From the NCBI GenBank assembly GCA_026129465.1, contig JAHCIA010000001.1, positions 381,964 to 445,963 of the forward strand: a stretch of DNA of 64,000 bases. The letters run 5' to 3'. Of this stretch, positions 1 through 64,000 are shown in pieces; position 1 is the first letter of the stretch; each line of letters starts with the position of its first letter. The position numbers and the translations under genes were made by a program. The stretch is from Flavobacteriales bacterium. Lineage in GTDB: Bacteria > Bacteroidota > Bacteroidia > Flavobacteriales_F > PHOS-HE28. Under the pieces are notes generated by a model. It was not told the DNA's origin. It searched no databases and saw nothing but the letters and a program-made list of their open reading frames with translations.

Positions 1-22
1 CTTCGTGGAGCGCGCCATGTGA
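1..22 (+). CDS. possible 3' end of an upstream gene (class III adenylate cyclase?)
   Basis: The first bases read FVERAM then TGA in frame 2. Class III adenylate/guanylate cyclases of this type commonly end with a segment like M-x-F-V-E-R. The cyclase relic about 1.4 kb downstream carries the same FVER string. The fragment is too short to identify, so this is only a suggestion that an intact cyclase gene enters from the left. Confidence 0.25.
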
Positions 23-1321
23 TCACCAGCTCCCATCGATCACACCATCCCCGTGCAGGTCATAGGTTTCCAGGCGCGACCGCAGGACCTCCCGCTGTTC
101 CGGACTTTCCTTGGTGAGTGACCACCGGGGTCGCTTGAACAGCAGGGTGCGTCCCATGAAACCCAGTGTGTAGAGCGCATCGCCGTGATGGAAGGTCACG
201 GGCTGTCCTTCGCGCAAGGCCAGGGCGTGGAGGTGCCCGATGTCCTGTTCGCCACGGATGGTGACCAACAGATCTTGCCCGTTCGGTGCCATGCCGCTCT
301 CTGTGATCAGAAGTCCGTCGGTTGAACAGGATCGGGACCTGGATAATTTGCCAGAGGCCGAGCCCTGCTCATTCAATGGGCGCCGAACCAGCTTGATGGG
401 ATCGGGTTTCATGGGCGCCGTACCCGGACGAATGACAAAGGCATCGCTGCACAACCAGAAGAGCACCGTGTCCGGGATGGTCACATAGCCCTTCAAGCCC
501 CAGCTTCCACCCCAGGAATTCAGCGCCACAAGGGTGCTGTCGTTGTCGTATCCCGTGCACACCATGATATGCCCTTCCCGGCCGCTCCAGTCCACAGGAA
601 GCGGCTCATTCCAGATGAACGGCTTGCCACCGCCCGTTTGAAAACCTTCGTGGAACGTGGGTCCTATGGAAACCAGGAAGATGACCGGTTCGCCCTGGCT
701 GAGGTGATAGCGCCATTGGGTGTAGTCGCGGTTGTCGATGGCCACCGGGTGGGCCATGCGGTGGCGGTTGGCCGCGTGGGTCACGCTTTCCGGGATCGGT
801 CTCAGGCATTGGTGTGTGGCGGTGTCGAAGGGGAACTGCCGCCAGGTGACATTGCCCAATGAACAGACCACCTGGATCGCATCGGGCAGGGAGACGCCTT
901 GGGTGCAATCGGTGAAGCGCTCCATGGAGGCCACCTGGGTGTACACGAATGCCGGGCTGAAGACCGCCGCCGGATCGGCGAGGAATGTCGTGTCGGCCAG
1001 CCTGCCCATGGCCCGGTTCCATTGGAAGGTGGCGAGGCCGTAGCCCAAGGCCCAGCCGCTGCAGGAGGCTTGGGCGAACTGGTCTCCGGCGGGCGGGAAC
1101 CAAGGGGAGAGGTCCACGCTGGGAGGAAGCACATACCCTTTGGGCATGGCGAAGGGGAGTTCCCAAGGGATCTCGAACACCTCCGCGGGCGTGGGAAGCG
1201 CGCCACCTGCGGCACGCGATGCTTCCTGCGCCGCGCAAGGAGGCACCAGATGAAGCCCGGGCAGCAACCCAAGTACATGGATGCCGATGACCCGCTGGAG
1301 GATCGGATCAAAGGAAAACAT
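23..1321 (-). CDS. secreted C1 (papain-like) cysteine peptidase
   Basis: The protein has 432 residues. The chosen start, ATG at 1321, gives a hydrophobic N-terminal segment ending near PPCAAQEA at about residue 32, which reads as a signal peptide. The peptidase C1 core shows the catalytic cysteine in QASCSGWALGYG (Cys87), the histidine in REGHIMVCTGYDND (His251) and the asparagine in ALNSWGGSWGLKGYV (Asn268), in papain order. About 130 residues follow the core without a recognised domain. The protein ends in DLHGDGVIDGSW, which looks like one EF-hand or dockerin-type calcium loop. It probably acts outside the cytoplasm. The reading frame stays open upstream of 1321, but that part overlaps the cyclase relic on the other strand and has a biased composition, so I excluded it. 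Confidence 0.8.
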   Translation of the reverse strand: MFSFDPILQRVIGIHVLGLLPGLHLVPPCAAQEASRAAGGALPTPAEVFEIPWELPFAMPKGYVLPPSVDLSPWFPPAGDQFAQASCSGWALGYGLATFQWNRAMGRLADTTFLADPAAVFSPAFVYTQVASMERFTDCTQGVSLPDAIQVVCSLGNVTWRQFPFDTATHQCLRPIPESVTHAANRHRMAHPVAIDNRDYTQWRYHLSQGEPVIFLVSIGPTFHEGFQTGGGKPFIWNEPLPVDWSGREGHIMVCTGYDNDSTLVALNSWGGSWGLKGYVTIPDTVLFWLCSDAFVIRPGTAPMKPDPIKLVRRPLNEQGSASGKLSRSRSCSTDGLLITESGMAPNGQDLLVTIRGEQDIGHLHALALREGQPVTFHHGDALYTLGFMGRTLLFKRPRWSLTKESPEQREVLRSRLETYDLHGDGVIDGSW

Positions 1322-1344
1322 CACAGGACAAGGTATCGAGACCT

Positions 1345-1887
1345 TTGCTATGCCACAGGGAGCAGGTAGCTGAATGCCACCATACCGTCTTCGAGATCCA
1401 CATCGGCGTACACAGCGGGCCGGTGGTGGCGGGCATCGTGGGGGTGAAGAAGTTCCAGTATGACATCCGGGGCGACACGGTGAACACCGCGGCGCGCATG
1501 GAGAGCAGCGCGGAGGTTGGGCAGGTGAACAATAGCGAGGCGACATATCGGCTGGTAAAGGATGTTGTCAGTTCTCAGTTGTCGGTTGTCAGTGGGGGGC
1601 AACGGCAGCCGGACAACCGACAACTGAGAACTGACAACCAAGGCATTCACCTTCACCTCCCGTGGCCAGTGGCCGCCAAGGGCAAGGGCGAACTGGAGAT
1701 GTGGTTCGTGGAGCGCGGTGTGTGGATCGGAAAGCCCAACAGCAACATGGGCCATGGTGCGGACCCGGTGGCTTCAGCGCGTGATGCTGCGCGATCACCT
1801 CGAGAACTTCGGGCCTTGTCCGGGTCGGCATCCCGGCCAGGGTGGAACGAAGCAGGTGTTCACTGTTGGGGCACTGATCGAGGTTGA
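1345..1887 (+). pseudogene. class III adenylate cyclase catalytic-domain relic with palindromic insert
   Basis: Residues encoded at about 1387-1716 match the C-terminal half of a class III nucleotide cyclase: IHIGVHSGPVVAG, FQYDIRGDTVNTAARMESS, then NSEATYRLVKDV and KGKGELEMWFVER. The N-terminal half of the catalytic domain, with the first metal-binding aspartate, is absent, and there is no sensor domain. Between LVKDV and the last conserved block the frame runs through a perfect 27-bp inverted repeat (1564-1590 and 1612-1638), encoding SSQLSVVSGG and similar low-complexity sequence. The tail after FVERG to the stop at 1887 resembles nothing I recognise. This is best read as a truncated, non-functional copy of a nearby cyclase. 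Confidence 0.7.
1564..1638. repeat. perfect 27-bp inverted repeat built of heptamer-like units
   Basis: The left arm at 1564-1590 and the right arm at 1612-1638 are exact reverse complements, separated by 21 nt. Each arm is made of variants of GTTGTCNG. It lies inside the cyclase relic. A shorter palindrome of the same word (GTTGTCCGTTGTCGG) sits at 37441-37489, so this is a dispersed repeat family. Confidence 0.85.
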
Positions 1888-1909
1888 GCCATAGCTCACA
1901 TCGCCATGA

Positions 1910-2515
1910 TCACCGCCGCATCAACTTGAAGGCGATGCCCCGGCCCATCTTCTGGAAGATGGCCAGGTCGATCCACACCAGCGCGAAGCCCTCGAGGATG
2001 GGCACCTTGTCGTCGCCGCCCATGTCGTGGCATGCGGCGAAGCCCACGTCCTTCACCAGCGCGGCCACCGTCGCCTTGGCCCCGGCACTGCCACCGGCCA
2101 TGAACATATCGGCCACATCGTTACCGTAGTGCGGGTCGGCGAGGTTCTCCCAGCCGGTGCAGTTGAACACCTTCACCGCGTCGGCACCGGTGCTGCGCAG
2201 GGCCTCGAAGCCGGGCGCCGTGCCCAGCGGACCGGCCATGTTGGTGGCGTCCATCACCAGCTTGCCCTTGAGCGTGATGCCCAAGCTGGCGGCGAGGTCC
2301 ACCACCACCTTGCCGGGTGTGGCGACGAGGACGGCCTCGGCCGCTTCCACCGCCGCCGGGATCGACAGCACGCGCGCCCCGATGCCTTGGGCCCATTTCA
2401 GGATCTCGGGATCGCCCGGGTTGCGTGCGCCGATGAGGATGTCGTGCCCTGCGGTGTTCCATTTCTCCGCGAGCGTTCCGCCGATGTTGCCGGCGCCGAT
2501 GATGGTGATGGTCAT
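1910..2515 (-). CDS. NADP-dependent oxidoreductase, F420-reductase-like (NADPH_F420 fold)
   Basis: The 201-residue protein starts at ATG 2515 with MTITIIGAGNIGGTLAEKW, a Rossmann dinucleotide-binding motif (GxGxxG at residues 7-12) placed directly at the N-terminus; this decides the start over an in-frame codon at 2560. GARNPG after the second strand suggests NADP preference, as in the NADPH:F420 oxidoreductase and NAD-binding domain 2 family. VMDATNMAGPLG and VKVFNCTGWENL are typical of the small homologues found in bacteria without F420. The substrate cannot be predicted. The gene is followed by the cyclase relic and preceded by a palindromic repeat. Confidence 0.75.
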   Translation of the reverse strand: MTITIIGAGNIGGTLAEKWNTAGHDILIGARNPGDPEILKWAQGIGARVLSIPAAVEAAEAVLVATPGKVVVDLAASLGITLKGKLVMDATNMAGPLGTAPGFEALRSTGADAVKVFNCTGWENLADPHYGNDVADMFMAGGSAGAKATVAALVKDVGFAACHDMGGDDKVPILEGFALVWIDLAIFQKMGRGIAFKLMRR

Positions 2516-2558
2516 GTTTTGCAAGGGTTGCAGGGTATCGGTGAGATCTCGGTTGCGC

Positions 2559-2600
2559 ACCTGTAGCGTCGACCCATTGGGTCGACACTACGGGTGCATC
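2559..2600. repeat. palindromic intergenic repeat, GTCGACCCA type, copy 1
   Basis: The core GTCGACCCATTGGGTCGAC (2568-2586) is a perfect palindrome around a central base, and GTAG/CTAC arms extend it to about 29 bp. A near-identical copy with the same flanks (CCTGTAG on one side, CGGGTGC on the other) lies at 4445-4483. Both sit just upstream of minus-strand genes. It is a REP-like element. Confidence 0.8.
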
Positions 2601-2615
2601 CTATGCATGCATGGG

Positions 2616-3458
2616 TCATCGCCTTTCGTAGCTGATCCCGAAGGTCCACAACAGATCCTCGTAGGTGTTGCGCTGCTGCACCACGCTCTCGTAGCTCCAG
2701 TTCACGGCCTGGCGCAGCGCGAAACCCTTCTTCAGCGGGATGCTGAGCGCGGCTTCCACGTGGGCACGCAGGTTGTCCGCATCCGTGAGCGAGGGCTGCA
2801 CCCAGCCTTCGTACTGCAGGCGCAGGAGGCCTTCCATGATCCTGTGCTCGCCATAGAGCCTGCCGGTGATGCGCCAGGTCTCCAGCTCGGTGCTGGTGAG
2901 GTCGGTTCGTTCACGGAAGCTGGCGCTGCGGAAGGTGTTGGCCTCGTAAGTGCCGGTGGCGGAGAGCTTGAGCAGGTTGCCCGGCTTGCGCAGCAGCACA
3001 TAGGTGATGCCGGGCCCCACCTGCGTTCGGTGGTCGATGCCGCGCTGGTGGCTCCGCTGGTACCAAAGCATGAGGTAGGGATAGAGCTGAGCGTGCGGGT
3101 TCGCGTACACGAAGTTGCGCCAGATGCCCTCGCCCAGCGTCTGGCGGTAGAAGAAGGTGCCGTACTGGTAGTTGATCGCGCTCTTGACACCCCAGTGCGC
3201 ACGCACATGCGCCACCTCGCCGGTGCCCAGCAGCATGAACTGCTCGATGTTGCCGCGCATCCAGCTGCCCGTGGCGCTCACGCGATACTGCCAGCGCAGG
3301 GTGTCGGCTTCGCTGAGTTGGGCGTGGGTGCTGGAGATGGCGGTGAGGCTGATGATCGCGGTGAGCGCGAGAGTGTGAATGGTGAGAAAGTGAGAAAGTG
3401 AGAAAGCCCCCCACTTTCTCACTTCTTCACTTTCTCTCTTTCTCACCCTTGAATACAT
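2616..3458 (-). CDS. outer-membrane DUF481/DUF2490-like beta-barrel protein
   Basis: The protein has about 280 residues from ATG 3458. A hydrophobic stretch ending in AISSTHAQ is a likely signal peptide, followed by mature sequence starting LSEADTLRW. The rest alternates polar and aromatic residues with closely spaced strands (GSWMRGNIEQFMLLG, INYQYGTFFYRQ, RLYGEHRIMEGLLRLQYEG) and ends in FGISYERR, typical of a small barrel. The first ~25 residues are encoded by a GTGAGAAA-type inverted repeat (3382-3446), so the true start may differ or the repeat may have been inserted into the 5' end. No transport specificity can be inferred. Confidence 0.65.
   Translation of the reverse strand: MYSRVRKRESEEVRKWGAFSLSHFLTIHTLALTAIISLTAISSTHAQLSEADTLRWQYRVSATGSWMRGNIEQFMLLGTGEVAHVRAHWGVKSAINYQYGTFFYRQTLGEGIWRNFVYANPHAQLYPYLMLWYQRSHQRGIDHRTQVGPGITYVLLRKPGNLLKLSATGTYEANTFRSASFRERTDLTSTELETWRITGRLYGEHRIMEGLLRLQYEGWVQPSLTDADNLRAHVEAALSIPLKKGFALRQAVNWSYESVVQQRNTYEDLLWTFGISYERR
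3382..3446. repeat. imperfect inverted repeat of GTGAGAAA octamers
   Basis: Three tandem copies of GTGAGAAA-like units at 3382-3406 face an imperfect complement (CTTTCTCAC units) at 3414-3446. It overlaps the 5' end of the barrel-protein gene and has the same logic as the repeats at 1564, 5563 and 37441, although the word is different. Confidence 0.75.
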
Positions 3459-3459
3459 C

Positions 3460-4392
3460 TCATTCCAGGTATCCATCCACAGCCTGCAGCTTGGCGGGCA
3501 GGTCTTTTTCACCCAGCAACTCGCGCAGGTCGCGCTCAATGGTGTTGCACAGGGCGGTGAGCGGCACGTCGGTGATGCGGCCCTCGAAGGGGTCCTCGTT
3601 CACCTCGCCCACCTTGCCGATGACGGCGAAGACGAAGCTGATGAGGAGGGCCAGCGGCAGCACCATCCAGCCGATGCCCATCTTTTCCAGGTCGGCCACC
3701 AGGCAGAAGGGCAGCAGCACGATGAAGACCTGCAGGAAGAGCCGTGTGAAGTAGTGGTACTGGCGGAGCAATGGGGTGTTCTTGATGCGCTCGCAGCCGC
3801 CCTGGTGATTGGCCAGCGCCAGCAGCTGTCCTTCCATCTGGAAGCTGTCGAAGCCGCCGAGCGTGCCATCGGCCATGGCCTGGTAGATGCGGTGGCCCAG
3901 CTGCTGCATCACGAGGTTGGGTTTGTTGCTGGCCTTCAGCAACTCGTCATATTCCGCCGGCGGCAGCAGCGGGGCGAACTCGGGCCACTGCTGCTGGCCG
4001 CGCAGGTGCAATCGCAGGGCGTGCACCCAGGCGATCACCTTGTGCACCATCTCGCGCTTGAAGGCCTCGCTGCGGGCGCGGTCGTAGTTGGGCTGGTGGG
4101 CGTGGCTGTCGGCGAAGGTGATGATGAGCCGCGCCAGCACCCGCGTGCTGTTGACGATGCCGCCCCAGAGCGTGCGCGCCTCCCACCAGCGGCCGTAGGC
4201 GCTGTTGTTGCGGAAGCCGATGAAGATGGCCAGCGCGCTGCCGAGCGTGGCCGCGATGCTGAATGGCAGGGCCACCAGCGGCTCCCAGCGGTGCAGCAGG
4301 TAGGCCGCCACGGCGGCGACCAGCGCCAGCAGCAGCTCACTGCGCACGTAGCGCAGCACCTTCAACGGGTCGAAGCGGCGTTTGATGATCAT
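3460..4392 (-). CDS. bestrophin-family chloride/anion channel protein
   Basis: The 310-residue protein starts MIIKRRFDPLKVLRYVRSEL at ATG 4392. It shows the bacterial bestrophin (YneE/RFP-TM) layout: an N-terminal transmembrane pair (LLALVAAVAAYLL; PFSIAATLGSALAIFIGF), the signature FRNNSAYGRWWEARTLWGG, a helical cytoplasmic middle, and a second hydrophobic pair (FLQVFIVLLPFCLV; GWMVLPLALLISFVFAVIG). The segment EDPFEGRITDVPLTALCNTI is also family-typical. Such proteins form pentameric inner-membrane ion channels. It ends immediately before the barrel-protein start, so the two may be cotranscribed. Confidence 0.88.
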   Translation of the reverse strand: MIIKRRFDPLKVLRYVRSELLLALVAAVAAYLLHRWEPLVALPFSIAATLGSALAIFIGFRNNSAYGRWWEARTLWGGIVNSTRVLARLIITFADSHAHQPNYDRARSEAFKREMVHKVIAWVHALRLHLRGQQQWPEFAPLLPPAEYDELLKASNKPNLVMQQLGHRIYQAMADGTLGGFDSFQMEGQLLALANHQGGCERIKNTPLLRQYHYFTRLFLQVFIVLLPFCLVADLEKMGIGWMVLPLALLISFVFAVIGKVGEVNEDPFEGRITDVPLTALCNTIERDLRELLGEKDLPAKLQAVDGYLE

Positions 4393-4444
4393 GGTGGGGT
4401 GGAATGCATCGTTCGCGATTCTGCACCAACGGTGATCGATCGCA

Positions 4445-4483
4445 CCTGTAGAGTCGACCCACTGGGTCGACACTGCGGGTGCC
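4445..4483. repeat. palindromic intergenic repeat, GTCGACCCA type, copy 2
   Basis: The core GTCGACCCACTGGGTCGAC is at 4453-4471, with the same CCTGTAG and CGGGTGC flanks as the copy at 2559-2600. It lies between the bestrophin gene and the DJ-1/PfpI gene. Confidence 0.8.
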
Positions 4484-4500
4484 TCGATCCAGGTTGTGCG

Positions 4501-5247
4501 TTACGCCCCCAGCGCCTCGATCACCATTTTGGCGGTGGCTGCGCCGCTGAACTGCTGCTGGCCGGTGATCAGGCGGCCGTCGCGCACGGCGAAGGCCTTG
4601 AACAGGCCGCCGGTGATGAAGTTGGTGTTGGGCAGCTTCTTCGCCTCGGTCTCGATCCAGAAGGGCTGGATGCGCTGGCCCACGAAATTGTCCGCGAACT
4701 GCTCCTCGGCATCAGCGAAGCCCGTCCAGGTCCTGCCGTCAACGAGCAGTTTGCCATCGGCGGTCTTGGCCTTCAGCAGCACGCAGGTGGCGTGGCACAC
4801 GATGGCCACCACCTTCTTCGCCTCGTGGAAGTCCACCACGAGCTTGTGCAGCGGCGCGTTGTCGATGAAGGTGTACATGGGGCTCTGGCCGCCGGTGAGG
4901 AAGACGGCATCGTAGTCGGCCACCTGGATCGCGCTCATGGGCCTGGTGTTCGTGATGAGCTCGGCATGCTTGGGGCTTTTCTTGAAGCCGAGGCTGAGGA
5001 TGTCGGCCGCGCTGTAGCCGCTGGCGTCCTCGGGGTCGCTGAAACCGTCGGCCATCAGGTCGCCGCCGTCGGGGCTGTAGATGTCCACCTGGTAGCCCTT
5101 CTCCACGAACTCCCAGTAGGGGTGGGTGAGCTCGGCCCACCAGAAGCCGATGGGCCAGCCGGTCTGCTTGCTGGTGGAAGGGTTGGCGGCGATGAGGGCG
5201 ATGCGCTTGGGCTTCGCGGGGTCGATGAGGTTGAGTGCTGCGCTCAT
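4501..5247 (-). CDS. DJ-1/PfpI-family class I glutamine-amidotransferase-like protein
   Basis: The 248-residue cytoplasmic protein has the DJ-1/PfpI fold in the Hsp31/glyoxalase III branch. KRIALIAANPST forms the first strand, WWAELTHPYWEF carries the family glutamate (about Glu39), YDAVFLTGGQSPM the glycine-rich turn, and VVAIVCHATCVLL the nucleophile elbow with Cys151. Family members act as glyoxalases, protein repair factors or chaperones; which applies here cannot be said. It is divergent from an HxlR regulator at 5603, a common pairing, and a candidate HxlR operator lies between them. Confidence 0.85.
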   Translation of the reverse strand: MSAALNLIDPAKPKRIALIAANPSTSKQTGWPIGFWWAELTHPYWEFVEKGYQVDIYSPDGGDLMADGFSDPEDASGYSAADILSLGFKKSPKHAELITNTRPMSAIQVADYDAVFLTGGQSPMYTFIDNAPLHKLVVDFHEAKKVVAIVCHATCVLLKAKTADGKLLVDGRTWTGFADAEEQFADNFVGQRIQPFWIETEAKKLPNTNFITGGLFKAFAVRDGRLITGQQQFSGAATAKMVIEALGA

Positions 5248-5334
5248 GGTTGAAGTTGTGGGGTTGCTCTAGTTGCGGCTGCAAACCTTCGGCAGGTACA
5301 GGCCCTTTCCGCGGGTAGCGCGCATTGGTGAGGT

Positions 5335-5352
5335 ACTCACGTTTTGGTAAGC
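5335..5352. promoter_or_regulatory. candidate HxlR operator
   Basis: ACTCAC-GTTTTG-GTAAGC is an imperfect inverted repeat of the ACTTAC-N6-GTAAGT type expected for HxlR/YodB-like dimers. It lies between the divergent DJ-1 and hxlR genes. The match is by eye and there is no second copy to compare. Confidence 0.4.
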
Positions 5353-5562
5353 ATGCGCCGATCTGGGGGGTGCGGCGATCTTTGCATCCGCCAGGGATGG
5401 GAGCGGCAGCTCCCGACGGGCAAGGCCCAGCGGATGCCGCAGCGAGGAGGCGACCAGCGGAAGCCCCCGCAGCGCGAGCAGCCGCAGGCCGGCCCGGCGG
5501 GACTATAGCGGACAGCCCGCAGGCGGCCCAACATTGAAAAGACACAACCAAGATGCTGGGGC

Positions 5563-5600
5563 GATCATCCGATCATCTCATCATCTGATCATCCGATCGC
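5563..5600. repeat. GATCATCC octamer tandem repeat
   Basis: About four to five degenerate copies of GATCATC(C/T) run up to three bases before the hxlR start codon at 5603. It resembles the other short-word repeats in the window. Confidence 0.7.
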
Positions 5601-5602
5601 CC

Positions 5603-5968
5603 ATGCCCGACTTCACCCACGACGGCCACGTGTACTACAACCCCTTCGAGTTCGCCATGGCCTTCATCGGCGGCACGTGGAAGGCGCCCGTGCTGTACCG
5701 GTTGAAGAAGGGCAAGCAGCGCTACAGCGAGCTGAAGAAGAGCATGCAGCACATCAGCGACCGGCAGCTGGCGGCCACCTTGCGCGAACTGGAGAAGCAC
5801 GGCCTGGTGACGCGCACGGTATACCCCGAGGTACCGCCGCGCACGGAGTACGCGCTGACGAAGCGCGGCGAGCGTGCGATCCCGGTGATCGAGACGCTGC
5901 GGCAGTACGGCATCGCGCTGATGAAGGACACAGGGATCGAGAGCGAATTCTATCTGGGGAAGAAGTGA
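5603..5968 (+). CDS. HxlR-family transcriptional regulator
   Basis: The 121-residue winged-helix protein starts at ATG 5603 (MPDFTHDGHVYYNPFEF), just after the octamer repeat; the upstream in-frame extension is repeat sequence. FIGGTWKAPVLYRLKKGKQR, ELKKSMQHISDRQLAATLRE and GLVTRTVYPEVPPRTEYALT are the conserved HxlR helices and wing. The usual N-terminal cysteine of CPV is replaced (YYNPFEF), so it would not sense by that thiol. It probably controls the divergent DJ-1/PfpI gene. Confidence 0.88.
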   Translation: MPDFTHDGHVYYNPFEFAMAFIGGTWKAPVLYRLKKGKQRYSELKKSMQHISDRQLAATLRELEKHGLVTRTVYPEVPPRTEYALTKRGERAIPVIETLRQYGIALMKDTGIESEFYLGKK

Positions 5969-5989
5969 AGCACCGGTACGATGCCCGGA

Positions 5990-6325
5990 TCACGTGGCAC
6001 ATGGACCGCCCATGTCCTCCAGCCCCCATGCGCTCATGGCGTCCACCACGGGCAGCAGGCTCTCGCCCTTGGGGGTGATGTGGTACTCCACGCGCGGCGG
6101 GATCTCCGCATGGATGGTGCGCGACAGGATGCCGTCCCGTTCCAGTTCGCGCAGTTGTGTGGTGAGCATCTGCTTGCTGATGCCATCGATGGCGCGTTGA
6201 AGGGCGCCGAACCGGTTGCAGCCCTTGCGCACCAGGAAGAGGATCACCGGCTTCCATTTGCCGCCGATGAAGCGCAGGGTGTGCGTCACCGGGCATTGCG
6301 CAGGGCCCACCGGGGGATCGTTCAT
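5990..6325 (-). CDS. HxlR-family transcriptional regulator
   Basis: The 111-residue protein from ATG 6325 has the canonical start CPVTHTLRFIGGKWKPVILF with the conserved cysteine, then QRAIDGISKQMLTTQLRELE and LSRTIHAEIPPRVEYHITPK. A longer form from ATG 6364 is possible (13 more residues). It is convergent with the other HxlR gene and divergent from the quinone oxidoreductase at 6454, its likely target; HxlR regulators next to such oxidoreductases often sense quinones, diamide or aldehydes. Confidence 0.88.
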   Translation of the reverse strand: MNDPPVGPAQCPVTHTLRFIGGKWKPVILFLVRKGCNRFGALQRAIDGISKQMLTTQLRELERDGILSRTIHAEIPPRVEYHITPKGESLLPVVDAMSAWGLEDMGGPCAT

Positions 6326-6453
6326 AACCAGCGCTGTGCGGCGCTCGACCACTGTTGACGGCATGACTCAGGAATTTGTGACTATGGCCGAAAAGCCTGA
6401 CTACTTGCGGGATGCAGAGCAAGGTAGGAGTTTCGGGCCCGAAGCAACGCGCC

Positions 6454-7404
6454 ATGAAAGCACTCCTTTACGACAAATACGGCGGTCCTGAGGTGATGTA
6501 CTGGGGCGACCGCCCCGATCCTGTGCCCGGTGCCGGACAGGTGACCGTGCGCGTGGAAGCGGCATCCATCAATCCGGTGGACATGAAGGTGCGGCAGGGC
6601 GCCATGCGGATCATCACCGGCGGGCGCATGCCGCGCGGCATGGGCTGCGATGTGGCGGGACGGGTGGAGCGGATCGGTGCAGGGGTGACCGGTATGAAGC
6701 CCGGCGATGCGGTTTTCGGATATGCGGGCTTCAAGGCGAGCAACACCTTCGCGGAGCTCGCCCTGTTGCCCGCGGATCTCGTGGTGCACAAGCCGGATGC
6801 GATCCCGTTCGCCGAAGCGGCATGCCTGCCACAGGCCGGCGTGGCGGCCTTGCGGGCACTGAGGGAGAAAGCGGACCTGAAAGCGGGCCAGCAGGTGCTC
6901 GTGGTGGGCTGCACAGGGGGCGTGGGCCAATTCGTGGTGATGGTGGCGAAGGCCTTGGGCGCTCGGGTGTGGGGCGTGTGCGGTGGCGATCAGTCCAGCG
7001 CCGCGCGCGCCTTGGGCTGCGACGCGGTGATCGACCACCGCAAGCAGGACCTGGCCACACTGGATGCGCGGTTCCATGTGGTCTTCGACACGCCAGGTGC
7101 GCTCGGCTTCGCCAAGGCGGCGAAGCCACTCCTGCCTCGTGGCCATTTCCTCGACCTGAACGCGAAGCCGCAGGCCATGCTCACCGCCTGGGCCGCGAAC
7201 GCTTTGCGTGCGCGCAAGCACCATCCGCTCATCACCAAGGTGCGGCGCGAGGATCTGCAAGCCCTGGCCAGGCTGGCAGCGGACGGCAAGTTGCGGCCGT
7301 TGATCGGGCGCACGGCCCCCTTGCACGAGGGCCCGGCGGTGATCGCCGCCATGGAGCGCAGGGAGCGGACGGTGGGGAAGACGGTGCTGGTGGGGAAGGT
7401 ATAG
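6454..7404 (+). CDS. zinc-independent quinone oxidoreductase / NAD(P)-dependent alcohol dehydrogenase (MDR family)
   Basis: The 316-residue protein belongs to the medium-chain dehydrogenase/reductase superfamily, quinone oxidoreductase branch. It shows MKALLYDKYGGPEVM at the start, ASINPVDMKVRQG, GCDVAGRVERIGAGVTGMKPGD, and the Rossmann site VLVVGCTGGVGQFVVMVAK. There are no structural zinc cysteines. ATG 6454 gives the family-typical N-terminus; an upstream in-frame ATG at 6412 adds atypical residues. It likely reduces quinones or reactive carbonyls with NADPH and is divergent from an HxlR regulator. Confidence 0.87.
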   Translation: MKALLYDKYGGPEVMYWGDRPDPVPGAGQVTVRVEAASINPVDMKVRQGAMRIITGGRMPRGMGCDVAGRVERIGAGVTGMKPGDAVFGYAGFKASNTFAELALLPADLVVHKPDAIPFAEAACLPQAGVAALRALREKADLKAGQQVLVVGCTGGVGQFVVMVAKALGARVWGVCGGDQSSAARALGCDAVIDHRKQDLATLDARFHVVFDTPGALGFAKAAKPLLPRGHFLDLNAKPQAMLTAWAANALRARKHHPLITKVRREDLQALARLAADGKLRPLIGRTAPLHEGPAVIAAMERRERTVGKTVLVGKV

Positions 7405-7467
7405 GGGGCGCACAACACGGGAACAGGGCGCTTATGGCACCCCGTTCCATGGACCATTCCCTGCCTG

Positions 7468-8286
7468 TCACGCCCTTTTTTGAACAAGGTCGTCGGCGGT
7501 GATACCCTCCTCGATCCACTGCTCATGGGTAGCTGGCTCGTTGCTGGAGATATCCTTGAACGCGAGCATCTCCAGGACCCGGCTGCTGTCGCCGTCCTTG
7601 AACCCGGTCTCTTTCGCGAAGTCGTTCGGATTGTGGAAGGTGCCGAAGAGCATGTCCAGAACGGGCAGATCGGCGTAGTTGCCATGGTGAACGCCGCGCT
7701 CGTGGTGACGGCTGTGGCTCTCGGGCCGTTGGATGATGTACCCCAGCCACCGTGGCGTGCGCACGTTGGTGTGCGCGAAGACGGCGAAGAAGGTGGTGAC
7801 GTAGATGACATGGACCGCGGCCTGCGGATCGATGCCCACGATCAGCGTGAGGCAGATGGAGCCCACGGCCGCGATGCCCACCGAATCCACGGGACCAAGC
7901 CAGAAGGCGCTGAAGGTGTCGAGCCGTTCGGCGCTGTGGTGCATCTGGTGCACGGTGCGCCAAAGCAGGTCGTAGCGATGCACGGCACGATGCCAGACGT
8001 AGATGCCCAGTTCAAGCACGAGCAGACCGATCGCGAAGCCTGCTGCGACGCCGAGGCCCGTCACGTCAAAAAGCTGGAAGCGTGCCAGGTGCTCCGTCCA
8101 CAGAAAGGGCAGGTAGGAGGTGAGCAGGAAGTAGACGGCGAATGAGAGGAGGCCTTTCCACTTCCATCCCTTCACGGGTGGCAATGGCCGCGCGGGGAAC
8201 AGCGCCTCCCAAAGCATCAGCGCGGCATAGATGCCGAAGACGGTAAGGGAGACCGGGTCGGTGAGGAGTTCGATCAGGGTGGGCAT
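7468..8286 (-). CDS. sterol desaturase / fatty acid hydroxylase superfamily membrane protein
   Basis: The 272-residue integral membrane protein carries the di-iron histidine clusters of the fatty-acid hydroxylase family: WHRAVHRYDLLWRTVHQMHH in the middle, and SRHHERGVHHGNYADLPVLD with a preceding FAHTN near the C-terminal half. Hydrophobic spans lie at about residues 10-30, 45-65 and 75-100. Substrates in the family include sterols, carotenoids and alkyl lipids; this one is unknown. ATG 8286 is the first sensible start. It is divergent from a GlxA-type regulator. Confidence 0.87.
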   Translation of the reverse strand: MPTLIELLTDPVSLTVFGIYAALMLWEALFPARPLPPVKGWKWKGLLSFAVYFLLTSYLPFLWTEHLARFQLFDVTGLGVAAGFAIGLLVLELGIYVWHRAVHRYDLLWRTVHQMHHSAERLDTFSAFWLGPVDSVGIAAVGSICLTLIVGIDPQAAVHVIYVTTFFAVFAHTNVRTPRWLGYIIQRPESHSRHHERGVHHGNYADLPVLDMLFGTFHNPNDFAKETGFKDGDSSRVLEMLAFKDISSNEPATHEQWIEEGITADDLVQKRA

Positions 8287-8393
8287 GGTCGTTCGGTTTT
8301 GTGTTCGATCTTTCGAGGGCAAAAGTCCCGGGGCGTGAAGCCTCGGATCAACGCCAAACCCGCCACGGACCGGTCATTCCAGCCAGTCACGCC

Positions 8394-9428
8394 ATGAAGG
8401 ATCGGCCCATCCGCGTCGCCATCCTGGCCTTCCCGGCCTCCACGGCCTCCATCGTTCATGGCCTGTACGACCTGTTCCACATGGCGGGCCGCGACTACGA
8501 GCGGATGACCGGCAAGCCGATGGCGGGCGAGGTGTTCGACCCGGTGATCGTGGCCAAAGAGCGAGGCGAGGTGAGCTTGTGCAACGGGCTGCGCACCACG
8601 GCGCACGCAGCGCTGGGGGAGGTGGACCGCCCGCACATCGTGTGCATTCCGGAGGTGCTGCTCTCACCGGAGGAATCACTGGAAGGCCGGTTCGAGGAGG
8701 AGAAGCACCGGTTGGTCCAATGGCACCGATCGGGGGCCCTCATCGCATCCGCTTGTACCGGCGGCATGTTGCTGGCAGAAAGCGGTCTGTTGGATGGTAA
8801 CGAGGGGACCACGCATTGGGCGTTCTGCGAGGTCATGCAACGGCGTCATCCAGCAGTGAAGGTGAAGTCCAAGGGTGCGCTGGTGATGACCGGGGAGGGC
8901 CAGCGGTTGGTAATGGCCGGCGGCGGCACCTCATGGCTCGATCTCGGTCTGTATCTCATCGCACGCACGGCGGGCCTTGAGACCGCCATGAACGTGGCGC
9001 GGGTGAGCATGATCGAATGGCACCACGATGGGCAACAGCCTTTCGCCGCCACGATGGCACTGCGGCCCAGCCCCGATGCCGTGGTGGCGCAATGTCAGAC
9101 CTGGGCCGCGCAACGCTTCCACGAACCGGCACCAGTATCCGGCATGGTCGCGCTCAGTGGCCTGCCCGAGCGTTCGTTCGCGAGGCGATTCAAGCAGGCC
9201 ACCGGCCTCACACCGCTGGCGTATGTCCACGCCCTGAGGTTGGAGGAGGCCAGGCGCATGCTGGAGGGGAGCGATGAACCGGTGGAGGCGATCGCACTGG
9301 AGGTGGGGTACGAGGATGCGGGTTTTTTCACGCGCATGTTCAAGCGCAAGGTGGGCCTAACACCGGGGCAGTACCGCCGCAGGTTCGGTGGTTTGCGCAA
9401 GTCGCTCGCGGGACAAGTGGCCAACTGA
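8394..9428 (+). CDS. GlxA-type AraC-family transcriptional regulator with DJ-1/PfpI-like sensor domain
   Basis: The 344-residue protein combines an N-terminal DJ-1/PfpI-like domain (IRVAILAFPASTASIVHGLY; ALIASACTGGMLLAESGLLD, the nucleophile elbow with SACTG) with a C-terminal AraC DNA-binding domain. The latter shows two helix-turn-helix units: SERSFARRFKQATGLTPLAY-type sequence, then AIALEVGYEDAGFFTRMFKR and the closing KVGLTPGQYRRRF. The start at 8394 (MKDRPIRVAILAF) places the domain at the N-terminus. It may regulate the divergent hydroxylase gene. Confidence 0.88.
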   Translation: MKDRPIRVAILAFPASTASIVHGLYDLFHMAGRDYERMTGKPMAGEVFDPVIVAKERGEVSLCNGLRTTAHAALGEVDRPHIVCIPEVLLSPEESLEGRFEEEKHRLVQWHRSGALIASACTGGMLLAESGLLDGNEGTTHWAFCEVMQRRHPAVKVKSKGALVMTGEGQRLVMAGGGTSWLDLGLYLIARTAGLETAMNVARVSMIEWHHDGQQPFAATMALRPSPDAVVAQCQTWAAQRFHEPAPVSGMVALSGLPERSFARRFKQATGLTPLAYVHALRLEEARRMLEGSDEPVEAIALEVGYEDAGFFTRMFKRKVGLTPGQYRRRFGGLRKSLAGQVAN

Positions 9429-9500
9429 CCGATCGATCCCGCTTCGATAGGGAAGTGCCCACAACACGATCACTGTGTGATGAACGGCACATCACCGAAC

Positions 9501-9531
9501 TTGTATTTAACCTAATGGTTTAATATATTTG
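9501..9531 (+). promoter_or_regulatory. arsR promoter (Bacteroidota -33/-7) with overlapping operator
   Basis: TTG at 9501-9503, a 20-nt spacer and TATATTTG at 9524-9531 match the Bacteroidota consensus TTG-N19/20-TAnnTTTG. In the spacer, TTAACC-TAAT-GGTTTAA (9507-9523) is an inverted repeat suited to an ArsR dimer, so the repressor would block its own operon. The start codon follows 21 nt after the -7 box. Confidence 0.85.
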
Positions 9532-9552
9532 CCCTCGCAACAGCACACAAGC

Positions 9553-9903
9553 ATGTCGCCCGCCATCGCCCCCGACCGCCTGAGCATGACCTTCCATGCC
9601 TTGAGCGACCCCACGCGCCGGGCGATCCTCTCGCGCCTGGCGGACGGACCAGCCTCTGTGAACGAGTTGGCGGCTCCGTTCGCCATGAGCCTGCCCGCCG
9701 TTAGCAAGCATCTCAAAGTGCTGGAGCGCGCGCAATTGATCAAGCGCGGAAAGGAGGCGCAGTGGCGACCCTGCGAGTTGAAGGCCGAGCCATTGAAGGA
9801 AGCCGATGCCTGGATCGAGCGGTACCGCGCGATGTGGGAGGCGCGCTTCGACCGGCTCGACGCCTACCTGATGGAGCTGCAAGGCAAAAAACCGAGGAAG
9901 TGA
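9553..9903 (+). CDS. ArsR-family (metal-independent, SRPBCC-linked) transcriptional repressor
   Basis: The 116-residue winged-helix protein shows LSMTFHALSDPTRRAILSRL, SVNELAAPFAMSLPAVSKHL and KVLERAQLIKRGKEAQWRPC. It lacks the metal-binding ELCVCDL motif, so it belongs to the ArsR group that pairs with SRPBCC/AHSA1 genes rather than to metal sensors. It heads a plus-strand run reaching 17919 and overlaps the next gene by TGATG. Autoregulation is likely through the palindrome in its promoter. Confidence 0.92.
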   Translation: MSPAIAPDRLSMTFHALSDPTRRAILSRLADGPASVNELAAPFAMSLPAVSKHLKVLERAQLIKRGKEAQWRPCELKAEPLKEADAWIERYRAMWEARFDRLDAYLMELQGKKPRK

Positions 9904-10325
9904 TGCGCGACGGATGCCCCATCGACCTGCCCGTGCTGGAGCCCATCGGCGCACCGCTTCCGCAGCGCCCTGCCCGCGGGCTGCGCTTCTGCCGGGCCTT
10001 CACGGCCCCGTTGGATGCGGTGGTGGCGCGTTGGTGCGAGCCGGAGCTGCGCCGCCTGTGGATCCTGCCCATCAGCGGGTCGTGCTTCACCATCCTTCTC
10101 GCGGCACCCGCCTATCTGGAAGCCGAAGAGACCGATGGCCTCCATGCCGTGCGACTCACCGCCACCTTCGAGGAGGACGGCGTGCTCACCACCGTGTGTG
10201 TGCGCATTGAGCCTTTGCTTCCTCTCACCACGGACACGCTCCTTGCCAGCGGCTATGCCGATCGTTGGGAGGAGCGCCTGTACGCGCTTGCCGACCTGAT
10301 CGACCCTGAACCATGGGAACCATGA
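9903..10325 (+). CDS. SRPBCC-domain protein (AHSA1-like)
   Basis: The 140-residue protein starts at ATG 9903 inside the arsR stop (TGATG), so translation is coupled. LRFCRAFTAPLDAVVARWCE resembles the entry strand and helix of AHSA1-type START-like domains, and ADRWEERLYALADLI is the C-terminal helix. Similarity is weaker than for the other SRPBCC genes here, and it lacks the usual WWGP motif. Ligand unknown. Confidence 0.7.
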   Translation: MRDGCPIDLPVLEPIGAPLPQRPARGLRFCRAFTAPLDAVVARWCEPELRRLWILPISGSCFTILLAAPAYLEAEETDGLHAVRLTATFEEDGVLTTVCVRIEPLLPLTTDTLLASGYADRWEERLYALADLIDPEPWEP

Positions 10326-11662
10326 CCATGCCCAACGCCGACCGCGAGATCGTCATCACCCGCCACATGAAGGCGCCGCAAGCGCTGGTGTGGAAAGCCT
10401 GCACCGAACCCGAACACATCGACCGTTGGTGGGGGCCGGACGGATTCGTCAATCGCACCGCCCGCATGGAGTTTCGGGTGGGCGGTGAATGGGAATACAC
10501 CATGACCGGCCCTGATGGCAAGGTGTGGCCCAACCTGATCACCTACCGGGCCATCGTACCGATCACGCGCTTGTTCTACGACCATGGAGAACCGGGCAAC
10601 CCCAGGCAGTTCGAGGGCGAGTTGCGCTTTGAGGAGCAGGACGGTGGCACCTTGGTGACGCTTCGCACCGTGTTCCCCACCAAGGAGATCCGTGACCACT
10701 TGATCGAGACGGTCGGGGCCATCGAAGGCGGTAAGCAGACGCTCGCGCACTTGGACGAATACACCCAACGCATCATGAACAAGCCCAAGCCCGCCCTCTT
10801 CAACTTCTCCGTGCGGAAAGAGGACCGCACCATCACCGTGGAGCGCTCCTTCAACGCGCCGCTGGATCCCGTGTGGGCCGCCTTCACCGAAGCGGACATC
10901 CTATGCCAGTGGTGGGCGCCGAAGCCCTATGTCTGCGTGGTCACAGGCCTCGACCTGCGCGCCGGCGGACGTTGGTCCTACCACATGAAAGGCCCCGAAG
11001 GCGACTGTCATTACTGCTTCTTCGACTACGAGGACGTGCGGCCGAAGAGCTACTTCTCCGGCAGCGATGGTTTCTGCGACGAAGCCGGCAACATCAACGT
11101 GTCCATGCCGCGCTCCAGGTGGGAGAACCATTTCAATGAGAAGGAAGGCAGCACCGTGGTCCGGGTCAAGATCCACTTCAGTTCAACGGAAGACCTGGAG
11201 CGGATCATTGAAATGGGCTTCAAGGAGGGCTTCACCATGGGCCTGGATCAGTTGGGGCAGCTGTTCACGGACCAGAAGTTCTACCACGGCACCAAGGCCG
11301 ATCTGAAGCCGGGTGACCTGATCGAACCAGGGAACCACTCGAACTACGGACAGCAGAAGAAGGCCAGGTTCGTGTACCTCACCGCCATGCTCGATGCGGC
11401 CACCTGGGGCGCCGAACTGGCGCAGGGCGAAGGACGCGGCCGCATCTACATCGTGGAACCGACGGGCCACTACGAGAACGACCCCAACCTCACGGACAAG
11501 CGCTTCAAGGGCAACCCGACGAAGTCCTACCGCACCAAGGCCCCCTTGCGCGTGATCGGCGAAGTGAAGGACTGGCAGGGCCACGCGCCGGAGCAACTGC
11601 AGGCCATGAAGGACCATCTGCAAAAGCTGAAGGAGCAGGGCATCGAAGCCATTGAAGACTGA
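10322..11662 (+). CDS. SRPBCC-SRPBCC-Arr fusion: tandem AHSA1 domains with C-terminal rifampin ADP-ribosyltransferase
   Basis: The 446-residue open frame has three domains. SRPBCC-1 (about 8-150) shows HMKAPQALVWKACTEPEHID-type sequence and RWWGPDGF. SRPBCC-2 (about 168-316) shows ERSFNAPLDPVWAAFTEAD and CQWWAPKPYVC. Residues 319-446 closely resemble Arr, the NAD+-rifampin ADP-ribosyltransferase: FYHGTKADLKPGDLI (His322), ARFVYLTAMLDAATWGAELA (Tyr352), GRIYIVEPTGHYENDPNLTD, KRFKGNPTKSYRTKAPLRVI and DWQGH near the end, all in Arr order. Free Arr enzymes are about 140 residues, so the domain is complete. The start at 10322 overlaps the previous stop as ATGA; ATG 10313 is an alternative. Fusion of Arr to ligand-binding START-like domains suggests a modified substrate range (inference). 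Whether it inactivates rifamycins is untested. Confidence 0.88.
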   Translation: MTMPNADREIVITRHMKAPQALVWKACTEPEHIDRWWGPDGFVNRTARMEFRVGGEWEYTMTGPDGKVWPNLITYRAIVPITRLFYDHGEPGNPRQFEGELRFEEQDGGTLVTLRTVFPTKEIRDHLIETVGAIEGGKQTLAHLDEYTQRIMNKPKPALFNFSVRKEDRTITVERSFNAPLDPVWAAFTEADILCQWWAPKPYVCVVTGLDLRAGGRWSYHMKGPEGDCHYCFFDYEDVRPKSYFSGSDGFCDEAGNINVSMPRSRWENHFNEKEGSTVVRVKIHFSSTEDLERIIEMGFKEGFTMGLDQLGQLFTDQKFYHGTKADLKPGDLIEPGNHSNYGQQKKARFVYLTAMLDAATWGAELAQGEGRGRIYIVEPTGHYENDPNLTDKRFKGNPTKSYRTKAPLRVIGEVKDWQGHAPEQLQAMKDHLQKLKEQGIEAIED

Positions 11663-11714
11663 ACCAGTATGAGCGCGAGATCTCGCGCCCCGACCAACCC
11701 CAACCCCAACCCCA

Positions 11715-12149
11715 ATGCCCACCCGCATCACTATCACCGCCCACGTCAACAAGCCGGTGGCCCACGTCTGGAAGATCTGGACCGAACCCGACCACATCAT
11801 GCGATGGAACGCCGCCAGCGACGACTGGCACTGCCCGAAGGCCACCAACGACCTGCGCACCGGTGGCTCCTTCAGCAGCACCATGGCCGCGCGCGACGGC
11901 AGTTTCAGCTTCGACTTTGAAGGTGTGTATGACGATGTGCAAGATCCCGGCTCAAGGCCGGGACAAGCACGCATCGCCTACACCATGAGCGACGGCCGCA
12001 CCTGCCAGATCATCTTCAATGAGAAGGATGGTGGCACCGAGGTGGTGGAAAGCTTCGATGCGGAGGCGCAGAACCCTGTGGAAATGCAACGCGCCGGCTG
12101 GCAGGCGATCCTGGACCGCTTCAAGGCGTATGTGGAAGCGCAGGGATGA
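11715..12149 (+). CDS. SRPBCC-domain protein (AHSA1/START-like) with in-frame palindromic insert
   Basis: The 144-residue protein starts MPTRITITAHVNKPVAHVWK and continues with WTEPDHIMRWNAASDDWHCP, classic AHSA1 features; the C-terminal helix is MQRAGWQAILDRFKAYVE. At about residues 77-87 the sequence QDPGSRPGQA interrupts the expected strand pair (GVYDDV and RIAYTMSDGR). That stretch is encoded by a hairpin (11940-11967), so a small palindromic element seems to have entered the gene without breaking the frame. Ligand unknown. Confidence 0.88.
   Translation: MPTRITITAHVNKPVAHVWKIWTEPDHIMRWNAASDDWHCPKATNDLRTGGSFSSTMAARDGSFSFDFEGVYDDVQDPGSRPGQARIAYTMSDGRTCQIIFNEKDGGTEVVESFDAEAQNPVEMQRAGWQAILDRFKAYVEAQG
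11940..11967. repeat. palindromic element inside an SRPBCC coding sequence
   Basis: CAAGATCCCGGCTCAAGGCCGGGACAAG forms a hairpin with CCCGG/CCGGG arms around CTCAAGG and symmetrical CAAG ends. It encodes about ten residues not expected from the family. Confidence 0.6.
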
Positions 12150-12167
12150 CCCATACGACGGCAAGCG

Positions 12168-12560
12168 ATGAGCCACGAACGTTTCGACCCTGCCACAAGT
12201 GCCTTGCTCGATGCCCACAAGCATCCGCTGCGCAAGGAGATCGATGCCCTTCGAGTCATCATCCTCGGTGCCGACAAGTCCATTGAAGAAGGTGTGAAGT
12301 GGAACACGGCCAGCTACCGGACCACCGACTGGTTCGCCACGTTGAACGGGCCGAAGCACGTGAAGGAGCCCATGGTCATCCTGCACGCTGGCGCCAAGGC
12401 CAAAGGCCATGTGCTGAAGGACCGCATCCCCGATCCCGAAGGCCTCTTGAAGTGGCTGGGCAACGACCGGGCGCAGATCGTCTTCAAGGATGGAAAGGAC
12501 ATCGCAGCCAAGGAGGCCGCCTTGACCAAGGTCATCAAGCACTGGATACAACAACTTTGA
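12168..12560 (+). CDS. DUF1801 domain-containing protein
   Basis: The 130-residue protein shows the YdhG/DUF1801 pattern: HKHPLRKEIDALRVIILGAD, IEEGVKWNTASYRTTDWFAT, and a C-terminal lysine-rich helix AALTKVIKHWIQQL. The family has a compact alpha/beta fold (an iron-chaperone-like fold in some members); its biochemical role is not settled. It sits 18 nt after the SRPBCC gene and 3 nt before the GyrI-like gene, consistent with one operon. Confidence 0.85.
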   Translation: MSHERFDPATSALLDAHKHPLRKEIDALRVIILGADKSIEEGVKWNTASYRTTDWFATLNGPKHVKEPMVILHAGAKAKGHVLKDRIPDPEGLLKWLGNDRAQIVFKDGKDIAAKEAALTKVIKHWIQQL

Positions 12561-12563
12561 CTC

Positions 12564-13025
12564 ATGCTCACCCCACCTGAGATCGTCACCACCAGCGCCA
12601 TGCCCGCCGCCACCATCCACCTGGTGATCCCCGGCATGGACATGCCCAAGCACATGGACCCCGCGATCCAGGAGATCCTGAAGGTGCTTGCGGACCAGGG
12701 CCTGCGGCCCGCGGGACCGATGTTCAGCTATCACCACCGAAGGCCCAGCGACACCTTCGACTTCGAGATCGGCTTCCCAGTGGCGATGGCGATCACGGAG
12801 AGTGGCCGTGTGAAGAACAACACCTTGCCTGCTGAGCGTGTGGCAAGGGCTGTGTACCAGGGGCCCTATGAAGGTCTGTCGAAAGCCTGGCCAGCCTTGC
12901 AGGAATGGGTGCGCCAGCAGCAGCTGCCTGAGACGGGCCGCTTTTTCGAGCGCTACCTGAACAACCCCGACGAGGTGAAGGACCCGAAAGAGTACATGAC
13001 GGAATTGAATTGGGTGATCGGATAG
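12564..13025 (+). CDS. GyrI-like small-molecule-binding domain protein
   Basis: The 153-residue protein has the GyrI/AraC effector-binding (SHS2 duplication) pattern: AATIHLVIPGMDM, AGPMFSYHHRRPSDTFDFEI and GFPVAMAITES, then ARAVYQGPYEGLSKAWPALQ and a terminal TELNWVIG strand. No DNA-binding domain is attached. Stand-alone GyrI domains bind or hydrolyse small, often cationic or toxic compounds, which fits a detoxification cluster. Confidence 0.85.
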   Translation: MLTPPEIVTTSAMPAATIHLVIPGMDMPKHMDPAIQEILKVLADQGLRPAGPMFSYHHRRPSDTFDFEIGFPVAMAITESGRVKNNTLPAERVARAVYQGPYEGLSKAWPALQEWVRQQQLPETGRFFERYLNNPDEVKDPKEYMTELNWVIG

Positions 13026-13046
13026 CACCAGTACTGACCAGCACCT

Positions 13047-13640
13047 ATGAAGAAGCGGACCAAGACGATCAAGGAGGAGGAACCGATGCTGGCCTTCGAA
13101 AGCGCCCAGCAATGGGATGCCTGGCTGGAGCGGAACGGAGCCACAGTGCAGGCGATCCGCATCCGCATCGCGAAGAAGGACAGCGGCATCCCATCGGTCA
13201 CCTATGCCGAGGCCGTGGACACCGCACTTTGCCACGGCTGGATCGACGGTGTGCGCAATGCTTATGACGACAAGACCTTCCTGCAGCGCTTCACACCACG
13301 TGGCCCGCGCAGCATCTGGAGCGAGATCAACAAGAAGAAGGTGCAACAATTGACCAAGGCCAGACTGATGCGGCCGGCTGGCCTTGCAACCGTGAAGCAG
13401 GCCAAAGCGAACGGCCAATGGGACAAGGCCTATGCACCTGCCACTGCGATCAAAGTGCCTCCCGACCTCGCCGCTGCGCTGAAGAAGAACAAGAAGGCCA
13501 AGGCCTTCTTCGACACCCTCACCGGAAGCAAGCGCTACGCGTTCCTGCACCGCCTGCACACCGCGAAGAAGGACGAGACCCGGGCGAAACGGCTCGGGCT
13601 GTTCGTGGGCATGATGGAGCGTGGCGAAGCCTTCCATTGA
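13047..13640 (+). CDS. YdeI/OmdA-family protein (bacteriocin-protection type)
   Basis: The 197-residue protein carries the YdeI hallmarks: SAQQWDAWLERNG near the start, IPSVTYAEAVDTALCHGWID, KTFLQRFTPRGPRSIWSEIN and NKKKVQQLTKARLM, and the C-terminal OmdA half with AAALKKNKKAKAFFDTLTG, RYAFLHRLHTAKK and RAKRLGLF. Homologues have been linked to tolerance of cationic peptides and bacteriocins; the mechanism is unclear. It is part of the same plus-strand run. Confidence 0.9.
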   Translation: MKKRTKTIKEEEPMLAFESAQQWDAWLERNGATVQAIRIRIAKKDSGIPSVTYAEAVDTALCHGWIDGVRNAYDDKTFLQRFTPRGPRSIWSEINKKKVQQLTKARLMRPAGLATVKQAKANGQWDKAYAPATAIKVPPDLAAALKKNKKAKAFFDTLTGSKRYAFLHRLHTAKKDETRAKRLGLFVGMMERGEAFH

Positions 13641-13652
13641 CAGCATCGCACG

Positions 13653-14372
13653 ATGACGGAACACGGTAGCACACCCTTGAAAGCCTTGGACTCGATGAGA
13701 ACGGCGACCATGAACAGGAGAGAAGCGGTTCTGCTGCGCTGTGGGACATACGCAGGCCTGACCTACGTGACCTTGGGCCTGTTGCAGATCCTGCTGCGTG
13801 ACGGGTTCGACATCACACGCCATCCGCTCAGCATCCTGGCGAACGGGCGCATGGGCTGGGTGCAGATCGTCAACTTCCTGGTCACGGGCATGCTCATGCT
13901 GGCTTTCGCCGCTGGCGTGTTCTCCACGCTACGTGGACGCTTCGGCGGCACCCTCGGTGCCTGCATGCTCGGGCTCTTTGGGGTGGGGCTTGTCGGGGCC
14001 GGCATCTTCGTGGCAGGGCCCATGGCCGATTTCCCACCACCGGATGACCGCGTTCCCGGCCTGTTCCCGGTGAACGGCATGCTCCATTTCATGGCAGGCG
14101 GCATCGGCTTTCTAGGATTGATCATGGCGGCGATCACCTTCGCCCTGCGTTTCGCCAAAGGCCGGTCCTGGGGGCGCTCTCTTTTCTCTCTCGTGATCGG
14201 GACCTTCTTCGCCTGCGCATTCGCGGGCATCGCCTCCGGACCTCCGGATGCCATCACCATGATCACGTTCTACCTTGCTGTGCTCTTCGCATGGGCCTGG
14301 GTCGTCGCGCTGTCCGCCTGGTTGACCAAGGAAGTTGCTTCGCGCCCATCAACCGCAAAGAGCAGTGCCTAA
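13653..14372 (+). CDS. DUF998-family integral membrane protein
   Basis: The 239-residue protein has about six transmembrane segments (around YAGLTYVTLGLLQILL, FLVTGMLMLAFAAGVF, LGLFGVGLVGAGIFVAGP, GGIGFLGLIMAAITFA, LFSLVIGTFFACAFAGIA and YLAVLFAWAWVVALSAWL). HPLSILANGRMGWVQ and a GPMADFPPP loop are typical of DUF998. Function unknown. The first 20 residues are weakly conserved, so ATG 13710 (MNRREAVLL) may be the real start. Confidence 0.8.
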   Translation: MTEHGSTPLKALDSMRTATMNRREAVLLRCGTYAGLTYVTLGLLQILLRDGFDITRHPLSILANGRMGWVQIVNFLVTGMLMLAFAAGVFSTLRGRFGGTLGACMLGLFGVGLVGAGIFVAGPMADFPPPDDRVPGLFPVNGMLHFMAGGIGFLGLIMAAITFALRFAKGRSWGRSLFSLVIGTFFACAFAGIASGPPDAITMITFYLAVLFAWAWVVALSAWLTKEVASRPSTAKSSA

Positions 14373-14432
14373 TGAGACTCCTGCCTGGCGCTCGCGGGAA
14401 CACACGGGTCTGAACCCTACATCCACAACCCC

Positions 14433-14990
14433 ATGCTCAAGAAGATCCTCCTCGGCCTCTTGGCGGTCATCGCCGTCATCATCATCGTCTCGCGCTTCCA
14501 GCCTGACACCTACACCGTGGAGCGCAGTGCCACCATCGAGGCGCCACCCAGCGTGGTGTTCACCCAGTTGAACGACTTCCGCAACTGGGAAAAGTTCAAC
14601 CCCTGGGCCGATGCCGACCCCAACGCCAGGTACACCTACGAAGGCCCTGCGACCGGAGCGGGGTCTGTCTACCTCTGGGAAGGCAACAAGGAATTCGGCA
14701 AGGGGCGCTTCACCATCACCGAAAGCAAGCCGGATGAATACATCAAGGTGGACATGCGGTTCATCGAACCCTTTGAGGGTGCTGGCGTGGTGGAGTACCG
14801 TATGGCGCCTGCTCAGGGAGGCACGCACCTCACCGAGACCATGACCGGTGAGCACAGCTGGATGAGCAAGATCATGTGCCTCTTCGTGAGCTTCGATGAC
14901 ATGCTGGGGGAGAAGTTCGAGGAGGGCCACCGCCGTATGAACACGGTGATGAGGGGTATTCCGGTGGAGACCATGGACCTGGAGCAATGA
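14433..14990 (+). CDS. membrane-anchored SRPBCC (polyketide cyclase-like) protein
   Basis: The 185-residue protein opens with a single transmembrane anchor (MLKKILLGLLAVIAVIIIVS), followed by a START-like domain: ERSATIEAPPSVVFTQLNDF, NWEKFNPWADADPN and TETMTGEHSWMSKIMCLFVS, ending with a long C-terminal helix. Membrane anchoring distinguishes it from the cytoplasmic AHSA1 proteins nearby. Ligand unknown. Confidence 0.87.
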   Translation: MLKKILLGLLAVIAVIIIVSRFQPDTYTVERSATIEAPPSVVFTQLNDFRNWEKFNPWADADPNARYTYEGPATGAGSVYLWEGNKEFGKGRFTITESKPDEYIKVDMRFIEPFEGAGVVEYRMAPAQGGTHLTETMTGEHSWMSKIMCLFVSFDDMLGEKFEEGHRRMNTVMRGIPVETMDLEQ

Positions 14991-14994
14991 ACTG

Positions 14995-15690
14995 ATGACT
15001 CCCATGCGCACCTGCCCGAAGGGCCATCGCTACAACAAGACAAGCGACTGCCCGACCTGTCCGCAATGTGAAGCCGAACGGGCCCCGGTGGACGGCTGGA
15101 TGGTGAAGCTTGGCGCTCCCGCGCGCCGGGCGTTGGAAAGTGCGGGCATCCGTTCACTGGAGCAGTTGGCCTCACGAAGCGAGAAGGACCTGCTCGCGTT
15201 GCACGGCTTCGGCCCGGCCTCGCTGCCCATACTGCGTAAGGCGTTGGAAGCCGCCGGCCTTCAGTTCCCATCGCCCGCCAAGCCCATGCGAGATCTTCCC
15301 AAGAAGCCGGCCAGCACGGACGAATACCTCAAGCAGTTGCCCGCGGAACAGCGCAAGGCCCTGGATCACTTGCGCAAGCAGATCCTCGCGGCCGTGCCGG
15401 GCACCGAGGAAGCCTTCGCCTACGGCGTGCCCGCCTTCCGGTACAACGGCCATCCACTGGTGTACGTGGGCGCCTCGAAGAACCATTGCGGCTTGTACGG
15501 ATCGGTGCCGCCCGGCTTCAGGGAAGCGCTCAAGGGATTCAAGATGGGCAAGGGCTCCATCCAGTTCACGCCGGAGAAGCCGATACCCCCGGAGGTGCTG
15601 AAGGCGCTGCTGAGAGCGAAGGCGGCAGAGATCGAGGTGCGGTGGCCGGTGAAAACGACCGCGAAGGGAAGGACAAGGAAGTCGAACTGA
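14995..15690 (+). CDS. zinc ribbon - RNAP alpha-CTD-like (HhH) - DUF1801 fusion protein
   Basis: The 231-residue protein has three parts. A short zinc ribbon (about 4-27) shows CPKGHRYNKTSDCPTCPQC. A helix-hairpin-helix module like the RNA polymerase alpha C-terminal domain (about 38-85) shows APARRALESAGIRSLEQLAS, EKDLLALHGFGPASLPILRK and ALEAAGL. A DUF1801 domain (about 100-225) shows TDEYLKQLPAEQRKALDHLR, EEAFAYGVPAFRYNGHPLVY and SIQFTPEKPIPPEVLK. Proteins with the first two modules are known in Bacteroidota; the linkage to DUF1801 suggests nucleic-acid or protein docking by the N-terminus (inference). It starts 4 nt after the previous stop. Confidence 0.85.
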   Translation: MTPMRTCPKGHRYNKTSDCPTCPQCEAERAPVDGWMVKLGAPARRALESAGIRSLEQLASRSEKDLLALHGFGPASLPILRKALEAAGLQFPSPAKPMRDLPKKPASTDEYLKQLPAEQRKALDHLRKQILAAVPGTEEAFAYGVPAFRYNGHPLVYVGASKNHCGLYGSVPPGFREALKGFKMGKGSIQFTPEKPIPPEVLKALLRAKAAEIEVRWPVKTTAKGRTRKSN

Positions 15691-15728
15691 ACCAACTCGG
15701 CTCCGGATCATGCACGGAACGCCAACCC

Positions 15729-16106
15729 ATGAAAAAGCTCAACATCACCTACTGGATCGTCACCGCGCTCTTCAGCGGGTTCATGATCTTCAGCAGCATC
15801 GGTGGTATCACCTTGCATCCGGAAGCCGTGGCCCTCCTCCACGATCACTTGGGCTATCCGCTCTACTTCATCAAGCTGATCTCCTGGGCCAAAGTGGTGG
15901 GTGCCATCGCCATCCTGCTGCCCATGATGCCGGCGCGCGTGAAGGAGTGGGCCTACTTCGGCTTCTTCATCGATCTGGTGGCGGGGGCGTTCTCCTTCCA
16001 TGCCGTGGGCGATCCCTTCGCCCATTGGGCGCCAATGCTGCTGTTCATCAGCGTGCTCATCGTGGCTTATGCACTGCACCACAAGCGGCTGTCGGACGTT
16101 TCCTGA
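15729..16106 (+). CDS. DoxX-family membrane protein
   Basis: The 125-residue protein has four hydrophobic spans (YWIVTALFSGFMIFSSIGG; YFIKLISWAKVVGAIAILLP; EWAYFGFFIDLVAGAFSFH; APMLLFISVLIVAYALHH), the DoxX-like layout. The start at 15729 (MKKLNITYW) follows the preceding stop by 38 nt. DoxX-like proteins occur with stress and detoxification genes; no activity can be assigned. Confidence 0.85.
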   Translation: MKKLNITYWIVTALFSGFMIFSSIGGITLHPEAVALLHDHLGYPLYFIKLISWAKVVGAIAILLPMMPARVKEWAYFGFFIDLVAGAFSFHAVGDPFAHWAPMLLFISVLIVAYALHHKRLSDVS

Positions 16107-16173
16107 ACATCCATTCCAGTTGTGATACCGGTCAAAGGCCGGAACTGTTCCCACCTTCCCAACCCTCCAACAC

Positions 16174-16548
16174 ATGGCACACTACATCGACGCGTTCGTC
16201 CTGCCCGTTCCCAAGGTGAACATGGCCCGCTACAAGCGTATGGCCACCGCTGCGGGCAAGATCTGGATGGAGTATGGCGCATTGCAGTACTGGGAGTGCA
16301 TGGGCGATGACCTTGAAAACACAGGTCCCATGCTGCCATTCCCCAAGATGACCAAGAGCAAACCCGGAGAAACCGTGATGTTCTCCTGGATCGTGTTCAA
16401 GGACCGCAGGCACCGCGACCAGGTGAACAAGAAGGTGCTTGCCGACCCGCGCATGGACGAGATGTACCGACAGATGATGTCGCCGAAGATCTTCGATGAC
16501 AAGCGAATGGCGTACGGTGGCTTCAAGGCGATCGTCGAATGCGGTTGA
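16174..16548 (+). CDS. DUF1428 domain-containing protein
   Basis: The 124-residue protein matches DUF1428 throughout: YIDAFVLPVPKVNMARYKRM, AGKIWMEYGALQYWECMGDD, KPGETVMFSWIVFKDRRHRD and MMSPKIFDDKRMAYGGFKAI. It is a dimeric ferredoxin-like alpha/beta-barrel type fold of unknown function that often accompanies SRPBCC and DUF1801 genes, as here. Confidence 0.9.
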   Translation: MAHYIDAFVLPVPKVNMARYKRMATAAGKIWMEYGALQYWECMGDDLENTGPMLPFPKMTKSKPGETVMFSWIVFKDRRHRDQVNKKVLADPRMDEMYRQMMSPKIFDDKRMAYGGFKAIVECG

Positions 16549-16572
16549 ATGGGCGTACTTGCTTCATGCGGC

Positions 16573-16580
16573 TACATTCG
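16573..16580 (+). promoter_or_regulatory. -7 box TACATTCG five bases before an SRPBCC start
   Basis: TACATTCG lies in the 15-mer ATGCGGCTACATTCG (16566-16580), which recurs exactly at 37008-37022 upstream of another gene; in both cases the start codon follows after 5 nt. It is a near-consensus Bacteroidota -7 box. Confidence 0.5.
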
Positions 16581-16585
16581 CATGC

Positions 16586-17086
16586 ATGGACGCCACCGCC
16601 CAACGCACCCGCAACAACGTCAGCACACCCACGCCTGACGAGATCCGCATCACCCGCGTGTTCGATGCCCCGCGCGAGTTGGTGTGGAAGGCCTGGACAA
16701 CCCCCGCGATGCTCGTCCATTGGTTCGGTTGCGCGGCCTTCAGTACCATTTCGGCGGACAATGATCTGCGCGAAGGCGGCCACTGGCGCGTGGTGCTGCG
16801 CACGCCCGATGGCGAGGACATCCCCAGCTATGGCACCTATACGGCCATGAAGCCCGTTGGCCATCTGGCGTTCACGCACCAGTGGGAGAAGGCTCCTGTG
16901 GACGTGAATCCAGCCCACCACCGCACACTGGTGACCGTGGACCTGTATGAGGAGGGCACCAGGACGCGACTCGAGTTCCGCCAGACCGGCCTCGTTTCCG
17001 AAGCCTCGCGCGACAGCCACATCGGAGGCTGGTGCGACAGCATGGACGCGTTGGCGGAGCGGATCGGACGACAACAGGTGGCCTGA
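16586..17086 (+). CDS. SRPBCC-domain protein (AHSA1 family)
   Basis: The 166-residue protein shows PDEIRITRVFDAPRELVWKA, TTPAMLVHWFGCAAFS, DLREGGHWRVVLRTPDGEDI and a C-terminal helix IGGWCDSMDALAERIG. These are strong AHSA1 signatures (activator-of-Hsp90-like START domain). ATG 16586 is chosen because it directly follows a -7 box and precedes the domain. Its stop overlaps the beta-lactamase start (TGATG), so the two are translationally coupled. Confidence 0.9.
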   Translation: MDATAQRTRNNVSTPTPDEIRITRVFDAPRELVWKAWTTPAMLVHWFGCAAFSTISADNDLREGGHWRVVLRTPDGEDIPSYGTYTAMKPVGHLAFTHQWEKAPVDVNPAHHRTLVTVDLYEEGTRTRLEFRQTGLVSEASRDSHIGGWCDSMDALAERIGRQQVA

Positions 17087-17919
17087 TGCCATCATCCAGG
17101 CCGATGGGCAAGGCACTTCCATTTCTTCTGCTGCTGCTCGGTTGCGGCAATTCCGCCCCGGTACATATCAGGTCTTCGCGCGAGGTCCGGGACGACCTGC
17201 GCCACCTGTACGATGCCGAGCGGCTCACCGGATCCTTCATCCTGCACGATGCCGGCCGCGACCATTGGGTCTTCATCGACAGCGCCCAGGCCGATGTGGC
17301 CACCCTGCCCGCCAGCACCTTCAAGATCTTCGGCAGCCTCTTCGCCTTGGAGACCGGTATCGTGAAGGACGCCGGCCATGTGAAGGCCTGGGATGGTGCC
17401 GACTACGGGCGTGAAGCGGCGAACCGCGATCTCAGCCTGCGCCAGGCCTATGACGTGAGCGTGTACTGGTACTTCCGCGATGTGGTCCGCGAAGCCGGCC
17501 CGGAGACCTTCAAGCGTTGGCTGGATCGTGTGGACTATGGCAACGCCGACACCACGGGCGGCTATGACCAATGCTGGGTGCGGGGTGGACTGCGGATCAC
17601 CCCACGCCAACAGGTCCGTTTCCTGGAGCGGGTGCAACGCCAGGAGCTGCCTTTCCGCGCAAGCACCTATGCCATCGTGAAGGACATCATGGTGCGCGAG
17701 GACACCCTGGGCCATGTGATGCGCGCCAAGACCGGCTGGGCCATCGGCGACGAAGGCAGCATCGGTTGGTACGTGGGCTGGGTGGAAGCGCCCGTGGGAG
17801 GACCCTGGTTCTTCGCCAACCGGGTGATGACACCGGATACCGCGCATGCCACCTTCGCGGGGGCGCGCATCGCTATCGCGAAAGCGGTGCTGCGTGAGGT
17901 CGGGGCGTGGCCTCGATGA
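17086..17919 (+). CDS. class D (OXA-type) beta-lactamase, predicted lipoprotein
   Basis: The 277-residue protein starts with a lipoprotein signal (PFLLLLLGCGNS, lipobox cysteine near residue 19). Class D motifs are present: PASTFK with the catalytic serine and lysine, YGN followed by DTTGGYDQCWVRGGLRITPR-type sequence with the conserved tryptophan and ITPRQQ, and KTG in RAKTGWAI. The second active-site motif, normally S-x-V, reads SVY (YDVSVYWYF), an unusual third residue. The periplasmic enzyme would hydrolyse beta-lactams through a carboxylated lysine. Spectrum cannot be predicted. Coupling to an SRPBCC gene and membership of the detoxification run are notable. Confidence 0.87.
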   Translation: MPSSRPMGKALPFLLLLLGCGNSAPVHIRSSREVRDDLRHLYDAERLTGSFILHDAGRDHWVFIDSAQADVATLPASTFKIFGSLFALETGIVKDAGHVKAWDGADYGREAANRDLSLRQAYDVSVYWYFRDVVREAGPETFKRWLDRVDYGNADTTGGYDQCWVRGGLRITPRQQVRFLERVQRQELPFRASTYAIVKDIMVREDTLGHVMRAKTGWAIGDEGSIGWYVGWVEAPVGGPWFFANRVMTPDTAHATFAGARIAIAKAVLREVGAWPR

Positions 17920-17925
17920 TCGTGT

Positions 17926-18699
17926 TCAGAGCACCCGCCGCACCATCCGCAGCTTGTGGGTGTACACCCCGGCCTCCGTGTTGAAGATGCCCTGGTGGTC
18001 CAGCTTGTCGATCCGCACGCGGCCGCTGCTGTGGGCGATGCGCAGATCGCCCTCTTCGTTGCGGGTGAGGACGATGCCCACATGCGTGATCCGGCCCTCG
18101 TCGTTGGCGAAGAAGGCGAGATCGCCGGGCTCGCACAGGTCCAGCAGTTCCACCACATCGCCCTCACCGGCCTGCTGCGACGCATCACGCGGGAGATAGA
18201 TGCCCAACAGGATGTAGATCATCTGCGTGAGCCCGCTGCAGTCCACGCCCCAGGGCGTGCGGCCGCCCCAGAGATAGGGCGCGCCCAGGAAGGGATGCAG
18301 GTAGAACTCCATCAGGTCGGCGCGTTCCAACTCGGGCCGGTGGTTGGTCACGGCCTGCACGGTAACGCGGCGGTCCTGCCACAGGATGGTGCCTTCCTCA
18401 TGGAATGGAAGCACGGCGCCGTAGGGCAGCACCACCTGCCGGTGACCCAGGTCCACGATGGTGTTGGGGCCGATCACCCGCTGGTCCGGATCGTAGTTCG
18501 GGGTGGGGCAGGGGGCGATCTGCTTGTTGTCCACCCAGCCTTCATAGCCATCGTGGTCGAAACGCAGCCGGCTCCAGTTGCCGCGCTCCTCCAGCACTTC
18601 GCCTGTTTCGCCGAAGAGCCATTGCGAGACCATCTCGGCGCGGTCGTCGGGTTCGGCTCGCACGGGGACGATCGAGAGGGGGGAGATGACCGCGGGCAT
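17926..18699 (-). CDS. C40 family (NlpC/P60) peptidase with SH3-like N-terminus
   Basis: The 257-residue protein has an N-terminal bacterial SH3-like region (about 8-60, SIVPVRAEPDDRAEMVSQWL and YEGWVDNKQI), a second beta-rich linker, and an NlpC/P60 domain from about 125. The catalytic cysteine is in TPWGVDCSGLTQMIY, the histidine in GRITHVGIVL and a polar residue in LRIAHSSGRVR. Homologues are cell-wall endopeptidases cleaving D-Glu-meso-DAP bonds. No clear signal peptide is visible from ATG 18699. Confidence 0.9.
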   Translation of the reverse strand: MPAVISPLSIVPVRAEPDDRAEMVSQWLFGETGEVLEERGNWSRLRFDHDGYEGWVDNKQIAPCPTPNYDPDQRVIGPNTIVDLGHRQVVLPYGAVLPFHEEGTILWQDRRVTVQAVTNHRPELERADLMEFYLHPFLGAPYLWGGRTPWGVDCSGLTQMIYILLGIYLPRDASQQAGEGDVVELLDLCEPGDLAFFANDEGRITHVGIVLTRNEEGDLRIAHSSGRVRIDKLDHQGIFNTEAGVYTHKLRMVRRVL

Positions 18700-18799
18700 G
18701 GTGGGTGGCTGGTTTGTCTGTTGCGCGTTGCGTGTCGCGGTCCCGGGCCTCGCAACACGTGACGTGTCCAAACGCTACGCGGGCGAGCCGGTGATCGGT

Positions 18800-19978
<1,179 letters not shown>

Positions 19979-20004
19979 GTCTGGTGATTTTCGTTCAGGG
20001 ACGG

Positions 20005-20012
20005 CAAAGGTA
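20005..20012 (-). promoter_or_regulatory. -7 box TACCTTTG of the thiolase gene
   Basis: Reading the minus strand, TACCTTTG matches TAnnTTTG exactly and lies 26 nt before the thiolase ATG. No good -33 TTG was found at the expected distance. Confidence 0.55.
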
Positions 20013-20052
20013 GCCGCGTCGTTCCCTTCCTTCCCCGATCGGAAGGGCCTTC

Positions 20053-20060
20053 TATCTTTG
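20053..20060 (+). promoter_or_regulatory. -7 box TATCTTTG upstream of tRNA-Ser
   Basis: TATCTTTG matches the Bacteroidota -7 consensus and lies 41 nt before the mature tRNA-Ser 5' end, leaving a short leader. Confidence 0.5.
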
Positions 20061-20101
20061 CCGCCCCCGGAACAAGGGGGCTGTTCATTGCGGTCCGACA
20101 A

Positions 20102-20194
<93 letters not shown>

Positions 20195-20200
20195 ACGATA

Positions 20201-20227
20201 AGCCTGGCCACGTGGTGGCCGGGCTTT
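20201..20227 (+). terminator. intrinsic terminator after tRNA-Ser
   Basis: GCCTGGCCAC and GTGGCCGGGC pair to form a strong stem followed by TTTTT, starting 8 nt after the encoded CCA. Confidence 0.8.
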
Positions 20228-20240
20228 TTCATGCGCGGAC

Positions 20241-20720
20241 CGAGCCAAGCTTGCTTGCGCGAGGGCCGCGCATGAAAAAGCCAGGGAGCGAAGCGATCAG
20301 GGCTTTCGTTGATGCCTCCCCCTTCGGGATAGCCCGTCTTCGGGCCATCCCATTCTCGTCCGAGCCAAGCTTGCTTGCGCGAGGGCCGCGCATGAAAAAG
20401 CCAGGGAGCGAAGCGATCAGGGCTTTCGTTGATGCCTCCCCCTTGGGGATAGCCCGTCTTCGGGCCATCCCATCCTCGTCCGAGCCAAGCTTGCTTGCGC
20501 GAGGGCCGCGCATGAAAAAGCCAGGGAGCGAAGCGATCAGGGCTTTCGTTGATGCCTCCCCCTTGGGGATAGCCCGTCTTCGGGCCATCCCATCCTCGTC
20601 CGAGCCAAGCTTGCTTGCGCGAGGGCCGCGCATGAAAAAGCCAGGGAGCGAAGCGATCAGGGCTTTCGTTGATGCCTCCCCCTTCGGGTTGGCCCGTCCT
20701 CGGGCGCTCCCAACTTCATC
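20241..20720. repeat. four-copy 120-bp tandem array between two tRNA genes
   Basis: Units begin at 20241, 20361, 20481 and 20601, exactly 120 bp apart, each opening CGAGCCAAGCTTGCTTGCGC. The first three differ at a few positions; the fourth diverges in its last ~30 bp. Each unit contains a perfect hairpin GGGATAGCCCG-TCTT-CGGGCCATCCC (or a close variant) and the segment CCGCGCATGAAAAAGCC, which is the exact complement of GGCTTTTTCATGCGCGG at the foot of the tRNA-Ser terminator. Both strands stay open for translation only because 120 is a multiple of three. I see no gene in it. Confidence 0.9.
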
Positions 20721-20763
20721 GTCGGATGAACGCCCTTTTCCCCGTTCTTTGCCGCCCATTGTT

Positions 20764-20838
20764 CGGGGTGTAGCGCAGTCCGGTTAGCGTACCTGCTTTG
20801 GGAGCAGGGGGTCGCAGGTTCGAATCCTGCCACCCCGA
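20764..20838 (+). tRNA. tRNA-Pro (anticodon TGG)
   Basis: CGGGGTG pairs with CACCCCG, the anticodon stem CCTGC/GCAGG encloses TTTGGGA (anticodon TGG), and the T loop is GTTCGAATC. The 3' CCA is not encoded. Length 75 nt. Confidence 0.96.
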
Positions 20839-20844
20839 CGAACG

Positions 20845-20870
20845 AAAGGTCAGCCAAGGGGCTGGCCTTT
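20845..20870 (+). terminator. stem-loop after tRNA-Pro, likely terminator
   Basis: AAAGGTCAGCC and GGCTGGCCTTT form an 11-bp stem with one wobble and an AAGG loop, followed by CTTGTT. It lies between tRNA-Pro and tRNA-Arg, so these may be separate transcripts. Confidence 0.6.
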
Positions 20871-20894
20871 CTTGTTCGCACCTTTGCCAGCGCT

Positions 20895-20968
<74 letters not shown>

Positions 20969-20976
20969 CGAAGCCT

Positions 20977-23157
20977 TTAAGGCTTGATGAAGCGGGCGCT
21001 GGCTTGCTGGCCTCCCCATGAGGCGCGCACCACGTACAGCCCGGCGGGCCAACCGGCCACTTCCAGCACCATCGGTCCTGCTCCGTTCCATGGCAGGTCC
21101 GCGACCACCCGGCCCATGGCATCCTGCACGGTGATGCGCGCGGCTCCCTGGTCATCAGGCAACGACAGGAACACCTGGTCCATGGCGGGATTCGGCCACA
21201 GCCCGATCCCCTGCGAACCGATCTCCGGCACACCCACCAGGCCCAGCAGTTCCAGCATGGCGTGGTAGGCGTTCACCTTGCCCATGCCCCAGCGTGTGCT
21301 GCCTTCCGGAGGGATCTCACCCGTGAAACTGTCCGTTCGCGCGGTGGCTTGCAGCAGTTGTTTGAGCGCCTGCGGGGTCAAGGAGGGATCCGCTTCCAGC
21401 AGCAGCGCCGCGATGCCCGCCACAGCCGGTGACGACATGCTGGTGCCGGAGAAACGCGCGAAGGGGTAGTTCTCCCCCTGGAAGTTGATGGTCTGGATGG
21501 CCGTGTAGGAATTGTTCGTCCACGCACTGATCGATGAGGCCACGTTCACGCCCGGCGCGGTGATGTCGGGCTTGAGGCGGCCGTCCAGCGTAGGGCCGAA
21601 GGAGGAGAAATTGGCGATGCCGCCGCCCAGCGGATTCCCAGCGCTGTTGATGTATTCCGCCGAATACGCGGCCACCGAGATCGCGTCCTCGGCACAGGCC
21701 GGTTCGCCGATGCCGTAGTGGCGGTCGCCCTGTGTCCACCCCGGCTGGGTGCCCAGGAAGGCCTGGCCCCAGTTGCCCACGTCGTTGTCCAATTCGGTGA
21801 CGTTCCAGGCATGCACGGTGCCCGCCGTGGCCGTGACCTGCAGCACCACCTGGATGGTGCTCCGGTTGTGGATGCGCAGTCGGAAGTGGGGGCGGCCGTT
21901 GAGTGGGTGGGCCGCGTCGCAGGTGAGGTTGAAAAGGATGGTGTCGTTGCCCTGCACCAGCAGGCTGTCCAGGTAGTAGGGTTGGGTGGCGGTGTGGTAC
22001 CACGGACTTTCCTGCAACACCGTGGCGCCGTTGTTCAGCGAGAAGCCCGCGGAGAATGCGGCGCCCGGCTCGCCCCACAGGCTGATGCTCTGCCCCCACA
22101 TGTTGGGGTGCGAGGCGTAGGAGTAGAAGACCACGCGCGAGCGCAGCGTGTCGGCCGGGAAGGTGCGGGCCAGGTGGAAGTCCACACCACCGTTGTTGCC
22201 GGCGGAAGTGACGAAGACCACGCCTTCCGCAGCGAGTTGTGCCATGGCCTGGCTGAGCAGGGAGGTGCCGTCCAGCGTGCCGATCCAATGCAGGCCCCAG
22301 CTCATGTTCACCACCAGCCGCTTGCCGTCCTGCTGCGCGATCTGGTGCATCCAGGTCCAGGCGTCGAGCACGGCGGCGGCATCAACAAGAAAAGTGGTGA
22401 AGAGGAACTCCGCCTCGAAGGCGATGCCCCGATAGGCCGTGCCTGCGCCGCCGCCGCCGGCGATGCCCGAGACGTGCGTGCCGTGCGTGGCCCAACTGTA
22501 AATGTTCGCCGTATCACCTTTGGCGGCGAGCAATTCTCCGGGTGTGGTGTATTCGGTGCCATAGGTGAAGCCCGGTGGCGCAGGCCCGCTTTGCTTGAAG
22601 TGGTCCCACGCGGCGCGGATGCGCGTGGCGGTCAAGGCCGTGTCGTAGAACATCGGATGGGTGTAGTCGAAGCCCCAATCCGTGACGCCGATCAGCACAT
22701 CGCGCCCGGTGTAGGCCTGCGGCAGGTTGATGCCCAGGTGCACGCTGTCCACGCGGGTGGCGCCGAGCACGCGGTCCAGGGTGGGCGCCACTTGGCCGGC
22801 GAGTTCCACGAAAGCGAGTCCGCCCAAGCTGTTGATCGCATCGAGGGCCAGCACGTCCACCCGGAACGAGATGATGTCACCCTGGCGCGCACCCCATCGA
22901 ATGGCCCCATGCTGCATTTCGTTCAGGTCCGCACCGGGGTGGAGCAGGCCGAGGAAGCCCACCATGCAGCGTCCGTGTACCAGAGCGGTGGGGAAGTTCC
23001 CTTGTGTGGTGTGGGTCAGTTTCGCTGGATCGGGTTCTGCTTGGGCCAGCAAGGCGAGCCGGTCCAGCCCTGCGCGGGTGGTGGCAGGCATGCGCGGCTG
23101 CGCGACGAGTAGGGAAGTGGCGAACAGCAGCAGGGTGGAGGCGGGGAGGCGCATCAT
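20977..23157 (-). CDS. T9SS-secreted S8 family serine peptidase (subtilase)
   Basis: The 726-residue protein begins with a signal peptide (MMRLPASTLLLFATSLLVAQ). The subtilisin triad is present: aspartate in IGVTDWGFDYTHP, histidine in WATHGTHVSGIAGGG and serine in FSGTSMSSPAVAGIAAL, with the oxyanion asparagine in VTSAGNNGGVDF. A large insert (about 340-480) lies between the Asn and Ser blocks. The last ~75 residues form a type A T9SS sorting domain (GLWPNPAMDQVFLSL; GLYVVRASW). It should be exported and released or anchored at the cell surface. TACCTTCC at 23174-23181 on the minus strand is a possible -7 box. The gene ends 9 nt from tRNA-Arg, convergent with it. Confidence 0.93.
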   Translation of the reverse strand: MMRLPASTLLLFATSLLVAQPRMPATTRAGLDRLALLAQAEPDPAKLTHTTQGNFPTALVHGRCMVGFLGLLHPGADLNEMQHGAIRWGARQGDIISFRVDVLALDAINSLGGLAFVELAGQVAPTLDRVLGATRVDSVHLGINLPQAYTGRDVLIGVTDWGFDYTHPMFYDTALTATRIRAAWDHFKQSGPAPPGFTYGTEYTTPGELLAAKGDTANIYSWATHGTHVSGIAGGGGAGTAYRGIAFEAEFLFTTFLVDAAAVLDAWTWMHQIAQQDGKRLVVNMSWGLHWIGTLDGTSLLSQAMAQLAAEGVVFVTSAGNNGGVDFHLARTFPADTLRSRVVFYSYASHPNMWGQSISLWGEPGAAFSAGFSLNNGATVLQESPWYHTATQPYYLDSLLVQGNDTILFNLTCDAAHPLNGRPHFRLRIHNRSTIQVVLQVTATAGTVHAWNVTELDNDVGNWGQAFLGTQPGWTQGDRHYGIGEPACAEDAISVAAYSAEYINSAGNPLGGGIANFSSFGPTLDGRLKPDITAPGVNVASSISAWTNNSYTAIQTINFQGENYPFARFSGTSMSSPAVAGIAALLLEADPSLTPQALKQLLQATARTDSFTGEIPPEGSTRWGMGKVNAYHAMLELLGLVGVPEIGSQGIGLWPNPAMDQVFLSLPDDQGAARITVQDAMGRVVADLPWNGAGPMVLEVAGWPAGLYVVRASWGGQQASARFIKP

Positions 23158-23273
23158 ATGCAGGGCTGGTGGTGGAAGGTACGGGTGGTGCGTGATCCGC
23201 CCTTTTTCCCGCCGTGCATACCAACCGCATGGCGCTCCCCGTTCACGCCGGGAAAAGACCCCATCGCCAAACC

Positions 23274-24647
23274 ATGGACACCATTCCTCCAACACCTCCC
23301 GCGCCGCCCTCCAATGGATCCGGTTCGTGGATCCGCCGCTCCATGACCCTGCGCGTGGCGCTGATCGCCGTGATGGCGCTGCTGATGCTGATCCCCCTGT
23401 CCATGGTGGAGAGCCTCATCCACGAACGGGAGTGGACCAAGCAATCGGCGCAGCAGGAGGTGAGCGCCACCTGGGGCGGGCCGCAGGTGGTGACCGGCCC
23501 GGTGATCAGTGTGCCGTACGAGACGCAGGTGCGGGTGGAAAGCACCGAGGGCGGTGGCCGCTACGAGTTGCGCAACGTGATCGCGCACGCCCATTTCCTG
23601 CCCGAGACGCTGGACATCGCCACGGACCTGGAGCCGGAGAAACGCAAACGTGGCATCTACGAGGTGGTCGTCTACCGGGGAAGCATCACACTCTCCGGGA
23701 AGTTCAAGCCGCTTTCGGCGAATGACCTGGACCTGAACGACCGGCTGCGCTGGGCCGATGCCACCATGACCGTCGGTGTCAGCGATCTGCGCAGCATCCG
23801 CAGCGCGGTGACCATGCGCTTGGGGCAGCGCGAATTGGCCTTCGAGCCGGGAGCGCCATCCTCCGATGTGGTGGGTACCGCCGTGCAGGCGCCGCTCTCC
23901 CTGGCCGATGGGGCCATGGACCAGGAACTGCCCTTCACCATGTCGCTGCAACTCAATGGCAGTTCCTCGCTGCGCCTGTCGCCAGTGGGGCGCGTCACCA
24001 CCGCATCGTTGGTCTCCACCTGGCCGGACCCGAGTTTCCAAGGGGCCTTTCTGCCGGATTCCTCGAAGATCGACGACCAGGGCTGTTCGGCCCGGTGGAC
24101 CGTGCTCCACCTGAACCGGCCCTACCCGCAGCAGTTCACCGGCAGCCGCGCGTACCAGATCCAGGAGAGCGCCTTCGGATTGGACCTGATCCTGCCCGTG
24201 GACGAGTACCGGAAGAGTTCGCGCGCCGCCAAGTACGGCCTGATGCTGATCACCCTGGTGTTCACCGTCTTCTTCTTCGTGGAAGTGCTGCAGCGCATGC
24301 GCATCCACCCGATCCAATACCTGCTGGTGGGCCTGGCGTTGACCATCTTCTATGCCTTGCTCATCGCCCTGAGCGAGCATGTGGGCTTCGGTGCGGCCTA
24401 CGCCATCGCGGCGGTGGCGGTGGTGGGCCTGGTGGTGTTCTACGCCGCCAGCGTCTTCCGCATGCCGCGCGCCACGCGCCTGCTGGCCATGGTGCTGGTG
24501 CTGGTCTACGGCTTCGTGCTCACCATCATCCACCAGGAGGACTACGCCCTGCTGATGGGCAGCATCGGGCTGTTCATCGTGCTGGCCGTGGTGATGGCGC
24601 TGGCGCGGAAGATCGACTGGTACAACGTGCGCGGCGATCGGCCCTGA
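23274..24647 (+). CDS. creD: CreD-family inner-membrane protein
   Basis: The 457-residue protein matches CreD: an N-terminal membrane anchor (about 25-45, LRVALIAVMALLMLIPLSMV) followed by RE-W-type sequence, a large periplasmic beta-rich domain (about 46-325, including GPVISVPYE and YEVVVYRGSITLSGKF), and a C-terminal bundle of about six membrane helices starting at KYGLMLITLVFTVFFFVEVL. HPIQYLLVGLALTIFYALLI is strongly family-like. CreD in enterics responds to envelope stress; no creBC regulators are visible here. ATG 23274 is the start closest to the anchor. Confidence 0.93.
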   Translation: MDTIPPTPPAPPSNGSGSWIRRSMTLRVALIAVMALLMLIPLSMVESLIHEREWTKQSAQQEVSATWGGPQVVTGPVISVPYETQVRVESTEGGGRYELRNVIAHAHFLPETLDIATDLEPEKRKRGIYEVVVYRGSITLSGKFKPLSANDLDLNDRLRWADATMTVGVSDLRSIRSAVTMRLGQRELAFEPGAPSSDVVGTAVQAPLSLADGAMDQELPFTMSLQLNGSSSLRLSPVGRVTTASLVSTWPDPSFQGAFLPDSSKIDDQGCSARWTVLHLNRPYPQQFTGSRAYQIQESAFGLDLILPVDEYRKSSRAAKYGLMLITLVFTVFFFVEVLQRMRIHPIQYLLVGLALTIFYALLIALSEHVGFGAAYAIAAVAVVGLVVFYAASVFRMPRATRLLAMVLVLVYGFVLTIIHQEDYALLMGSIGLFIVLAVVMALARKIDWYNVRGDRP

Positions 24648-24800
24648 ACCACTTTTCAAGGCGGATCATCGGGAACGTCCGGCACTCCGCCGGGCATGGT
24701 CCCGCACTGGTCGAATTGTTGATCATCGTCATGGCGGACACGTCGTGCGAGGATCGGTGCTGGCCAATTTCACGGCACCTCTGCAAGGACCTCGAACCGC

Positions 24801-27800
24801 ATGAACATCTTCCGCTCGCTGACCCTCCTGGGGGGCCTGATCCCCGTCTGTCTGTACGCTGTCACCTACTACGTTTCCCCCAACGGGAACGACAACAACA
24901 ACGGCACTTCGCCGGCCACCGCATGGCGCACCGTGCAGCGTGCGCAGCAGGTGACGCAGACCATGCAGCCCGGCGACCGCATCCTCTTCGAGCGTGGTGG
25001 CCTGTACCCCGGCATGTTGAGCCTGAACGCCTCGGGCACCGCGGCCAACCCCATGGTCTTCGGCGCTTATGGCACAGGGGAGAAGCCGATCATCTCCGGC
25101 GGCGTGCCCGTGGTGAACTGGGTGCAGCACCAGGGCAACATCTGGCGGGCGGCCTTCACCGGTTCGCCCAAGTACCTCATCGTGGATGGCCAGCCCATGA
25201 CCCTGGCGCGTCACCCCAACAGCGGCTGGCTCCGCAACGCGCAGGGCAGCCAGACGCACATCAGCAACCCCGACCACATCACCCAGCCCAACGGCCATTG
25301 GAACGGCGCCACCGTGGTGGTGCGCACCACCAACTGGAGCTACGAGAAGGCCACGGTGAACAACCACGCCAACGGCACGCTCAACATCACGCCCATCGGG
25401 TCCAACCTCGGCAACCAGGACTGGGGCTTCTTCATCCAGAACAAACTCAACGCGCTGGACATGGCGGGGGAGTGGTTCCATGACGCCAACACCAACCAGT
25501 TGTACCTGTGGGCGCCCAACAACGCCAACCCCAACAACATGCAGGTGCTGGCCAGCATCACGCACCACGGCTTCGCGCCCGGCTGGCAACGGCAGCACAT
25601 CCGCATTGAGGACATCGTGTTCCAGGGCCAGACCGCGGCCGGCATCAGCACCGAGGTGGCGCACCATGTGGTGGTCACCAATTGCGAGTTCCGCCACTGC
25701 TACAAGGCCATCTCCAGCAGCGGCAGCAACAACCAGTACGTCAACAACATCATCCACAACACCTTCGGCACGGCCATCAACATCTATGGTGAGCCCAATA
25801 CCATGGTGGCCAACAACGTGATGACCGACATCGCCATCAACCCCGGCATGGGCGAGGACGGCTGGGGCTACATGGGGATCGTGATCTCCGGCACCAACAC
25901 CGTGGTGCGCGACAACCGGCTGGACAACATCGGCTACATCGGCATCGGCACCACCAACAACGGCGTGGTGGAGCGCAACGTGGTGATGCATGCCACCTCC
26001 ATCCTGAATGATGGCGCCGCCATCACCTTCGACGATTGCGACGGGGTGATCATCCGTGACAACATCATCCTGGACATGGTGTGCGACCTGGAGAGCGTGG
26101 CCACCAACTTCAACATCTACTACCGCATCGGCTTCGGCATCTACTTCGGCAACCGGGTCATCAAGAACAGCATCGTGGAGCGCAACACCGTGGCGCGCTG
26201 CGCCGGGGCGGGCATCCACGTGGACCACACGATGCTGAACAGCGGCAACATCGTGCGCGACAACGTGCTGTTCGACAACAAGGTGCAGCTCAGCCTCAGC
26301 GACTACAGCAACAACAACACCCCCGGCGGATCACCGCCCTTCTATGTGCCCAGCTTCAACACCATCTACTCGGGCAACGTGATGTACAGCATCAAGCCGG
26401 ACCAGTTGTGCATGCGGCAATACCATGTGTACAGCGCCCAGCCGGTGAACTTCGGCACCTTCAGCGGCAACCGGTACTACAGCCCGTATGAAGAACTGAG
26501 CATCCGCCAGCACATCTTCCCGGCCAGCCTCAACAAGCCCTTCACCCTGGAGATGTGGCAGGCCGCCTTCAACACGGACGCCGCCTCGGCACGCAGCCCG
26601 CAACGCCTCAGCCCCTTTGAAGTGACCGAGGTGCTCGGAGTGGACCAGGTGGTCAACGGCCACTTCACCGCCAATGTGAACGGCTGGACCGGCTGGCCCA
26701 CGCAGGCGCAGATCACGCAGGACTTTTCCCTGCTGGACAACGGCGCCATGAAGGTGCACTTCGCCAACAACGCCAGCTACGACGTCCACTTCCTGCACCC
26801 CACGGCCATGGCCAGCATCCAGAACGGCCAGTACTACCGGGCGAAGATCAGCCTGCAATCCACCGGCATGGGGCTGGTGCAGTTCGAGGTGAAGGGCCAG
26901 TCGCAGATCGAAACGCCCTACGCCTTCTTCCAACGCCAGCTGCCTTTCGATGGCGAACGGCGCGACCTCACCATCATCCTGCAAAGCGATCGCACCGAGC
27001 CCGCGCGCATCCAGTTCATCAACCACTACACCGAGCCCACCTTCTGGCTGGACAACATCACCTTCGAGCGCGTGGCCGTGCAGCCGCTGGACCCCAACGT
27101 GCGGCACAAGCTGCTGTACAACGACCAGCCCGTGGCGCAGTCCTTTTCCCTCGATGGCTGCTGGCGCGATACCAATGGCGCGTTGCTGGATTTCCCGGTG
27201 ACGCTGCAGCCCTACCGCTCGCTGGCGGCCTACCGCGTGGAGGAGGAAGGCTGCTCCGCGCAGGCGCCTTTCACCGCGGGGGCCAGGGTCTTCCTCGGCG
27301 GCGCCTACCAATCCGCCAGCAACACCATGCGCACCGACCTTCGCGACCAGGGGCTGATCCCCGCCACCGAGCCTTACACCGCCCTGGGCGTGGAGGTGGA
27401 GAACAGCGGCGAAAGCCTGGACCCCGCGCTGTTGCAGGCCACCGGCCCGGCCGCGATCGTGGATTGGGTGGTGCTGGAACTGCGCTACCACGATGCCAAC
27501 GCCTCGGTGGCCGCACGCCGCGCCGCACTGGTGCGGGCCGATGGCCAGGTGGTCTCCACCCAGGGTCAGAACCTGGTCGCCTTCGACACCGACCCGCAGG
27601 GCAAGTTCCTGTCCGTGCGGCACCGCAACCACTTGAGCGCCATGACGGCCTTCGTGTTGCCCGGCAGCGGCACCACCGTGGACTTCACCGACGCCACCGT
27701 GGTGATCTTCGGGCAGGAACCCACCAACATCGTCAACGGCAAGCGCGTGTTGTGGCCCGGTGATGTGGACGGCGACGGTACCGTGCGCTACACCGGCCTG

Positions 27801-27995
27801 GGCAACGACCGCGACCCTGTACTGGCGGCCATCGGTGGCACCGTGCCCAGTGGAACGCTGCCCGGCTACCACGCCGAGGATGTGAACCTCGATGGCGTGG
27901 TGAAGTATTCAGGCGCCGCCAACGATCGTGACATCATCCTGCAGGTGATCGGCGGCTCGGTGCCCACGGCCGTGCGCTTCGGGCAGATCCCGTAA
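24801..27995 (+). CDS. large secreted right-handed beta-helix protein with dockerin-like C-terminus
   Basis: The 1064-residue protein starts with a signal peptide (MNIFRSLTLLGGLIPVCLYA) and the opening YYVSPNGNDNNNGTSPATAW, common in secreted beta-helix and polysaccharide-lyase-like proteins. Residues about 200-520 contain many N-rich parallel beta-helix rungs (VVTNCEFRHC, NNIIHNTFGTAINIYG, NNRLDNIG-type, NIVRDNVLFDNKV). A carbohydrate-binding-like beta-sandwich may follow (about 610-760). Near the C-terminus two EF-hand-like loops, DVDGDGTVRYTGLGNDRD and DVNLDGVVKYSGAANDRD, form a dockerin-like calcium module. Substrate unknown; a polysaccharide-active or adhesive role is likely. No T9SS xPNP motif is visible. 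It ends 4 nt from the convergent batE gene. Confidence 0.85.
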   Translation: MNIFRSLTLLGGLIPVCLYAVTYYVSPNGNDNNNGTSPATAWRTVQRAQQVTQTMQPGDRILFERGGLYPGMLSLNASGTAANPMVFGAYGTGEKPIISGGVPVVNWVQHQGNIWRAAFTGSPKYLIVDGQPMTLARHPNSGWLRNAQGSQTHISNPDHITQPNGHWNGATVVVRTTNWSYEKATVNNHANGTLNITPIGSNLGNQDWGFFIQNKLNALDMAGEWFHDANTNQLYLWAPNNANPNNMQVLASITHHGFAPGWQRQHIRIEDIVFQGQTAAGISTEVAHHVVVTNCEFRHCYKAISSSGSNNQYVNNIIHNTFGTAINIYGEPNTMVANNVMTDIAINPGMGEDGWGYMGIVISGTNTVVRDNRLDNIGYIGIGTTNNGVVERNVVMHATSILNDGAAITFDDCDGVIIRDNIILDMVCDLESVATNFNIYYRIGFGIYFGNRVIKNSIVERNTVARCAGAGIHVDHTMLNSGNIVRDNVLFDNKVQLSLSDYSNNNTPGGSPPFYVPSFNTIYSGNVMYSIKPDQLCMRQYHVYSAQPVNFGTFSGNRYYSPYEELSIRQHIFPASLNKPFTLEMWQAAFNTDAASARSPQRLSPFEVTEVLGVDQVVNGHFTANVNGWTGWPTQAQITQDFSLLDNGAMKVHFANNASYDVHFLHPTAMASIQNGQYYRAKISLQSTGMGLVQFEVKGQSQIETPYAFFQRQLPFDGERRDLTIILQSDRTEPARIQFINHYTEPTFWLDNITFERVAVQPLDPNVRHKLLYNDQPVAQSFSLDGCWRDTNGALLDFPVTLQPYRSLAAYRVEEEGCSAQAPFTAGARVFLGGAYQSASNTMRTDLRDQGLIPATEPYTALGVEVENSGESLDPALLQATGPAAIVDWVVLELRYHDANASVAARRAALVRADGQVVSTQGQNLVAFDTDPQGKFLSVRHRNHLSAMTAFVLPGSGTTVDFTDATVVIFGQEPTNIVNGKRVLWPGDVDGDGTVRYTGLGNDRDPVLAAIGGTVPSGTLPGYHAEDVNLDGVVKYSGAANDRDIILQVIGGSVPTAVRFGQIP

Positions 27996-27999
27996 GCGA

Positions 28000-28767
28000 T
28001 CAGATCCGTTCCGCCGCGCCGGGCGGCATCCAGCCCATGTGGCCGTTGGGCAGGCGCACCTCGCTCCAGCCGCCGCTTTGCTGCAGCACGTTCACCTTGG
28101 TGCCCTTGTGCAGGGTGAAGAGGAGCGTGGCGCCCTCGCGGGGTTCGCCGCGGATGTCCACCTTGGGCGCCAGGATGATGGCCTCGCTGCGGTCGCGGAC
28201 CTCGGCGGCGCGCGCGATGGAGAGGGAGGTGGTGGCGATGGTGGCGATGAGCATGAGCGCGGCGCACACTTGGACGGCGCGTTTCCACACCCCACGCGGC
28301 AGCGCCACGGCCATGGCGAGCAGGGCGAAGAGGACCAGGCAGCACCACAGCGCACGGCGTGCCCAGATGTCCGGATCGCGGCCACCGCGCCAGCGGCCCC
28401 AGGTGGCGCCCAGCGAGAAGCCGGGCAGTTCGTTCACACGGTCCACCACTTGCTGGCGCGCGAGGTCCAGATTGGCCCGCACATCGTCGGCGCCGGGGGC
28501 CAGGCGCAATGCGCGTTCGTAATTGAGGATGGCGCGTGGCACATCGCCCAGCTTGAAGTGGCAGTTGCCGATGTTGAAACGCAATGCGGCGGCGTCCCAG
28601 GTGGTGGCCACGCTGTCGTAGAGGGCGAGCGCTTCGGCGTATTCCGCCTTCGTGTAGGCATCCTGCGCACGGGCCAGCAGACTGTCGGCCGTGGTGCGGT
28701 CCATCGCCAGCATGTGGGCCGTGGTGCCCATGATCAGCAGGATCGGAAGCAGCGATCGCGTGTTCAT
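28000..28767 (-). CDS. batE: BatE-like TPR and SH3-domain membrane protein
   Basis: The 255-residue protein has a signal peptide, two TPR-like repeats (YTKAEYAEALALYDSVATTW; NIGNCHFKLGDVPRAILNYE), two membrane spans (ALWCCLVLFALLAMAVALP; AVQVCAALMLIATIATTSL) and a C-terminal SH3-like domain (APKVDIRGEPREGATLLFTL; VRLPNGHMGWMPP). That order defines BatE. It is the last gene of the moxR-bat operon and overlaps batD by ATGA. Bat proteins were linked to aerotolerance in Bacteroides; the biochemical role of BatE is not known. Confidence 0.9.
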   Translation of the reverse strand: MNTRSLLPILLIMGTTAHMLAMDRTTADSLLARAQDAYTKAEYAEALALYDSVATTWDAAALRFNIGNCHFKLGDVPRAILNYERALRLAPGADDVRANLDLARQQVVDRVNELPGFSLGATWGRWRGGRDPDIWARRALWCCLVLFALLAMAVALPRGVWKRAVQVCAALMLIATIATTSLSIARAAEVRDRSEAIILAPKVDIRGEPREGATLLFTLHKGTKVNVLQQSGGWSEVRLPNGHMGWMPPGAAERI

Positions 28768-30515
28768 GTGCGCAGCGTTTGTTCCAAGCGGCCGATGAGC
28801 CGTGCCGCACGGTCGTACAATTCCTGGCGTGGGTGTTCCTCCACCGGGGCGAAGCGCGCCATGTCGCACACGGCGGAGAGGTCAAGGAATTCCTGGGCCA
28901 GTGCTGCGCCATCCGGCTGCGCGGCGAGTGTTGTGCGCACGCGGTCGGGCGTCACTTCGGCGGGCGATACGCCGGCCTTGTCGGCCATGTACCCGGTGAG
29001 GGCCTTGCTGAGCGCGGTGTGGAAGGTGGCGCGGTCGGCGTTGCGCAGCGCGTCCTGGGCCTGCTTCAGGCGGTCGCGCGCCACGCGGTCGGCCAGGCGG
29101 CGGCGGCGGCCGGTGGGGTCGGCCAGATCGCGCTGACGGCGGTGGCGGATGAGCAGGAAGAGCAGGAAGGCGAGGGGCGGGGTGGCCATGCCGGCGAGCC
29201 AGGGCGCCGAGCCGTGCAGCAGCCAGCCTTTCGGCCGCAAGCCCAGGTCGCCGGTGCGGATGTAGCGGATGTCGCGGTCCAGCACGCGCACATCGCTCTT
29301 GCCGGGTCGCTGCGGCGCGGCCTGCGTGGCGTCGCCCGCGTCCACTTGGATGGTGATGGGGTCCGCGCGCAGGGTGCGGTAGGCACCGGCCTTGGTGTCG
29401 AAGTAGCTGTAGGTGATCGCGCCGAGGTCATAGATGCCCTCGTAGCGCGGGATGAGCAGGTATTGGAATTCGCGCGAGCCGCTCATGCCGTTGGCGTTCA
29501 CCGTGATCTTGTCCGTCACCTTCGGGTCGTAGCTGTCGAAGTCGGCGGGCAGGTCCAGGCGCGGCGTTTCCAACAGTTTCAGGTTGCTGCGCCCGCTGAG
29601 CTTCAGGCTCAATTCCACGGCCTCGTTGGCCTTCACATCGCTGCGGTCCACGCGCACGTTCAGTTGCAGTTCGCCCACGGCGCCCTGGAAGCCCGTCGGC
29701 GCCGGCGTGGGCAGTTCCTGTGCGGTGAATTCCACGGCGTTGCTCTTCAGTTCCAGCTGTTGCCCGCGGTTGAAGAAGGAACGGTTGACGATGCAGGTGA
29801 GTTCCAGCGGTTCGATGCGGAGCTTGCCACTGCGTTGCGGCAGCAGCACCTGCTTCTTCAGGATGGCCACACGGTACTGCAACCCGTTGATCGTTTCCAG
29901 CTTGTCCTGCCACGAGGTGGTGCCCAGGTCCACATCCTCGGCCCAGAAGCCGTTCATCTTGGGCACGTCGTAACGGGAGAGTTCCAGGTTGTTGTAGCGC
30001 GAGTAGAGCGTCCAGGTGGCGATGATCTGCTCGCCCACATAACCCTTGTTCCTGCTGAGCGCGATGGTGGCGAAGAGGTTGGGGTCGCGGCCCTGGCCCT
30101 GCGCCGCTTGGGGATCCTGCGGACGTGCGACGGCCTTGCCCACTTCAATGGTGATGGACTCGGTCTGGATGATGCCGCCACCGATGCGCACCGTGGCCGG
30201 GCCGATGGTGAACCGGCCTTCCCGCGTGCCGGTGAGCGTCCACGTGCGCGAGACGGTGCTGCTCATGCGGCCGTTCACGTAATTGAAGCTGGACTGCTCA
30301 TAGGGTCCCTGCACGATGACCAGACCACCGAGGTCGGGCGCGGTGAAGGCTTCCTTGGCGTTGACGAGCGTGACGGTCAGGCGCACATGCTCCCCGGCGG
30401 CGATGGTCTGGCGGTCCACCTTGGCGGTGAAGGAGATCTCCTGCGCGCAGGCCACACCCATGGTGGTGAACGGCACCAGCGCCAGCAATATCGATCGCAT
30501 GCCTTGGGCCATCAT
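28764..30515 (-). CDS. batD: BatD family protein (Bacteroides aerotolerance operon)
   Basis: The 583-residue protein has a signal peptide ending near GVACAQ, several Ig-like beta-sandwich domains (about 25-400; ISFTAKVDRQTIAAGEHVRL, WTLTGTREGRFTIGPATVRI), a transmembrane helix near residue 440 (PWLAGMATPPLAFLLFLLI) and a cytoplasmic helical tail rich in R and A. PQDPQAAQGQGRDPNLFATI is a BatD-typical linker. The start codon lies directly beside the stop of batC without a gap. It probably anchors an envelope complex with BatA/B. Confidence 0.92.
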   Translation of the reverse strand: MMAQGMRSILLALVPFTTMGVACAQEISFTAKVDRQTIAAGEHVRLTVTLVNAKEAFTAPDLGGLVIVQGPYEQSSFNYVNGRMSSTVSRTWTLTGTREGRFTIGPATVRIGGGIIQTESITIEVGKAVARPQDPQAAQGQGRDPNLFATIALSRNKGYVGEQIIATWTLYSRYNNLELSRYDVPKMNGFWAEDVDLGTTSWQDKLETINGLQYRVAILKKQVLLPQRSGKLRIEPLELTCIVNRSFFNRGQQLELKSNAVEFTAQELPTPAPTGFQGAVGELQLNVRVDRSDVKANEAVELSLKLSGRSNLKLLETPRLDLPADFDSYDPKVTDKITVNANGMSGSREFQYLLIPRYEGIYDLGAITYSYFDTKAGAYRTLRADPITIQVDAGDATQAAPQRPGKSDVRVLDRDIRYIRTGDLGLRPKGWLLHGSAPWLAGMATPPLAFLLFLLIRHRRQRDLADPTGRRRRLADRVARDRLKQAQDALRNADRATFHTALSKALTGYMADKAGVSPAEVTPDRVRTTLAAQPDGAALAQEFLDLSAVCDMARFAPVEEHPRQELYDRAARLIGRLEQTLRT

Positions 30516-30986
30516 CTACCAGTCCTTGTCGGCGGGTGTTCGTGGTACCGGGCGTTGCCGCTCGCGCACCTTGTCCTGGGTGTCGCGCTCCTGCCGGTCC
30601 AGGGCGTCCAGGATGCGCTTGGCGTCCTGCGGCGAGATGCGGCCGCCCTCCGGCTTGTCATTGCGCTGTTCCTGCTTCTGTTGCTGCTGGCCGCCATCGT
30701 TCTGCTGGTCCTGCTTGTCCTGTTGCTGGTCCTGGCTCTGCTGTGGCTGCGGTTGTTGTTGTTGCTGGTCCTGTTCCTTCAGCAGTTCTTCCGCCAGCCG
30801 CAACAGGCGTGGATCGCCGGGATGCTCCTGCAGGGCGCGGTCCAGTGTGCGCAGGGCGAGGGTCTTGTCCTGTTTCACGTATTCCTTGGCCGCACGGTTG
30901 AACCAATCCTCGGGGGGCAACGACTGCCCGAAGATCGGCCCCGCGAGCAGGACCGCCATGGTGGTGATGTGCGATGCGCGGATCAT
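30516..30986 (-). CDS. batC: BatC-like small exported TPR and Q-rich protein
   Basis: The 156-residue protein has a signal peptide (ITTMAVLLAGPIFGQ), one TPR-like pair (DWFNRAAKEYVKQDKTLALR), and a strongly biased central stretch (about 70-115) of Q, D, K and P. It ends with SPQDAKRILDALDRQERDTQ, the motif that BatC-type proteins keep before their end. Low-complexity runs of CAG/CAA codons could be length-variable. It overlaps its upstream neighbour by 4 nt. Confidence 0.75.
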   Translation of the reverse strand: MIRASHITTMAVLLAGPIFGQSLPPEDWFNRAAKEYVKQDKTLALRTLDRALQEHPGDPRLLRLAEELLKEQDQQQQQPQPQQSQDQQQDKQDQQNDGGQQQQKQEQRNDKPEGGRISPQDAKRILDALDRQERDTQDKVRERQRPVPRTPADKDW

Positions 30987-31780
30987 GTGGCTTGTGCGGC
31001 GCGGTCCACCGTCTCCAGTTTGTCCATGTATTCCTTGCGCTGCTCCAGTGAGGGATCCTGCTTCAGGCCCTCCTGCAGCAAACGCAGCGCTTCCTTGAAC
31101 TTGTGCTCCTCCACCAGCTGGTCGGCGCGTTCGATGATGAGCCGGGCCTTTTCACCGAGTTCCTTCTGGTCGTTCTTGTCGCCGCCATCGCCACCGCTGT
31201 CGGGCTTGGGCCGCAGGGCGATGAGCTTCATCGTCAGCGCCAGATCGTGCCGGGCGTCCTCATTGCGTGGCGCGCGCCGAAGCGTCTCGCGGTAGGCCTT
31301 CGCCCCTGCGACAAGCGATGAATCGGCCAGTGCGCCGAGTCTGCGTGTCTCGCGGCGCAGGGAATCGCGCAGCACGAAGAGGCTCACCTTGCGTGCGATG
31401 TCGTCGCCCTCGATGGTGATCTTGGACAACACGTCGGCATGCTGGCGCGAGAGACTGTCCGCCCACAGCGCCTGGGCCACGAGCAGGTGGCCCAGGTCCT
31501 GCCATTCGCGTTCCTGCACCAGGCTGTCCTCGGTGAGCTGCGCGGCGAGGGTCACATCGGCCAGCGCCTTGCCCCATTCCCCGAGTTGATGGTGCGCATA
31601 GGCCCGGTTGTGCATGGCATGCACATCATGCTCCGCGCGGGAATAGCGCTGCACCGCACCGGCATGGTCACCGATGGCATAGCGCATGTTGCCTGCGCGC
31701 AGGGCATCCTCCGCGATGCGCTCGGGCGATGACGAGCAGGCCGTCAGCAGGGCGATCGCTATGTACGCGTGTGTTCTCAT
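30983..31780 (-). CDS. TPR lipoprotein of the bat operon
   Basis: The 265-residue protein starts MRTHAYIAIALLTACSSSPE, a lipoprotein signal with lipobox LTAC. TPR-like helices follow (ALRAGNMRYAIGDHAGAVQR, AMHNRAYAHHQLGEWGKALA, ADQLVEEHKFKEALRLLQEG), with a glycine/aspartate-rich linker SGGDGGDKNDQK near residue 195. It lies between batB and batC with 4-nt overlaps on both sides. It resembles half of a longer BatC-type protein, so the pair may represent a split BatC. Confidence 0.8.
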   Translation of the reverse strand: MRTHAYIAIALLTACSSSPERIAEDALRAGNMRYAIGDHAGAVQRYSRAEHDVHAMHNRAYAHHQLGEWGKALADVTLAAQLTEDSLVQEREWQDLGHLLVAQALWADSLSRQHADVLSKITIEGDDIARKVSLFVLRDSLRRETRRLGALADSSLVAGAKAYRETLRRAPRNEDARHDLALTMKLIALRPKPDSGGDGGDKNDQKELGEKARLIIERADQLVEEHKFKEALRLLQEGLKQDPSLEQRKEYMDKLETVDRAAQAT

Positions 31781-32921
31781 GCGGCGATCGCGGGTGGATC
31801 GAAGCGGGATGGCAGACGTTCGGGCAGGGCGATGGACAACACGATCAACAGGATGCCGAGTCCGAGCGGCCATTGGTAGCGGTCCTCATGCGCGGTGAAA
31901 CGGTAGCTGCCCTCGAACTCGGTGCGGTCCATGCCCTTCAGTTCGTCCACCAGTTGGGTGATGGCCGTGCCCGCCTCATTGGCCCGCAGGTAGGTGCCGT
32001 TGCCTTCCGCCGCGATGCGGCGCAGCATGTCCTCGTTCAGCCGCGTCACCACCGTGTTCCCCTGGCGGTCCTTGCGGAAGCCCGTGGTCTTGTCGTTGCG
32101 GCGGATGGGGATCGGACCACCCTGGGGCGTGCCCATGCCCACGGTGTGGATCACGATGCCTTCCGCGGCGGCACGGCGTGCGGCGCCCAGCGCGTCGTCC
32201 TCGTGGTCCTCGCCGTCGCTCACCACGATGATGGATCGCGCGGCCGCGCTTTCGGGATCGAAGCTGCGTTGCGCCAGGTCGATCGCGGCGCCGATGGCCG
32301 TGCCCTGCGCCGCCACGGTGTGTGTGCCCACGCTGTGCAGGAATAGCTTCGCCGCACTGCGGTCGATGGTGATGGGCAGCTGCACGTAGGCTTCGCCCGC
32401 GAAGACCACCATGCCCAGGCGGTCGCCCTGCATGCGATCGATCAAACGCGTCACCGAGCGGCGCGCCACCTCCATGCGGCTGGGGCGCAGGTCCTCGCAG
32501 GCCATGCTGTTGCTCACGTCGATGGCCACCACCACGTCGATGCCCTCGGTGCGCACCTCCTCCACGCGGCCGCTGGTCTGTGGGCCGGCCAGCGCCACGA
32601 TCACCAGGCCCATGCCGTGGCGCCAGGTGAGGAAACGTGCCAGGGCGAGCTCCGTGGAGATGCCGGGCAGCATGCGCTGGCGCACGGGCTTATCCGCGAA
32701 GCGGGCCAGCGTGCTGTTGCGGCGCGCCATGTCGAAGAGGTACAGCAGGGTCATCACCGGCATGGCCGTCATGGCCCACAGGGCCCAGGGCCGCTCGAAG
32801 CGGAAGGAGGGCACCTCGCGCATCAGCAGCCACCACAGGGACAGCATCACGCCCCAGGCCACTGCTTCCAGCAGCAGGGTGGTCCAGGCGATCAGGCCCA
32901 TGCGATATCCGCGCGTGCCGC

Positions 32922-32925
<4 letters not shown>
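31777..32925 (-). CDS. batB: BatB von Willebrand factor A membrane protein
   Basis: The 382-residue protein has two N-terminal membrane helices, then a VWA domain with MIDAS sequence VVVAIDVSNSMACEDL and downstream ARSIIVVSDGEDHEDDA, and a C-terminal membrane helix (WPLGLGILLIVLSIALPERL). Compared with typical BatB (about 340 residues) it has a longer N-terminus. The VWA domain faces the periplasm in the usual model. It overlaps batA by 4 nt. Confidence 0.93.
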
Positions 32926-33993
<1,068 letters not shown>

Positions 33994-34004
<11 letters not shown>

Positions 34005-34902
34005 GGGTGGCAGGCGTTGCGGTGGGGGTGGTGTCCAGCACGAAGCGGATGGCGCCGGCCATCATGGCCTCGTTCTCCGGCGCCGTGGGCATGGCCTTGG
34101 CGAACTTCACCAGGTCGGCCAGTTCGAGCATGTGCTTCAAGCGCAGACGGGCCTCATGCTCCACGGGGGCAACGGCCAGTTCCTGCATCAGCTCCGCGGT
34201 GGTGCGCTCCAGCGCGGGCACCTTGAAGCGCTCCTCGATGTATCCGCGCAGCAGGTCCGTGAGGCGGGCATGGTATTCCTTGTGGCGGCCGGCCTGCCAG
34301 ACCTTTTCCGCTTCCAGTGCGCGCAAACCGGCCAGCACACGCTCATGCGGGTCGGGCGTGGCTTCCACGGTCACCACGGGTGCCGTTTCCCGGCGCGGCC
34401 TGCGTTTCAGGATGAAGAGCAACAACGCTACGGCGGCGCCGATGCCCAGCACCCAGGGTCCCCAGCGGCGCACATGCCACCACAGGCTGAAGGGCGGTTC
34501 GTACAGGCCGCGCATGGGGCGCAGTGCGGCGGGCTCGTCGATCGCGGTGGCACGCACTTCGAGCAGCAGGGCGGCGGTGGGCACATCGCGGCCATCGATG
34601 CGGAACACGAAGGGCGGTATGGCCCAGAAGCCCGTGTCGAAACTGGTGATGCGAATGCGGCGCACCGCTTCCCCGACACCGGCTGCGATCAGCGTGTCGG
34701 TGCCGCCCACATGGAGCACTTCGATGTGCGCGCCGATGCTGTCGGGCACCTGGGGCCACACCACTTCGCTGCCATCCAGCGGCGTGCGCAAGGTGATCAC
34801 GGCCTGTTCACCGATGCGCAGCACGGCGGTATCCAGGTCCATCGTCACCTGCGCCACGGCGGGCGGCACAAGCAGCAGCGCTATGGCGGCCGCGCTCCTC
34901 AT
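33994..34902 (-). CDS. BatD-like/DUF4381-type membrane protein of the bat operon
   Basis: The 302-residue protein has a signal peptide (MRSAAAIALLLVPPAVAQ), an exported beta-rich domain (about 20-135), a transmembrane helix (WVLGIGAAVALLLFILKRR, about 150-170) and a cytoplasmic helical domain (YHARLTDLLRGYIEERFKVP; RTTAELMQELAV). This is the architecture of the conserved protein between DUF58 and batA in Bacteroidota. It overlaps the DUF58 gene by 4 nt. The function is unknown; it is presumably part of the envelope complex. Confidence 0.8.
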
Positions 34903-35786
34903 CGCATGGCCTCGCGGCGCTTGAAGAGGTTCATCAGCGGCTTCACGTAGCCCTCGTGGGTGCTGATGGTGGCGTGGTCCACACCGGCGCGCCGCAGGAT
35001 CTCGCGCGTGCCATTGGCGTGTTTCATGGCCGCGGCACGGTAGGCGTTGCGCACGGCACGCGACCCGGTGTCCACCCAGGTGCTGCGGCCCGTTTCCGGA
35101 TCGGTGAACCAGGCCAGACCCATGCTCGGCAGTTCGTTCTCGCGCGGATCGCTGGTGCGCAACACCACCAGGTCGTGCCGGCGGTTGGCGATGCGCAGCG
35201 CGTCGGCGTAGCCCTCATCGCGCATGTCGCTGATGAGGAAGGCGATGCTCCGCTTCTTGATCACGTTGTTCAGGAAGCGCAGGGCCTCGGTGATGTCCGT
35301 GGCGCGGCTTCCGGGCCGGAACTCGAGCAGTTCGCGGATCAGGCGCAGGATGTGGCTGCGGCCCTTCTTCGGCGGGATGAACTTCTCCACACGGTCCGTG
35401 AAGAGGACCAGTCCCACCTTGTCGTTGTTGCGGATGGCGCTGAAGGCGAGCGTGGCGCAGACCTCGGTGATCAGTTCACGCTTGAGCTTGTCAGTGCTGC
35501 CGAAATCCTCCGATCCGCTGACATCGGCCACCAGCATCACGGTGAGTTCGCGCTCCTCCTCGAAGATCTTCACGAAGGGATGCCCGAAGCGCGCGGTGAC
35601 GTTCCAATCGATGGTGCGCACCTCATCGCCATGGGTGTACTCGCGCACCTCGCTGAAGGCCATGCCGCGGCCCTTGAAGGCGCTGTGGTACTCGCCGCTG
35701 AAGATCTGCTCGCTGAGCCCGCGCGTGCGCAGTTCCACGAGGCGGACCTTCTTGAGGAGTTCCTTGGTATGTTGGGCGGTGTTCAT
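34899..35786 (-). CDS. DUF58 domain-containing protein
   Basis: The 295-residue protein shows the DUF58 consensus: EYHSAFKGRGMAFSEVREYT, HGDEVRTIDWNVTARFGHPF, VKIFEEERELTVMLVADVSG, then a VWA-like fold with a degenerate MIDAS (DVSGSEDFGS). Each MoxR-type operon has such a protein next to the ATPase. ATG 35786 (MNTAQHTKELLKK) gives the usual N-terminus. A 74-nt gap separates it from moxR. Confidence 0.93.
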   Translation of the reverse strand: MNTAQHTKELLKKVRLVELRTRGLSEQIFSGEYHSAFKGRGMAFSEVREYTHGDEVRTIDWNVTARFGHPFVKIFEEERELTVMLVADVSGSEDFGSTDKLKRELITEVCATLAFSAIRNNDKVGLVLFTDRVEKFIPPKKGRSHILRLIRELLEFRPGSRATDITEALRFLNNVIKKRSIAFLISDMRDEGYADALRIANRRHDLVVLRTSDPRENELPSMGLAWFTDPETGRSTWVDTGSRAVRNAYRAAAMKHANGTREILRRAGVDHATISTHEGYVKPLMNLFKRREAMR

Positions 35787-35860
35787 GTGGGCTTGTGCCC
35801 ATGTGCTCCTGTGCTCATGCGGCCGTCGGTTCCATGGCACATGGACGTATGGGCCGATGA

Positions 35861-36889
35861 TCAGGGCACTTCCACCGTGTTCAGCACACGGTCGATGATC
35901 TCCTGCACGGTGATGTTCTCGGCCTCGGCCTCGTAGGTGAGTCCGATGCGGTGGCGCAGCACATCGGGGCACACGGCGCGCACGTCCTCGGGGATGACGT
36001 AGCCGCGGTGCTTGGTGAAGGCCCAGGCCTTGGCGGCGAGCGCCATGTTGATGCCGGCGCGCGGGCTGCCCCCGAAGGCGATCAGCGGCGTGAGGTCGGC
36101 CAGCTTGTACTGGTCCGGCCGGCGCGTGGCGTGGGTGATGTCCACGATGTACTGCTCGATCTTCTCGTCCATGTACACCTCGCGCACGAGCTTCCGCGCG
36201 GCGAGGATCTCCTCGGGCCGCACCACCTGCTGCGGTTGCTCCAGACCGCCGGGCCGCACGTTCTGGCGGATGATGAGTTTCTCCTCGGCGTGGCGCGGGT
36301 AGTCGAGCACCACCTTCATCATGAAGCGGTCCATCTGCGCCTCGGGCAGGGGATAGGTGCCTTCCTGCTCGATGGGGTTCATGGTGGCCAGCACCAGGAA
36401 GGGCTCGGGCAGGCGATGCGTCTCGGGACCGATGGTGACCTGGCGTTCCTGCATGGCCTCCAGCAGGGCGCTCTGCACCTTGGCCGGCGCGCGGTTGATC
36501 TCGTCGGCGAGGACGAAGTTGCTGAAGACGGGTCCCTTCTTCACGGTGAACGCCTCGTCGCGCTGGCTGTAGATCATGGTGCCGATGAGGTCGGCCGGCA
36601 GGAGGTCGGGCGTGAACTGGATGCGGCTGAAATCCACCGCCACGGTGCGGGCGAGCGCCTTGATGGCCATGGTCTTCGCCAGGCCGGGCACGCCCTCCAG
36701 CAGGATGTGCCCGTCGGCCAGCAGGGCCGTCACAAGCTTGTGCACCATGTCCTTCTGCCCCACGATCACGCGTGACATTTCGCGATCGATGAGGTCGACG
36801 AAGGCGCTGCCCGCCTGGATGCGGTCGTTCAGCGCGCGGATGCTGTCGGTGGTGGCCGTACCGGGGCCTGTGGCGAGGGTCTCTTCCAT
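35861..36889 (-). CDS. moxR: MoxR-family AAA+ ATPase
   Basis: The 342-residue protein contains Walker A in LLEGVPGLAKTMAIKALA, Walker B in NFVLADEINRAPAKVQSALL, sensor 1 in FLVLATMNPIEQEGTYPLPE, and the arginine-rich FMMKVVLDYPRHAEE. This is the MoxR signature. It probably acts as a chaperone that loads metal or remodels the VWA proteins encoded downstream. ATG 36889 is chosen; it is first in the operon, with a candidate promoter upstream. Confidence 0.95.
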   Translation of the reverse strand: MEETLATGPGTATTDSIRALNDRIQAGSAFVDLIDREMSRVIVGQKDMVHKLVTALLADGHILLEGVPGLAKTMAIKALARTVAVDFSRIQFTPDLLPADLIGTMIYSQRDEAFTVKKGPVFSNFVLADEINRAPAKVQSALLEAMQERQVTIGPETHRLPEPFLVLATMNPIEQEGTYPLPEAQMDRFMMKVVLDYPRHAEEKLIIRQNVRPGGLEQPQQVVRPEEILAARKLVREVYMDEKIEQYIVDITHATRRPDQYKLADLTPLIAFGGSPRAGINMALAAKAWAFTKHRGYVIPEDVRAVCPDVLRHRIGLTYEAEAENITVQEIIDRVLNTVEVP

Positions 36890-36934
36890 GGTGTCTCGGT
36901 GTTGGTCGGGGCCTACGCCCACAAGGGGAACGCA

Positions 36935-36966
36935 CAAAGTTGACCGGAGCGCGAAAGGTGGTCCAA
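36935..36966 (-). promoter_or_regulatory. candidate promoter of the moxR-bat operon
   Basis: On the minus strand, TTG (36964-36966), a 21-nt spacer and CAACTTTG (36935-36942) resemble TTG-N19/20-TAnnTTTG with one mismatch in the -7 box and a spacer one base long. Confidence 0.4.
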
Positions 36967-37014
36967 GGCCATGCAGTTAAAGTGTGTTAACCCCATCATA
37001 GGCCGATATGCGGC

Positions 37015-37022
37015 TACATTCG
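37015..37022 (+). promoter_or_regulatory. -7 box TACATTCG five bases before the MazG-like gene
   Basis: It is part of ATGCGGCTACATTCG (37008-37022), an exact 15-bp copy of the sequence before the SRPBCC gene at 16586. The start codon follows after 5 nt. Confidence 0.5.
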
Positions 37023-37027
37023 AGGCC

Positions 37028-37435
37028 ATGCGCGACACGTCACCGCTCTCCCTGGCCGAAGCCATCGGCCACGTACGCACCTTCCATGAGGCTTTCGGCA
37101 TCACCAACGCCAAGGCGCCGCTCGGGGCCATCGGCGACCGCGAAGCGCTGCTGCGTTACAAACTCATCCGCGAGGAGAACGAGGAATACCTGGATGCGGC
37201 CCTGCGCGGCGACCTGACCGAGGTGGCCGATGCGCTCGGCGATATCCTCTACATCCTTTGCGGCACCTTGCTCAAACACGGCTTGGAGCACAAGATCGAC
37301 GAGGTCTTCCGCGAGATCCAACGCAGCAACATGAGCAAGCTGGACGCCGACGGCAGGCCCATCTACCGCGATGATGGCAAGGTGATGAAAAGCGACCGCT
37401 ATACGCCGCCGGATATCGCCGCGATCCTGAAGTAG
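37028..37435 (+). CDS. MazG-like / all-alpha NTP pyrophosphohydrolase
   Basis: The 135-residue protein has the all-alpha NTP-PPase pattern: VRTFHEAFGI, LIREENEEYLDAALRGDLTE and VADALGDILYILCGTLLKHG, i.e. the EExxE and ExxD-type metal-binding residues on paired helices. The C-terminal SKLDADGRPIYRDDGKVMKS and YTPPDIAAIL are typical of phosphoribosyl-ATP-pyrophosphohydrolase-like homologues in Bacteroidota. It hydrolyses a nucleotide triphosphate or similar to monophosphate and PPi; substrate unknown. ATG 37028 follows a -7 box. Confidence 0.87.
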   Translation: MRDTSPLSLAEAIGHVRTFHEAFGITNAKAPLGAIGDREALLRYKLIREENEEYLDAALRGDLTEVADALGDILYILCGTLLKHGLEHKIDEVFREIQRSNMSKLDADGRPIYRDDGKVMKSDRYTPPDIAAILK

Positions 37436-37440
37436 AAATT

Positions 37441-37489
37441 GGTTGTCCGTTGTCGGATGCCCGGCACGGACGACCGACAACGGACAACC
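37441..37489. repeat. palindrome of GTTGTC words between two genes
   Basis: GGTTGTCCGTTGTCGG (37441-37456) and CCGACAACGGACAACC (37474-37489) are exact reverse complements with a 17-nt spacer. The right arm ends 7 nt before the DUF4442 start. It is the same word family as the repeat at 1564-1638. Confidence 0.85.
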
Positions 37490-37496
37490 CTTCCCC

Positions 37497-38003
37497 ATGC
37501 ACCTTCCCACGCTTCTCCGCAAAGCCCGCCATTCCGCCTTCACGCGTTGGTGGATGAACCATGCGCTGGACTGGATGATCCCCTTCAACGCCCCGCACGG
37601 TTTCCGGGTGGTGCCCATGAAGGAGGGCGGCATCCGGGTGGAGATCCCCTGGTGGCGGGTGAACCGCAACCACATCAAGGGCATCCACGCCTGCGCCATG
37701 GCCACCGCGTCCGAAATGTGCAGCGGGCTGTCGTTGCTGGAGCACCTGGACCCCAAGGCGTACCGGCTGATCATGCGCAGCCTGCGGATGGACTACCACT
37801 ACCAGGCGAAGCAGCGTGCGCATGCCACCTGCGTGCCCGGCTTGGCGGACATCGAGCGGCAGGTGCTCGTGCCCTTGCGCAACAGCGAGGTGGCGGACTT
37901 CACCAGCACCGTGGAGGTCCATGACCAGGCGGGCAAACACCTGGCCACGGGCACCATCACCTGGCAGGTGAAGCGCTGGGACAAGGTGCGCACGAAAGTG
38001 TGA
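37497..38003 (+). CDS. DUF4442 hotdog-fold (PaaI-like) thioesterase
   Basis: The 168-residue protein shows FNAPHGFRVVPMKEGGIRVE, WWRVNRNHIKGIHACAMATA (N-H-x-G core of the hotdog helix) and a beta-sheet C-terminal half ending TGTITWQVKRWDKVR. These match DUF4442, a hotdog family related to PaaI acyl-CoA thioesterases. ATG 37497 is used because the upstream in-frame sequence is palindromic repeat. Its stop abuts the stop of the convergent next gene with no spacer. Confidence 0.85.
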   Translation: MHLPTLLRKARHSAFTRWWMNHALDWMIPFNAPHGFRVVPMKEGGIRVEIPWWRVNRNHIKGIHACAMATASEMCSGLSLLEHLDPKAYRLIMRSLRMDYHYQAKQRAHATCVPGLADIERQVLVPLRNSEVADFTSTVEVHDQAGKHLATGTITWQVKRWDKVRTKV

Positions 38004-38627
38004 TCAGCTCTTGCCCGGGATGCGATAGGCGAAGGTGAGCGCGTAGACCACGTTCTGCAGGCGCTGGATGCGGTCGAAGGGCGTCACGCTCGTCATGGCA
38101 CGCACGTCGAAGGCCCAGCGCTCGCCTTCGAGACCCATGCCCACCAGTCCGCTCATCTGCAGCTTGCGGCCGTTGATGGGCGTGTTGAATTTGAAGTCCC
38201 AGAGCAGTTCGTTCTCCTGCCAGGTGCGCGAGCGGCCGCGCAGGAAGTAGCCCACACTCGGGCCCGCCAGCAGGTAGATGCCGTTCTCGTTCTTGTCCAG
38301 GCTGGCCTTGATCAGGATCGGCACCTCCAGATAGTGATAGGTCTGCCGGTTGCGCACGGCCTGCGCGGGATTGCGGTTGGCGAAGCCCTTGGTGAGGTAG
38401 AGGATCTCCGGCATCAGGCTCACCTGCGGATGCAGCGGCGCCTCGAAGTGCCATCCCACCAGCGGCCCGGCCATCAGATCGCCCGTGTTCTGGAAAAGTC
38501 CGCCGGCGCTCAGCGTGGCGAAGGCCGGGCCGAAGCGCGGCCCCATATGGCCGGTTTGCGCGGCGATGGCGAAAGGAAGCAGGGCGAAAAGATGGAGGAG
38601 TGTTCTGCGCATGGTCATGTGTTTCAT
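38004..38627 (-). CDS. outer-membrane beta-barrel protein (PorT-like)
   Basis: The 207-residue protein starts with a signal peptide (MRRTLLHLFALLPFAIAAQ) and then has short amphipathic strands: LVGWHFEAPLHPQVSLMPEI, TYHYLEVPILIKASL and GIYLLAGPSVGYFLRG, ending VYALTFAYRIPGKS. YLEVPILIK and LLAGPSVGYFL are standard in PorT/outer-membrane protein beta-barrel domain proteins of Bacteroidota. ATG codons at 38618 and 38612 are alternative starts. Role unknown. Confidence 0.82.
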   Translation of the reverse strand: MKHMTMRRTLLHLFALLPFAIAAQTGHMGPRFGPAFATLSAGGLFQNTGDLMAGPLVGWHFEAPLHPQVSLMPEILYLTKGFANRNPAQAVRNRQTYHYLEVPILIKASLDKNENGIYLLAGPSVGYFLRGRSRTWQENELLWDFKFNTPINGRKLQMSGLVGMGLEGERWAFDVRAMTSVTPFDRIQRLQNVVYALTFAYRIPGKS

Positions 38628-38675
38628 GGCCAGGAGTGGCAGGTACGAAGATCGGGGATCCGGGGGCAAGGGTGA

Positions 38676-39164
38676 TCAGCCGCCCTCCTTCAGCGCGGCC
38701 ATCTTCAGCGCGGCCACGGCGCAATCCACGCCCTTGTTGCCGTGGCGCCCGCCGCTCCTTGCACGGGCCTGCTCCAGGTTGTCGTCGGTGAGCACACCGA
38801 AGATCACGGGCATGTTGTATTTGATCCCCACGGCCATGATGCCCTGGGTGGTGCCCTGGCACACATAGTCGAAGTGCGGCGTTTCGCCACGCACGATGCT
38901 GCCCAGGCAGATCACGGCCGTGAAGCCGCCACGTTCGATGAGCACCTGCGCGCCCATGGCCAGTTCGAAGCTGCCGGGCACCCAGGCTTCCACCAGATCG
39001 GCCTCGGCCACACCATGCTTCAGCAGGGTCTCCCGCGCGCCACGCCGCAAGGCATCGGTGATCTCCAGGTTCCACTCGCTCACCACGATGGCGAAACGGT
39101 GGCCCGCACCGGAGGGCACCGTGGCGGGGTCGTAGTGGGAGAGGTGTTTGTCAGCTGTGGACAT
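38676..39164 (-). CDS. ribH: 6,7-dimethyl-8-ribityllumazine synthase
   Basis: The 162-residue enzyme joins 5-amino-6-ribitylaminouracil with 3,4-dihydroxybutanone phosphate to make lumazine, the direct riboflavin precursor. It shows FAIVVSEWNLEITDALRRGA, VPGSFELAMGAQVLIERGG, FTAVICLGSIVRGETPHFDY, VPVIFGVLT-type (here MPVIFGVLTDDNLEQARARS) and the C-terminal GNKGVDCAVAALKM. The active-site histidine is in GETPHFDYV. ATG 39179 would add five residues. It clusters with a TPR gene; ribD is elsewhere (60319). Confidence 0.96.
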   Translation of the reverse strand: MSTADKHLSHYDPATVPSGAGHRFAIVVSEWNLEITDALRRGARETLLKHGVAEADLVEAWVPGSFELAMGAQVLIERGGFTAVICLGSIVRGETPHFDYVCQGTTQGIMAVGIKYNMPVIFGVLTDDNLEQARARSGGRHGNKGVDCAVAALKMAALKEGG

Positions 39165-39219
39165 GGTGTCATGCGCCATCCAACATCCAACGGCTCAACA
39201 GGCCGGCGACCCAAGGCCT

Positions 39220-39909
39220 TCAACCACCCAAAGCCTCCGACCTCCCCGCATACTTGCGCGCCTGGTTGGCCTCGCTGCTGTTGGGGAACTCGCTGGCGAT
39301 GCGGCGGAAGGCCTTCGCGGCGGCGCGGTGGTCGCCCGCGCGCTGGTGGATCAGACCGGCCTTCATCAGGAAGAGCGGCGTGGTGAACTCGTTGCGGTGC
39401 ATGCCGGCGGCCTTCTCGAACTGCTTCACGGCATCGGCCTCGCGGCCCAGTTCCACGTAGGCGTCGCCGATGGCGGCCACGGCCAGGGCGCGGAGCACAT
39501 CGTCCTTCACCTTGGCCTTCTGGTAGTGGTCCACGGCCAGGTCGTATTCGCCTTTCTGCATGTAAATGCTGCCCAGGTAGTAGTGGGCCAGCTTGCCGGC
39601 GGGCGTTCCGCCGTAGTCGCTGGCGATGGCCTGGAAGCCCGGCCACTGGTCGTCGCCATCCAGGGCCTTGTCCAGCGAGTCCACCTCGAAGTAGTACTCG
39701 GCTTTCCACATCAGCTCGCTGGCCTCCTGCGCGCGCGGCTCGGCGATGAACTTGCGGTAGCCCAGCAGCAGGGCCACCACCACCACCAGGCCCGTGGCGC
39801 CATAAGTGATGGCCTTCTTGTTGCGGTCCAGGAAAAGCTCGGTACGGCTGTACACCTCGCCCAGGTCCATATCCTGCGTGCCGGTGTCGTTGCTGGTCTT
39901 CTTGCTCAT
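39220..39909 (-). CDS. membrane-anchored TPR protein (YfgM-like)
   Basis: The 229-residue protein has a cytoplasmic N-terminus, one transmembrane helix (ITYGATGLVVVVALLLGYR, about 34-52) and TPR repeats in the exported part: LAHYYLGSIYMQKGEYDLAV, ALAVAAIGDAYVELGREADA, LMKAGLIHQRAGDHRAAAKA. This resembles YfgM/ancillary SecYEG-associated TPR proteins. It may share a transcript with ribH. A perfect -7 box TATTTTTG lies upstream on the minus strand. Confidence 0.85.
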   Translation of the reverse strand: MSKKTSNDTGTQDMDLGEVYSRTELFLDRNKKAITYGATGLVVVVALLLGYRKFIAEPRAQEASELMWKAEYYFEVDSLDKALDGDDQWPGFQAIASDYGGTPAGKLAHYYLGSIYMQKGEYDLAVDHYQKAKVKDDVLRALAVAAIGDAYVELGREADAVKQFEKAAGMHRNEFTTPLFLMKAGLIHQRAGDHRAAAKAFRRIASEFPNSSEANQARKYAGRSEALGG

Positions 39910-39953
39910 GTATGGGGCTGGCCCGCCAGGGGGAGGGCTTTTTCAGCGAGGCG

Positions 39954-39961
39954 CAAAAATA
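39954..39961 (-). promoter_or_regulatory. -7 box TATTTTTG of the TPR-ribH transcript
   Basis: On the minus strand TATTTTTG matches TAnnTTTG and ends 44 nt before the TPR start codon. No good -33 TTG was found. Confidence 0.5.
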
Positions 39962-40110
39962 GACCTTTCGGGGACTTGCGCTCAGGGAGCATGGGCGCTC
40001 ATGAAGGCACGAAGACACGGAGGCCACGACCAGGGTGCTTGTCGCTGGTCCAACCTGTACATGGCCATGGCCAGTGATACGCCCCGGACCGCCCCCCTCC
40101 GCGCGCCGGT

Positions 40111-40118
40111 TACCTTTG
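40111..40118 (+). promoter_or_regulatory. -7 box TACCTTTG eight bases before recF
   Basis: TACCTTTG exactly fits TAnnTTTG and ends 8 nt before the recF ATG, in the context GGTTACCTTTGGCCGCGTC-ATG. The recF mRNA would then start at or very near its initiation codon. Confidence 0.6.
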
Positions 40119-40126
40119 GCCGCGTC

Positions 40127-41263
40127 ATGCGCTTCCACCTGTCCCGCCTGCATGTGCTGGCCTTCCGCAACCACCGGGAGATGGCCCTGGACCTGGGGCC
40201 GGAGGTGAATTGCTTCACCGGACCCAACGGGGTGGGCAAGACCAACCTGCTGGACGCTGTGCACTACCTGGCGCTGGGCAAGAGCTACTTCGAGCCGCAG
40301 GACCAGCACAACATTCGCCACGGCGAGGAGCAGTTCATGGTGCAGGGCGTGGTGCCCACCGCCGAGGGCGATGACACCATCCTCTGTGCTGTGCGGCGCG
40401 GGCAGCGCAAGACCCTCAGCCGCAACCGCAAGGAATACCCGCGCCTGGCCGACCACGTGGGCCGCTACCCCGTGGTGATGATCACGCCCTACGACGGTGT
40501 GCTGGTGCTGGAGGGCAGCGAGGTGCGCCGCCGTTTTCTGGACGGTCTCATCGCACAATTCGACAAGGGCTATCTCGAAGCCTTGATCCGCTACAACCGC
40601 GCGCTGCAGCAGCGCAACGTCCTCTTGAAGCGTTTTGCGGAGCAGGGCGGCGGGTCCGCGCAGGCCCTGGAGCCCTGGGATATGCAGTTGGTGTCGCTGG
40701 CCACGGTGATCCATGGTGCGCGGCGGGCCTTCATGGACGAGCTTTCACCGCTGTTGCATGCGCATTATGCCGCCATCAGCTCGGGGCCGGAGGAAGTGTC
40801 GATCACCTACCGTTCCGCGCTGAACGATGGCGAGATGTCCACCCTGCTGTCCGCCGCCTGGGAGCGCGACCGTTCCGCGCAGCACACCACCGTGGGCATC
40901 CACAAGGACGACCTGGAATTCGGCATCGGCGATCGCCCGCTGAAGCGCTTCGGTTCGCAGGGCCAGCAGAAGACCTTCCTCATCGCGCTGAAGCTCGCCC
41001 AGTTCGACCTCACCCGGGAACGTTCGGGCATCCGCCCCATCCTGATGCTGGACGACATCTTCGACAAGATCGATCCGCAGCGCATGCGCCACCTGCTGGC
41101 CATGTTGGCGGGGCAGCGTTTCGGGCAGGTGCTCATCACCGACACCGACGCCGCCCGCCTGCACCAGGCCCTGGATGGGCTGGGGCTGGAGGTGCGCTTC
41201 TTCGGCCTGGACCATCAACCTTCCATCCCCCATGAAGAGATCCAACGAGCGGTCGCTACATGA
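40127..41263 (+). CDS. recF: DNA replication/repair protein RecF
   Basis: The 378-residue SMC-like ATPase shows Walker A in FTGPNGVGKTNLLDAVHYLA, the RecF DVV-type region (PVVMITPYDGVLVLEGSEVR), RRFLDGLIAQFDKGYLEALI, the ABC signature in KRFGSQGQQKTFLIALKLAQ and Walker B in PILMLDDIFDKIDPQRM. RecF helps load RecA at single-stranded gaps. ATG 40127 puts MRFHLSRLHVLAFRNH at the N-terminus as expected. It overlaps the DUF721 gene by 32 nt, a common Bacteroidota arrangement. Confidence 0.96.
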   Translation: MRFHLSRLHVLAFRNHREMALDLGPEVNCFTGPNGVGKTNLLDAVHYLALGKSYFEPQDQHNIRHGEEQFMVQGVVPTAEGDDTILCAVRRGQRKTLSRNRKEYPRLADHVGRYPVVMITPYDGVLVLEGSEVRRRFLDGLIAQFDKGYLEALIRYNRALQQRNVLLKRFAEQGGGSAQALEPWDMQLVSLATVIHGARRAFMDELSPLLHAHYAAISSGPEEVSITYRSALNDGEMSTLLSAAWERDRSAQHTTVGIHKDDLEFGIGDRPLKRFGSQGQQKTFLIALKLAQFDLTRERSGIRPILMLDDIFDKIDPQRMRHLLAMLAGQRFGQVLITDTDAARLHQALDGLGLEVRFFGLDHQPSIPHEEIQRAVAT

Positions 41264-41522
41264 GGCCTTGGGCGACCTGGTGGACGACGCCGGGATGCGC
41301 GAGAAGATGGACGAACTGGACATCGCCACGGCGTGGGACCAGCTGGTGGGCGCCATGGTGGCGCGGCACACCGTATCGCTGCGGTTGAAGCAGGGGCGAC
41401 TGCGTGTGCGCGTGGATTCCGCGCCGCTGCGCCAGGAACTCACCTATTTGCGCACCGACCTGCTGGCCAGGCTGAATGAGCACGCCGGCCGCGATGTGGT
41501 GAAGGAGATCGTGCTGGAGTGA
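41232..41522 (+). CDS. DUF721 (DciA-like) domain-containing protein
   Basis: The 96-residue protein starts within recF. It shows SLHEALGDLVDDAGMREKMD, AWDQLVGAMVARHTVSLRLK and GRLRVRVDSAPLRQELTYLR, the DUF721 pattern with KH-like fold. DciA family members load or operate the replicative helicase DnaB in bacteria lacking DnaC; proximity to recF supports a DNA replication role. Confidence 0.88.
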   Translation: MKRSNERSLHEALGDLVDDAGMREKMDELDIATAWDQLVGAMVARHTVSLRLKQGRLRVRVDSAPLRQELTYLRTDLLARLNEHAGRDVVKEIVLE

Positions 41523-42200
41523 GCGGTGATGGCCGCCGTTGGAGTTGTTCATTCTCCCTGCCGCTTGGGATGCACGGATCCCGATGGATACAAGCGAACG
41601 ATCTCCATTCGGCCATGAAATGTGTGTCTCAGGATATGTAATAGTTCCAACAAGATGATATGAAGTATCGCACATATCCTTGGTGGATGCCAATTGGATC
41701 CCTATGTTCGAAAGGTTGAAACTGCGATACCCTGTTTCCGGGAGGGTGTTCCGCAGGTTGGAGAAGGCCGAAGTCAAACCCATGGCGATCCATGGACCTG
41801 GATCACAGCACATACCACCGCAACAGGCCAGGCGCAGCATCCAAGACGGCAGCGGGTGCGCGCGCTCCGTCACCGCGACGAAGTGACCGGTCTCTCTCTC
41901 TACAATGACGCGGCCTGCACGGGCTGCACAGAAGAAGCCCCCGGTGCTTGGAACACCGAGGGCCTTGGTCGCTCATGTCCCACCAAATTCTGACGTAAGA
42001 TGAACACAAGCTGAAGCAAAGGTACAGACCCTTGGGGAGCAGGCGCTTGCCCCAAGGGCGCCGGGTACGGCGGGCGGGCCACAGGCTCGCCCGCACGGGC
42101 AGGCAGCGCATCCATGGTGGTGCGCTGTCTACCTTACCCAGGAGCGCCAGCATGTTTCTGGGCCGGAACGATGCTTCCGGCTGATACGAACAAATACACG
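41523..42200. other. 678-bp non-coding region between DUF721 and a surface-protein gene
   Basis: No convincing gene is visible on either strand. The left half (about 41560-41720) is noticeably more AT-rich than its surroundings. The right half has several stem-loops: 41937-41963, CTTGGGGAGCAGGCGCTTGCCCCAAG near 42031-42056, and a GCGGGC/GCCCGC hairpin near 42071-42095. A minus-strand TACCTTTG lies near 42016-42023, so a short leftward transcript ending at the 41937-41963 hairpin is possible. Confidence 0.5.
41937..41963 (-). terminator. stem-loop, possible leftward terminator
   Basis: GCCCCCGGTG and CACCGAGGGC pair with one mismatch around a 7-nt loop; read on the minus strand it is followed by TTCTTCTG. 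It lies in non-coding sequence downstream of a minus-strand -7-like box. Confidence 0.4.
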
Positions 42201-42633
42201 ATGCGCACCGCCTATACATACATCCGCGAGCATGATCTGCTGCTTGTAGCGGCCTTTGTGATGGCGGCTTTCTGCATACCCAACACCAGCCACAGCCAGA
42301 ACTTGGTACCCAATCCCGGGTTCGAGGAAACCGATAGCTGCACCTTCGGGCTGGGGCTAGGTCAACTGCACTATTGGTATAGTGCTTACCTCACTCCGGA
42401 TCATTTGCAAAGCTGCCTTCCATACGGGTCGGCGAATGGCTTGCCTATGAACCAGTTCACCTACCAGCAGCCGTTCGAGGGAAGTTCCTGTGCAGGCTTA
42501 CATACCTACGATGGTGATAGCGGTCAGGAGTGGCGTGAATGGCTCATGGTTCCCATGCTGGACACCATGGAGCCGGGCCAGACCTACTACTGTAGTTTCC
42601 GGGCGAATGCAGCATTCGGTGGGAATGTGACTA
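42201..42633 (+). pseudogene. 5' part of a T9SS surface-protein gene split by an IS element
   Basis: The fragment starts MRTAYTYIREHDLLLVAAFV with a signal peptide ending near PNTSHSQ, then NLVPNPGFEETDSCTFGLG, the start of a beta-sandwich (carbohydrate-binding-like) domain also seen in the gene at 44786. The frame is cut after GGNVT by the insertion sequence at 42634. Joining 42633 to 43530 restores GGNVT-NPNIWLA in frame, giving a 338-residue protein. Confidence 0.88.
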
Positions 42634-43527
42634 GAAGCCATCTCAAAATAGTTTGCGCATGAGGATCATGGCACAAGCGAGCTGGACGAAGCCCAGGAAG
42701 TTGATGCTGTGATACTCGTAGCGGACCACAGTACGCCTGAAGTTGTTGAGCCAGGCGAAGCATCGCTCCACCTTCCATCTCCGCTTGTATCTGCGAAGCT
42801 CCCTTCCATCTTGGGATTTTGAACGCCCTGCGCGGTTCGGTGCGATCATGCGGACCTTCCTGCGCTTGAGCTTGCGATCGAGCTGATCGCTATCGTAGGC
42901 CTTGTCGCCGATGAGCACTTGGGGCAATTCTTCCATGAAACGCGCGGCCAGCGTTTGGGTCACGAGCTTCACTTCGTGGGTGCTGGCTCCGAAGGTCCGT
43001 ACGGCGATAGGAAGACCAGCAGCGTCTGTGACGACCATGATCTTGGTGCCTTTACCTCGCTTAGTCGGGCCGATATGGAGCCCCCTTTTTTGGCACTGGA
43101 GAAGGTGCCATCGATGAAGCATTCTGTGATGTCGATCTTCCCTCTTCGTTTGAGGTCCTGCGCCAAGGCCCACAGCACCTTGTCCCATACGCCCTGCTGA
43201 CACCAGCGCTGGAAGTACCGATGGCACGACTGGTAAGGAGGGTAGCGCGGTGGAAGATCCTGCCATCTGGCTCCTGTCCGGCAGATCCATAATACCCCAT
43301 TGAACACCTCCCGAGCATCCAGTGGCTTCCTGCCACGCGTCTCGGTCCTCTCTTGAATAGGTGAGAGCAGGTCCTTGACCGCTTCCCACTGGGCGTCCGT
43401 GCAGTCCATCGTTTTGGACATCGAAAGAGGACATGCACGGTGAAAGGATCAAGACCCTCCCTTCTTCGGTTGTCAAACGCCCGTTGTTCATGGCTCAGGA
43501 CACCTCAACTATTTTTGAGATGGCCTC
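42634..43527 (-). mobile_element. IS5-family insertion sequence (two-frame transposase, IS427-like)
   Basis: The ~894-bp element is bounded by imperfect terminal inverted repeats GAAGCCATCTCAAAATAGTT (left) and GAGGCCATCTCAAAAATAGT (right, minus strand), and flanked by TA on both sides (42632-42633 and 43528-43529), consistent with a 2-bp target duplication. Its transposase is on the minus strand. The insertion interrupts a T9SS surface-protein gene and leaves both halves otherwise undamaged, so it is recent. Confidence 0.88.
42643..43421 (-). CDS. IS5-family transposase, expressed by probable -1 frameshift
   Basis: The first frame (43421 down to about 43085) reads [39 protein letters not shown]-type sequence, [20 protein letters not shown] and [18 protein letters not shown], including the first catalytic aspartate (FIDGTF). 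At A-AAA-AAG (43091-43085, minus strand) a -1 shift leads to the second frame: [40 protein letters not shown] and [19 protein letters not shown], with the second aspartate (GDKAYDSD) and the glutamate (VERCFAW). The AKK-RG-x-GPTKRGKG join is as expected for IS5 transposases. It ends MRKLF. Confidence 0.88.
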
Positions 43528-43529
43528 TA

Positions 43530-44113
43530 ATCCGAATATTTGGCTGGCTAGTAGCCATCTGGGCATGCTTTTCACCACGTACGACCGGCGGTGGAACTGG
43601 GGGGATCCCTATCCCGCAGCCTTGGACCAGGCGCACATCCTGTACCCGCAGATCCTGAGCGATACGGTGGGCTGGACCTTGGTGAGCGGCAGTTTCGTGG
43701 CGGACAGCGCCTACTGGTACCTGATGATCGGCAACTTCTTCAGCAACGCGCTCACCGACACGCTCCACTTTGCACCACCAGGTCCAACATGGAATGCTTA
43801 CAGTTACACGCTGGTGGATGCGGTTTGCGTGTCGCCCACACCGGATGGTTGCGAGCGGAGCCAAAGTCTGGACGAAGTGAGCGATGCAGGTCCGTACGTG
43901 TATCCGAACCCAGCCAGGGATGTGCTGGTGATCGGTAACGCGGCAGGTGCCGAAGCGGTGGTGCTGGACATGCTGGGCCAGCGGGTGTGGAGCGGCAGGG
44001 TGGGCCATGATCGCTATGCGGTGGACGTGGGCAACTGGGCACGTGGTGCGTATGTGTTGCAGGTGCATGATACACGCGGAGCGCGTGTCGTGAAGTTCGT
44101 ATTGGCCGAATAG
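43530..44113 (+). pseudogene. 3' part of the IS-split T9SS surface-protein gene
   Basis: It continues NPNIWLASSHLGMLFTTYDR through YWYLMIGNFFSNALTDTLHF and TLVDAVCVSP (end of the beta-sandwich). It finishes with a type A T9SS sorting domain: GPYVYPNPARDVLVIGN and GAYVLQVHDTRGARVVKFVL. It has no start of its own and depends on loss of the insertion sequence for expression. Confidence 0.87.
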
Positions 44114-44159
44114 GGAGCATCGTTCCGGTCCTTTCGATGAACCGAAAACACGAAAGGAC

Positions 44160-44636
44160 ATGAGAACGAACGACTTCTTGAAGCACCTGATACTGGGTGC
44201 GCTGTTGCTCACCACCGGCAAGGTGGCGGGGCAAGTGACTACTGCCAATAACGTGGCTAACGCCGGAACCGATTTCCTGGGTTGGGACAACACCTTTCCG
44301 GCCAACAATTTCCCGCTGCGGGTGCGGCATGATCTGAACCAGCCGATCGAGTTCTACACGCACAACATCCAACGGATGCGGTTGAACCATACGGTGACCT
44401 ACACGCTGGGCTCCTTCGCCACACCAGCGGCGGACGGCTACCTGGGGCTGAGTCCGAACAACAGCCTGTGGCCCACCAACAAGGGCCCCTTCAGCCGCTT
44501 GCACCTGCACGATGGCAGTTCATCGCCACTGGAGCAGGTCTACCGGCCGTGGATGGACAACGGCATCACCTTCACGGGCAACCGCGACCAGCGCTCCGTG
44601 GGCGCGATACGGCCCCGGCCCAACGCCCCCTGCTGA
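44160..44636 (+). CDS. truncated N-terminal copy of an S74-type surface protein
   Basis: The 158-residue product has a signal peptide (LILGALLLTTGKVAGQ) and matches residues 1-130 of the gene at 45804: FLGWDNTFPANNFPLRVRHD / FLGNTDAVPMNIRTED, IQRMRLNHTVTYTLGSF / IRRFRLNYDEVYAIGPF, YRPWMDNGITFTGNRDQRS / YRPWMNTGITLTGNADHQY. It then stops abruptly in a GC-rich hairpin (near 44606-44645). It therefore lacks the repeat, S74 and sorting domains, and is probably a deletion remnant. Confidence 0.7.
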   Translation: MRTNDFLKHLILGALLLTTGKVAGQVTTANNVANAGTDFLGWDNTFPANNFPLRVRHDLNQPIEFYTHNIQRMRLNHTVTYTLGSFATPAADGYLGLSPNNSLWPTNKGPFSRLHLHDGSSSPLEQVYRPWMDNGITFTGNRDQRSVGAIRPRPNAPC

Positions 44637-44785
44637 GGGCCGGGGTACCCAACCGACACGCGCTGCTGAAGTGGAGTAGGCAGCGCAACGCCCCCTCGGG
44701 GCGGTCCTATCTTCACGAGCGGGCACGGCGCCACGGCCCGGGCGCCCTGCACGACCAACCACGGGCTTTGAAAGGAGAACAAACC

Positions 44786-45751
44786 ATGCTCAGAGCACTC
44801 CTTCTTTCCTTGACCACTCTCGCCCTCGCAATGATGGCGACGGCACAGACCAACCTCGTTTTGAACGGATCCTTCGAGGACACGGTCTTCTGCTCCACAC
44901 CCACCCAATGCACGCTGCTGAAAGCCGTGGGCTGGTACAACCCCAACACCGCCACGCCCGATGTGTGGGACTGCGATCTGGACCGGATCTGCGGAAGCGC
45001 CATGTACCCGACCGGACCGAACGCACCGTACTTCCAGCTTTCACATGAAGGTGATCGGCACGCGGGCATCTACCTGATGCTTACACCGAACGGCTCCACA
45101 CGTGAATACCTCATGACCAGGCTCAGCGCCCCCATGGTGGCTGGTGCCGGGTACGAGGTTTCGTTGTGGCAGGTGCGCAGGCGCTGGCGCTATGCCATCG
45201 ACCACATCGGGGTATGGTTCGGGCAGGACAGCCTGTTCGAGGCCACACCCAACTGGTTGAGCGTGACACCCCAGATGCGGCTGCGCCACCCGGAAAGCCC
45301 ATACCTGTTGGAAGGTTTCGTGTGGGAACAATTGGCGGACACGTTCGTTGCGCAAGGCGGTGAGCAGTGGATGGTGATCGGCAACTTCGATCCGTTGGGA
45401 ACGGTGGACTACATCGACCTGTCACCCGGTGGATCGCCCGTGTCCTACGCCTATCACTTCATCGACCAAGTGGCCGTGCGACCTATCGAGAAAGGAACGG
45501 GTATCGCACCGGCCCAACTGCAGACCCATTGGCAGGGCGATGGCTGGTGGCTGCGTTGGCCGCCGGACCTGCGACCGGATCGCGTGCGCCTGTTCGATGC
45601 CGCTGGCCGTTTGGTCTACGAAGAGCGGATCACAGCGCATGGAGGCACGCTCCGCTTGTCCTGGCCAAATGGCTCGCAGGGGATCTACCTGGTGGTGCTG
45701 ACCGGTACCGGCTTGAAGCTGACCGCGCGCGTGGCCGCCATGGGGCGGTAG
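44786..45751 (+). CDS. T9SS surface protein with beta-sandwich domain
   Basis: The 321-residue protein has a signal peptide (LLLSLTTLALAMMATAQ), then TNLVLNGSFEDTVFCSTPTQ, a beta-sandwich of the carbohydrate-binding kind (about 20-240; AGYEVSLWQVRRRWRYAIDH; HFIDQVAVRPIEKG). A T9SS sorting domain follows (about 250-321; VRLFDAAGRLVYEERI; GIYLVVLTGTGLKLTARV). It is a paralogue of the IS-split gene. An AAAGGAG sequence lies 9-15 nt before ATG 44786, one of the few clear Shine-Dalgarno-like sites here. Confidence 0.82.
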   Translation: MLRALLLSLTTLALAMMATAQTNLVLNGSFEDTVFCSTPTQCTLLKAVGWYNPNTATPDVWDCDLDRICGSAMYPTGPNAPYFQLSHEGDRHAGIYLMLTPNGSTREYLMTRLSAPMVAGAGYEVSLWQVRRRWRYAIDHIGVWFGQDSLFEATPNWLSVTPQMRLRHPESPYLLEGFVWEQLADTFVAQGGEQWMVIGNFDPLGTVDYIDLSPGGSPVSYAYHFIDQVAVRPIEKGTGIAPAQLQTHWQGDGWWLRWPPDLRPDRVRLFDAAGRLVYEERITAHGGTLRLSWPNGSQGIYLVVLTGTGLKLTARVAAMGR

Positions 45752-45803
45752 GTGATGAAGTCAAGCAAGGAAGAAGGAGGCTTTGGGCGCAATACCCGAA
45801 GCG

Positions 45804-46622
45804 ATGAAACGAACGATGATCGCCATGCTGCTTAGCGCAGGCATGGCCAGCATGCAGGCACAATGGATGGAGACAGGCAATTTCGGCCTGAATGCCGTGA
45901 CCAACTTCTTGGGCAACACGGATGCGGTGCCGATGAACATCCGCACGGAGGATATCCGGCGGTTCCGGCTGAACTACGATGAGGTGTACGCCATCGGCCC
46001 CTTCGGCGGGCAGGTGAAGAACGGCAGCCTTCTGCTGAGCCCGGTGGTGGACCAGTTCTACGGCAATGGCGCACCGGGGCCCTACAGCCTGCTGCATTTG
46101 GCAGCAGCCAACAACAACGCCCAGGAGGGCAGCTACCGGCCGTGGATGAATACGGGCATCACCCTTACGGGCAATGCCGACCACCAGTACATCGGGCAGA
46201 AGGCCGGCGAGTTGGACTACACCGACCTGGTGATCCACTGGAGCGACAACCCCGGGGAGTTCCTCAAGGACCGGCTGCGCTTCATCTTCACCAGCGGGTA
46301 CGATGCGGGTGCCGCCAGCGGCGCCCAGAGCACCGAAGGGCTGGAGTTCATGCGCTTCTTCCCGGACCGGTATGAGAACCCGCTCATCGGCATCGGCGAT
46401 TTCTACGCGGCCAACCTTGCCGACCCCACCATCACCGAGCCCACCGAACGCGTGGACCTGCTCAATGGCCGGCTGCGCATCCGGCAATTGCCCACATCCG
46501 CTCCCATGGACACGCTGTATCGCTTCATGGTGGTGGACCAAACGGGCGTGGTGCATTGGCGCAACATTCCGCCGGGCACTTTGGGTTGCGAGTGGGACCA
46601 GGTGATCGGCCCCAACCACTAG
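45804..46622 (+). pseudogene. N-terminal part of an S74-type T9SS surface protein, ended by an in-frame TAG
   Basis: The 272-residue part starts MKRTMIAMLLSAGMASMQAQ (signal peptide) and carries the N-terminal repeat domain shared with 44160-44636. It ends CEWDQVIGPNH-TAG (46620-46622). The frame continues past the stop as TAWAGAPGGCPGETSRVGIG, the sequence normally found at this place in such proteins, up to the stop at 48158. So one nonsense change divides a 784-codon gene. Confidence 0.85.
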
Positions 46623-46673
46623 CGCACGGCCTGGGCCGGCGCGCCCGGCGGTTGCCCCGGGGAAACCAGCCGG

Positions 46674-48158
46674 GTGGGCATCGGCATGGATACCACGCCA
46701 GGGGGCAAGCTGCATGTGCTGGCCACGCCGGGCAGCGAAGCGGCCACGGCGTTGCTTGTGAACCAACAGGGTACGACAGGCACCACCTACGGCCTTGATG
46801 TGACGAATAATGAACCTTCGCTGGGATTCAACCCGGGTATCGCATATGGCATACGCTCCAGGGTGAAGAATGCCGCCATCGCCTATGGTGTGCATAGCTC
46901 GGTGAGCAATACATCAGGGCAGAGCGGAACGAACAGGATGTGGGGTGTTTACACCTATAGCCATGCCTTCAGTCCAGCCATTGGGGCCGGAGGCGTCTAT
47001 GGGGGAGTGGCCGCTGCGGCCAATGCGAGCGTGAACGAAATTCTCGGGGGGCAGTTCCGCATCGAAATGGGACCTGGCAATGCACATGGCACCGTACGAG
47101 GTGTGGACGCGAAAATTGTCCCCAGTAGCAGTACCGCCACCACGGTCCATGGTGGATATTTCGAGGCGGCCAAGGGAACGACCGGGACCTACGGCGTTCA
47201 AGCCCTCGCGCTTGGCGCCGGTGTGGGCCAAAGTTGCGGCGTGCTTGCATCAGGCAACCAAGCTGGATCGTTCAACTATGGGGTGATGGCTTCCAGTTCG
47301 AGCATTGTCCAGGGATCCACCAACTACGCGGTACATGCAAGGGTCTCAGGAGGTACAGGAACACGCTACGGCCTTTATGCCCAAGCTCCTGTGGACGCCA
47401 ACAGTTACGCGGGTTACTTCAACGGAGATGTTCACGTGACGGGGACCGGCTACCATCCTGGCGGTGTGTGGACGCCTTCCGATGCGGAGCTGAAAACGGG
47501 TGTGGAAGATCTTCAAGGGGCCAGTGCGACCCTGGCACAGCTCACACCCAAGACCTACCACTACTTGGCGCAAGAACACTTGAGCGCCGCTTTACCTGAG
47601 GGTATGCAAGCTGGCTTGATGGCCCAGGACCTTCAGGATGTCCTGCCCCAGTTGGTCCGGGAGATCAGCATTCCGGCATTGCTGGATACCCTGGGTGTTG
47701 AACTCGCGCCTGCCGAAACGATCATGGCCATCAACTACACGGGCCTGGTGCCGTACTTGATCGCGGCGTTCAATGAGCAACAGAAACGCCTCGACCAGCT
47801 TGAAGAGTCCTTGGCCGCCTGCTGCGCCCAGGACACCGACAAGTCCTACCAGCCCGGGCCGATGGACGGCTACGGCCAGGTGAAGCAGGACCCCGCCCTG
47901 GAGCGTTGGCTGCGCATCGATCCCAACCCCTTCACCGACGCCACCACCGTGCGCTACACGCTGGAACACGCGGGCCGCGTGCAACTGCTGGTGAACAGCG
48001 GCGACGGCAAACAACTCCAGGTGCTGCATGAAAGCCTGGCCTCCGCGGGCGACCACCGCTACGACTGGCACACCGCGCACCTGACGCCGGGCGTGTACTA
48101 TGTGACGCTGCTGTTGGACGGCGAACCGCTGGTGAAGCGGGCGGTGAAGGTGCGGTAG
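46674..48158 (+). CDS. C-terminal part of the S74-type T9SS surface protein (peptidase S74 chaperone plus sorting domain)
   Basis: In the same frame as 45804-46622, this part (from GTG 46674) carries GIGMDTTPGGKLHVLATPGS, a long beta-repeat region (about 40-250), and a peptidase S74 intramolecular-chaperone domain: VWTPSDAELKTGVEDLQGA, QLTPKTYHYL and QAGLMAQDLQDVLPQLVREI. S74 domains help trimeric fibres fold and then may cleave themselves off. A coiled-coil-like helix follows, and then a T9SS sorting domain (LRIDPNPFTDATTVRYTLEH; GVYYVTLLLDGEPLVKRAV). It has no signal peptide of its own, so it is functional only with the upstream part. Confidence 0.87.
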   Translation: MGIGMDTTPGGKLHVLATPGSEAATALLVNQQGTTGTTYGLDVTNNEPSLGFNPGIAYGIRSRVKNAAIAYGVHSSVSNTSGQSGTNRMWGVYTYSHAFSPAIGAGGVYGGVAAAANASVNEILGGQFRIEMGPGNAHGTVRGVDAKIVPSSSTATTVHGGYFEAAKGTTGTYGVQALALGAGVGQSCGVLASGNQAGSFNYGVMASSSSIVQGSTNYAVHARVSGGTGTRYGLYAQAPVDANSYAGYFNGDVHVTGTGYHPGGVWTPSDAELKTGVEDLQGASATLAQLTPKTYHYLAQEHLSAALPEGMQAGLMAQDLQDVLPQLVREISIPALLDTLGVELAPAETIMAINYTGLVPYLIAAFNEQQKRLDQLEESLAACCAQDTDKSYQPGPMDGYGQVKQDPALERWLRIDPNPFTDATTVRYTLEHAGRVQLLVNSGDGKQLQVLHESLASAGDHRYDWHTAHLTPGVYYVTLLLDGEPLVKRAVKVR

Positions 48159-48173
48159 GTAATCCTGGCCACG

Positions 48174-48210
48174 ACCGATGCGATCCGGGTCAGCCCCGGA
48201 TCGCATCGGT
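48174..48210. terminator. perfect 16-bp stem-loop between convergent genes, likely bidirectional terminator
   Basis: ACCGATGCGATCCGGG (48174-48189) and CCCGGATCGCATCGGT (48195-48210) pair perfectly around TCAGC. It lies between the S74 gene and ndk, which converge. No T tract follows, so it could also be a repeat. Confidence 0.5.
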
Positions 48211-48223
48211 CCCCGGCGGCCGC

Positions 48224-48643
48224 TCAGAACCGCTCCCTGCCGCTGAAGAAGAAATTCGCCTCGATCTCCGCGTTCTCGTCGCTATCGCTGCCATGCACGG
48301 CGTTGCGGGCCTTGCTTTCGGCGAAGCGCTTGCGGATGGTGCCCTCGGCGGCCTGGGCCGGGTCGGTGGCGCCGATCAGCGCGCGGAAATCCTCCACGGC
48401 GTTGTCCTTCTCCAGGATGGCGGCGAAGATGGGCCCGCTGGCCATGTACTCCACCAGTTCCCCGTAGAAGGGGCGCTCGCGGTGCACGGCGTAGAAGGTG
48501 CCGGCCTCCTGCCGGGACAGCCGCGTGAGTTTCAAGGCCACGATGCGGTAGCCGCCATCGGTGATCGCGTCGATGATCTTGCCGGCCTGGCCCGCGGCCA
48601 CCGCCTCGGGCTTGATCATCGTAAAGGTCCTGTTGCCTGCCAT
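48224..48643 (-). CDS. ndk: nucleoside diphosphate kinase
   Basis: The 139-residue enzyme transfers the gamma-phosphate from ATP to other NDPs. It shows [20 protein letters not shown], the lid region [40 protein letters not shown], and the catalytic histidine in [29 protein letters not shown] is the expected end. The start at 48643 is confirmed by the family N-terminus; a TACTTTTG -7 box lies 21 nt upstream. Confidence 0.97.
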
Positions 48644-48664
48644 GGGGATGTTGAAAAAGCCGCG

Positions 48665-48672
48665 CAAAAGTA
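48665..48672 (-). promoter_or_regulatory. -7 box TACTTTTG of ndk
   Basis: On the minus strand TACTTTTG matches TAnnTTTG and ends 21 nt before the ndk start codon. Confidence 0.55.
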
Positions 48673-48766
48673 ATCGGCCATGCGGAAGTGGCGGCCCGGC
48701 GGCGCATGTTCCTTCGTGGCACGGTACGGCCCCACGGACCGCCGTGCCCACATCCCCGGACAGACC

Positions 48767-49660
48767 ATGAGCATGCGAACCCTGATCGGCATCCTTCTAC
48801 CGGCCCTGCTGCTGCCCGCCTGCGGTGGCGGTGAAACGGCGCAGGACAGCGCGCCCGGCCTGGTCATCGGCGGAGAGGACGCCGGTGCCAACAGCACCAG
48901 CCTCTATCAGATGCCCACGCCCAACGAACTCTTCAGCCTGGTGCGCGACATGGCCGGCGATGGCCACCGCCGCATGCTGAACCCCGCGGCACATGCCGAT
49001 CGCTACGTGAGCCGCCGGGCCCGGGCGGTGAACTTCGGCGTGTACAGCACCGATCTGGTCTACGCCAGCTACTTCAAACTGAACGTGGAGGTGGCCCGCT
49101 ACTACCTCACCACCAAGAAGCTGGCGGAAAGCCTGGGCCTCACCGGGGCCTTCACCGATGCGGACTTCGTGCGCCTGGAAGCCAATCTCACGCGCGGCGA
49201 TTCCCTGGAGGTGATCAGCAACCAGGCCTACATGCGCGCCTACGAGAAGTTGCAGAACGAGGACATGGGCGCCACCCTGGTGATGGTGCTGGCCGGGGGC
49301 TGGGTGGAGAGCATGCACCTGGTGATCCGCCAGATCGAGGCTTTCGGCACCAGCGAAGCGCTGGTGGCTCGCATCGCCGAGCAGAAGGTGACCCTGGAGC
49401 ACCTGCTGTTCATGATGGAACCCTACCTCACCGACCCCGACGTGGCCGCGCTCCATGGGCGCCTGCAGGGGATCCAGGGCATCTACGACGGCATCGCCGT
49501 GAAGCGCAGCGCCCCCCCGGACCGGTCCACCTCGGGCCGCATGGTGCTGGGCGATGAGACCCGCCTGGACCTCGGCCCCGAGCAATACCAGGAACTGGTG
49601 CGCGCCGTGGACGCCCTGCGCGAAGAACAGACCCGCCCCGAGGACGGCGACAACGCATGA
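48767..49660 (+). CDS. uncharacterised lipoprotein
   Basis: The 297-residue protein has a lipoprotein signal ([17 protein letters not shown], lipobox LPAC). The mature part is mainly helical ([52 protein letters not shown]) and ends with an acidic, charged tail. Homologues with the VYSTDL-x-YA-x-Y pattern occur in Bacteroidota without known function. It overlaps the next gene by ATGA, so the two are coupled. Confidence 0.75.
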
Positions 49661-50274
49661 CCATGGCCATGGTACGGAAGCATCCCCTCATCACCCTGGC
49701 GCTGGCCCTCGCGGTCACGGCGCCAGCATTGGCACAATCGCCCTGCACGGACTACCACAAGTACAACTGCGGACGTTCCCCCGACAAGCGTTTCTCCCTG
49801 AACGGCCAGAGCAAGAGCGCCGCCATCCAGGTGGGCCAGGAGACCGAGTTGAACATCATCATCTACCGCGGTCAGGACTACCGCATGTCCATCTGTGCCG
49901 ATGCGCGCATCCTGGGCGAGGAAATGGCGATCAGGCTGGTGGAGAAGGTGCGCGAACCACGCGACAAGGAAGAAGTGGTGGTGACCCAGGAGCCCGTGCT
50001 GGACGGCGACGGCAACCCCACGGGCGAGATGCGCGAGGTGCGCACCCGCCAGAAGCAACGCGTCTTCGAGGAGGTGGAGAAGGTGCTGTGGGACAACACC
50101 GCGCACGACATGGTGCAGGAAGTGGAGTTCTCCTGTACCGCCACCAAGCGCATCGCCGTGAAGATCATCGCGCCCGGCGCCACCAAGCCCAAGCGCGGCC
50201 AGCAGTTCGACATCGGCTGCGCGGGCATCCTGGTGGAGCACATGCCCACGCCGGGGCTGGGGTTCAAGAAGTGA
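49657..50274 (+). CDS. uncharacterised exported protein
   Basis: The 205-residue protein has a signal peptide (LITLALALAVTAPALAQ), then PCTDYHKYNCGRSPDKRFSL, a strand-rich part with GQETELNIIIYRGQDYRMSI, an acidic/basic insert (DKEEVVVTQEPVLDGDGNPT), and a C-terminal strand pair. Cysteines are spaced to allow disulfides. No family is recognised with confidence. It is coupled to the upstream lipoprotein. Confidence 0.7.
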   Translation: MTMAMVRKHPLITLALALAVTAPALAQSPCTDYHKYNCGRSPDKRFSLNGQSKSAAIQVGQETELNIIIYRGQDYRMSICADARILGEEMAIRLVEKVREPRDKEEVVVTQEPVLDGDGNPTGEMREVRTRQKQRVFEEVEKVLWDNTAHDMVQEVEFSCTATKRIAVKIIAPGATKPKRGQQFDIGCAGILVEHMPTPGLGFKK

Positions 50275-50641
50275 CACGGGATCAGTGTCCTGGTCTGCCG
50301 AAAAGGATGGAAGGCCATGGTCATGTCCACCTTTTGCTTCGCCAAAAGGTGGAGTCAAAAGGCGACCACGATCCAAGTCCAGACGGCTCGGCTACCGCAC
50401 ATGCTCTACCCACGGGCACGCCGACCGCCTGTCCCATGCCTGGCGGCATGCAGGCGCGCTCGCCTGCCGAAGGCAGGGATCGTGGAAACCAGCCGCACGC
50501 TGGACCCGGCAGGTCGGTGCGTGCCCTTTGCCGCTGCGCGTGAGCAACACGTTGTACTTGTCGCTCAGGACGGGATCCAGCTTGCGCCGGATCACTTGGA
50601 TCAGGGCGGATCGGTACAAGAGGTGGCACGGGCCGCGCGGC
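50275..50641. other. 367-bp intergenic region with hairpin repeats
   Basis: No gene is supported. It contains the hairpin at 50326-50353 and, near 50450-50475, a GCAGGCGCGCTCGCCTGC self-complementary stretch. The right end holds the nrnA -7 box. Confidence 0.6.
50326..50353. repeat. perfect 11-bp stem hairpin, REP-like
   Basis: TCCACCTTTTG and CAAAAGGTGGA pair perfectly around CTTCGC. Followed by GTCAAAAGGCG, it resembles a REP-type intergenic element rather than a terminator, since no T tract follows on either strand. Confidence 0.7.
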
Positions 50642-50649
50642 TACCTTTG
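50642..50649 (+). promoter_or_regulatory. -7 box TACCTTTG eight bases before nrnA
   Basis: GGCTACCTTTGGCCCCCGC-ATG shows an exact TAnnTTTG 8 nt before the start, nearly the same context as at recF. Confidence 0.6.
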
Positions 50650-50657
50650 GCCCCCGC

Positions 50658-51683
50658 ATGTCCGCGCATTACGCCTCTCCCGAACGCGTCGCCCCCCTGC
50701 GCGAACTGCTGGCGGTCCCACGCCGCATCGCCATCACCACGCATTACAACCCGGATGGCGACGCCATGGGATCCAGCCTGGGGCTGGCCGGTGTGCTGAA
50801 GGCCATGGGCCACACCGTGCACGTGGTGCCGCCCAACACGCCCCCGCCCAACCTGCACTGGCTGCCGGGCCATGCGGACATCCTGCCGCACGACAAGATG
50901 CCCGCGCAAGCCCTTCAGGCCATGGCCGATGCGGAGATCGTCTTCGCGCTCGACTTCAACCGCACCGATCGTGTGCATGAGTTGGAAGCCGCATTGAAGG
51001 CCGCACCCCTCAAGGTGCTCATCGATCACCACCGCGACCCGGAGGACTTCGCACAACTCACCTTCAGCGACCATGACGTGTGCTCCACCTGCGAGATGGT
51101 GTACGACATCGTGGAAGCCCTCGGCGCCGCATCCTCGATCGATCGTGATGCGGCCACCTGCCTGCTCACCGGCATCATCACGGACACCGGATCGTTCCGC
51201 TACCCCAGCACCACGCCACACACCCTGCGCGTGGCCGCGGCGTTGATGGAACATGGCATCAGCACCGAGACCATCCACCACGCGGTGATGGACGACAACA
51301 GCGAGGAACGCATGCGTTTGCTGGGCTTCACCCTGCACGAGCGCCTCACGGTGCTGCCCGAACTGGGCACGGCGATCATCCGCCTCAGCGTGGACGATCT
51401 GCAGCGCTTCAACTACAAGCCCGGCGATACCGAGGGCTTCGTGAACCAGGGCCTCGCCATCCAAGGGGTGAGACTCGCGGCCTTTTTCCTCGAAAGACCC
51501 AACGAGGTGAAATTGAGCCTGCGGTCCAAAGGCGCCCTGCCGGTGGACCAGCTGGCGCGTGCGCACTTCGCCGGCGGTGGTCACCGCAACGCATCAGGCG
51601 GCCGTGGCACGGACGGCCTGGACAACATGGTGAAGCGTTTCATGCAAGTGCTGCCGGACTTCATCGCCCAACATCCCGCATGA
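50658..51683 (+). CDS. nrnA: DHH-family nanoRNase / pAp phosphatase (NrnA-like)
   Basis: The 341-residue protein has DHH/DHHA1 architecture: IAITTHYNPDGDAMGSSLGL (metal site), EIVFALDFNRTDR, VLIDHHRDPEDFAQLTFSDH (the DHH motif), and TGIITDTGSFRYPSTTPHTL, then the DHHA1 substrate-binding end ARAHFAGGGHRNASGGRG. NrnA degrades short RNA oligonucleotides and dephosphorylates 3'-phosphoadenosine 5'-phosphate. It leads a three-gene operon with two FKBP genes, overlapping the next gene by ATGA. Confidence 0.93.
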   Translation: MSAHYASPERVAPLRELLAVPRRIAITTHYNPDGDAMGSSLGLAGVLKAMGHTVHVVPPNTPPPNLHWLPGHADILPHDKMPAQALQAMADAEIVFALDFNRTDRVHELEAALKAAPLKVLIDHHRDPEDFAQLTFSDHDVCSTCEMVYDIVEALGAASSIDRDAATCLLTGIITDTGSFRYPSTTPHTLRVAAALMEHGISTETIHHAVMDDNSEERMRLLGFTLHERLTVLPELGTAIIRLSVDDLQRFNYKPGDTEGFVNQGLAIQGVRLAAFFLERPNEVKLSLRSKGALPVDQLARAHFAGGGHRNASGGRGTDGLDNMVKRFMQVLPDFIAQHPA

Positions 51684-52213
51684 AAGTCCTTCCACTCGCC
51701 TGGATCGGTCTGGCCATGGCCTGTGGCGGCGGTGATGGTCGTTCGCCCGTGACGCATCGCGAAGTACCCGACCAGGAGACGCGCATCCAGGAGAACCGCG
51801 ACGCCATCCGGCTGGAGGACCGCGACCTCAAGCTTTATGCGCAGCGTGAAGGATTGGAGCTGCAGGCCACGGGTGGAGGTGTGCGGTACCGGCTGTGGCG
51901 CGATGTGGAAGGTCCGGTGGTGCGGCCGGGCGAGTGGGCCATCGTGAACTACCGCCTGCAACTGCTGAATGGGGATACCATCTTCGCCAGCACACCCGGC
52001 AGGCCCGAAGCCTTCCTGGTGGAGATGGACGATGTGGAGAGCGGCCTGCACGAGGGCATCCAGCTGATGTCGCCCGGCGACAGCGCCATCCTGCTGATAC
52101 CGTCCTACCGCGCGCATGGCCTCATCGGCGACATGGACCGCATCCCGCCGCGCAGCACGGTCATCTACCACATCGGCCTGGTGAAGGTCTCCGGCAAGCC
52201 CCAGGGCAAATGA
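51680..52213 (+). CDS. FKBP-type peptidyl-prolyl isomerase lipoprotein (GldI-like)
   Basis: The 177-residue protein has a short lipoprotein signal (LPLAWIGLAMACGGG), a charged helical linker (QETRIQENRDAIRLEDRDLK) and an FKBP domain (about 60-175): VVRPGEWAIVNYRLQLLNGD, VESGLHEGIQLMSPGDSAIL and LIPSYRAHGLIGDMDRIPPR. Members next to nrnA in Bacteroidota are annotated as gliding-associated GldI, so a periplasmic folding role for T9SS or gliding components is likely. Confidence 0.88.
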   Translation: MKVLPLAWIGLAMACGGGDGRSPVTHREVPDQETRIQENRDAIRLEDRDLKLYAQREGLELQATGGGVRYRLWRDVEGPVVRPGEWAIVNYRLQLLNGDTIFASTPGRPEAFLVEMDDVESGLHEGIQLMSPGDSAILLIPSYRAHGLIGDMDRIPPRSTVIYHIGLVKVSGKPQGK

Positions 52214-53085
52214 GCCGTCGTCCGGTGTTGTTGGGCCTTGTGCCCTTGCTGCTGGCCGCCTGCTCGCGTTCGCCCTACCCGGACTACAAGCGCGTGGACC
52301 GCGACATCCACATCAGGTTGCTGGCTTTGGGCGATGGCGATGAGCGTGCGGTGGACGGCGACAGCATCGAACTCGATCTGCGCATCGCGGCCTGGGGCGG
52401 GGAGCCGGGCTCCTGGTACAGTACGCGCCGCTGGTATGCCGCGAAGGATCTGCGGCAGGAGGCTTTCACCGAAGTGCTGCAGCGCCTGCGTTCCGGCGAC
52501 AGCCTGAGCATGATCACCACGGCCGCACGATTGCCCTGGGAGCAGTTGGCACCCGGGGCCCACGCCACACCGGCCGATACCACCCGCATGATCCTTGAAG
52601 TGGCCCTGCGCACCATCCGCACACCGGCCATGATCCGCGCCGAGGCCGAACGCCTGCGCATCACCGATCCCGAAGCCTACGAGCGGCGGCTCATCGAAGC
52701 CTGGGTGGCGCGGACCGGTGATGTCTATGAGCCCTGGGGCACCAGCCTGTTGCGTTACCGCATCACAGGCGTGGCGCGTGACACCGCACGTATACAAATG
52801 GGCGATCCGGTGCTGGTGGAATGGCGCGGCGAAAGACTGGAGGACGGTGTGGTGATCGACGACACCGGCCGCAACGGGCAGCCTTTCAGCTTCCGCTATG
52901 GCGATCCCGACCAGGTGATGAAAGGCATTGAAACGGCGGTGATGCTGCTGCGCGAAGGGCAGGAGGGAAGCTTCGTCATCCCCAGTGCCATGGCCTTCGG
53001 TGCACGCGGCATCGATGGACTGGTGGAGCCGCACAGCCCGGTGGTGTACACCGTGCGACTGCTGCGCGTGGAGCGCGGAACGTGA
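52210..53085 (+). CDS. second FKBP-type peptidyl-prolyl isomerase lipoprotein
   Basis: The 291-residue protein has a lipoprotein signal (LLGLVPLLLAACSRSP) and two FKBP-like halves: a degenerate N-terminal one (about 25-140) and a C-terminal one (about 185-290) with MGDPVLVEWRGERLEDGVVI, FRYGDPDQVMKGIETAVMLL, EGSFVIPSAMAFGARGIDG and VVYTVRLLRVERG. It starts at 52210, overlapping the previous stop by ATGA. It probably works in the periplasm with the preceding FKBP. Confidence 0.87.
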   Translation: MSRRPVLLGLVPLLLAACSRSPYPDYKRVDRDIHIRLLALGDGDERAVDGDSIELDLRIAAWGGEPGSWYSTRRWYAAKDLRQEAFTEVLQRLRSGDSLSMITTAARLPWEQLAPGAHATPADTTRMILEVALRTIRTPAMIRAEAERLRITDPEAYERRLIEAWVARTGDVYEPWGTSLLRYRITGVARDTARIQMGDPVLVEWRGERLEDGVVIDDTGRNGQPFSFRYGDPDQVMKGIETAVMLLREGQEGSFVIPSAMAFGARGIDGLVEPHSPVVYTVRLLRVERGT

Positions 53086-53089
53086 GCGT

Positions 53090-53803
53090 TCACACGCCCA
53101 GGATGAACACCGCCGGCCGCTTGCCGATGGGCCGGTACACCTTGCGCCAGGTGGCGATGTCGTGGGTGACCACCGAACCGCTGGGTTGGGTCAGGTCCAC
53201 CGCCACGGCGAGCAGCGTGCCGGGCACGCAGCTGCGCAGCAGATCCTCCATCATCGCATCGTTGCGGTAGGGCGTTTCAATGAAGAGCTGTGCGGCACCA
53301 GTGCGTTGCGCCTCCCTTTCCAGGCGCTGGATGGCCTGCCGCCGTTCGCGTGCGTCGCGCGGCAAATAGCCATGAAAGGTGAAGGCCTGTCCATTCAAGC
53401 CGGAAGCGGCGAGCGCGAGCAACAAGGAAGATGGACCGGTGAGTGGCACCACGGTGATGCCTTGCGCATGTGCCGCGCGCACCAGCTTGGCGCCCGGGTC
53501 GGCGATGCCCGGCATGCCCGCCTCGCTGAGGATCGCCGCGTCGCGCCCATCGCGCAGCAAGGCGATCAACCGCTGCGCATCGTGGTCGTCGCTGTCCTTG
53601 TCGAAGCGGTGGATCTCCTGCGCGGCGAGGTCGATGGTGGGCAGCATGCGCCGCAACATCCGCCGTGCGGTCTTCTCCTCCTCGGCGAACCACAAGCCGA
53701 TGCGCCCCGCGATGGCCAGGTTCTCCGGAGGCAGTTGCTCCACACCGCCGGCCTCGCCCAGCCACACGGGCATCAGATACAAGGTGCCACTTCGTCCTGC
53801 CAT
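53090..53803 (-). CDS. SAM-dependent methyltransferase, RsmI-like tetrapyrrole methylase family
   Basis: The 237-residue protein begins GTLYLMPVWLGEAG and contains FDKDSDDHDAQRLIALL, the hallmark DAAILSEAGMPGIADPGAKL, VPLTGPSSLLLALAASGLNG and FTFHGYLPRDARERRQAIQR, and FIETPYRNDAMMEDLL. These match the RsmI family (16S rRNA C1402 2'-O-methyltransferase). It is shorter than full RsmI and belongs to a Bacteroidota subgroup whose target may differ. Confidence 0.88.
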   Translation of the reverse strand: MAGRSGTLYLMPVWLGEAGGVEQLPPENLAIAGRIGLWFAEEEKTARRMLRRMLPTIDLAAQEIHRFDKDSDDHDAQRLIALLRDGRDAAILSEAGMPGIADPGAKLVRAAHAQGITVVPLTGPSSLLLALAASGLNGQAFTFHGYLPRDARERRQAIQRLEREAQRTGAAQLFIETPYRNDAMMEDLLRSCVPGTLLAVAVDLTQPSGSVVTHDIATWRKVYRPIGKRPAVFILGV

Positions 53804-53829
53804 GTTCTCCGCGACTTTCAACTTCCAAC

Positions 53830-54303
53830 CTACCTGCGGTAGGCAGGCCCCTCAACTTCATCCAGAACAGCATCACAGGCCTCCACCAACATGTCGTACA
53901 CCTCATCGAATCCTTCTTCACCGCCATAGTAGGGATCGGGCACTTCGCGATGCGGCAGGTGCGGCGCATAGTCCAGGATGGGCTTCACCTTCCTCGCCAA
54001 GGTCTGGTCCGGCGCCAGGCGCAACACGTTGCGCGTGTTGCTCGCGTCCATGGTCACGATCAGGTCGAAGCGCTGGTAGTCCTCCACGCTGAATTGCCGT
54101 GCGCGCAGGTCGCTGATGTCGATGCCCTGCCGCCGCATGGCCGCGATGGCGCGTTTGTCGGGCGCTTCGCCCACGTGGTAATCGCCTGTGCCGGCGCTGT
54201 CGGTGACGATGGTGATGCCGCGTTCACGCGCGCGATGCCGCAGCACGCCCTCGGCCATGGGGCTGCGGCAGATGTTGCCCAGGCAGACGGTGAGGATCTT
54301 CAT
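53830..54303 (-). CDS. low-molecular-weight protein tyrosine phosphatase
   Basis: The 157-residue enzyme has the P-loop CLGNICRSPMAEGVLRHRA (Cys7 nucleophile, Arg13) and the general-acid loop VPDPYYGGEEGFDEVYDMLV near the C-terminus. SAGTGDYHVGEAPDKRA and FDLIVTMDASNTRNVLRLA are also family-specific. It sits 26 nt upstream of the methyltransferase on the same strand, as in many Bacteroidota. Confidence 0.95.
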   Translation of the reverse strand: MKILTVCLGNICRSPMAEGVLRHRARERGITIVTDSAGTGDYHVGEAPDKRAIAAMRRQGIDISDLRARQFSVEDYQRFDLIVTMDASNTRNVLRLAPDQTLARKVKPILDYAPHLPHREVPDPYYGGEEGFDEVYDMLVEACDAVLDEVEGPAYRR

Positions 54304-54643
54304 GGGGCGAAGGTGTGGGATCCGAAGGGATAGTGTCATCCAAGGCGGTGGACAAGTTGGCGCGGAGGCAGCAGGTCATGGCAGATGCTGCTGCCCGCGA
54401 ACACAGGAACGCATGCACGCGAACGCCGCCGTGCACGACCTGTGGATCTTCACCATGCCACACTGTGAAAAATCCCCATTGCGCTTATCCGCACTGCCGC
54501 TCGCCTGGCGCATGGGTATGCACTGCCCAGTTGCCGCAGCCTGAGCTGTTCGTTACATAACCCTTGACCGGTCTGGCGAAGTAGCGCCACCGCAACGAGC
54601 AACGGCGCACCTGCGGCGCATGGCGCGGGCTAATTTGCAGGCC
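54304..54643. other. 340-bp intergenic region upstream of a T9SS relic
   Basis: No gene is visible. It contains TTATCCGCA (54486-54494), one base from a DnaA box, and a TAATTTG at 54631-54637 that could be an imperfect -7 box for the next gene. It is otherwise unremarkable. Confidence 0.5.
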
Positions 54644-55117
54644 ATGGGAAGGCATGGTACCGGCCACGATAGGAGCGAACTGGACAGCACCGAGGTGGCC
54701 CAGCTGCAAGCCTTGATCAATGGCAAACACGACCGCCCGGCGGTGTGGGCGCAAAACATCCTGTGTTTCCACTACGGCCTGTGCCGCCCACCTTACACAG
54801 GTGGTGGCAACCTGGCGCCCAAAGCCCTGCCCTATACGCCCAAGGAAGTGGTGGAGACACCACGGCCCACCCTGATGTTGTACCCCAACCCGGCAACCAT
54901 TTACGTGACCATGTACTACGACCTGAAGGCCGATGCGGACCACAGCCGCATGTTGATCCGGGACATCGGGGGAAGGGAAGTGGCGCAACGCCGCTTGGGC
55001 CATGCCGAGGGACAGGTGGTGTTGGACACCCGCCGCATGCCTCCTGGCGTTTACACCATTGAACTCCACAACGCAGGCCAACGCCAACTCACGGAAAAAC
55101 TGGTGGTGCGACCCTGA
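54644..55117 (+). CDS. T9SS sorting-domain protein, probably a 5'-truncated remnant
   Basis: The 157-residue product has no signal peptide, although it ends in a complete T9SS sorting domain: TLMLYPNPATIYVTMYYDL, MLIRDIGGREVAQRRLGH and GVYTIELHNAGQRQLTEKLV. The part before it (ELDSTEVAQLQALINGKHDR, WAQNILCFHYGLCR) looks like the tail of a larger surface protein. ATG 54620 is an alternative start. The stop overlaps the next gene's start (TGATG). Confidence 0.65.
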   Translation: MGRHGTGHDRSELDSTEVAQLQALINGKHDRPAVWAQNILCFHYGLCRPPYTGGGNLAPKALPYTPKEVVETPRPTLMLYPNPATIYVTMYYDLKADADHSRMLIRDIGGREVAQRRLGHAEGQVVLDTRRMPPGVYTIELHNAGQRQLTEKLVVRP

Positions 55118-55464
55118 TGCGCACGATGCTGCATAGCACATGGCTGGTGGCGGCCATTCTGGCCGCCACCAGCGCTGTTGCGCAGCAGCCTTTCGGCTTG
55201 GATGCTTCGTTCAGGACAAGCATCCACGAGATCAATGTGAGTTCGATACTTCCATTGTCGGATGGGAAGATCATTGTTTCCGGGCGGATGCGCTTTCCAG
55301 GTGAAATGGAAGACAAGCGGCTTGCACGGTTGCTGCCGAACGGGCAGCGCGATGAGACATTCAATAACAGCGGACTAGGGGGGGGGGATCACTCCATGGC
55401 AGGACCGATTTTATGTGGCCGGGAATGTGATCGTGCGGCGGATCATGGAGAACGGCCAGAATGA
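55117..55464 (+). pseudogene. 5' part of a beta-propeller T9SS protein, frameshifted at G10
   Basis: It has a signal peptide (LVAAILAATSAVAQQ) and the first delta-60-type repeat: FGLDASFRTSIHEINVSSIL, GKIIVSGRMRFPGEMEDKRL and ARLLPNGQRDETFNNSGLGG. At a run of ten G (55378-55387) the frame is lost and the product ends shortly after at 55464. With nine G the frame would read on into the 3' part (ITPWQDRFYVAGNVIVRRI). Confidence 0.82.
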
Positions 55465-56581
55465 TCTCTCATTCGCCCTTGGTTCCGTTCCTACTATTCC
55501 TTACTTCACCCCCAGCCAAGGCGGCGACTACCACGTGTACCCCGATGGGCGGGTGCTGCTGAGCGGGGCGCACAGTGTGAACTATCCACAGGGTGGCTTC
55601 ACTGGCACCCACCACTTGATCTGGTTCACCAACACTGGGCAGTTGGACACCACCCGCACACACCGAAAAGCCAATGCGGCGATATACAAGATCCACCAAC
55701 TTTCCGATGGCCGCTTCCTGCTTAGCGGGGTGCTCACCCAATACGAAGGCACGCCGGTGGGTCGCATCCTGCGCGTCCACCCCGATGGCGAACTGGACAC
55801 CACCTTCCACACCAGCATCTACTGGGGCCAGGCGGTGGGCTTCCACGAACTGCCCGATGGCCGCGTGCTGGCCGCGGGCCGCTTCCTGTTCCAGAACGAC
55901 CCCGACACCCTGCACCTGGTGCGCCTGCTGCCCGATGGGCAATTGGACAACACCTTCAACAACCACCTGCGATCGTTGTACAATGGACAGTTCGGACCCA
56001 CCGGTTTCTATCCATGGGGTGGCGTATTCCCTATTGATCAGGAACGGATGGTGGTGTATGGCGCATTCACCAGCATCGATGAGCAAGCGCGTGGCGGAAT
56101 CGCCTTGGTGGACACCGCTGGGAACCTGCTGGACGCCCCCTTCGGCGAGGGGGGGTGTGGGCAGTATTTGTATGATGGCTCCACATTGCATGGTAGTATC
56201 GAGGGCATCACCATGGCCCCCGTTGGCCACTACTACATCTGGGGCGCCTACCACGGCTACGACGATGGCAGCACGCATGACCCACTGCAACGCATGGTAA
56301 GCCGGTTGTATGGGCTCAATGTGGGCGTGGAGGAACAGCAGGTGCTGCCCTGGCGGGTGTACCCGAACCCGGCCAGCACGCAGCTTACCGTGGAGTTGGA
56401 GCAAGTGCCACCGGGTGCCATGCTGCTGCTGCGCGATGCGCTGGGGCGTGCGGTGCGGCAGGAAGGCATCAGCGGGCACTACCACACGCTGGCTTTGCAG
56501 GGCCTGGGTGGTGGGCTGTACTTGCTGGAAGTGTGGCAGGGCGGCAAGCGGCTGGCGGCGGAGAAGGTGGTGGTGGAGTAG
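55388..56581 (+). pseudogene. 3' part of the frameshifted beta-propeller T9SS protein
   Basis: It continues TPWQDRFYVAGNVIVRRIME with several delta-60/beta-propeller repeats of the form G-x-L-L-S-G...RILRVHPDGELDTTF (GRFLLSGVLTQYEGTPVGRI; GRVLAAGRFLFQNDPDTLHL) and a T9SS sorting domain (RVYPNPASTQLTVELEQVPP; GLYLLEVWQGGKRLAAEKVV). Together with 55117-55387 it makes a 487-residue protein after removal of one G. Confidence 0.83.
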
Positions 56582-56596
56582 AAGCCATCAACAAGA

Positions 56597-56618
56597 AACC
56601 CCGGCATGCGCCGGGGTT
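56597..56618. terminator. stem-loop between convergent genes, likely bidirectional terminator
   Basis: AACCCCGGC and GCCGGGGTT pair perfectly around ATGC, between the T9SS gene end (56581) and the dnaA end (56642). It is flanked by AAGA on the left and TCCCTT on the right. Confidence 0.65.
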
Positions 56619-56641
56619 CCCTTGTCCGTGATGGGCATTCC

Positions 56642-58072
56642 TCAGTGGATGCTCAGCTTCTTCTCCAGATCCTCCAGATAGCCTCGGAACTGTTTGTCGG
56701 TCTCCGAGAGGTTGTTCACCGTGCGGCAGGCGTGGAGCACGGTGGCGTGGTCCTTTCCGCCGCAGTGCGCACCGATGTTCGCCAGCGAGCTCTTGGTCAT
56801 CTTCTTGGCGAAGTACATGGCGATCTGCCGCGCCTGCACCACTTCGCGCTTGCGCGTCTTGCTCTTCAGCAATTCGATCGGCAGGTCGAAGTAGTCGCAC
56901 ACCACTTTTTGGATGTAGTCGATCGACACTTCGCGCGCGGTGTTCTTCACGAACTTGTCGATCATCTGCTTCGCCAGGTCCAGCGTCACCGCCTTCTTGT
57001 TCAGCGAGCTCTGCGCGATGAGGCTGATCATGGCGCCTTCCAGTTCGCGGATGTTGGTGGTGATGCTGTAGGCCAGGTATTCCACCACCTCCTTGGGCAG
57101 GTCGATGCCCTCGGCGTACATCTTCTTCTCCAGGATGGCGATGCGCGTCTCCAGGCCGGGCGTCTGCAGGTCGGCGCTCAGGCCCCACTTGAAGCGGGAG
57201 AGGAGGCGCTGTTCCATGCCGGCCATTTCCACCGGCGCCTTGTCGCTGGTGATCACCAGTTGCTTGCCGCTCTGGTGCAGGGCGTTGAACACATGGAAGA
57301 ACACGTCCTGCGTCTTCTCCTTGCCGGCGAGGAACTGCACGTCGTCGATGATGAGCACGTCCATCATCTGGTAGAACTGCGTGAAGTCGCCCACGGTGTT
57401 GTTCTTCACCGCCTCGATGAACTGCTGGGTGAACTTCTCGGCCGGCACATAGAGGATGGTCTTGTCCGGGTGGTGCTTCTTGATCTCGATGCCGATGGCA
57501 TGCACCAGGTGTGTCTTGCCGAGACCGACCCCGCCATAGACGAGCAACGGATTGAAGGCGGTGCCGCCGGGCTTCTGCGCCACGGCGTAGCCTGCACTGC
57601 GCGCCAATCGGTTGCAGTCCCCTTCGATGAAATTGTCGAAGGAGTAGTTGGGGTTGAGGTGGCTTTCGATCTTGATCTTGCGGAGGCCCGGTATGATGAA
57701 CGGGTTCTTGATCGGGCTGTTGGCCACATCGATCGGGAGGCTCACCGCCGGGTTGCGCGTGTCGCGCGCATGGCTGGTGGGCACCTTCACGGTGTACGGG
57801 TGGGCGCTCTGGAAGCCGTTCTCCATGATGATGGAATACTCCAGACGCCCTTCGTTCCCCAATTCCTTCTTGATGATCTTCTTCAGCAGCCCGATGTAGT
57901 GTTCCTCCAGCCATTCATAGAAGAACTGTGAGGGCACCTGGATGGTGAGCACGGATTCCTGCAGCTTCAAAGCCTTGATCGGTTCGAACCAGGTCTTGAA
58001 ACTCTGCTGGCTGACGTTGTCCTTGATCACGCCCAGACACCGGTCCCAGATCTTCTCGTGGTCCTTCTTCAT
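56642..58072 (-). CDS. dnaA: chromosomal replication initiator protein DnaA
   Basis: The 476-residue protein has all four DnaA domains: the helical N-terminal domain (IWDRCLGVIKDNVSQQSFKT), a short linker, the AAA+ domain with Walker A LLVYGGVGLGKTHLVHAIG and Walker B MDVLIIDDVQFLAGKEKTQD, and the C-terminal DNA-binding domain with GGKDHATVLHACRTVNNLSE. It opens the origin of replication. A CATATTTG on the minus strand (58166-58173) is one base from a -7 box, 93 nt before the start. No cluster of DnaA boxes was found in the 400 bp upstream. Confidence 0.97.
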   Translation of the reverse strand: MKKDHEKIWDRCLGVIKDNVSQQSFKTWFEPIKALKLQESVLTIQVPSQFFYEWLEEHYIGLLKKIIKKELGNEGRLEYSIIMENGFQSAHPYTVKVPTSHARDTRNPAVSLPIDVANSPIKNPFIIPGLRKIKIESHLNPNYSFDNFIEGDCNRLARSAGYAVAQKPGGTAFNPLLVYGGVGLGKTHLVHAIGIEIKKHHPDKTILYVPAEKFTQQFIEAVKNNTVGDFTQFYQMMDVLIIDDVQFLAGKEKTQDVFFHVFNALHQSGKQLVITSDKAPVEMAGMEQRLLSRFKWGLSADLQTPGLETRIAILEKKMYAEGIDLPKEVVEYLAYSITTNIRELEGAMISLIAQSSLNKKAVTLDLAKQMIDKFVKNTAREVSIDYIQKVVCDYFDLPIELLKSKTRKREVVQARQIAMYFAKKMTKSSLANIGAHCGGKDHATVLHACRTVNNLSETDKQFRGYLEDLEKKLSIH

Positions 58073-58290
58073 GGATGGGTCAGCGAGTTGATGGGTTCGT
58101 GGTGAGTGACGGGTGCCGTTCCTGAAGCGTCATTGATACGGTGGCGGTCGCCTCGGAACGGGGGGCAAATATGTGGGCAAGAAAGTGAAAAAAAAACGTG
58201 GGGGTCACTTGATGGGAAGGAAAATTTTACTTGCGCACGTTCCGGAACGCGTAGTGCTGGAACGCTTGTCCGGCGCGGGTTTCCGGAGGG

Positions 58291-58329
58291 GTGGCGATCG
58301 TCGGCCGCGCTCCTCCGGAGGATCGCCAC
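58291..58329. repeat. inverted repeat GTGGCGATC/GATCGCCAC
   Basis: GTGGCGATC (58291-58299) and GATCGCCAC (58321-58329) flank a 21-nt spacer that itself contains the palindrome CTCCGGAG. It ends in CACTAC, like the flanks of the GTCGACCCA repeats at 2559 and 4445, so it may be a related REP-like element. Confidence 0.6.
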
Positions 58330-58459
58330 TACGGCCTTCGCGGTCTTCTCCCGGCAAGCGTGGCTGGCGATCATGATGTGGCGGCTTGGCCTCGAAGGTA
58401 CGCGAGTGGACACCCCCCGGCAATAGCGGACACACAATGGGAAGGGGAGCGTCGCGGAC

Positions 58460-58467
58460 TAACTTCC
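58460..58467 (+). promoter_or_regulatory. -7-like box TAACTTCC six bases before the thioesterase start
   Basis: TAACTTCC deviates from TAnnTTTG at two positions but sits 6 nt before ATG 58474, similar to the other near-leaderless starts in the window. Confidence 0.35.
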
Positions 58468-58473
58468 GGCCCC

Positions 58474-58884
58474 ATGTACACCCACGAAACGAAGCTGCGC
58501 GTGCGATACGGAGAGACCGACCAGATGGGCTTCGCGTACCATGGGGACTATGCCTCGTGGTTCGAGGTGGCCCGCGTGGAAGCCTTGCGGGACCTGGGTT
58601 TCCCGTACCGGCGGCTCGAGGAGGATGGTGTGCAACTGCCCGTCTTCGAGATGCATGCGCGCTTCCATGCGCCGGCACGCTATGATGATGCGCTCACCAT
58701 CCGCACCACGATCCGCGAGCTTCCCGGCGTGCGTTTCACCTTCCATTACGAAGTGTACGGACCGGACGATGCGTTGCTCACCGAGGCGTCCACCACGCTG
58801 GTATTCATGGACCGCGCGACACGGCGACCACGGCGTGCACCACAGGAGTTGCTGGATGCCCTCGCGCCCTATTTCTCCTCCTGA
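58474..58884 (+). CDS. acyl-CoA thioesterase (YbgC/4HBT hotdog family)
   Basis: The 136-residue hotdog protein shows TKLRVRYGETDQMGFAYHGD with the catalytic aspartate in ETDQMG, YASWFEVARVEALRDLGFPY, VFEMHARFHAPARYDDALTI and STTLVFMDRATRRPRRAPQE. It hydrolyses acyl-CoA esters; chain preference is unknown. Its end overlaps the 3' end of the convergent YigZ gene by 16 nt. Confidence 0.93.
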   Translation: MYTHETKLRVRYGETDQMGFAYHGDYASWFEVARVEALRDLGFPYRRLEEDGVQLPVFEMHARFHAPARYDDALTIRTTIRELPGVRFTFHYEVYGPDDALLTEASTTLVFMDRATRRPRRAPQELLDALAPYFSS

Positions 58885-59477
58885 GGGACCACCGTGACGG
58901 CCCGCATCGCATGTTCGCTGAGCAGCGTGCTGGTCGCCGAGCGCGGGACGCGTACCAGCAGTTCGCACCGTTCACCATAGTCGCCTGAGACCACTTCGCC
59001 GCCATGCGCGATCACCGCTGCGCGAAGCGGTTCGAGTTGGTCATACCCGCAACGCAACAGCAGGGTGTCGGTGACGATATGTTCCGCCTTGGGCGCGGCG
59101 TCGATCGCCAGATGCGCCGCTTCACCATAGGCCCGCACAAGTCCGCCCTTGCCCAGCAGCGTGCCACCGAACCAACGCACCACGATCACACCGCACCAGG
59201 TGAGGCCGGCCGCCTGGATGCGCGTGAGGATGGGCTTGCCGGCAGTGCCTGAAGGTTCGCCCGCGTCGTGCGCCCGGTGACGTTCGCCCGCATCACCCAT
59301 CACCCAGGCGTAACAGAAGTGCCGCGCGCCGCGATGCTCTTTCACATACGCTTCCATGCGCGCATGGAACGATCCCTCATCGCGCACAGGAAAGGCGACG
59401 GCGATGAAGCGGCTGGCCTTCTCGCGCAATTGTCCGTGTCCTTCCCCGGCGAGTGTCAGGTAGCGATCGCCGGACAT
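58869..59477 (-). CDS. YigZ/IMPACT family protein (UPF0029)
   Basis: The 202-residue protein shows ASRFIAVAFPVRDEGSFHAR, HRGARHFCYAWVMG, the motif DAGEPSGTAGKPILTRIQA, VIVVRWFGGTLLGKGGLVRA and YGEAAHLAIDAA. This is the N-terminal UPF0029 domain plus a C-terminal DUF1949-like half. The E. coli homologue YigZ is structurally related to EF-G domain IV; function unclear. It overlaps the EamA gene by TGATG. Confidence 0.93.
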   Translation of the reverse strand: MSGDRYLTLAGEGHGQLREKASRFIAVAFPVRDEGSFHARMEAYVKEHRGARHFCYAWVMGDAGERHRAHDAGEPSGTAGKPILTRIQAAGLTWCGVIVVRWFGGTLLGKGGLVRAYGEAAHLAIDAAPKAEHIVTDTLLLRCGYDQLEPLRAAVIAHGGEVVSGDYGERCELLVRVPRSATSTLLSEHAMRAVTVVPQEEK

Positions 59478-60331
59478 CAGGGCAGGGCTTGGAGGATGAG
59501 GACCAGCGCCAGCACCGAGCAGGCGATGCCGATGTACTGTCCGCGCCGTGGCCTTTCCTGGAAGAGCAGCACCGACAGCGCCACGCCGAAGAGGATCACC
59601 ACGATGTTGATGAGCGGATACACGCTGCTGCTGGGCATGCCCGCATGCGCGAGCGCCTGGACCACGAAGTAGAGCGATGCATAGTTGACCACGCCGAGCA
59701 AGGTGCCGCCCACCCAGACGCGGTGCGAAAGAAAGGACGCATGCTTCCTGCCTGCGACGGCCCACAGGGTGCCGATGACACCGGCGCAGCCGAAGACCAG
59801 GGTGGGGAAGACCGCTTCGGTCTCCGGGGTGAGCCGCATGCGCTGTGTCCAGTTGATGCCGATGTCGATCACCGCGTTGCCGAGGAAGAGCATGGTGGGC
59901 AGTATCCACACGCCGCGCACCGCGCTCCGGTTCGGGACCCAGGATGAGAGCACCACGCCTGTCAGCGCCAGGGCGATGCCGGCCCACCCGAGCGGACCGG
60001 TGCGCTCGCCATAGAGGTACATGGCGAAGAGCACGGTGAGCACCAGGCTCATTTTGCTGGCCACGGCGGTGGCGGCCACACCGGCGCGTTGCGCGGAAAG
60101 TCCGGTGAGGTAGAAGATGGCGATGAACAGCACCCCGAGCAGCGCGCTGGGCAGGGCGATCGCTTCCAGCCCGGGCGCCTTCCAAGGTGCCGAGACCATC
60201 GAGCCGCAGATGAAGGCGGCGAAGTAGTTGACCACGATGGCCGGCAGCAGTTCCACACGGCGCTGCTCGAAGACCTTGAACAGCAGGAAGAGCAGCGCCA
60301 TGAAGAAGGCGGCGGCGATCACCAGGGCCAT
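59477..60331 (-). CDS. EamA/DMT-superfamily transporter
   Basis: The 284-residue protein has ten hydrophobic segments in two EamA repeats (ALVIAAAFFMALLFLLFKVF ... YGERTGPLGWAGIALALTGV and VYPLINIVVILFGVALSVLL ... YIGIACSVLALVLILQ). The family exports amino acids, nucleobases or other metabolites, so the substrate is open. It overlaps ribD by 13 nt and YigZ by 1 nt, indicating one operon. Confidence 0.9.
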   Translation of the reverse strand: MALVIAAAFFMALLFLLFKVFEQRRVELLPAIVVNYFAAFICGSMVSAPWKAPGLEAIALPSALLGVLFIAIFYLTGLSAQRAGVAATAVASKMSLVLTVLFAMYLYGERTGPLGWAGIALALTGVVLSSWVPNRSAVRGVWILPTMLFLGNAVIDIGINWTQRMRLTPETEAVFPTLVFGCAGVIGTLWAVAGRKHASFLSHRVWVGGTLLGVVNYASLYFVVQALAHAGMPSSSVYPLINIVVILFGVALSVLLFQERPRRGQYIGIACSVLALVLILQALP

Positions 60332-61404
60332 GTGGGAAGGGGTGCGTGGGTGGCGATGGGTGACGCCGGGTCCAAGTGATGTTCGATCGTGTCCACATCG
60401 GAGACGACCGTGCGGAGCGGAGCAGTGGAGATCACGGGTGCCGGGGTGCCATCACCGAAGCGTGGCCTTCCCTGGATGATGCGCGTTTCATCCCACAGGC
60501 CGCGTTGGAGAAAGGCATGGTGCAGTTGCGCACCACCCTCCACCAGCAAGGAGCGGATGCCACGCCGGTGCAGTTCGTGCAACACCTGGTCCAGGGGATC
60601 GGCGTCGTCTTGCAGCAGATGCTGTTCAATGGCAGGTCCGGTCCGTGGGGTCCTGGTGAAAAGCAGGGTGGGGGCTTGGCTGTCGTACACCTGTGAAGCA
60701 TCCGGTGTGATGCCGTTGCGGTCGATCACCACACGCAGTGGATGGCGGCCGGGCACGTGGCGCACGGTGAGGGAGGGATCATCGTGCACCACCGTGCGGC
60801 TTCCGACCAGAATGGCCTGCTCCATGGCGCGCCAGCCATGCGTCACCACATCCGTGGCCGCACAGGTGATCCGCTGCACGCCGCGTTCCGTGCGCGGACG
60901 CTTGTCCAGGAAGCCGTCCGCCGAGCGCGCCCACTTGAGGATGATATAGGGCCGCTTCTCCTGCACGGACATCAGGAAGCGCCGGTTCGTCCAGCGTGCT
61001 TCGTGCTCACCAACGCCGACCGTCACCTTCACGCCGGCACCACGGAGTTTGGCGATCCCACGTCCCGCCACTTCAGGGAAGGGGTCCTCGTGCGCCACCA
61101 CCACCCGCTGCAAGCCGCGTGCGATGAGCAGATCCGCACAGGGGGGCGTCTTGCCCTGGTGGCTGCACGGCTCCAAGGTCACATAGAGTATGGCATCGGC
61201 CGGCAATTGACCATCGCCCAAGGGGCGCAGGCATTCCACCTCCGCATGCGGCCCGCCGAACGACTTGTGCCAGCCTTCCGCGAGGATGCGGCCACCGGAC
61301 ACGAGCACCGCGCCCACCAGGGGATTGGGCGCCACCGCTCCGCCACCGAGCCGCGCCAGTTCCAGCGCGCGCCGCATGAAGGTCTCGTGATGGGCGGTGT
61401 TCAT
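60319..61404 (-). CDS. ribD: bifunctional diaminohydroxyphosphoribosylaminopyrimidine deaminase / 5-amino-6-(5-phosphoribosylamino)uracil reductase
   Basis: The 361-residue enzyme carries out riboflavin steps two and three. The deaminase zinc site shows GPHAEVECLRPLG and VTLEPCSHQGKTPPCADLLI, after NPLVGAVLVSGGRILAEGWH. The reductase half (about 145-361) has KWARSADGFLDKRPRTERGV, AILVGSRTVVHDDPSLTVRH and SLLVEGGAQLHHAFLQRGLW. It is divergent from prmC, with -7-like GACCTTTG only 5 nt before its ATG. ribH is at 38676. Confidence 0.96.
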   Translation of the reverse strand: MNTAHHETFMRRALELARLGGGAVAPNPLVGAVLVSGGRILAEGWHKSFGGPHAEVECLRPLGDGQLPADAILYVTLEPCSHQGKTPPCADLLIARGLQRVVVAHEDPFPEVAGRGIAKLRGAGVKVTVGVGEHEARWTNRRFLMSVQEKRPYIILKWARSADGFLDKRPRTERGVQRITCAATDVVTHGWRAMEQAILVGSRTVVHDDPSLTVRHVPGRHPLRVVIDRNGITPDASQVYDSQAPTLLFTRTPRTGPAIEQHLLQDDADPLDQVLHELHRRGIRSLLVEGGAQLHHAFLQRGLWDETRIIQGRPRFGDGTPAPVISTAPLRTVVSDVDTIEHHLDPASPIATHAPLPTWPW

Positions 61405-61409
61405 CGCGG

Positions 61410-61417
61410 CAAAGGTC
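61410..61417 (-). promoter_or_regulatory. -7-like box GACCTTTG five bases before ribD
   Basis: On the minus strand TGACCTTTGCCGCG-ATG gives a -7-like box with one mismatch to TAnnTTTG, 5 nt before the start codon. Confidence 0.4.
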
Positions 61418-61432
61418 AGGCATCTGGGCCGC

Positions 61433-61440
61433 TACTTTTG
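61433..61440 (+). promoter_or_regulatory. -7 box TACTTTTG of prmC
   Basis: TACTTTTG matches TAnnTTTG and ends 33 nt before ATG 61474. It lies in the ribD-prmC divergent region. Confidence 0.5.
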
Positions 61441-61473
61441 CGCGTTCCTGCAAGGAGACCCTACGCCACCACC

Positions 61474-62331
61474 ATGCGCACAGCGGACAACCGCGTGGAT
61501 ACCATGCTCGCCCTCTATGGCAGCACCCTCTCCGGCCACTATGCCGAAGGGGAGGTGCGGGCCATCGCGCGGGCGGTGTTCCAGCATCGGCTGGGATGGG
61601 ATGCCGCACGGTTGGAACTGGGGCGCGGCGAACGGCTCAGTGAAAGCGAGCTGCTTCAGGTCTACCAGCCGCTGCAACGGCTGCGTGCCGGGGAGCCCTT
61701 GCAGTATGTGCTGGGGTCGGTCATGTTCCACGGACTCGATCTGGAAGTGGGACCCGGCGTGCTGATCCCGAGGCCGGAGACGGAAGAGTTGGTGGAACGT
61801 ATCATCACCAGTGGCACACCGCCCACGGTGGTCGCCGACCTCGGCACGGGCAGTGGATGCATCGCCCTCGCCTTGAAGCGCGCTTTTCCGCTGGCGGAAG
61901 TGCATGGCATCGATATCTCGCCCGATGCGCTGGCGATCGCGCAGCGCAATGCCGGTCGCCACGGACTGGAGGTGCACTGGCATCTCGCGGATATGCTCGA
62001 TCCCCGGTTCGAGCTTCCGGAAGGGACCGACCTGGTGGTGAGCAATCCACCCTATGTGCCACGCGCGGAGGAAGGCACGTTGACCGAACAGGTGCGCGTC
62101 CATGAACCCCACGTGGCGCTCTTCGTGGAGAACGACGATCCGCTCCGCTTCTTCCGTGCGATCGGACAGACCGCGCATGATGCGCTTCCCAAGGGCGGTC
62201 ATCTCTGGTTCGAGGGGCACTACCGGCATGCCGATGCGGTGGGCGAGTTCTTGCGTGGCCTTGGCTTCGCGCAGGTGGATACGATCATGGACCTCAGCGG
62301 CAATCCGCGCTTCATCCACGCTGTACGATGA
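61474..62331 (+). CDS. prmC: peptide chain release factor N5-glutamine methyltransferase
   Basis: The 285-residue enzyme methylates the glutamine of the GGQ motif in release factors. It has an N-terminal helical domain (about 1-75, RLGWDAARLELGRGERLSES), then VGPGVLIPRPETEELVERI, SAM site VVADLGTGSGCIALALKRA and VHGIDISPDALAIAQRNA, and the catalytic VVSNPPYVPRAEE. The start at 61474 matches family length. Confidence 0.96.
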   Translation: MRTADNRVDTMLALYGSTLSGHYAEGEVRAIARAVFQHRLGWDAARLELGRGERLSESELLQVYQPLQRLRAGEPLQYVLGSVMFHGLDLEVGPGVLIPRPETEELVERIITSGTPPTVVADLGTGSGCIALALKRAFPLAEVHGIDISPDALAIAQRNAGRHGLEVHWHLADMLDPRFELPEGTDLVVSNPPYVPRAEEGTLTEQVRVHEPHVALFVENDDPLRFFRAIGQTAHDALPKGGHLWFEGHYRHADAVGEFLRGLGFAQVDTIMDLSGNPRFIHAVR

Positions 62332-62975
62332 GGGCCGCGCATGTCATCCTGGTCGGGGCATGGTTGACCTGTGCTGGTGGCGCCGCGGCCCAGCCCGGTG
62401 AACAGGCCCGGGAGGGCATGGCCTACCGCGTCCTCTTCAACTTCGACTTCCGCCGCACTTTCGTCAATGCCGAACCGGTGCGCTTCTATGGCTTCAGGAT
62501 CGGTGCGCAGCGCGGCAAGGACATCGTGGCCGTGGGCTTCTATGGATTGGGTGACGCCTACCTGCGCCGCGATGTGGAGCTCGATGGACTGGGCACGCGC
62601 GACCTGAACACCAACTTCGACTATGTGGGCCTGACCTACGAGCGTTTGCTGGTGGACGCGAAACGCTGGCAGATCGGTGTGCCGGTCGCCCTCGGTCTGG
62701 GCAACTACAAGACCAGCTACCGCGACAGCGCCGATGTGTTCCGGGCCTGGAGTACCAATGAGCTGGTGCCGGTGGAGGCCACACTGCACGTGGACTACAA
62801 CGTGTTCTGGTGGGCCTTTATCGGGGTGGGCGGCGGCTACCGGCATGTGCTCGCGGCCGATCGTGACGTCACCGTCTCGCTGAGCGACTGGACCTATTAC
62901 ATCAAAGCCGGGCTGCGTTTCGGCGAGATCGTGAAGCGCGCCCGCAAGGAATTCCTACGCAACGATGGATCGTGA
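62328..62975 (+). CDS. uncharacterised exported protein, probable outer-membrane barrel
   Basis: The 215-residue protein has a signal peptide (ILVGAWLTCAGGAAAQ), then alternating aromatic strands such as AYRVLFNFDFRRTFVN, VRFYGFRIGAQRGKDIVAVG and DYVGLTYERLLVDAKRWQIG, ending WTYYIKAGLRFGEIVKRARK. The pattern suggests an outer-membrane barrel, but the family is not recognised. It overlaps prmC by ATGA and the ligA start by 11 nt. Confidence 0.72.
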   Translation: MRAAHVILVGAWLTCAGGAAAQPGEQAREGMAYRVLFNFDFRRTFVNAEPVRFYGFRIGAQRGKDIVAVGFYGLGDAYLRRDVELDGLGTRDLNTNFDYVGLTYERLLVDAKRWQIGVPVALGLGNYKTSYRDSADVFRAWSTNELVPVEATLHVDYNVFWWAFIGVGGGYRHVLAADRDVTVSLSDWTYYIKAGLRFGEIVKRARKEFLRNDGS

Positions 62976-64000
62976 ACAGGCGGCGCGACGGATGCGGGAA
63001 CTGGCCCGCGAGCTGGAGTACCACAACCACCGGTACTACGTATTAGCGCGACCGGTCATCAGCGACCAGCAGTTCGACTTTCTGCTGAAGGAACTCGAAG
63101 GGCTTGAAGCGCGATACCCTGACCTGGCCGACCCCAACAGCCCCACGCAGCGGGTGGGGGGCGACATCACGAAGAACTTCCCCACCGTGGCGCACCGCTG
63201 GCCCATGCGCTCGCTGAGCAACAGCTACAGCCGCGAGGAGGTGGAGGAGTTCGTGGCGCGGGTGGAGCGCGAGATCGGCCGCACCACCTATTGCATGGAG
63301 TTGAAGTACGATGGCGTGGCCATCAGCCTCGCTTATGTGGATGGTGCGCTGGTGCGTGCCCTCACCCGGGGTGATGGCGAGAAGGGCGAGGAGATCACCG
63401 CCAACGTGCGCACGGTGCGATCGATCCCTCTCACCTTGCAGGGTAAGGACTGGCCGAAGGACTTCGAGGTGCGTGGCGAGGTGGTCTACACCCGGCAGCG
63501 CTTCGAACAACTCAATGCCCAACGCATCGCCGATGGGGAGGAGCCTTACGCCAATCCACGGAACACCGCCGCCGGCACCCTGAAGCTGCAGGACCCCAAG
63601 GAGGTGTCCCGCCGCGGACTCAGCAACTACATCTATGGTGTGCAGGGCGAGCAACTGCCCACGCGCAGCCATTACGACAACATCCGCCAGGCGGGCGAAT
63701 GGGGCTTCCACGTGCCCGACCCCGCAAAGGCCATGATCGGCAAGGCCGATGACGTGGCCGGCATCATGGACTTCATCGACCATTGGGACAAGCACCGCCA
63801 CACTTTGCAGGTGGACATCGACGGCGTGGTGGTGAAGGTGGACGACCTGGACATCCAGGAGGAACTCGGTCTCACGGCCAAGAGTCCCCGCTGGGCCATC
63901 GCCTACAAGTTCGCCGCCGAGCAGGCCGTGACGCGGCTGGAGAACGTGGCCTACCAGGTGGGCCGCACTGGTGCCATCACACCCGTGGCGGAACTCGTCC
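62965..64000 (+). CDS. ligA: NAD-dependent DNA ligase LigA, 5' part (runs off the window)
   Basis: From ATG 62965 about 345 codons are present. The Ia domain shows RELARELEYHNHRYYVLARP, ISDQQFDFLLKELEGLEARY and SPTQRVGGDITKNFPTVAH. The adenylation motif is CMELKYDGVAISLAY (catalytic lysine in KYDG), followed by TRGDGEKGEEITANVRTV, EVRGEVVYTRQRFEQLN, NPRNTAAGTLKLQDPKEVS and VDIDGVVVKVDDL. The end of the window falls in the beginning of the OB-fold (VGRTGAITPVAELV). It seals DNA nicks in replication. Confidence 0.96.
   Translation, partial: MDREQAARRMRELARELEYHNHRYYVLARPVISDQQFDFLLKELEGLEARYPDLADPNSPTQRVGGDITKNFPTVAHRWPMRSLSNSYSREEVEEFVARVEREIGRTTYCMELKYDGVAISLAYVDGALVRALTRGDGEKGEEITANVRTVRSIPLTLQGKDWPKDFEVRGEVVYTRQRFEQLNAQRIADGEEPYANPRNTAAGTLKLQDPKEVSRRGLSNYIYGVQGEQLPTRSHYDNIRQAGEWGFHVPDPAKAMIGKADDVAGIMDFIDHWDKHRHTLQVDIDGVVVKVDDLDIQEELGLTAKSPRWAIAYKFAAEQAVTRLENVAYQVGRTGAITPVAELV

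Follow-up and report, generated by a model that had tools for sequence, protein, structure and literature searches.

Tandem non-coding repeats behind a tRNA gene are known from E. coli, where the unit of the rtT or tyrT distal repeats (RF00391) extends into the tRNA and takes in its final ∼19 nt. Enzymes that act on tRNA genes have been described separately: the phage GIY-YIG endonuclease SegB cuts inside tRNA genes at a preferred motif, RAWTSGAAC, and causes tandem amplification (PMC13096335). This motif is the reverse complement of the T-loop consensus.

Here we analyse an array of four 120-bp repeats in the window, by which we mean the whole 64 000-nucleotide stretch of DNA under study. We consider it probable, at roughly 60%, that the array arose by amplification of a non-coding, mobile-like element whose target, in Bacteroidota, is the 3' end of genes for tRNA and tmRNA. 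An Rfam search returned only tRNA above the gathering score, with no known RNA family for the unit and no match to the rtT family, and a literature search, outside which most subscription papers lay, found no description of the element. Neither Rfam nor the literature searched seems to describe the family.

Anatomy of the array

A sequence-only reading of the window had pointed to four tandem repeats between tRNA-Ser and tRNA-Pro, and these are real. TRF reported a single array in the window (20240–20712; period 120, 97% matches, 0% indels), and the units are 93–100% identical to one another. The array is preceded by tRNA-Ser(GCU) (20102–20194, + strand; found by ARAGORN and as Rfam RF00005), the 3' end of which is the presumed insertion site, and followed by tRNA-Pro(UGG) (20764–20839). 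Unit 1 (20241–20360), delimited by TRF and by comparison of units, agrees with unit 2 (20361–20480) at 118 of 120 positions; unit 3 (20481–20600) is identical to unit 2 and so shares the two differences from unit 1. Unit 4 (20601–20720) matches units 2 and 3 at 111 of 120 positions, and all nine differences fall within its last third. These units and the features described below are all on the + strand. Distinguishing changes between units, their position in a 3.86-Mb contig and the presence of arrays in other species make an assembly artefact unlikely.

Immediately behind tRNA-Ser(GCU), sequence and fold identify an intrinsic terminator with a stem and T-run (20200–20229). The 5' arm of a long palindrome, GGCTTTTTCATGCGCGG (20222–20238; sequence, alignment and fold), is followed by an inner hairpin, CCGAGCCAAGCTTGCTTGCGCGAGG (20240–20264), which is conserved as judged by alignment, covariation and covariance-model matches, and by a 3' arm, CCGCGCATGAAAAAGCC (20266–20282), which is complementary to the 5' arm and present in all four units. 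Terminator arm, inner hairpin (GAGCCAAGC-n-GCTTGaGCGAG) and complementary arm together form one long palindrome; a covariance-model match of 69.4 bits (20219–20286) spans the start of unit 1, and the stretch of 166 nt that follows the tRNA has a fold energy of −88.3 kcal/mol (z = −5.7 relative to shuffled sequences). In the window a single copy of the 17-nt foot GGCTTTTTCATGCGCGG, at 20222–20238, is matched by four copies of its exact complement; the complement of the terminator foot had been noticed in each unit before, and its pairing proves to be real and conserved. At its right end the element has a hairpin-bearing pseudo T-arm, GGGATAGCCCGTCTTCGGGCCATCCC (20326–20351), and behind it a decayed tRNA 3' tail, recognized from sequence and from intact counterparts in 31 loci.

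The foot had been taken as part of the terminator of tRNA-Ser itself. In two loci compared from a distant genus (L124 and L125), the terminator of the unit and the native terminator are different sequences, the native one lying beyond the last unit. For this reason we think that the terminator at 20200–20229 probably belongs to the element, as its left part, and is not the native tRNA-Ser terminator. The window element would then carry its own terminator together with a decayed copy of the 3' tail of the tRNA.

Two open frames run through the array, of 217 aa (20134–20787, + strand) and 176 aa (20229–20759, − strand), because a period of 120 is a multiple of 3. Periods of other arrays include 106, 112, 122, 125, 127, 128 and 169, and a protein-coding repeat was rejected.

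Genomic address and conservation of the fold

In the window's genome the full unit is confined to this array. When the 380 nt downstream of all 43 tRNAs were read, six proved to have a related long hairpin there: Ser(GCU, GGA, CGA, UGA), Leu(GAG) and Pro(CGG). At these six loci the outer arms are tRNA-specific, yet complementary at each, and they enclose a conserved inner hairpin, GAGCCAAGC..GCTTGgGCGAG. Relatives within the genus carry repeats of ∼70–86% identity behind tRNAs, many of them in tandem, with periods of 106–177. The distance from the tRNA to the start of the inner hairpin is nearly constant in first copies, at ∼43–58 nt. At several loci, including L028, L034, L082 and L124, the tandem units behind the tRNA include the tRNA 3' end, which is degenerate in the window. 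A second kind of tRNA-derived array exists within the genus: behind tRNA-Pro(UGG), L158 and L172 have tandem pseudo-tRNA-Pro copies in which a TCCCGCCC..GGGCGGGA hairpin replaces the anticodon arm and the T-loop is truncated. At L055 (4837–4990) the 3' end of tRNA-Gly(CCC) is copied ∼85 bp downstream, and the duplicate has a GCGGGCCCGC..CAGG motif that is the same as that behind tRNA-Leu(CAA).

An exact 20-base pattern searched over 84,980 genomes matched 17 stretches, some from low-GC MAGs labelled Sphingobacteriaceae and Cyclobacteriaceae. Where the contig includes an upstream tRNA, the first copy begins 43–53 nt after it and on the same strand; the other matches are at the edge of a contig or represent the second copy in an array. 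One exact core match, behind tRNA-Pro(CGG), is on a contig labelled Micavibrio (Alphaproteobacteria; L094) and may be contamination. A covariance model built from 41 first copies found matches in 61 of the 395 genomes searched in the class, which represent 33 of 196 genera and ∼20 families, and a search of the phylum added three genomes of another class. The pattern was absent from the viral contigs searched and a plasmid search gave no match to the element; a viral or plasmid origin was rejected.

All 76 model loci examined follow a tRNA or tmRNA 3' end, which is intact in 71 and a displaced fragment in five. Among the 30 top loci, 24 lie directly behind a tRNA, two behind tmRNA and four behind a displaced tRNA or tmRNA 3' fragment. 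Of the 36 further loci, none of them in the model, 35 begin 18–35 nt downstream of a tRNA or tmRNA and the last follows a tRNA-Ser fragment; the loci from the phylum search are behind a tRNA or tmRNA in 10 of 10 cases. Host genes are tRNAs for Ser, Leu, Pro, Arg, Val, Cys, Gln, Asp, Met and Lys, and tmRNA. The importance given to tRNA adjacency by the sequence-only reading was thus well placed, and other tRNAs also have the unit beside them; a lack of such recurrence would have told against that reading.

In an alignment that was not fitted to structure, 12 of 14 pairs have double-sided changes, and none of 500 shuffles reached the observed covariation. Arms score 11.5 when paired with their own partner and 4.1 when swapped between loci; relatedness of the sequences and transcription-linked mutation could inflate both the covariation and the pairing figures. 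On the tRNA-sense strand G.U wobbles far outnumber A.C (84 versus 30), indicating that this strand is constrained, an excess that could come partly from a transcription-linked C-to-T bias. Strand-specific covariation of this kind makes the structured RNA suggested earlier plausible.

Occupancy of orthologous sites and the GIY-YIG units

The orthologous tRNA-Ser(GCU) is empty, with a terminator only, in L158 and L170 (G333 and G016), whereas in G008 it is followed by one unit, a displaced tail and a second terminator. At the same tRNA four species have an A-type unit and one, G023, a B-type array. In L168 (G013) an A unit comes first, followed by an intact 3' tail of the tRNA and then by B; A is 88–91% identical to the A loci and B 91% identical to L167. 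Since B in G013 begins exactly where it begins behind the tRNA in G023, A was inserted between the tRNA and an older B. In the distant genus, a unit with a 91-aa GIY-YIG gene lies between tRNA-Met and the palindromic unit in L125, whereas in L124 the palindromic unit adjoins an identical tRNA-Met. The element is thus present or absent at orthologous sites with precise ends, as in a MITE-like element, and from these comparisons the order of insertion appears cassette-like, with the newest copy next to the tRNA. In G010 and G021 (L159 and L160) tRNA-Ser(GCU) is followed by a frame that by eye resembles a tyrosine recombinase, apparently the start of an island.

A copy of the 3' tail of the element's own tRNA (at most 3 mismatches in 15) ends 31 of 85 evaluable elements, at +141 to +186, as compared with 56 of 1762 for control tails of other isotypes; the remaining 54 have a degenerate copy or none. 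All 31 copies have lost the T-loop TTCRA, in place of which there is a hairpin or other insert, and the 3' strand of the T-stem is retained.

A right end of the same kind occurs in a set of units with small GIY-YIG genes. Such genes lie some 40–70 bp behind tRNA-Val, Met, Leu and Ala, and in L128, L129, L131 and L140 the gene is followed by a hairpin, a tRNA tail copy and another terminator. Some of them form arrays: in L243 (G139:C9:903500-912500) ten near-identical 457-bp tandem units, each with one 95-aa GIY-YIG gene, extend from inside the tRNA-Met 3' end (2442–7083), and a tRNA-Leu has three 345-bp units. In L134, from the window's genome, and in L245 the gene is on the 5' side of the tRNA and the hairpin in a copied 5' half. 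At L134 (G000:C1:3003892-3007089; 1450–1900) the gene lies directly upstream of tRNA-Leu(CAA), preceded by a copied tRNA 5' half with two CCTGCC..GGCAGG hairpins, and the tRNA 3' end is also copied downstream. Only two of the 30 top-scoring GIY-YIG loci of the class adjoin tRNAs, and a universal link between the two is not supported. Within the GIY-YIG units the covariance model found no convincing palindrome, only one marginal match (E = 0.06); what these units share with the palindromic ones is the architecture.

The palindromic unit contains no gene and so encodes no GIY-YIG nuclease. Because SegB cuts tRNA genes, has a motif complementary to the T-loop and causes tandem amplification, we regard a GIY-YIG nuclease acting in trans as the leading candidate for the mobilizing agent. 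G056 and G075 are rich in palindromic units (six to seven copies), with no short GIY-YIG gene found in either, and for this reason the agent may be another enzyme or may be long gone.

Proposed mechanism, alternatives and known systems

We envisage a non-coding element of ∼120–180 bp. In a full unit a tRNA 3' tail would be followed by the element's own terminator, by a long palindrome around a conserved inner hairpin, by a pseudo T-arm (the T-stem kept, the T-loop exchanged for a hairpin or insert) and by a second tail copy. The element would insert at the T-loop of a tRNA or tmRNA gene by a break-and-repair route. The incoming copy would restore a working tRNA with a terminator and the displaced tail would lose its T-loop, so that neither half would be a target again. 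This is the logic of a homing endonuclease, with a small GIY-YIG nuclease in trans as the most likely agent. If the element is actively mobile, new insertions next to the tRNA would move older ones further away from it, in the downstream direction. The later step in the window would be the multiplication of an internal 120-bp segment, which unequal exchange or slippage would have brought to four copies. Growth of the array from terminator sequence by duplication, as suggested earlier, thus holds in part: the multiplication of the internal segment is the only step that is local duplication, and occurrence of the family behind many tRNAs argues against a de novo origin from this one terminator.

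The strict address behind tRNA and tmRNA genes, the strand-specific conservation of the fold with its covariation, and the convergent, terminator-like arms would also suit a vertically inherited cis-acting RNA, either a structured 3' trailer or a fail-safe bidirectional terminator, that serves tRNA and tmRNA 3' processing or blocks read-through and has incidental tandem copies. We think this unlikely, given a patchy distribution (only six of 43 tRNAs in the window's genome, 61 of 395 genomes), host tRNAs that differ between species, empty and double-filled sites, and flanking copies of the own-tRNA tail that a trailer would not need. Those copies could instead be attL and attR scars, if the units were remnants or satellites of tyrosine-integrase elements and were mobilized by the integrase in trans. 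The classic attB segment is a direct repeat of the tRNA 3' end that begins at the T-loop, the same tRNA-Ser(GCU) has island-like genes in G010 and G021, and displaced attR-like ends precede the units in L110 and L115. However, att scars normally keep the T-loop, which all 31 tail copies have lost; the layout is common to the small GIY-YIG units, no unit encodes an integrase, and islands occur at only some of the same tRNAs. An origin from integrase elements is accordingly improbable.

Plain local tandem duplication of tRNA-flanking DNA, with template switching sharpening the palindromes and no element involved, would account for the near-identity of the window units and for the L028 unit, whose start lies within the 3' end of the tRNA; covariation between arms can itself result from template switching. 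It is contradicted by the homologous core behind unrelated tRNAs, with the inner hairpin recurring behind different tRNAs in ∼20 families and another class, and by the position of A in front of B in L168; we give it very little credence.

Returning to the mobile-like element, we propose more tentatively, at somewhat under even odds, that Bacteroidota harbour a hitherto unrecognized class of mini-elements for tRNA and tmRNA tails, GIY-YIG-encoding or gene-less and palindromic, that share T-loop insertion, tRNA repair, cassette stacking with the latest arrival nearest the tRNA, and recognition of a conserved sense-strand hairpin. If so, a class of tRNA-linked tandem repeats would be explained, as would the many small GIY-YIG genes beside tRNAs in these bacteria, T-loop homing would extend from phages to bacterial chromosomes, and there would be a compact system in which to study the way a selfish element enters essential genes and leaves them unharmed.

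Among known systems, the element resembles rtT in its tandem non-coding repeats behind a tRNA and its incidental open frame, and in units that include the tRNA end, as in L028 and L034. It differs from rtT in having no Rfam match, a conserved palindrome with an inner hairpin, and hosts that include many tRNAs and tmRNA in many families. With free-standing GIY-YIG homing endonucleases of the SegB type (PMC13096335) it shares the link to tRNAs, a T-loop-like motif and tandem segmental amplification; in contrast, the palindromic unit is gene-less, chromosomal and from Bacteroidota, and would be acted on in trans. Like MITEs and REP or BIME palindromes it is short, non-coding, palindromic, dispersed and presumably mobilized in trans, but it has a single genomic address, tRNA and tmRNA 3' ends, with locus-specific arms and flanks that are tRNA tail copies rather than ordinary target duplications. 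Finally, tRNA-integrated islands and other tyrosine-integrase elements likewise use and restore a tRNA 3' end, whereas the unit described here is far smaller, has no integrase and leaves a displaced tail in which the T-loop is destroyed.
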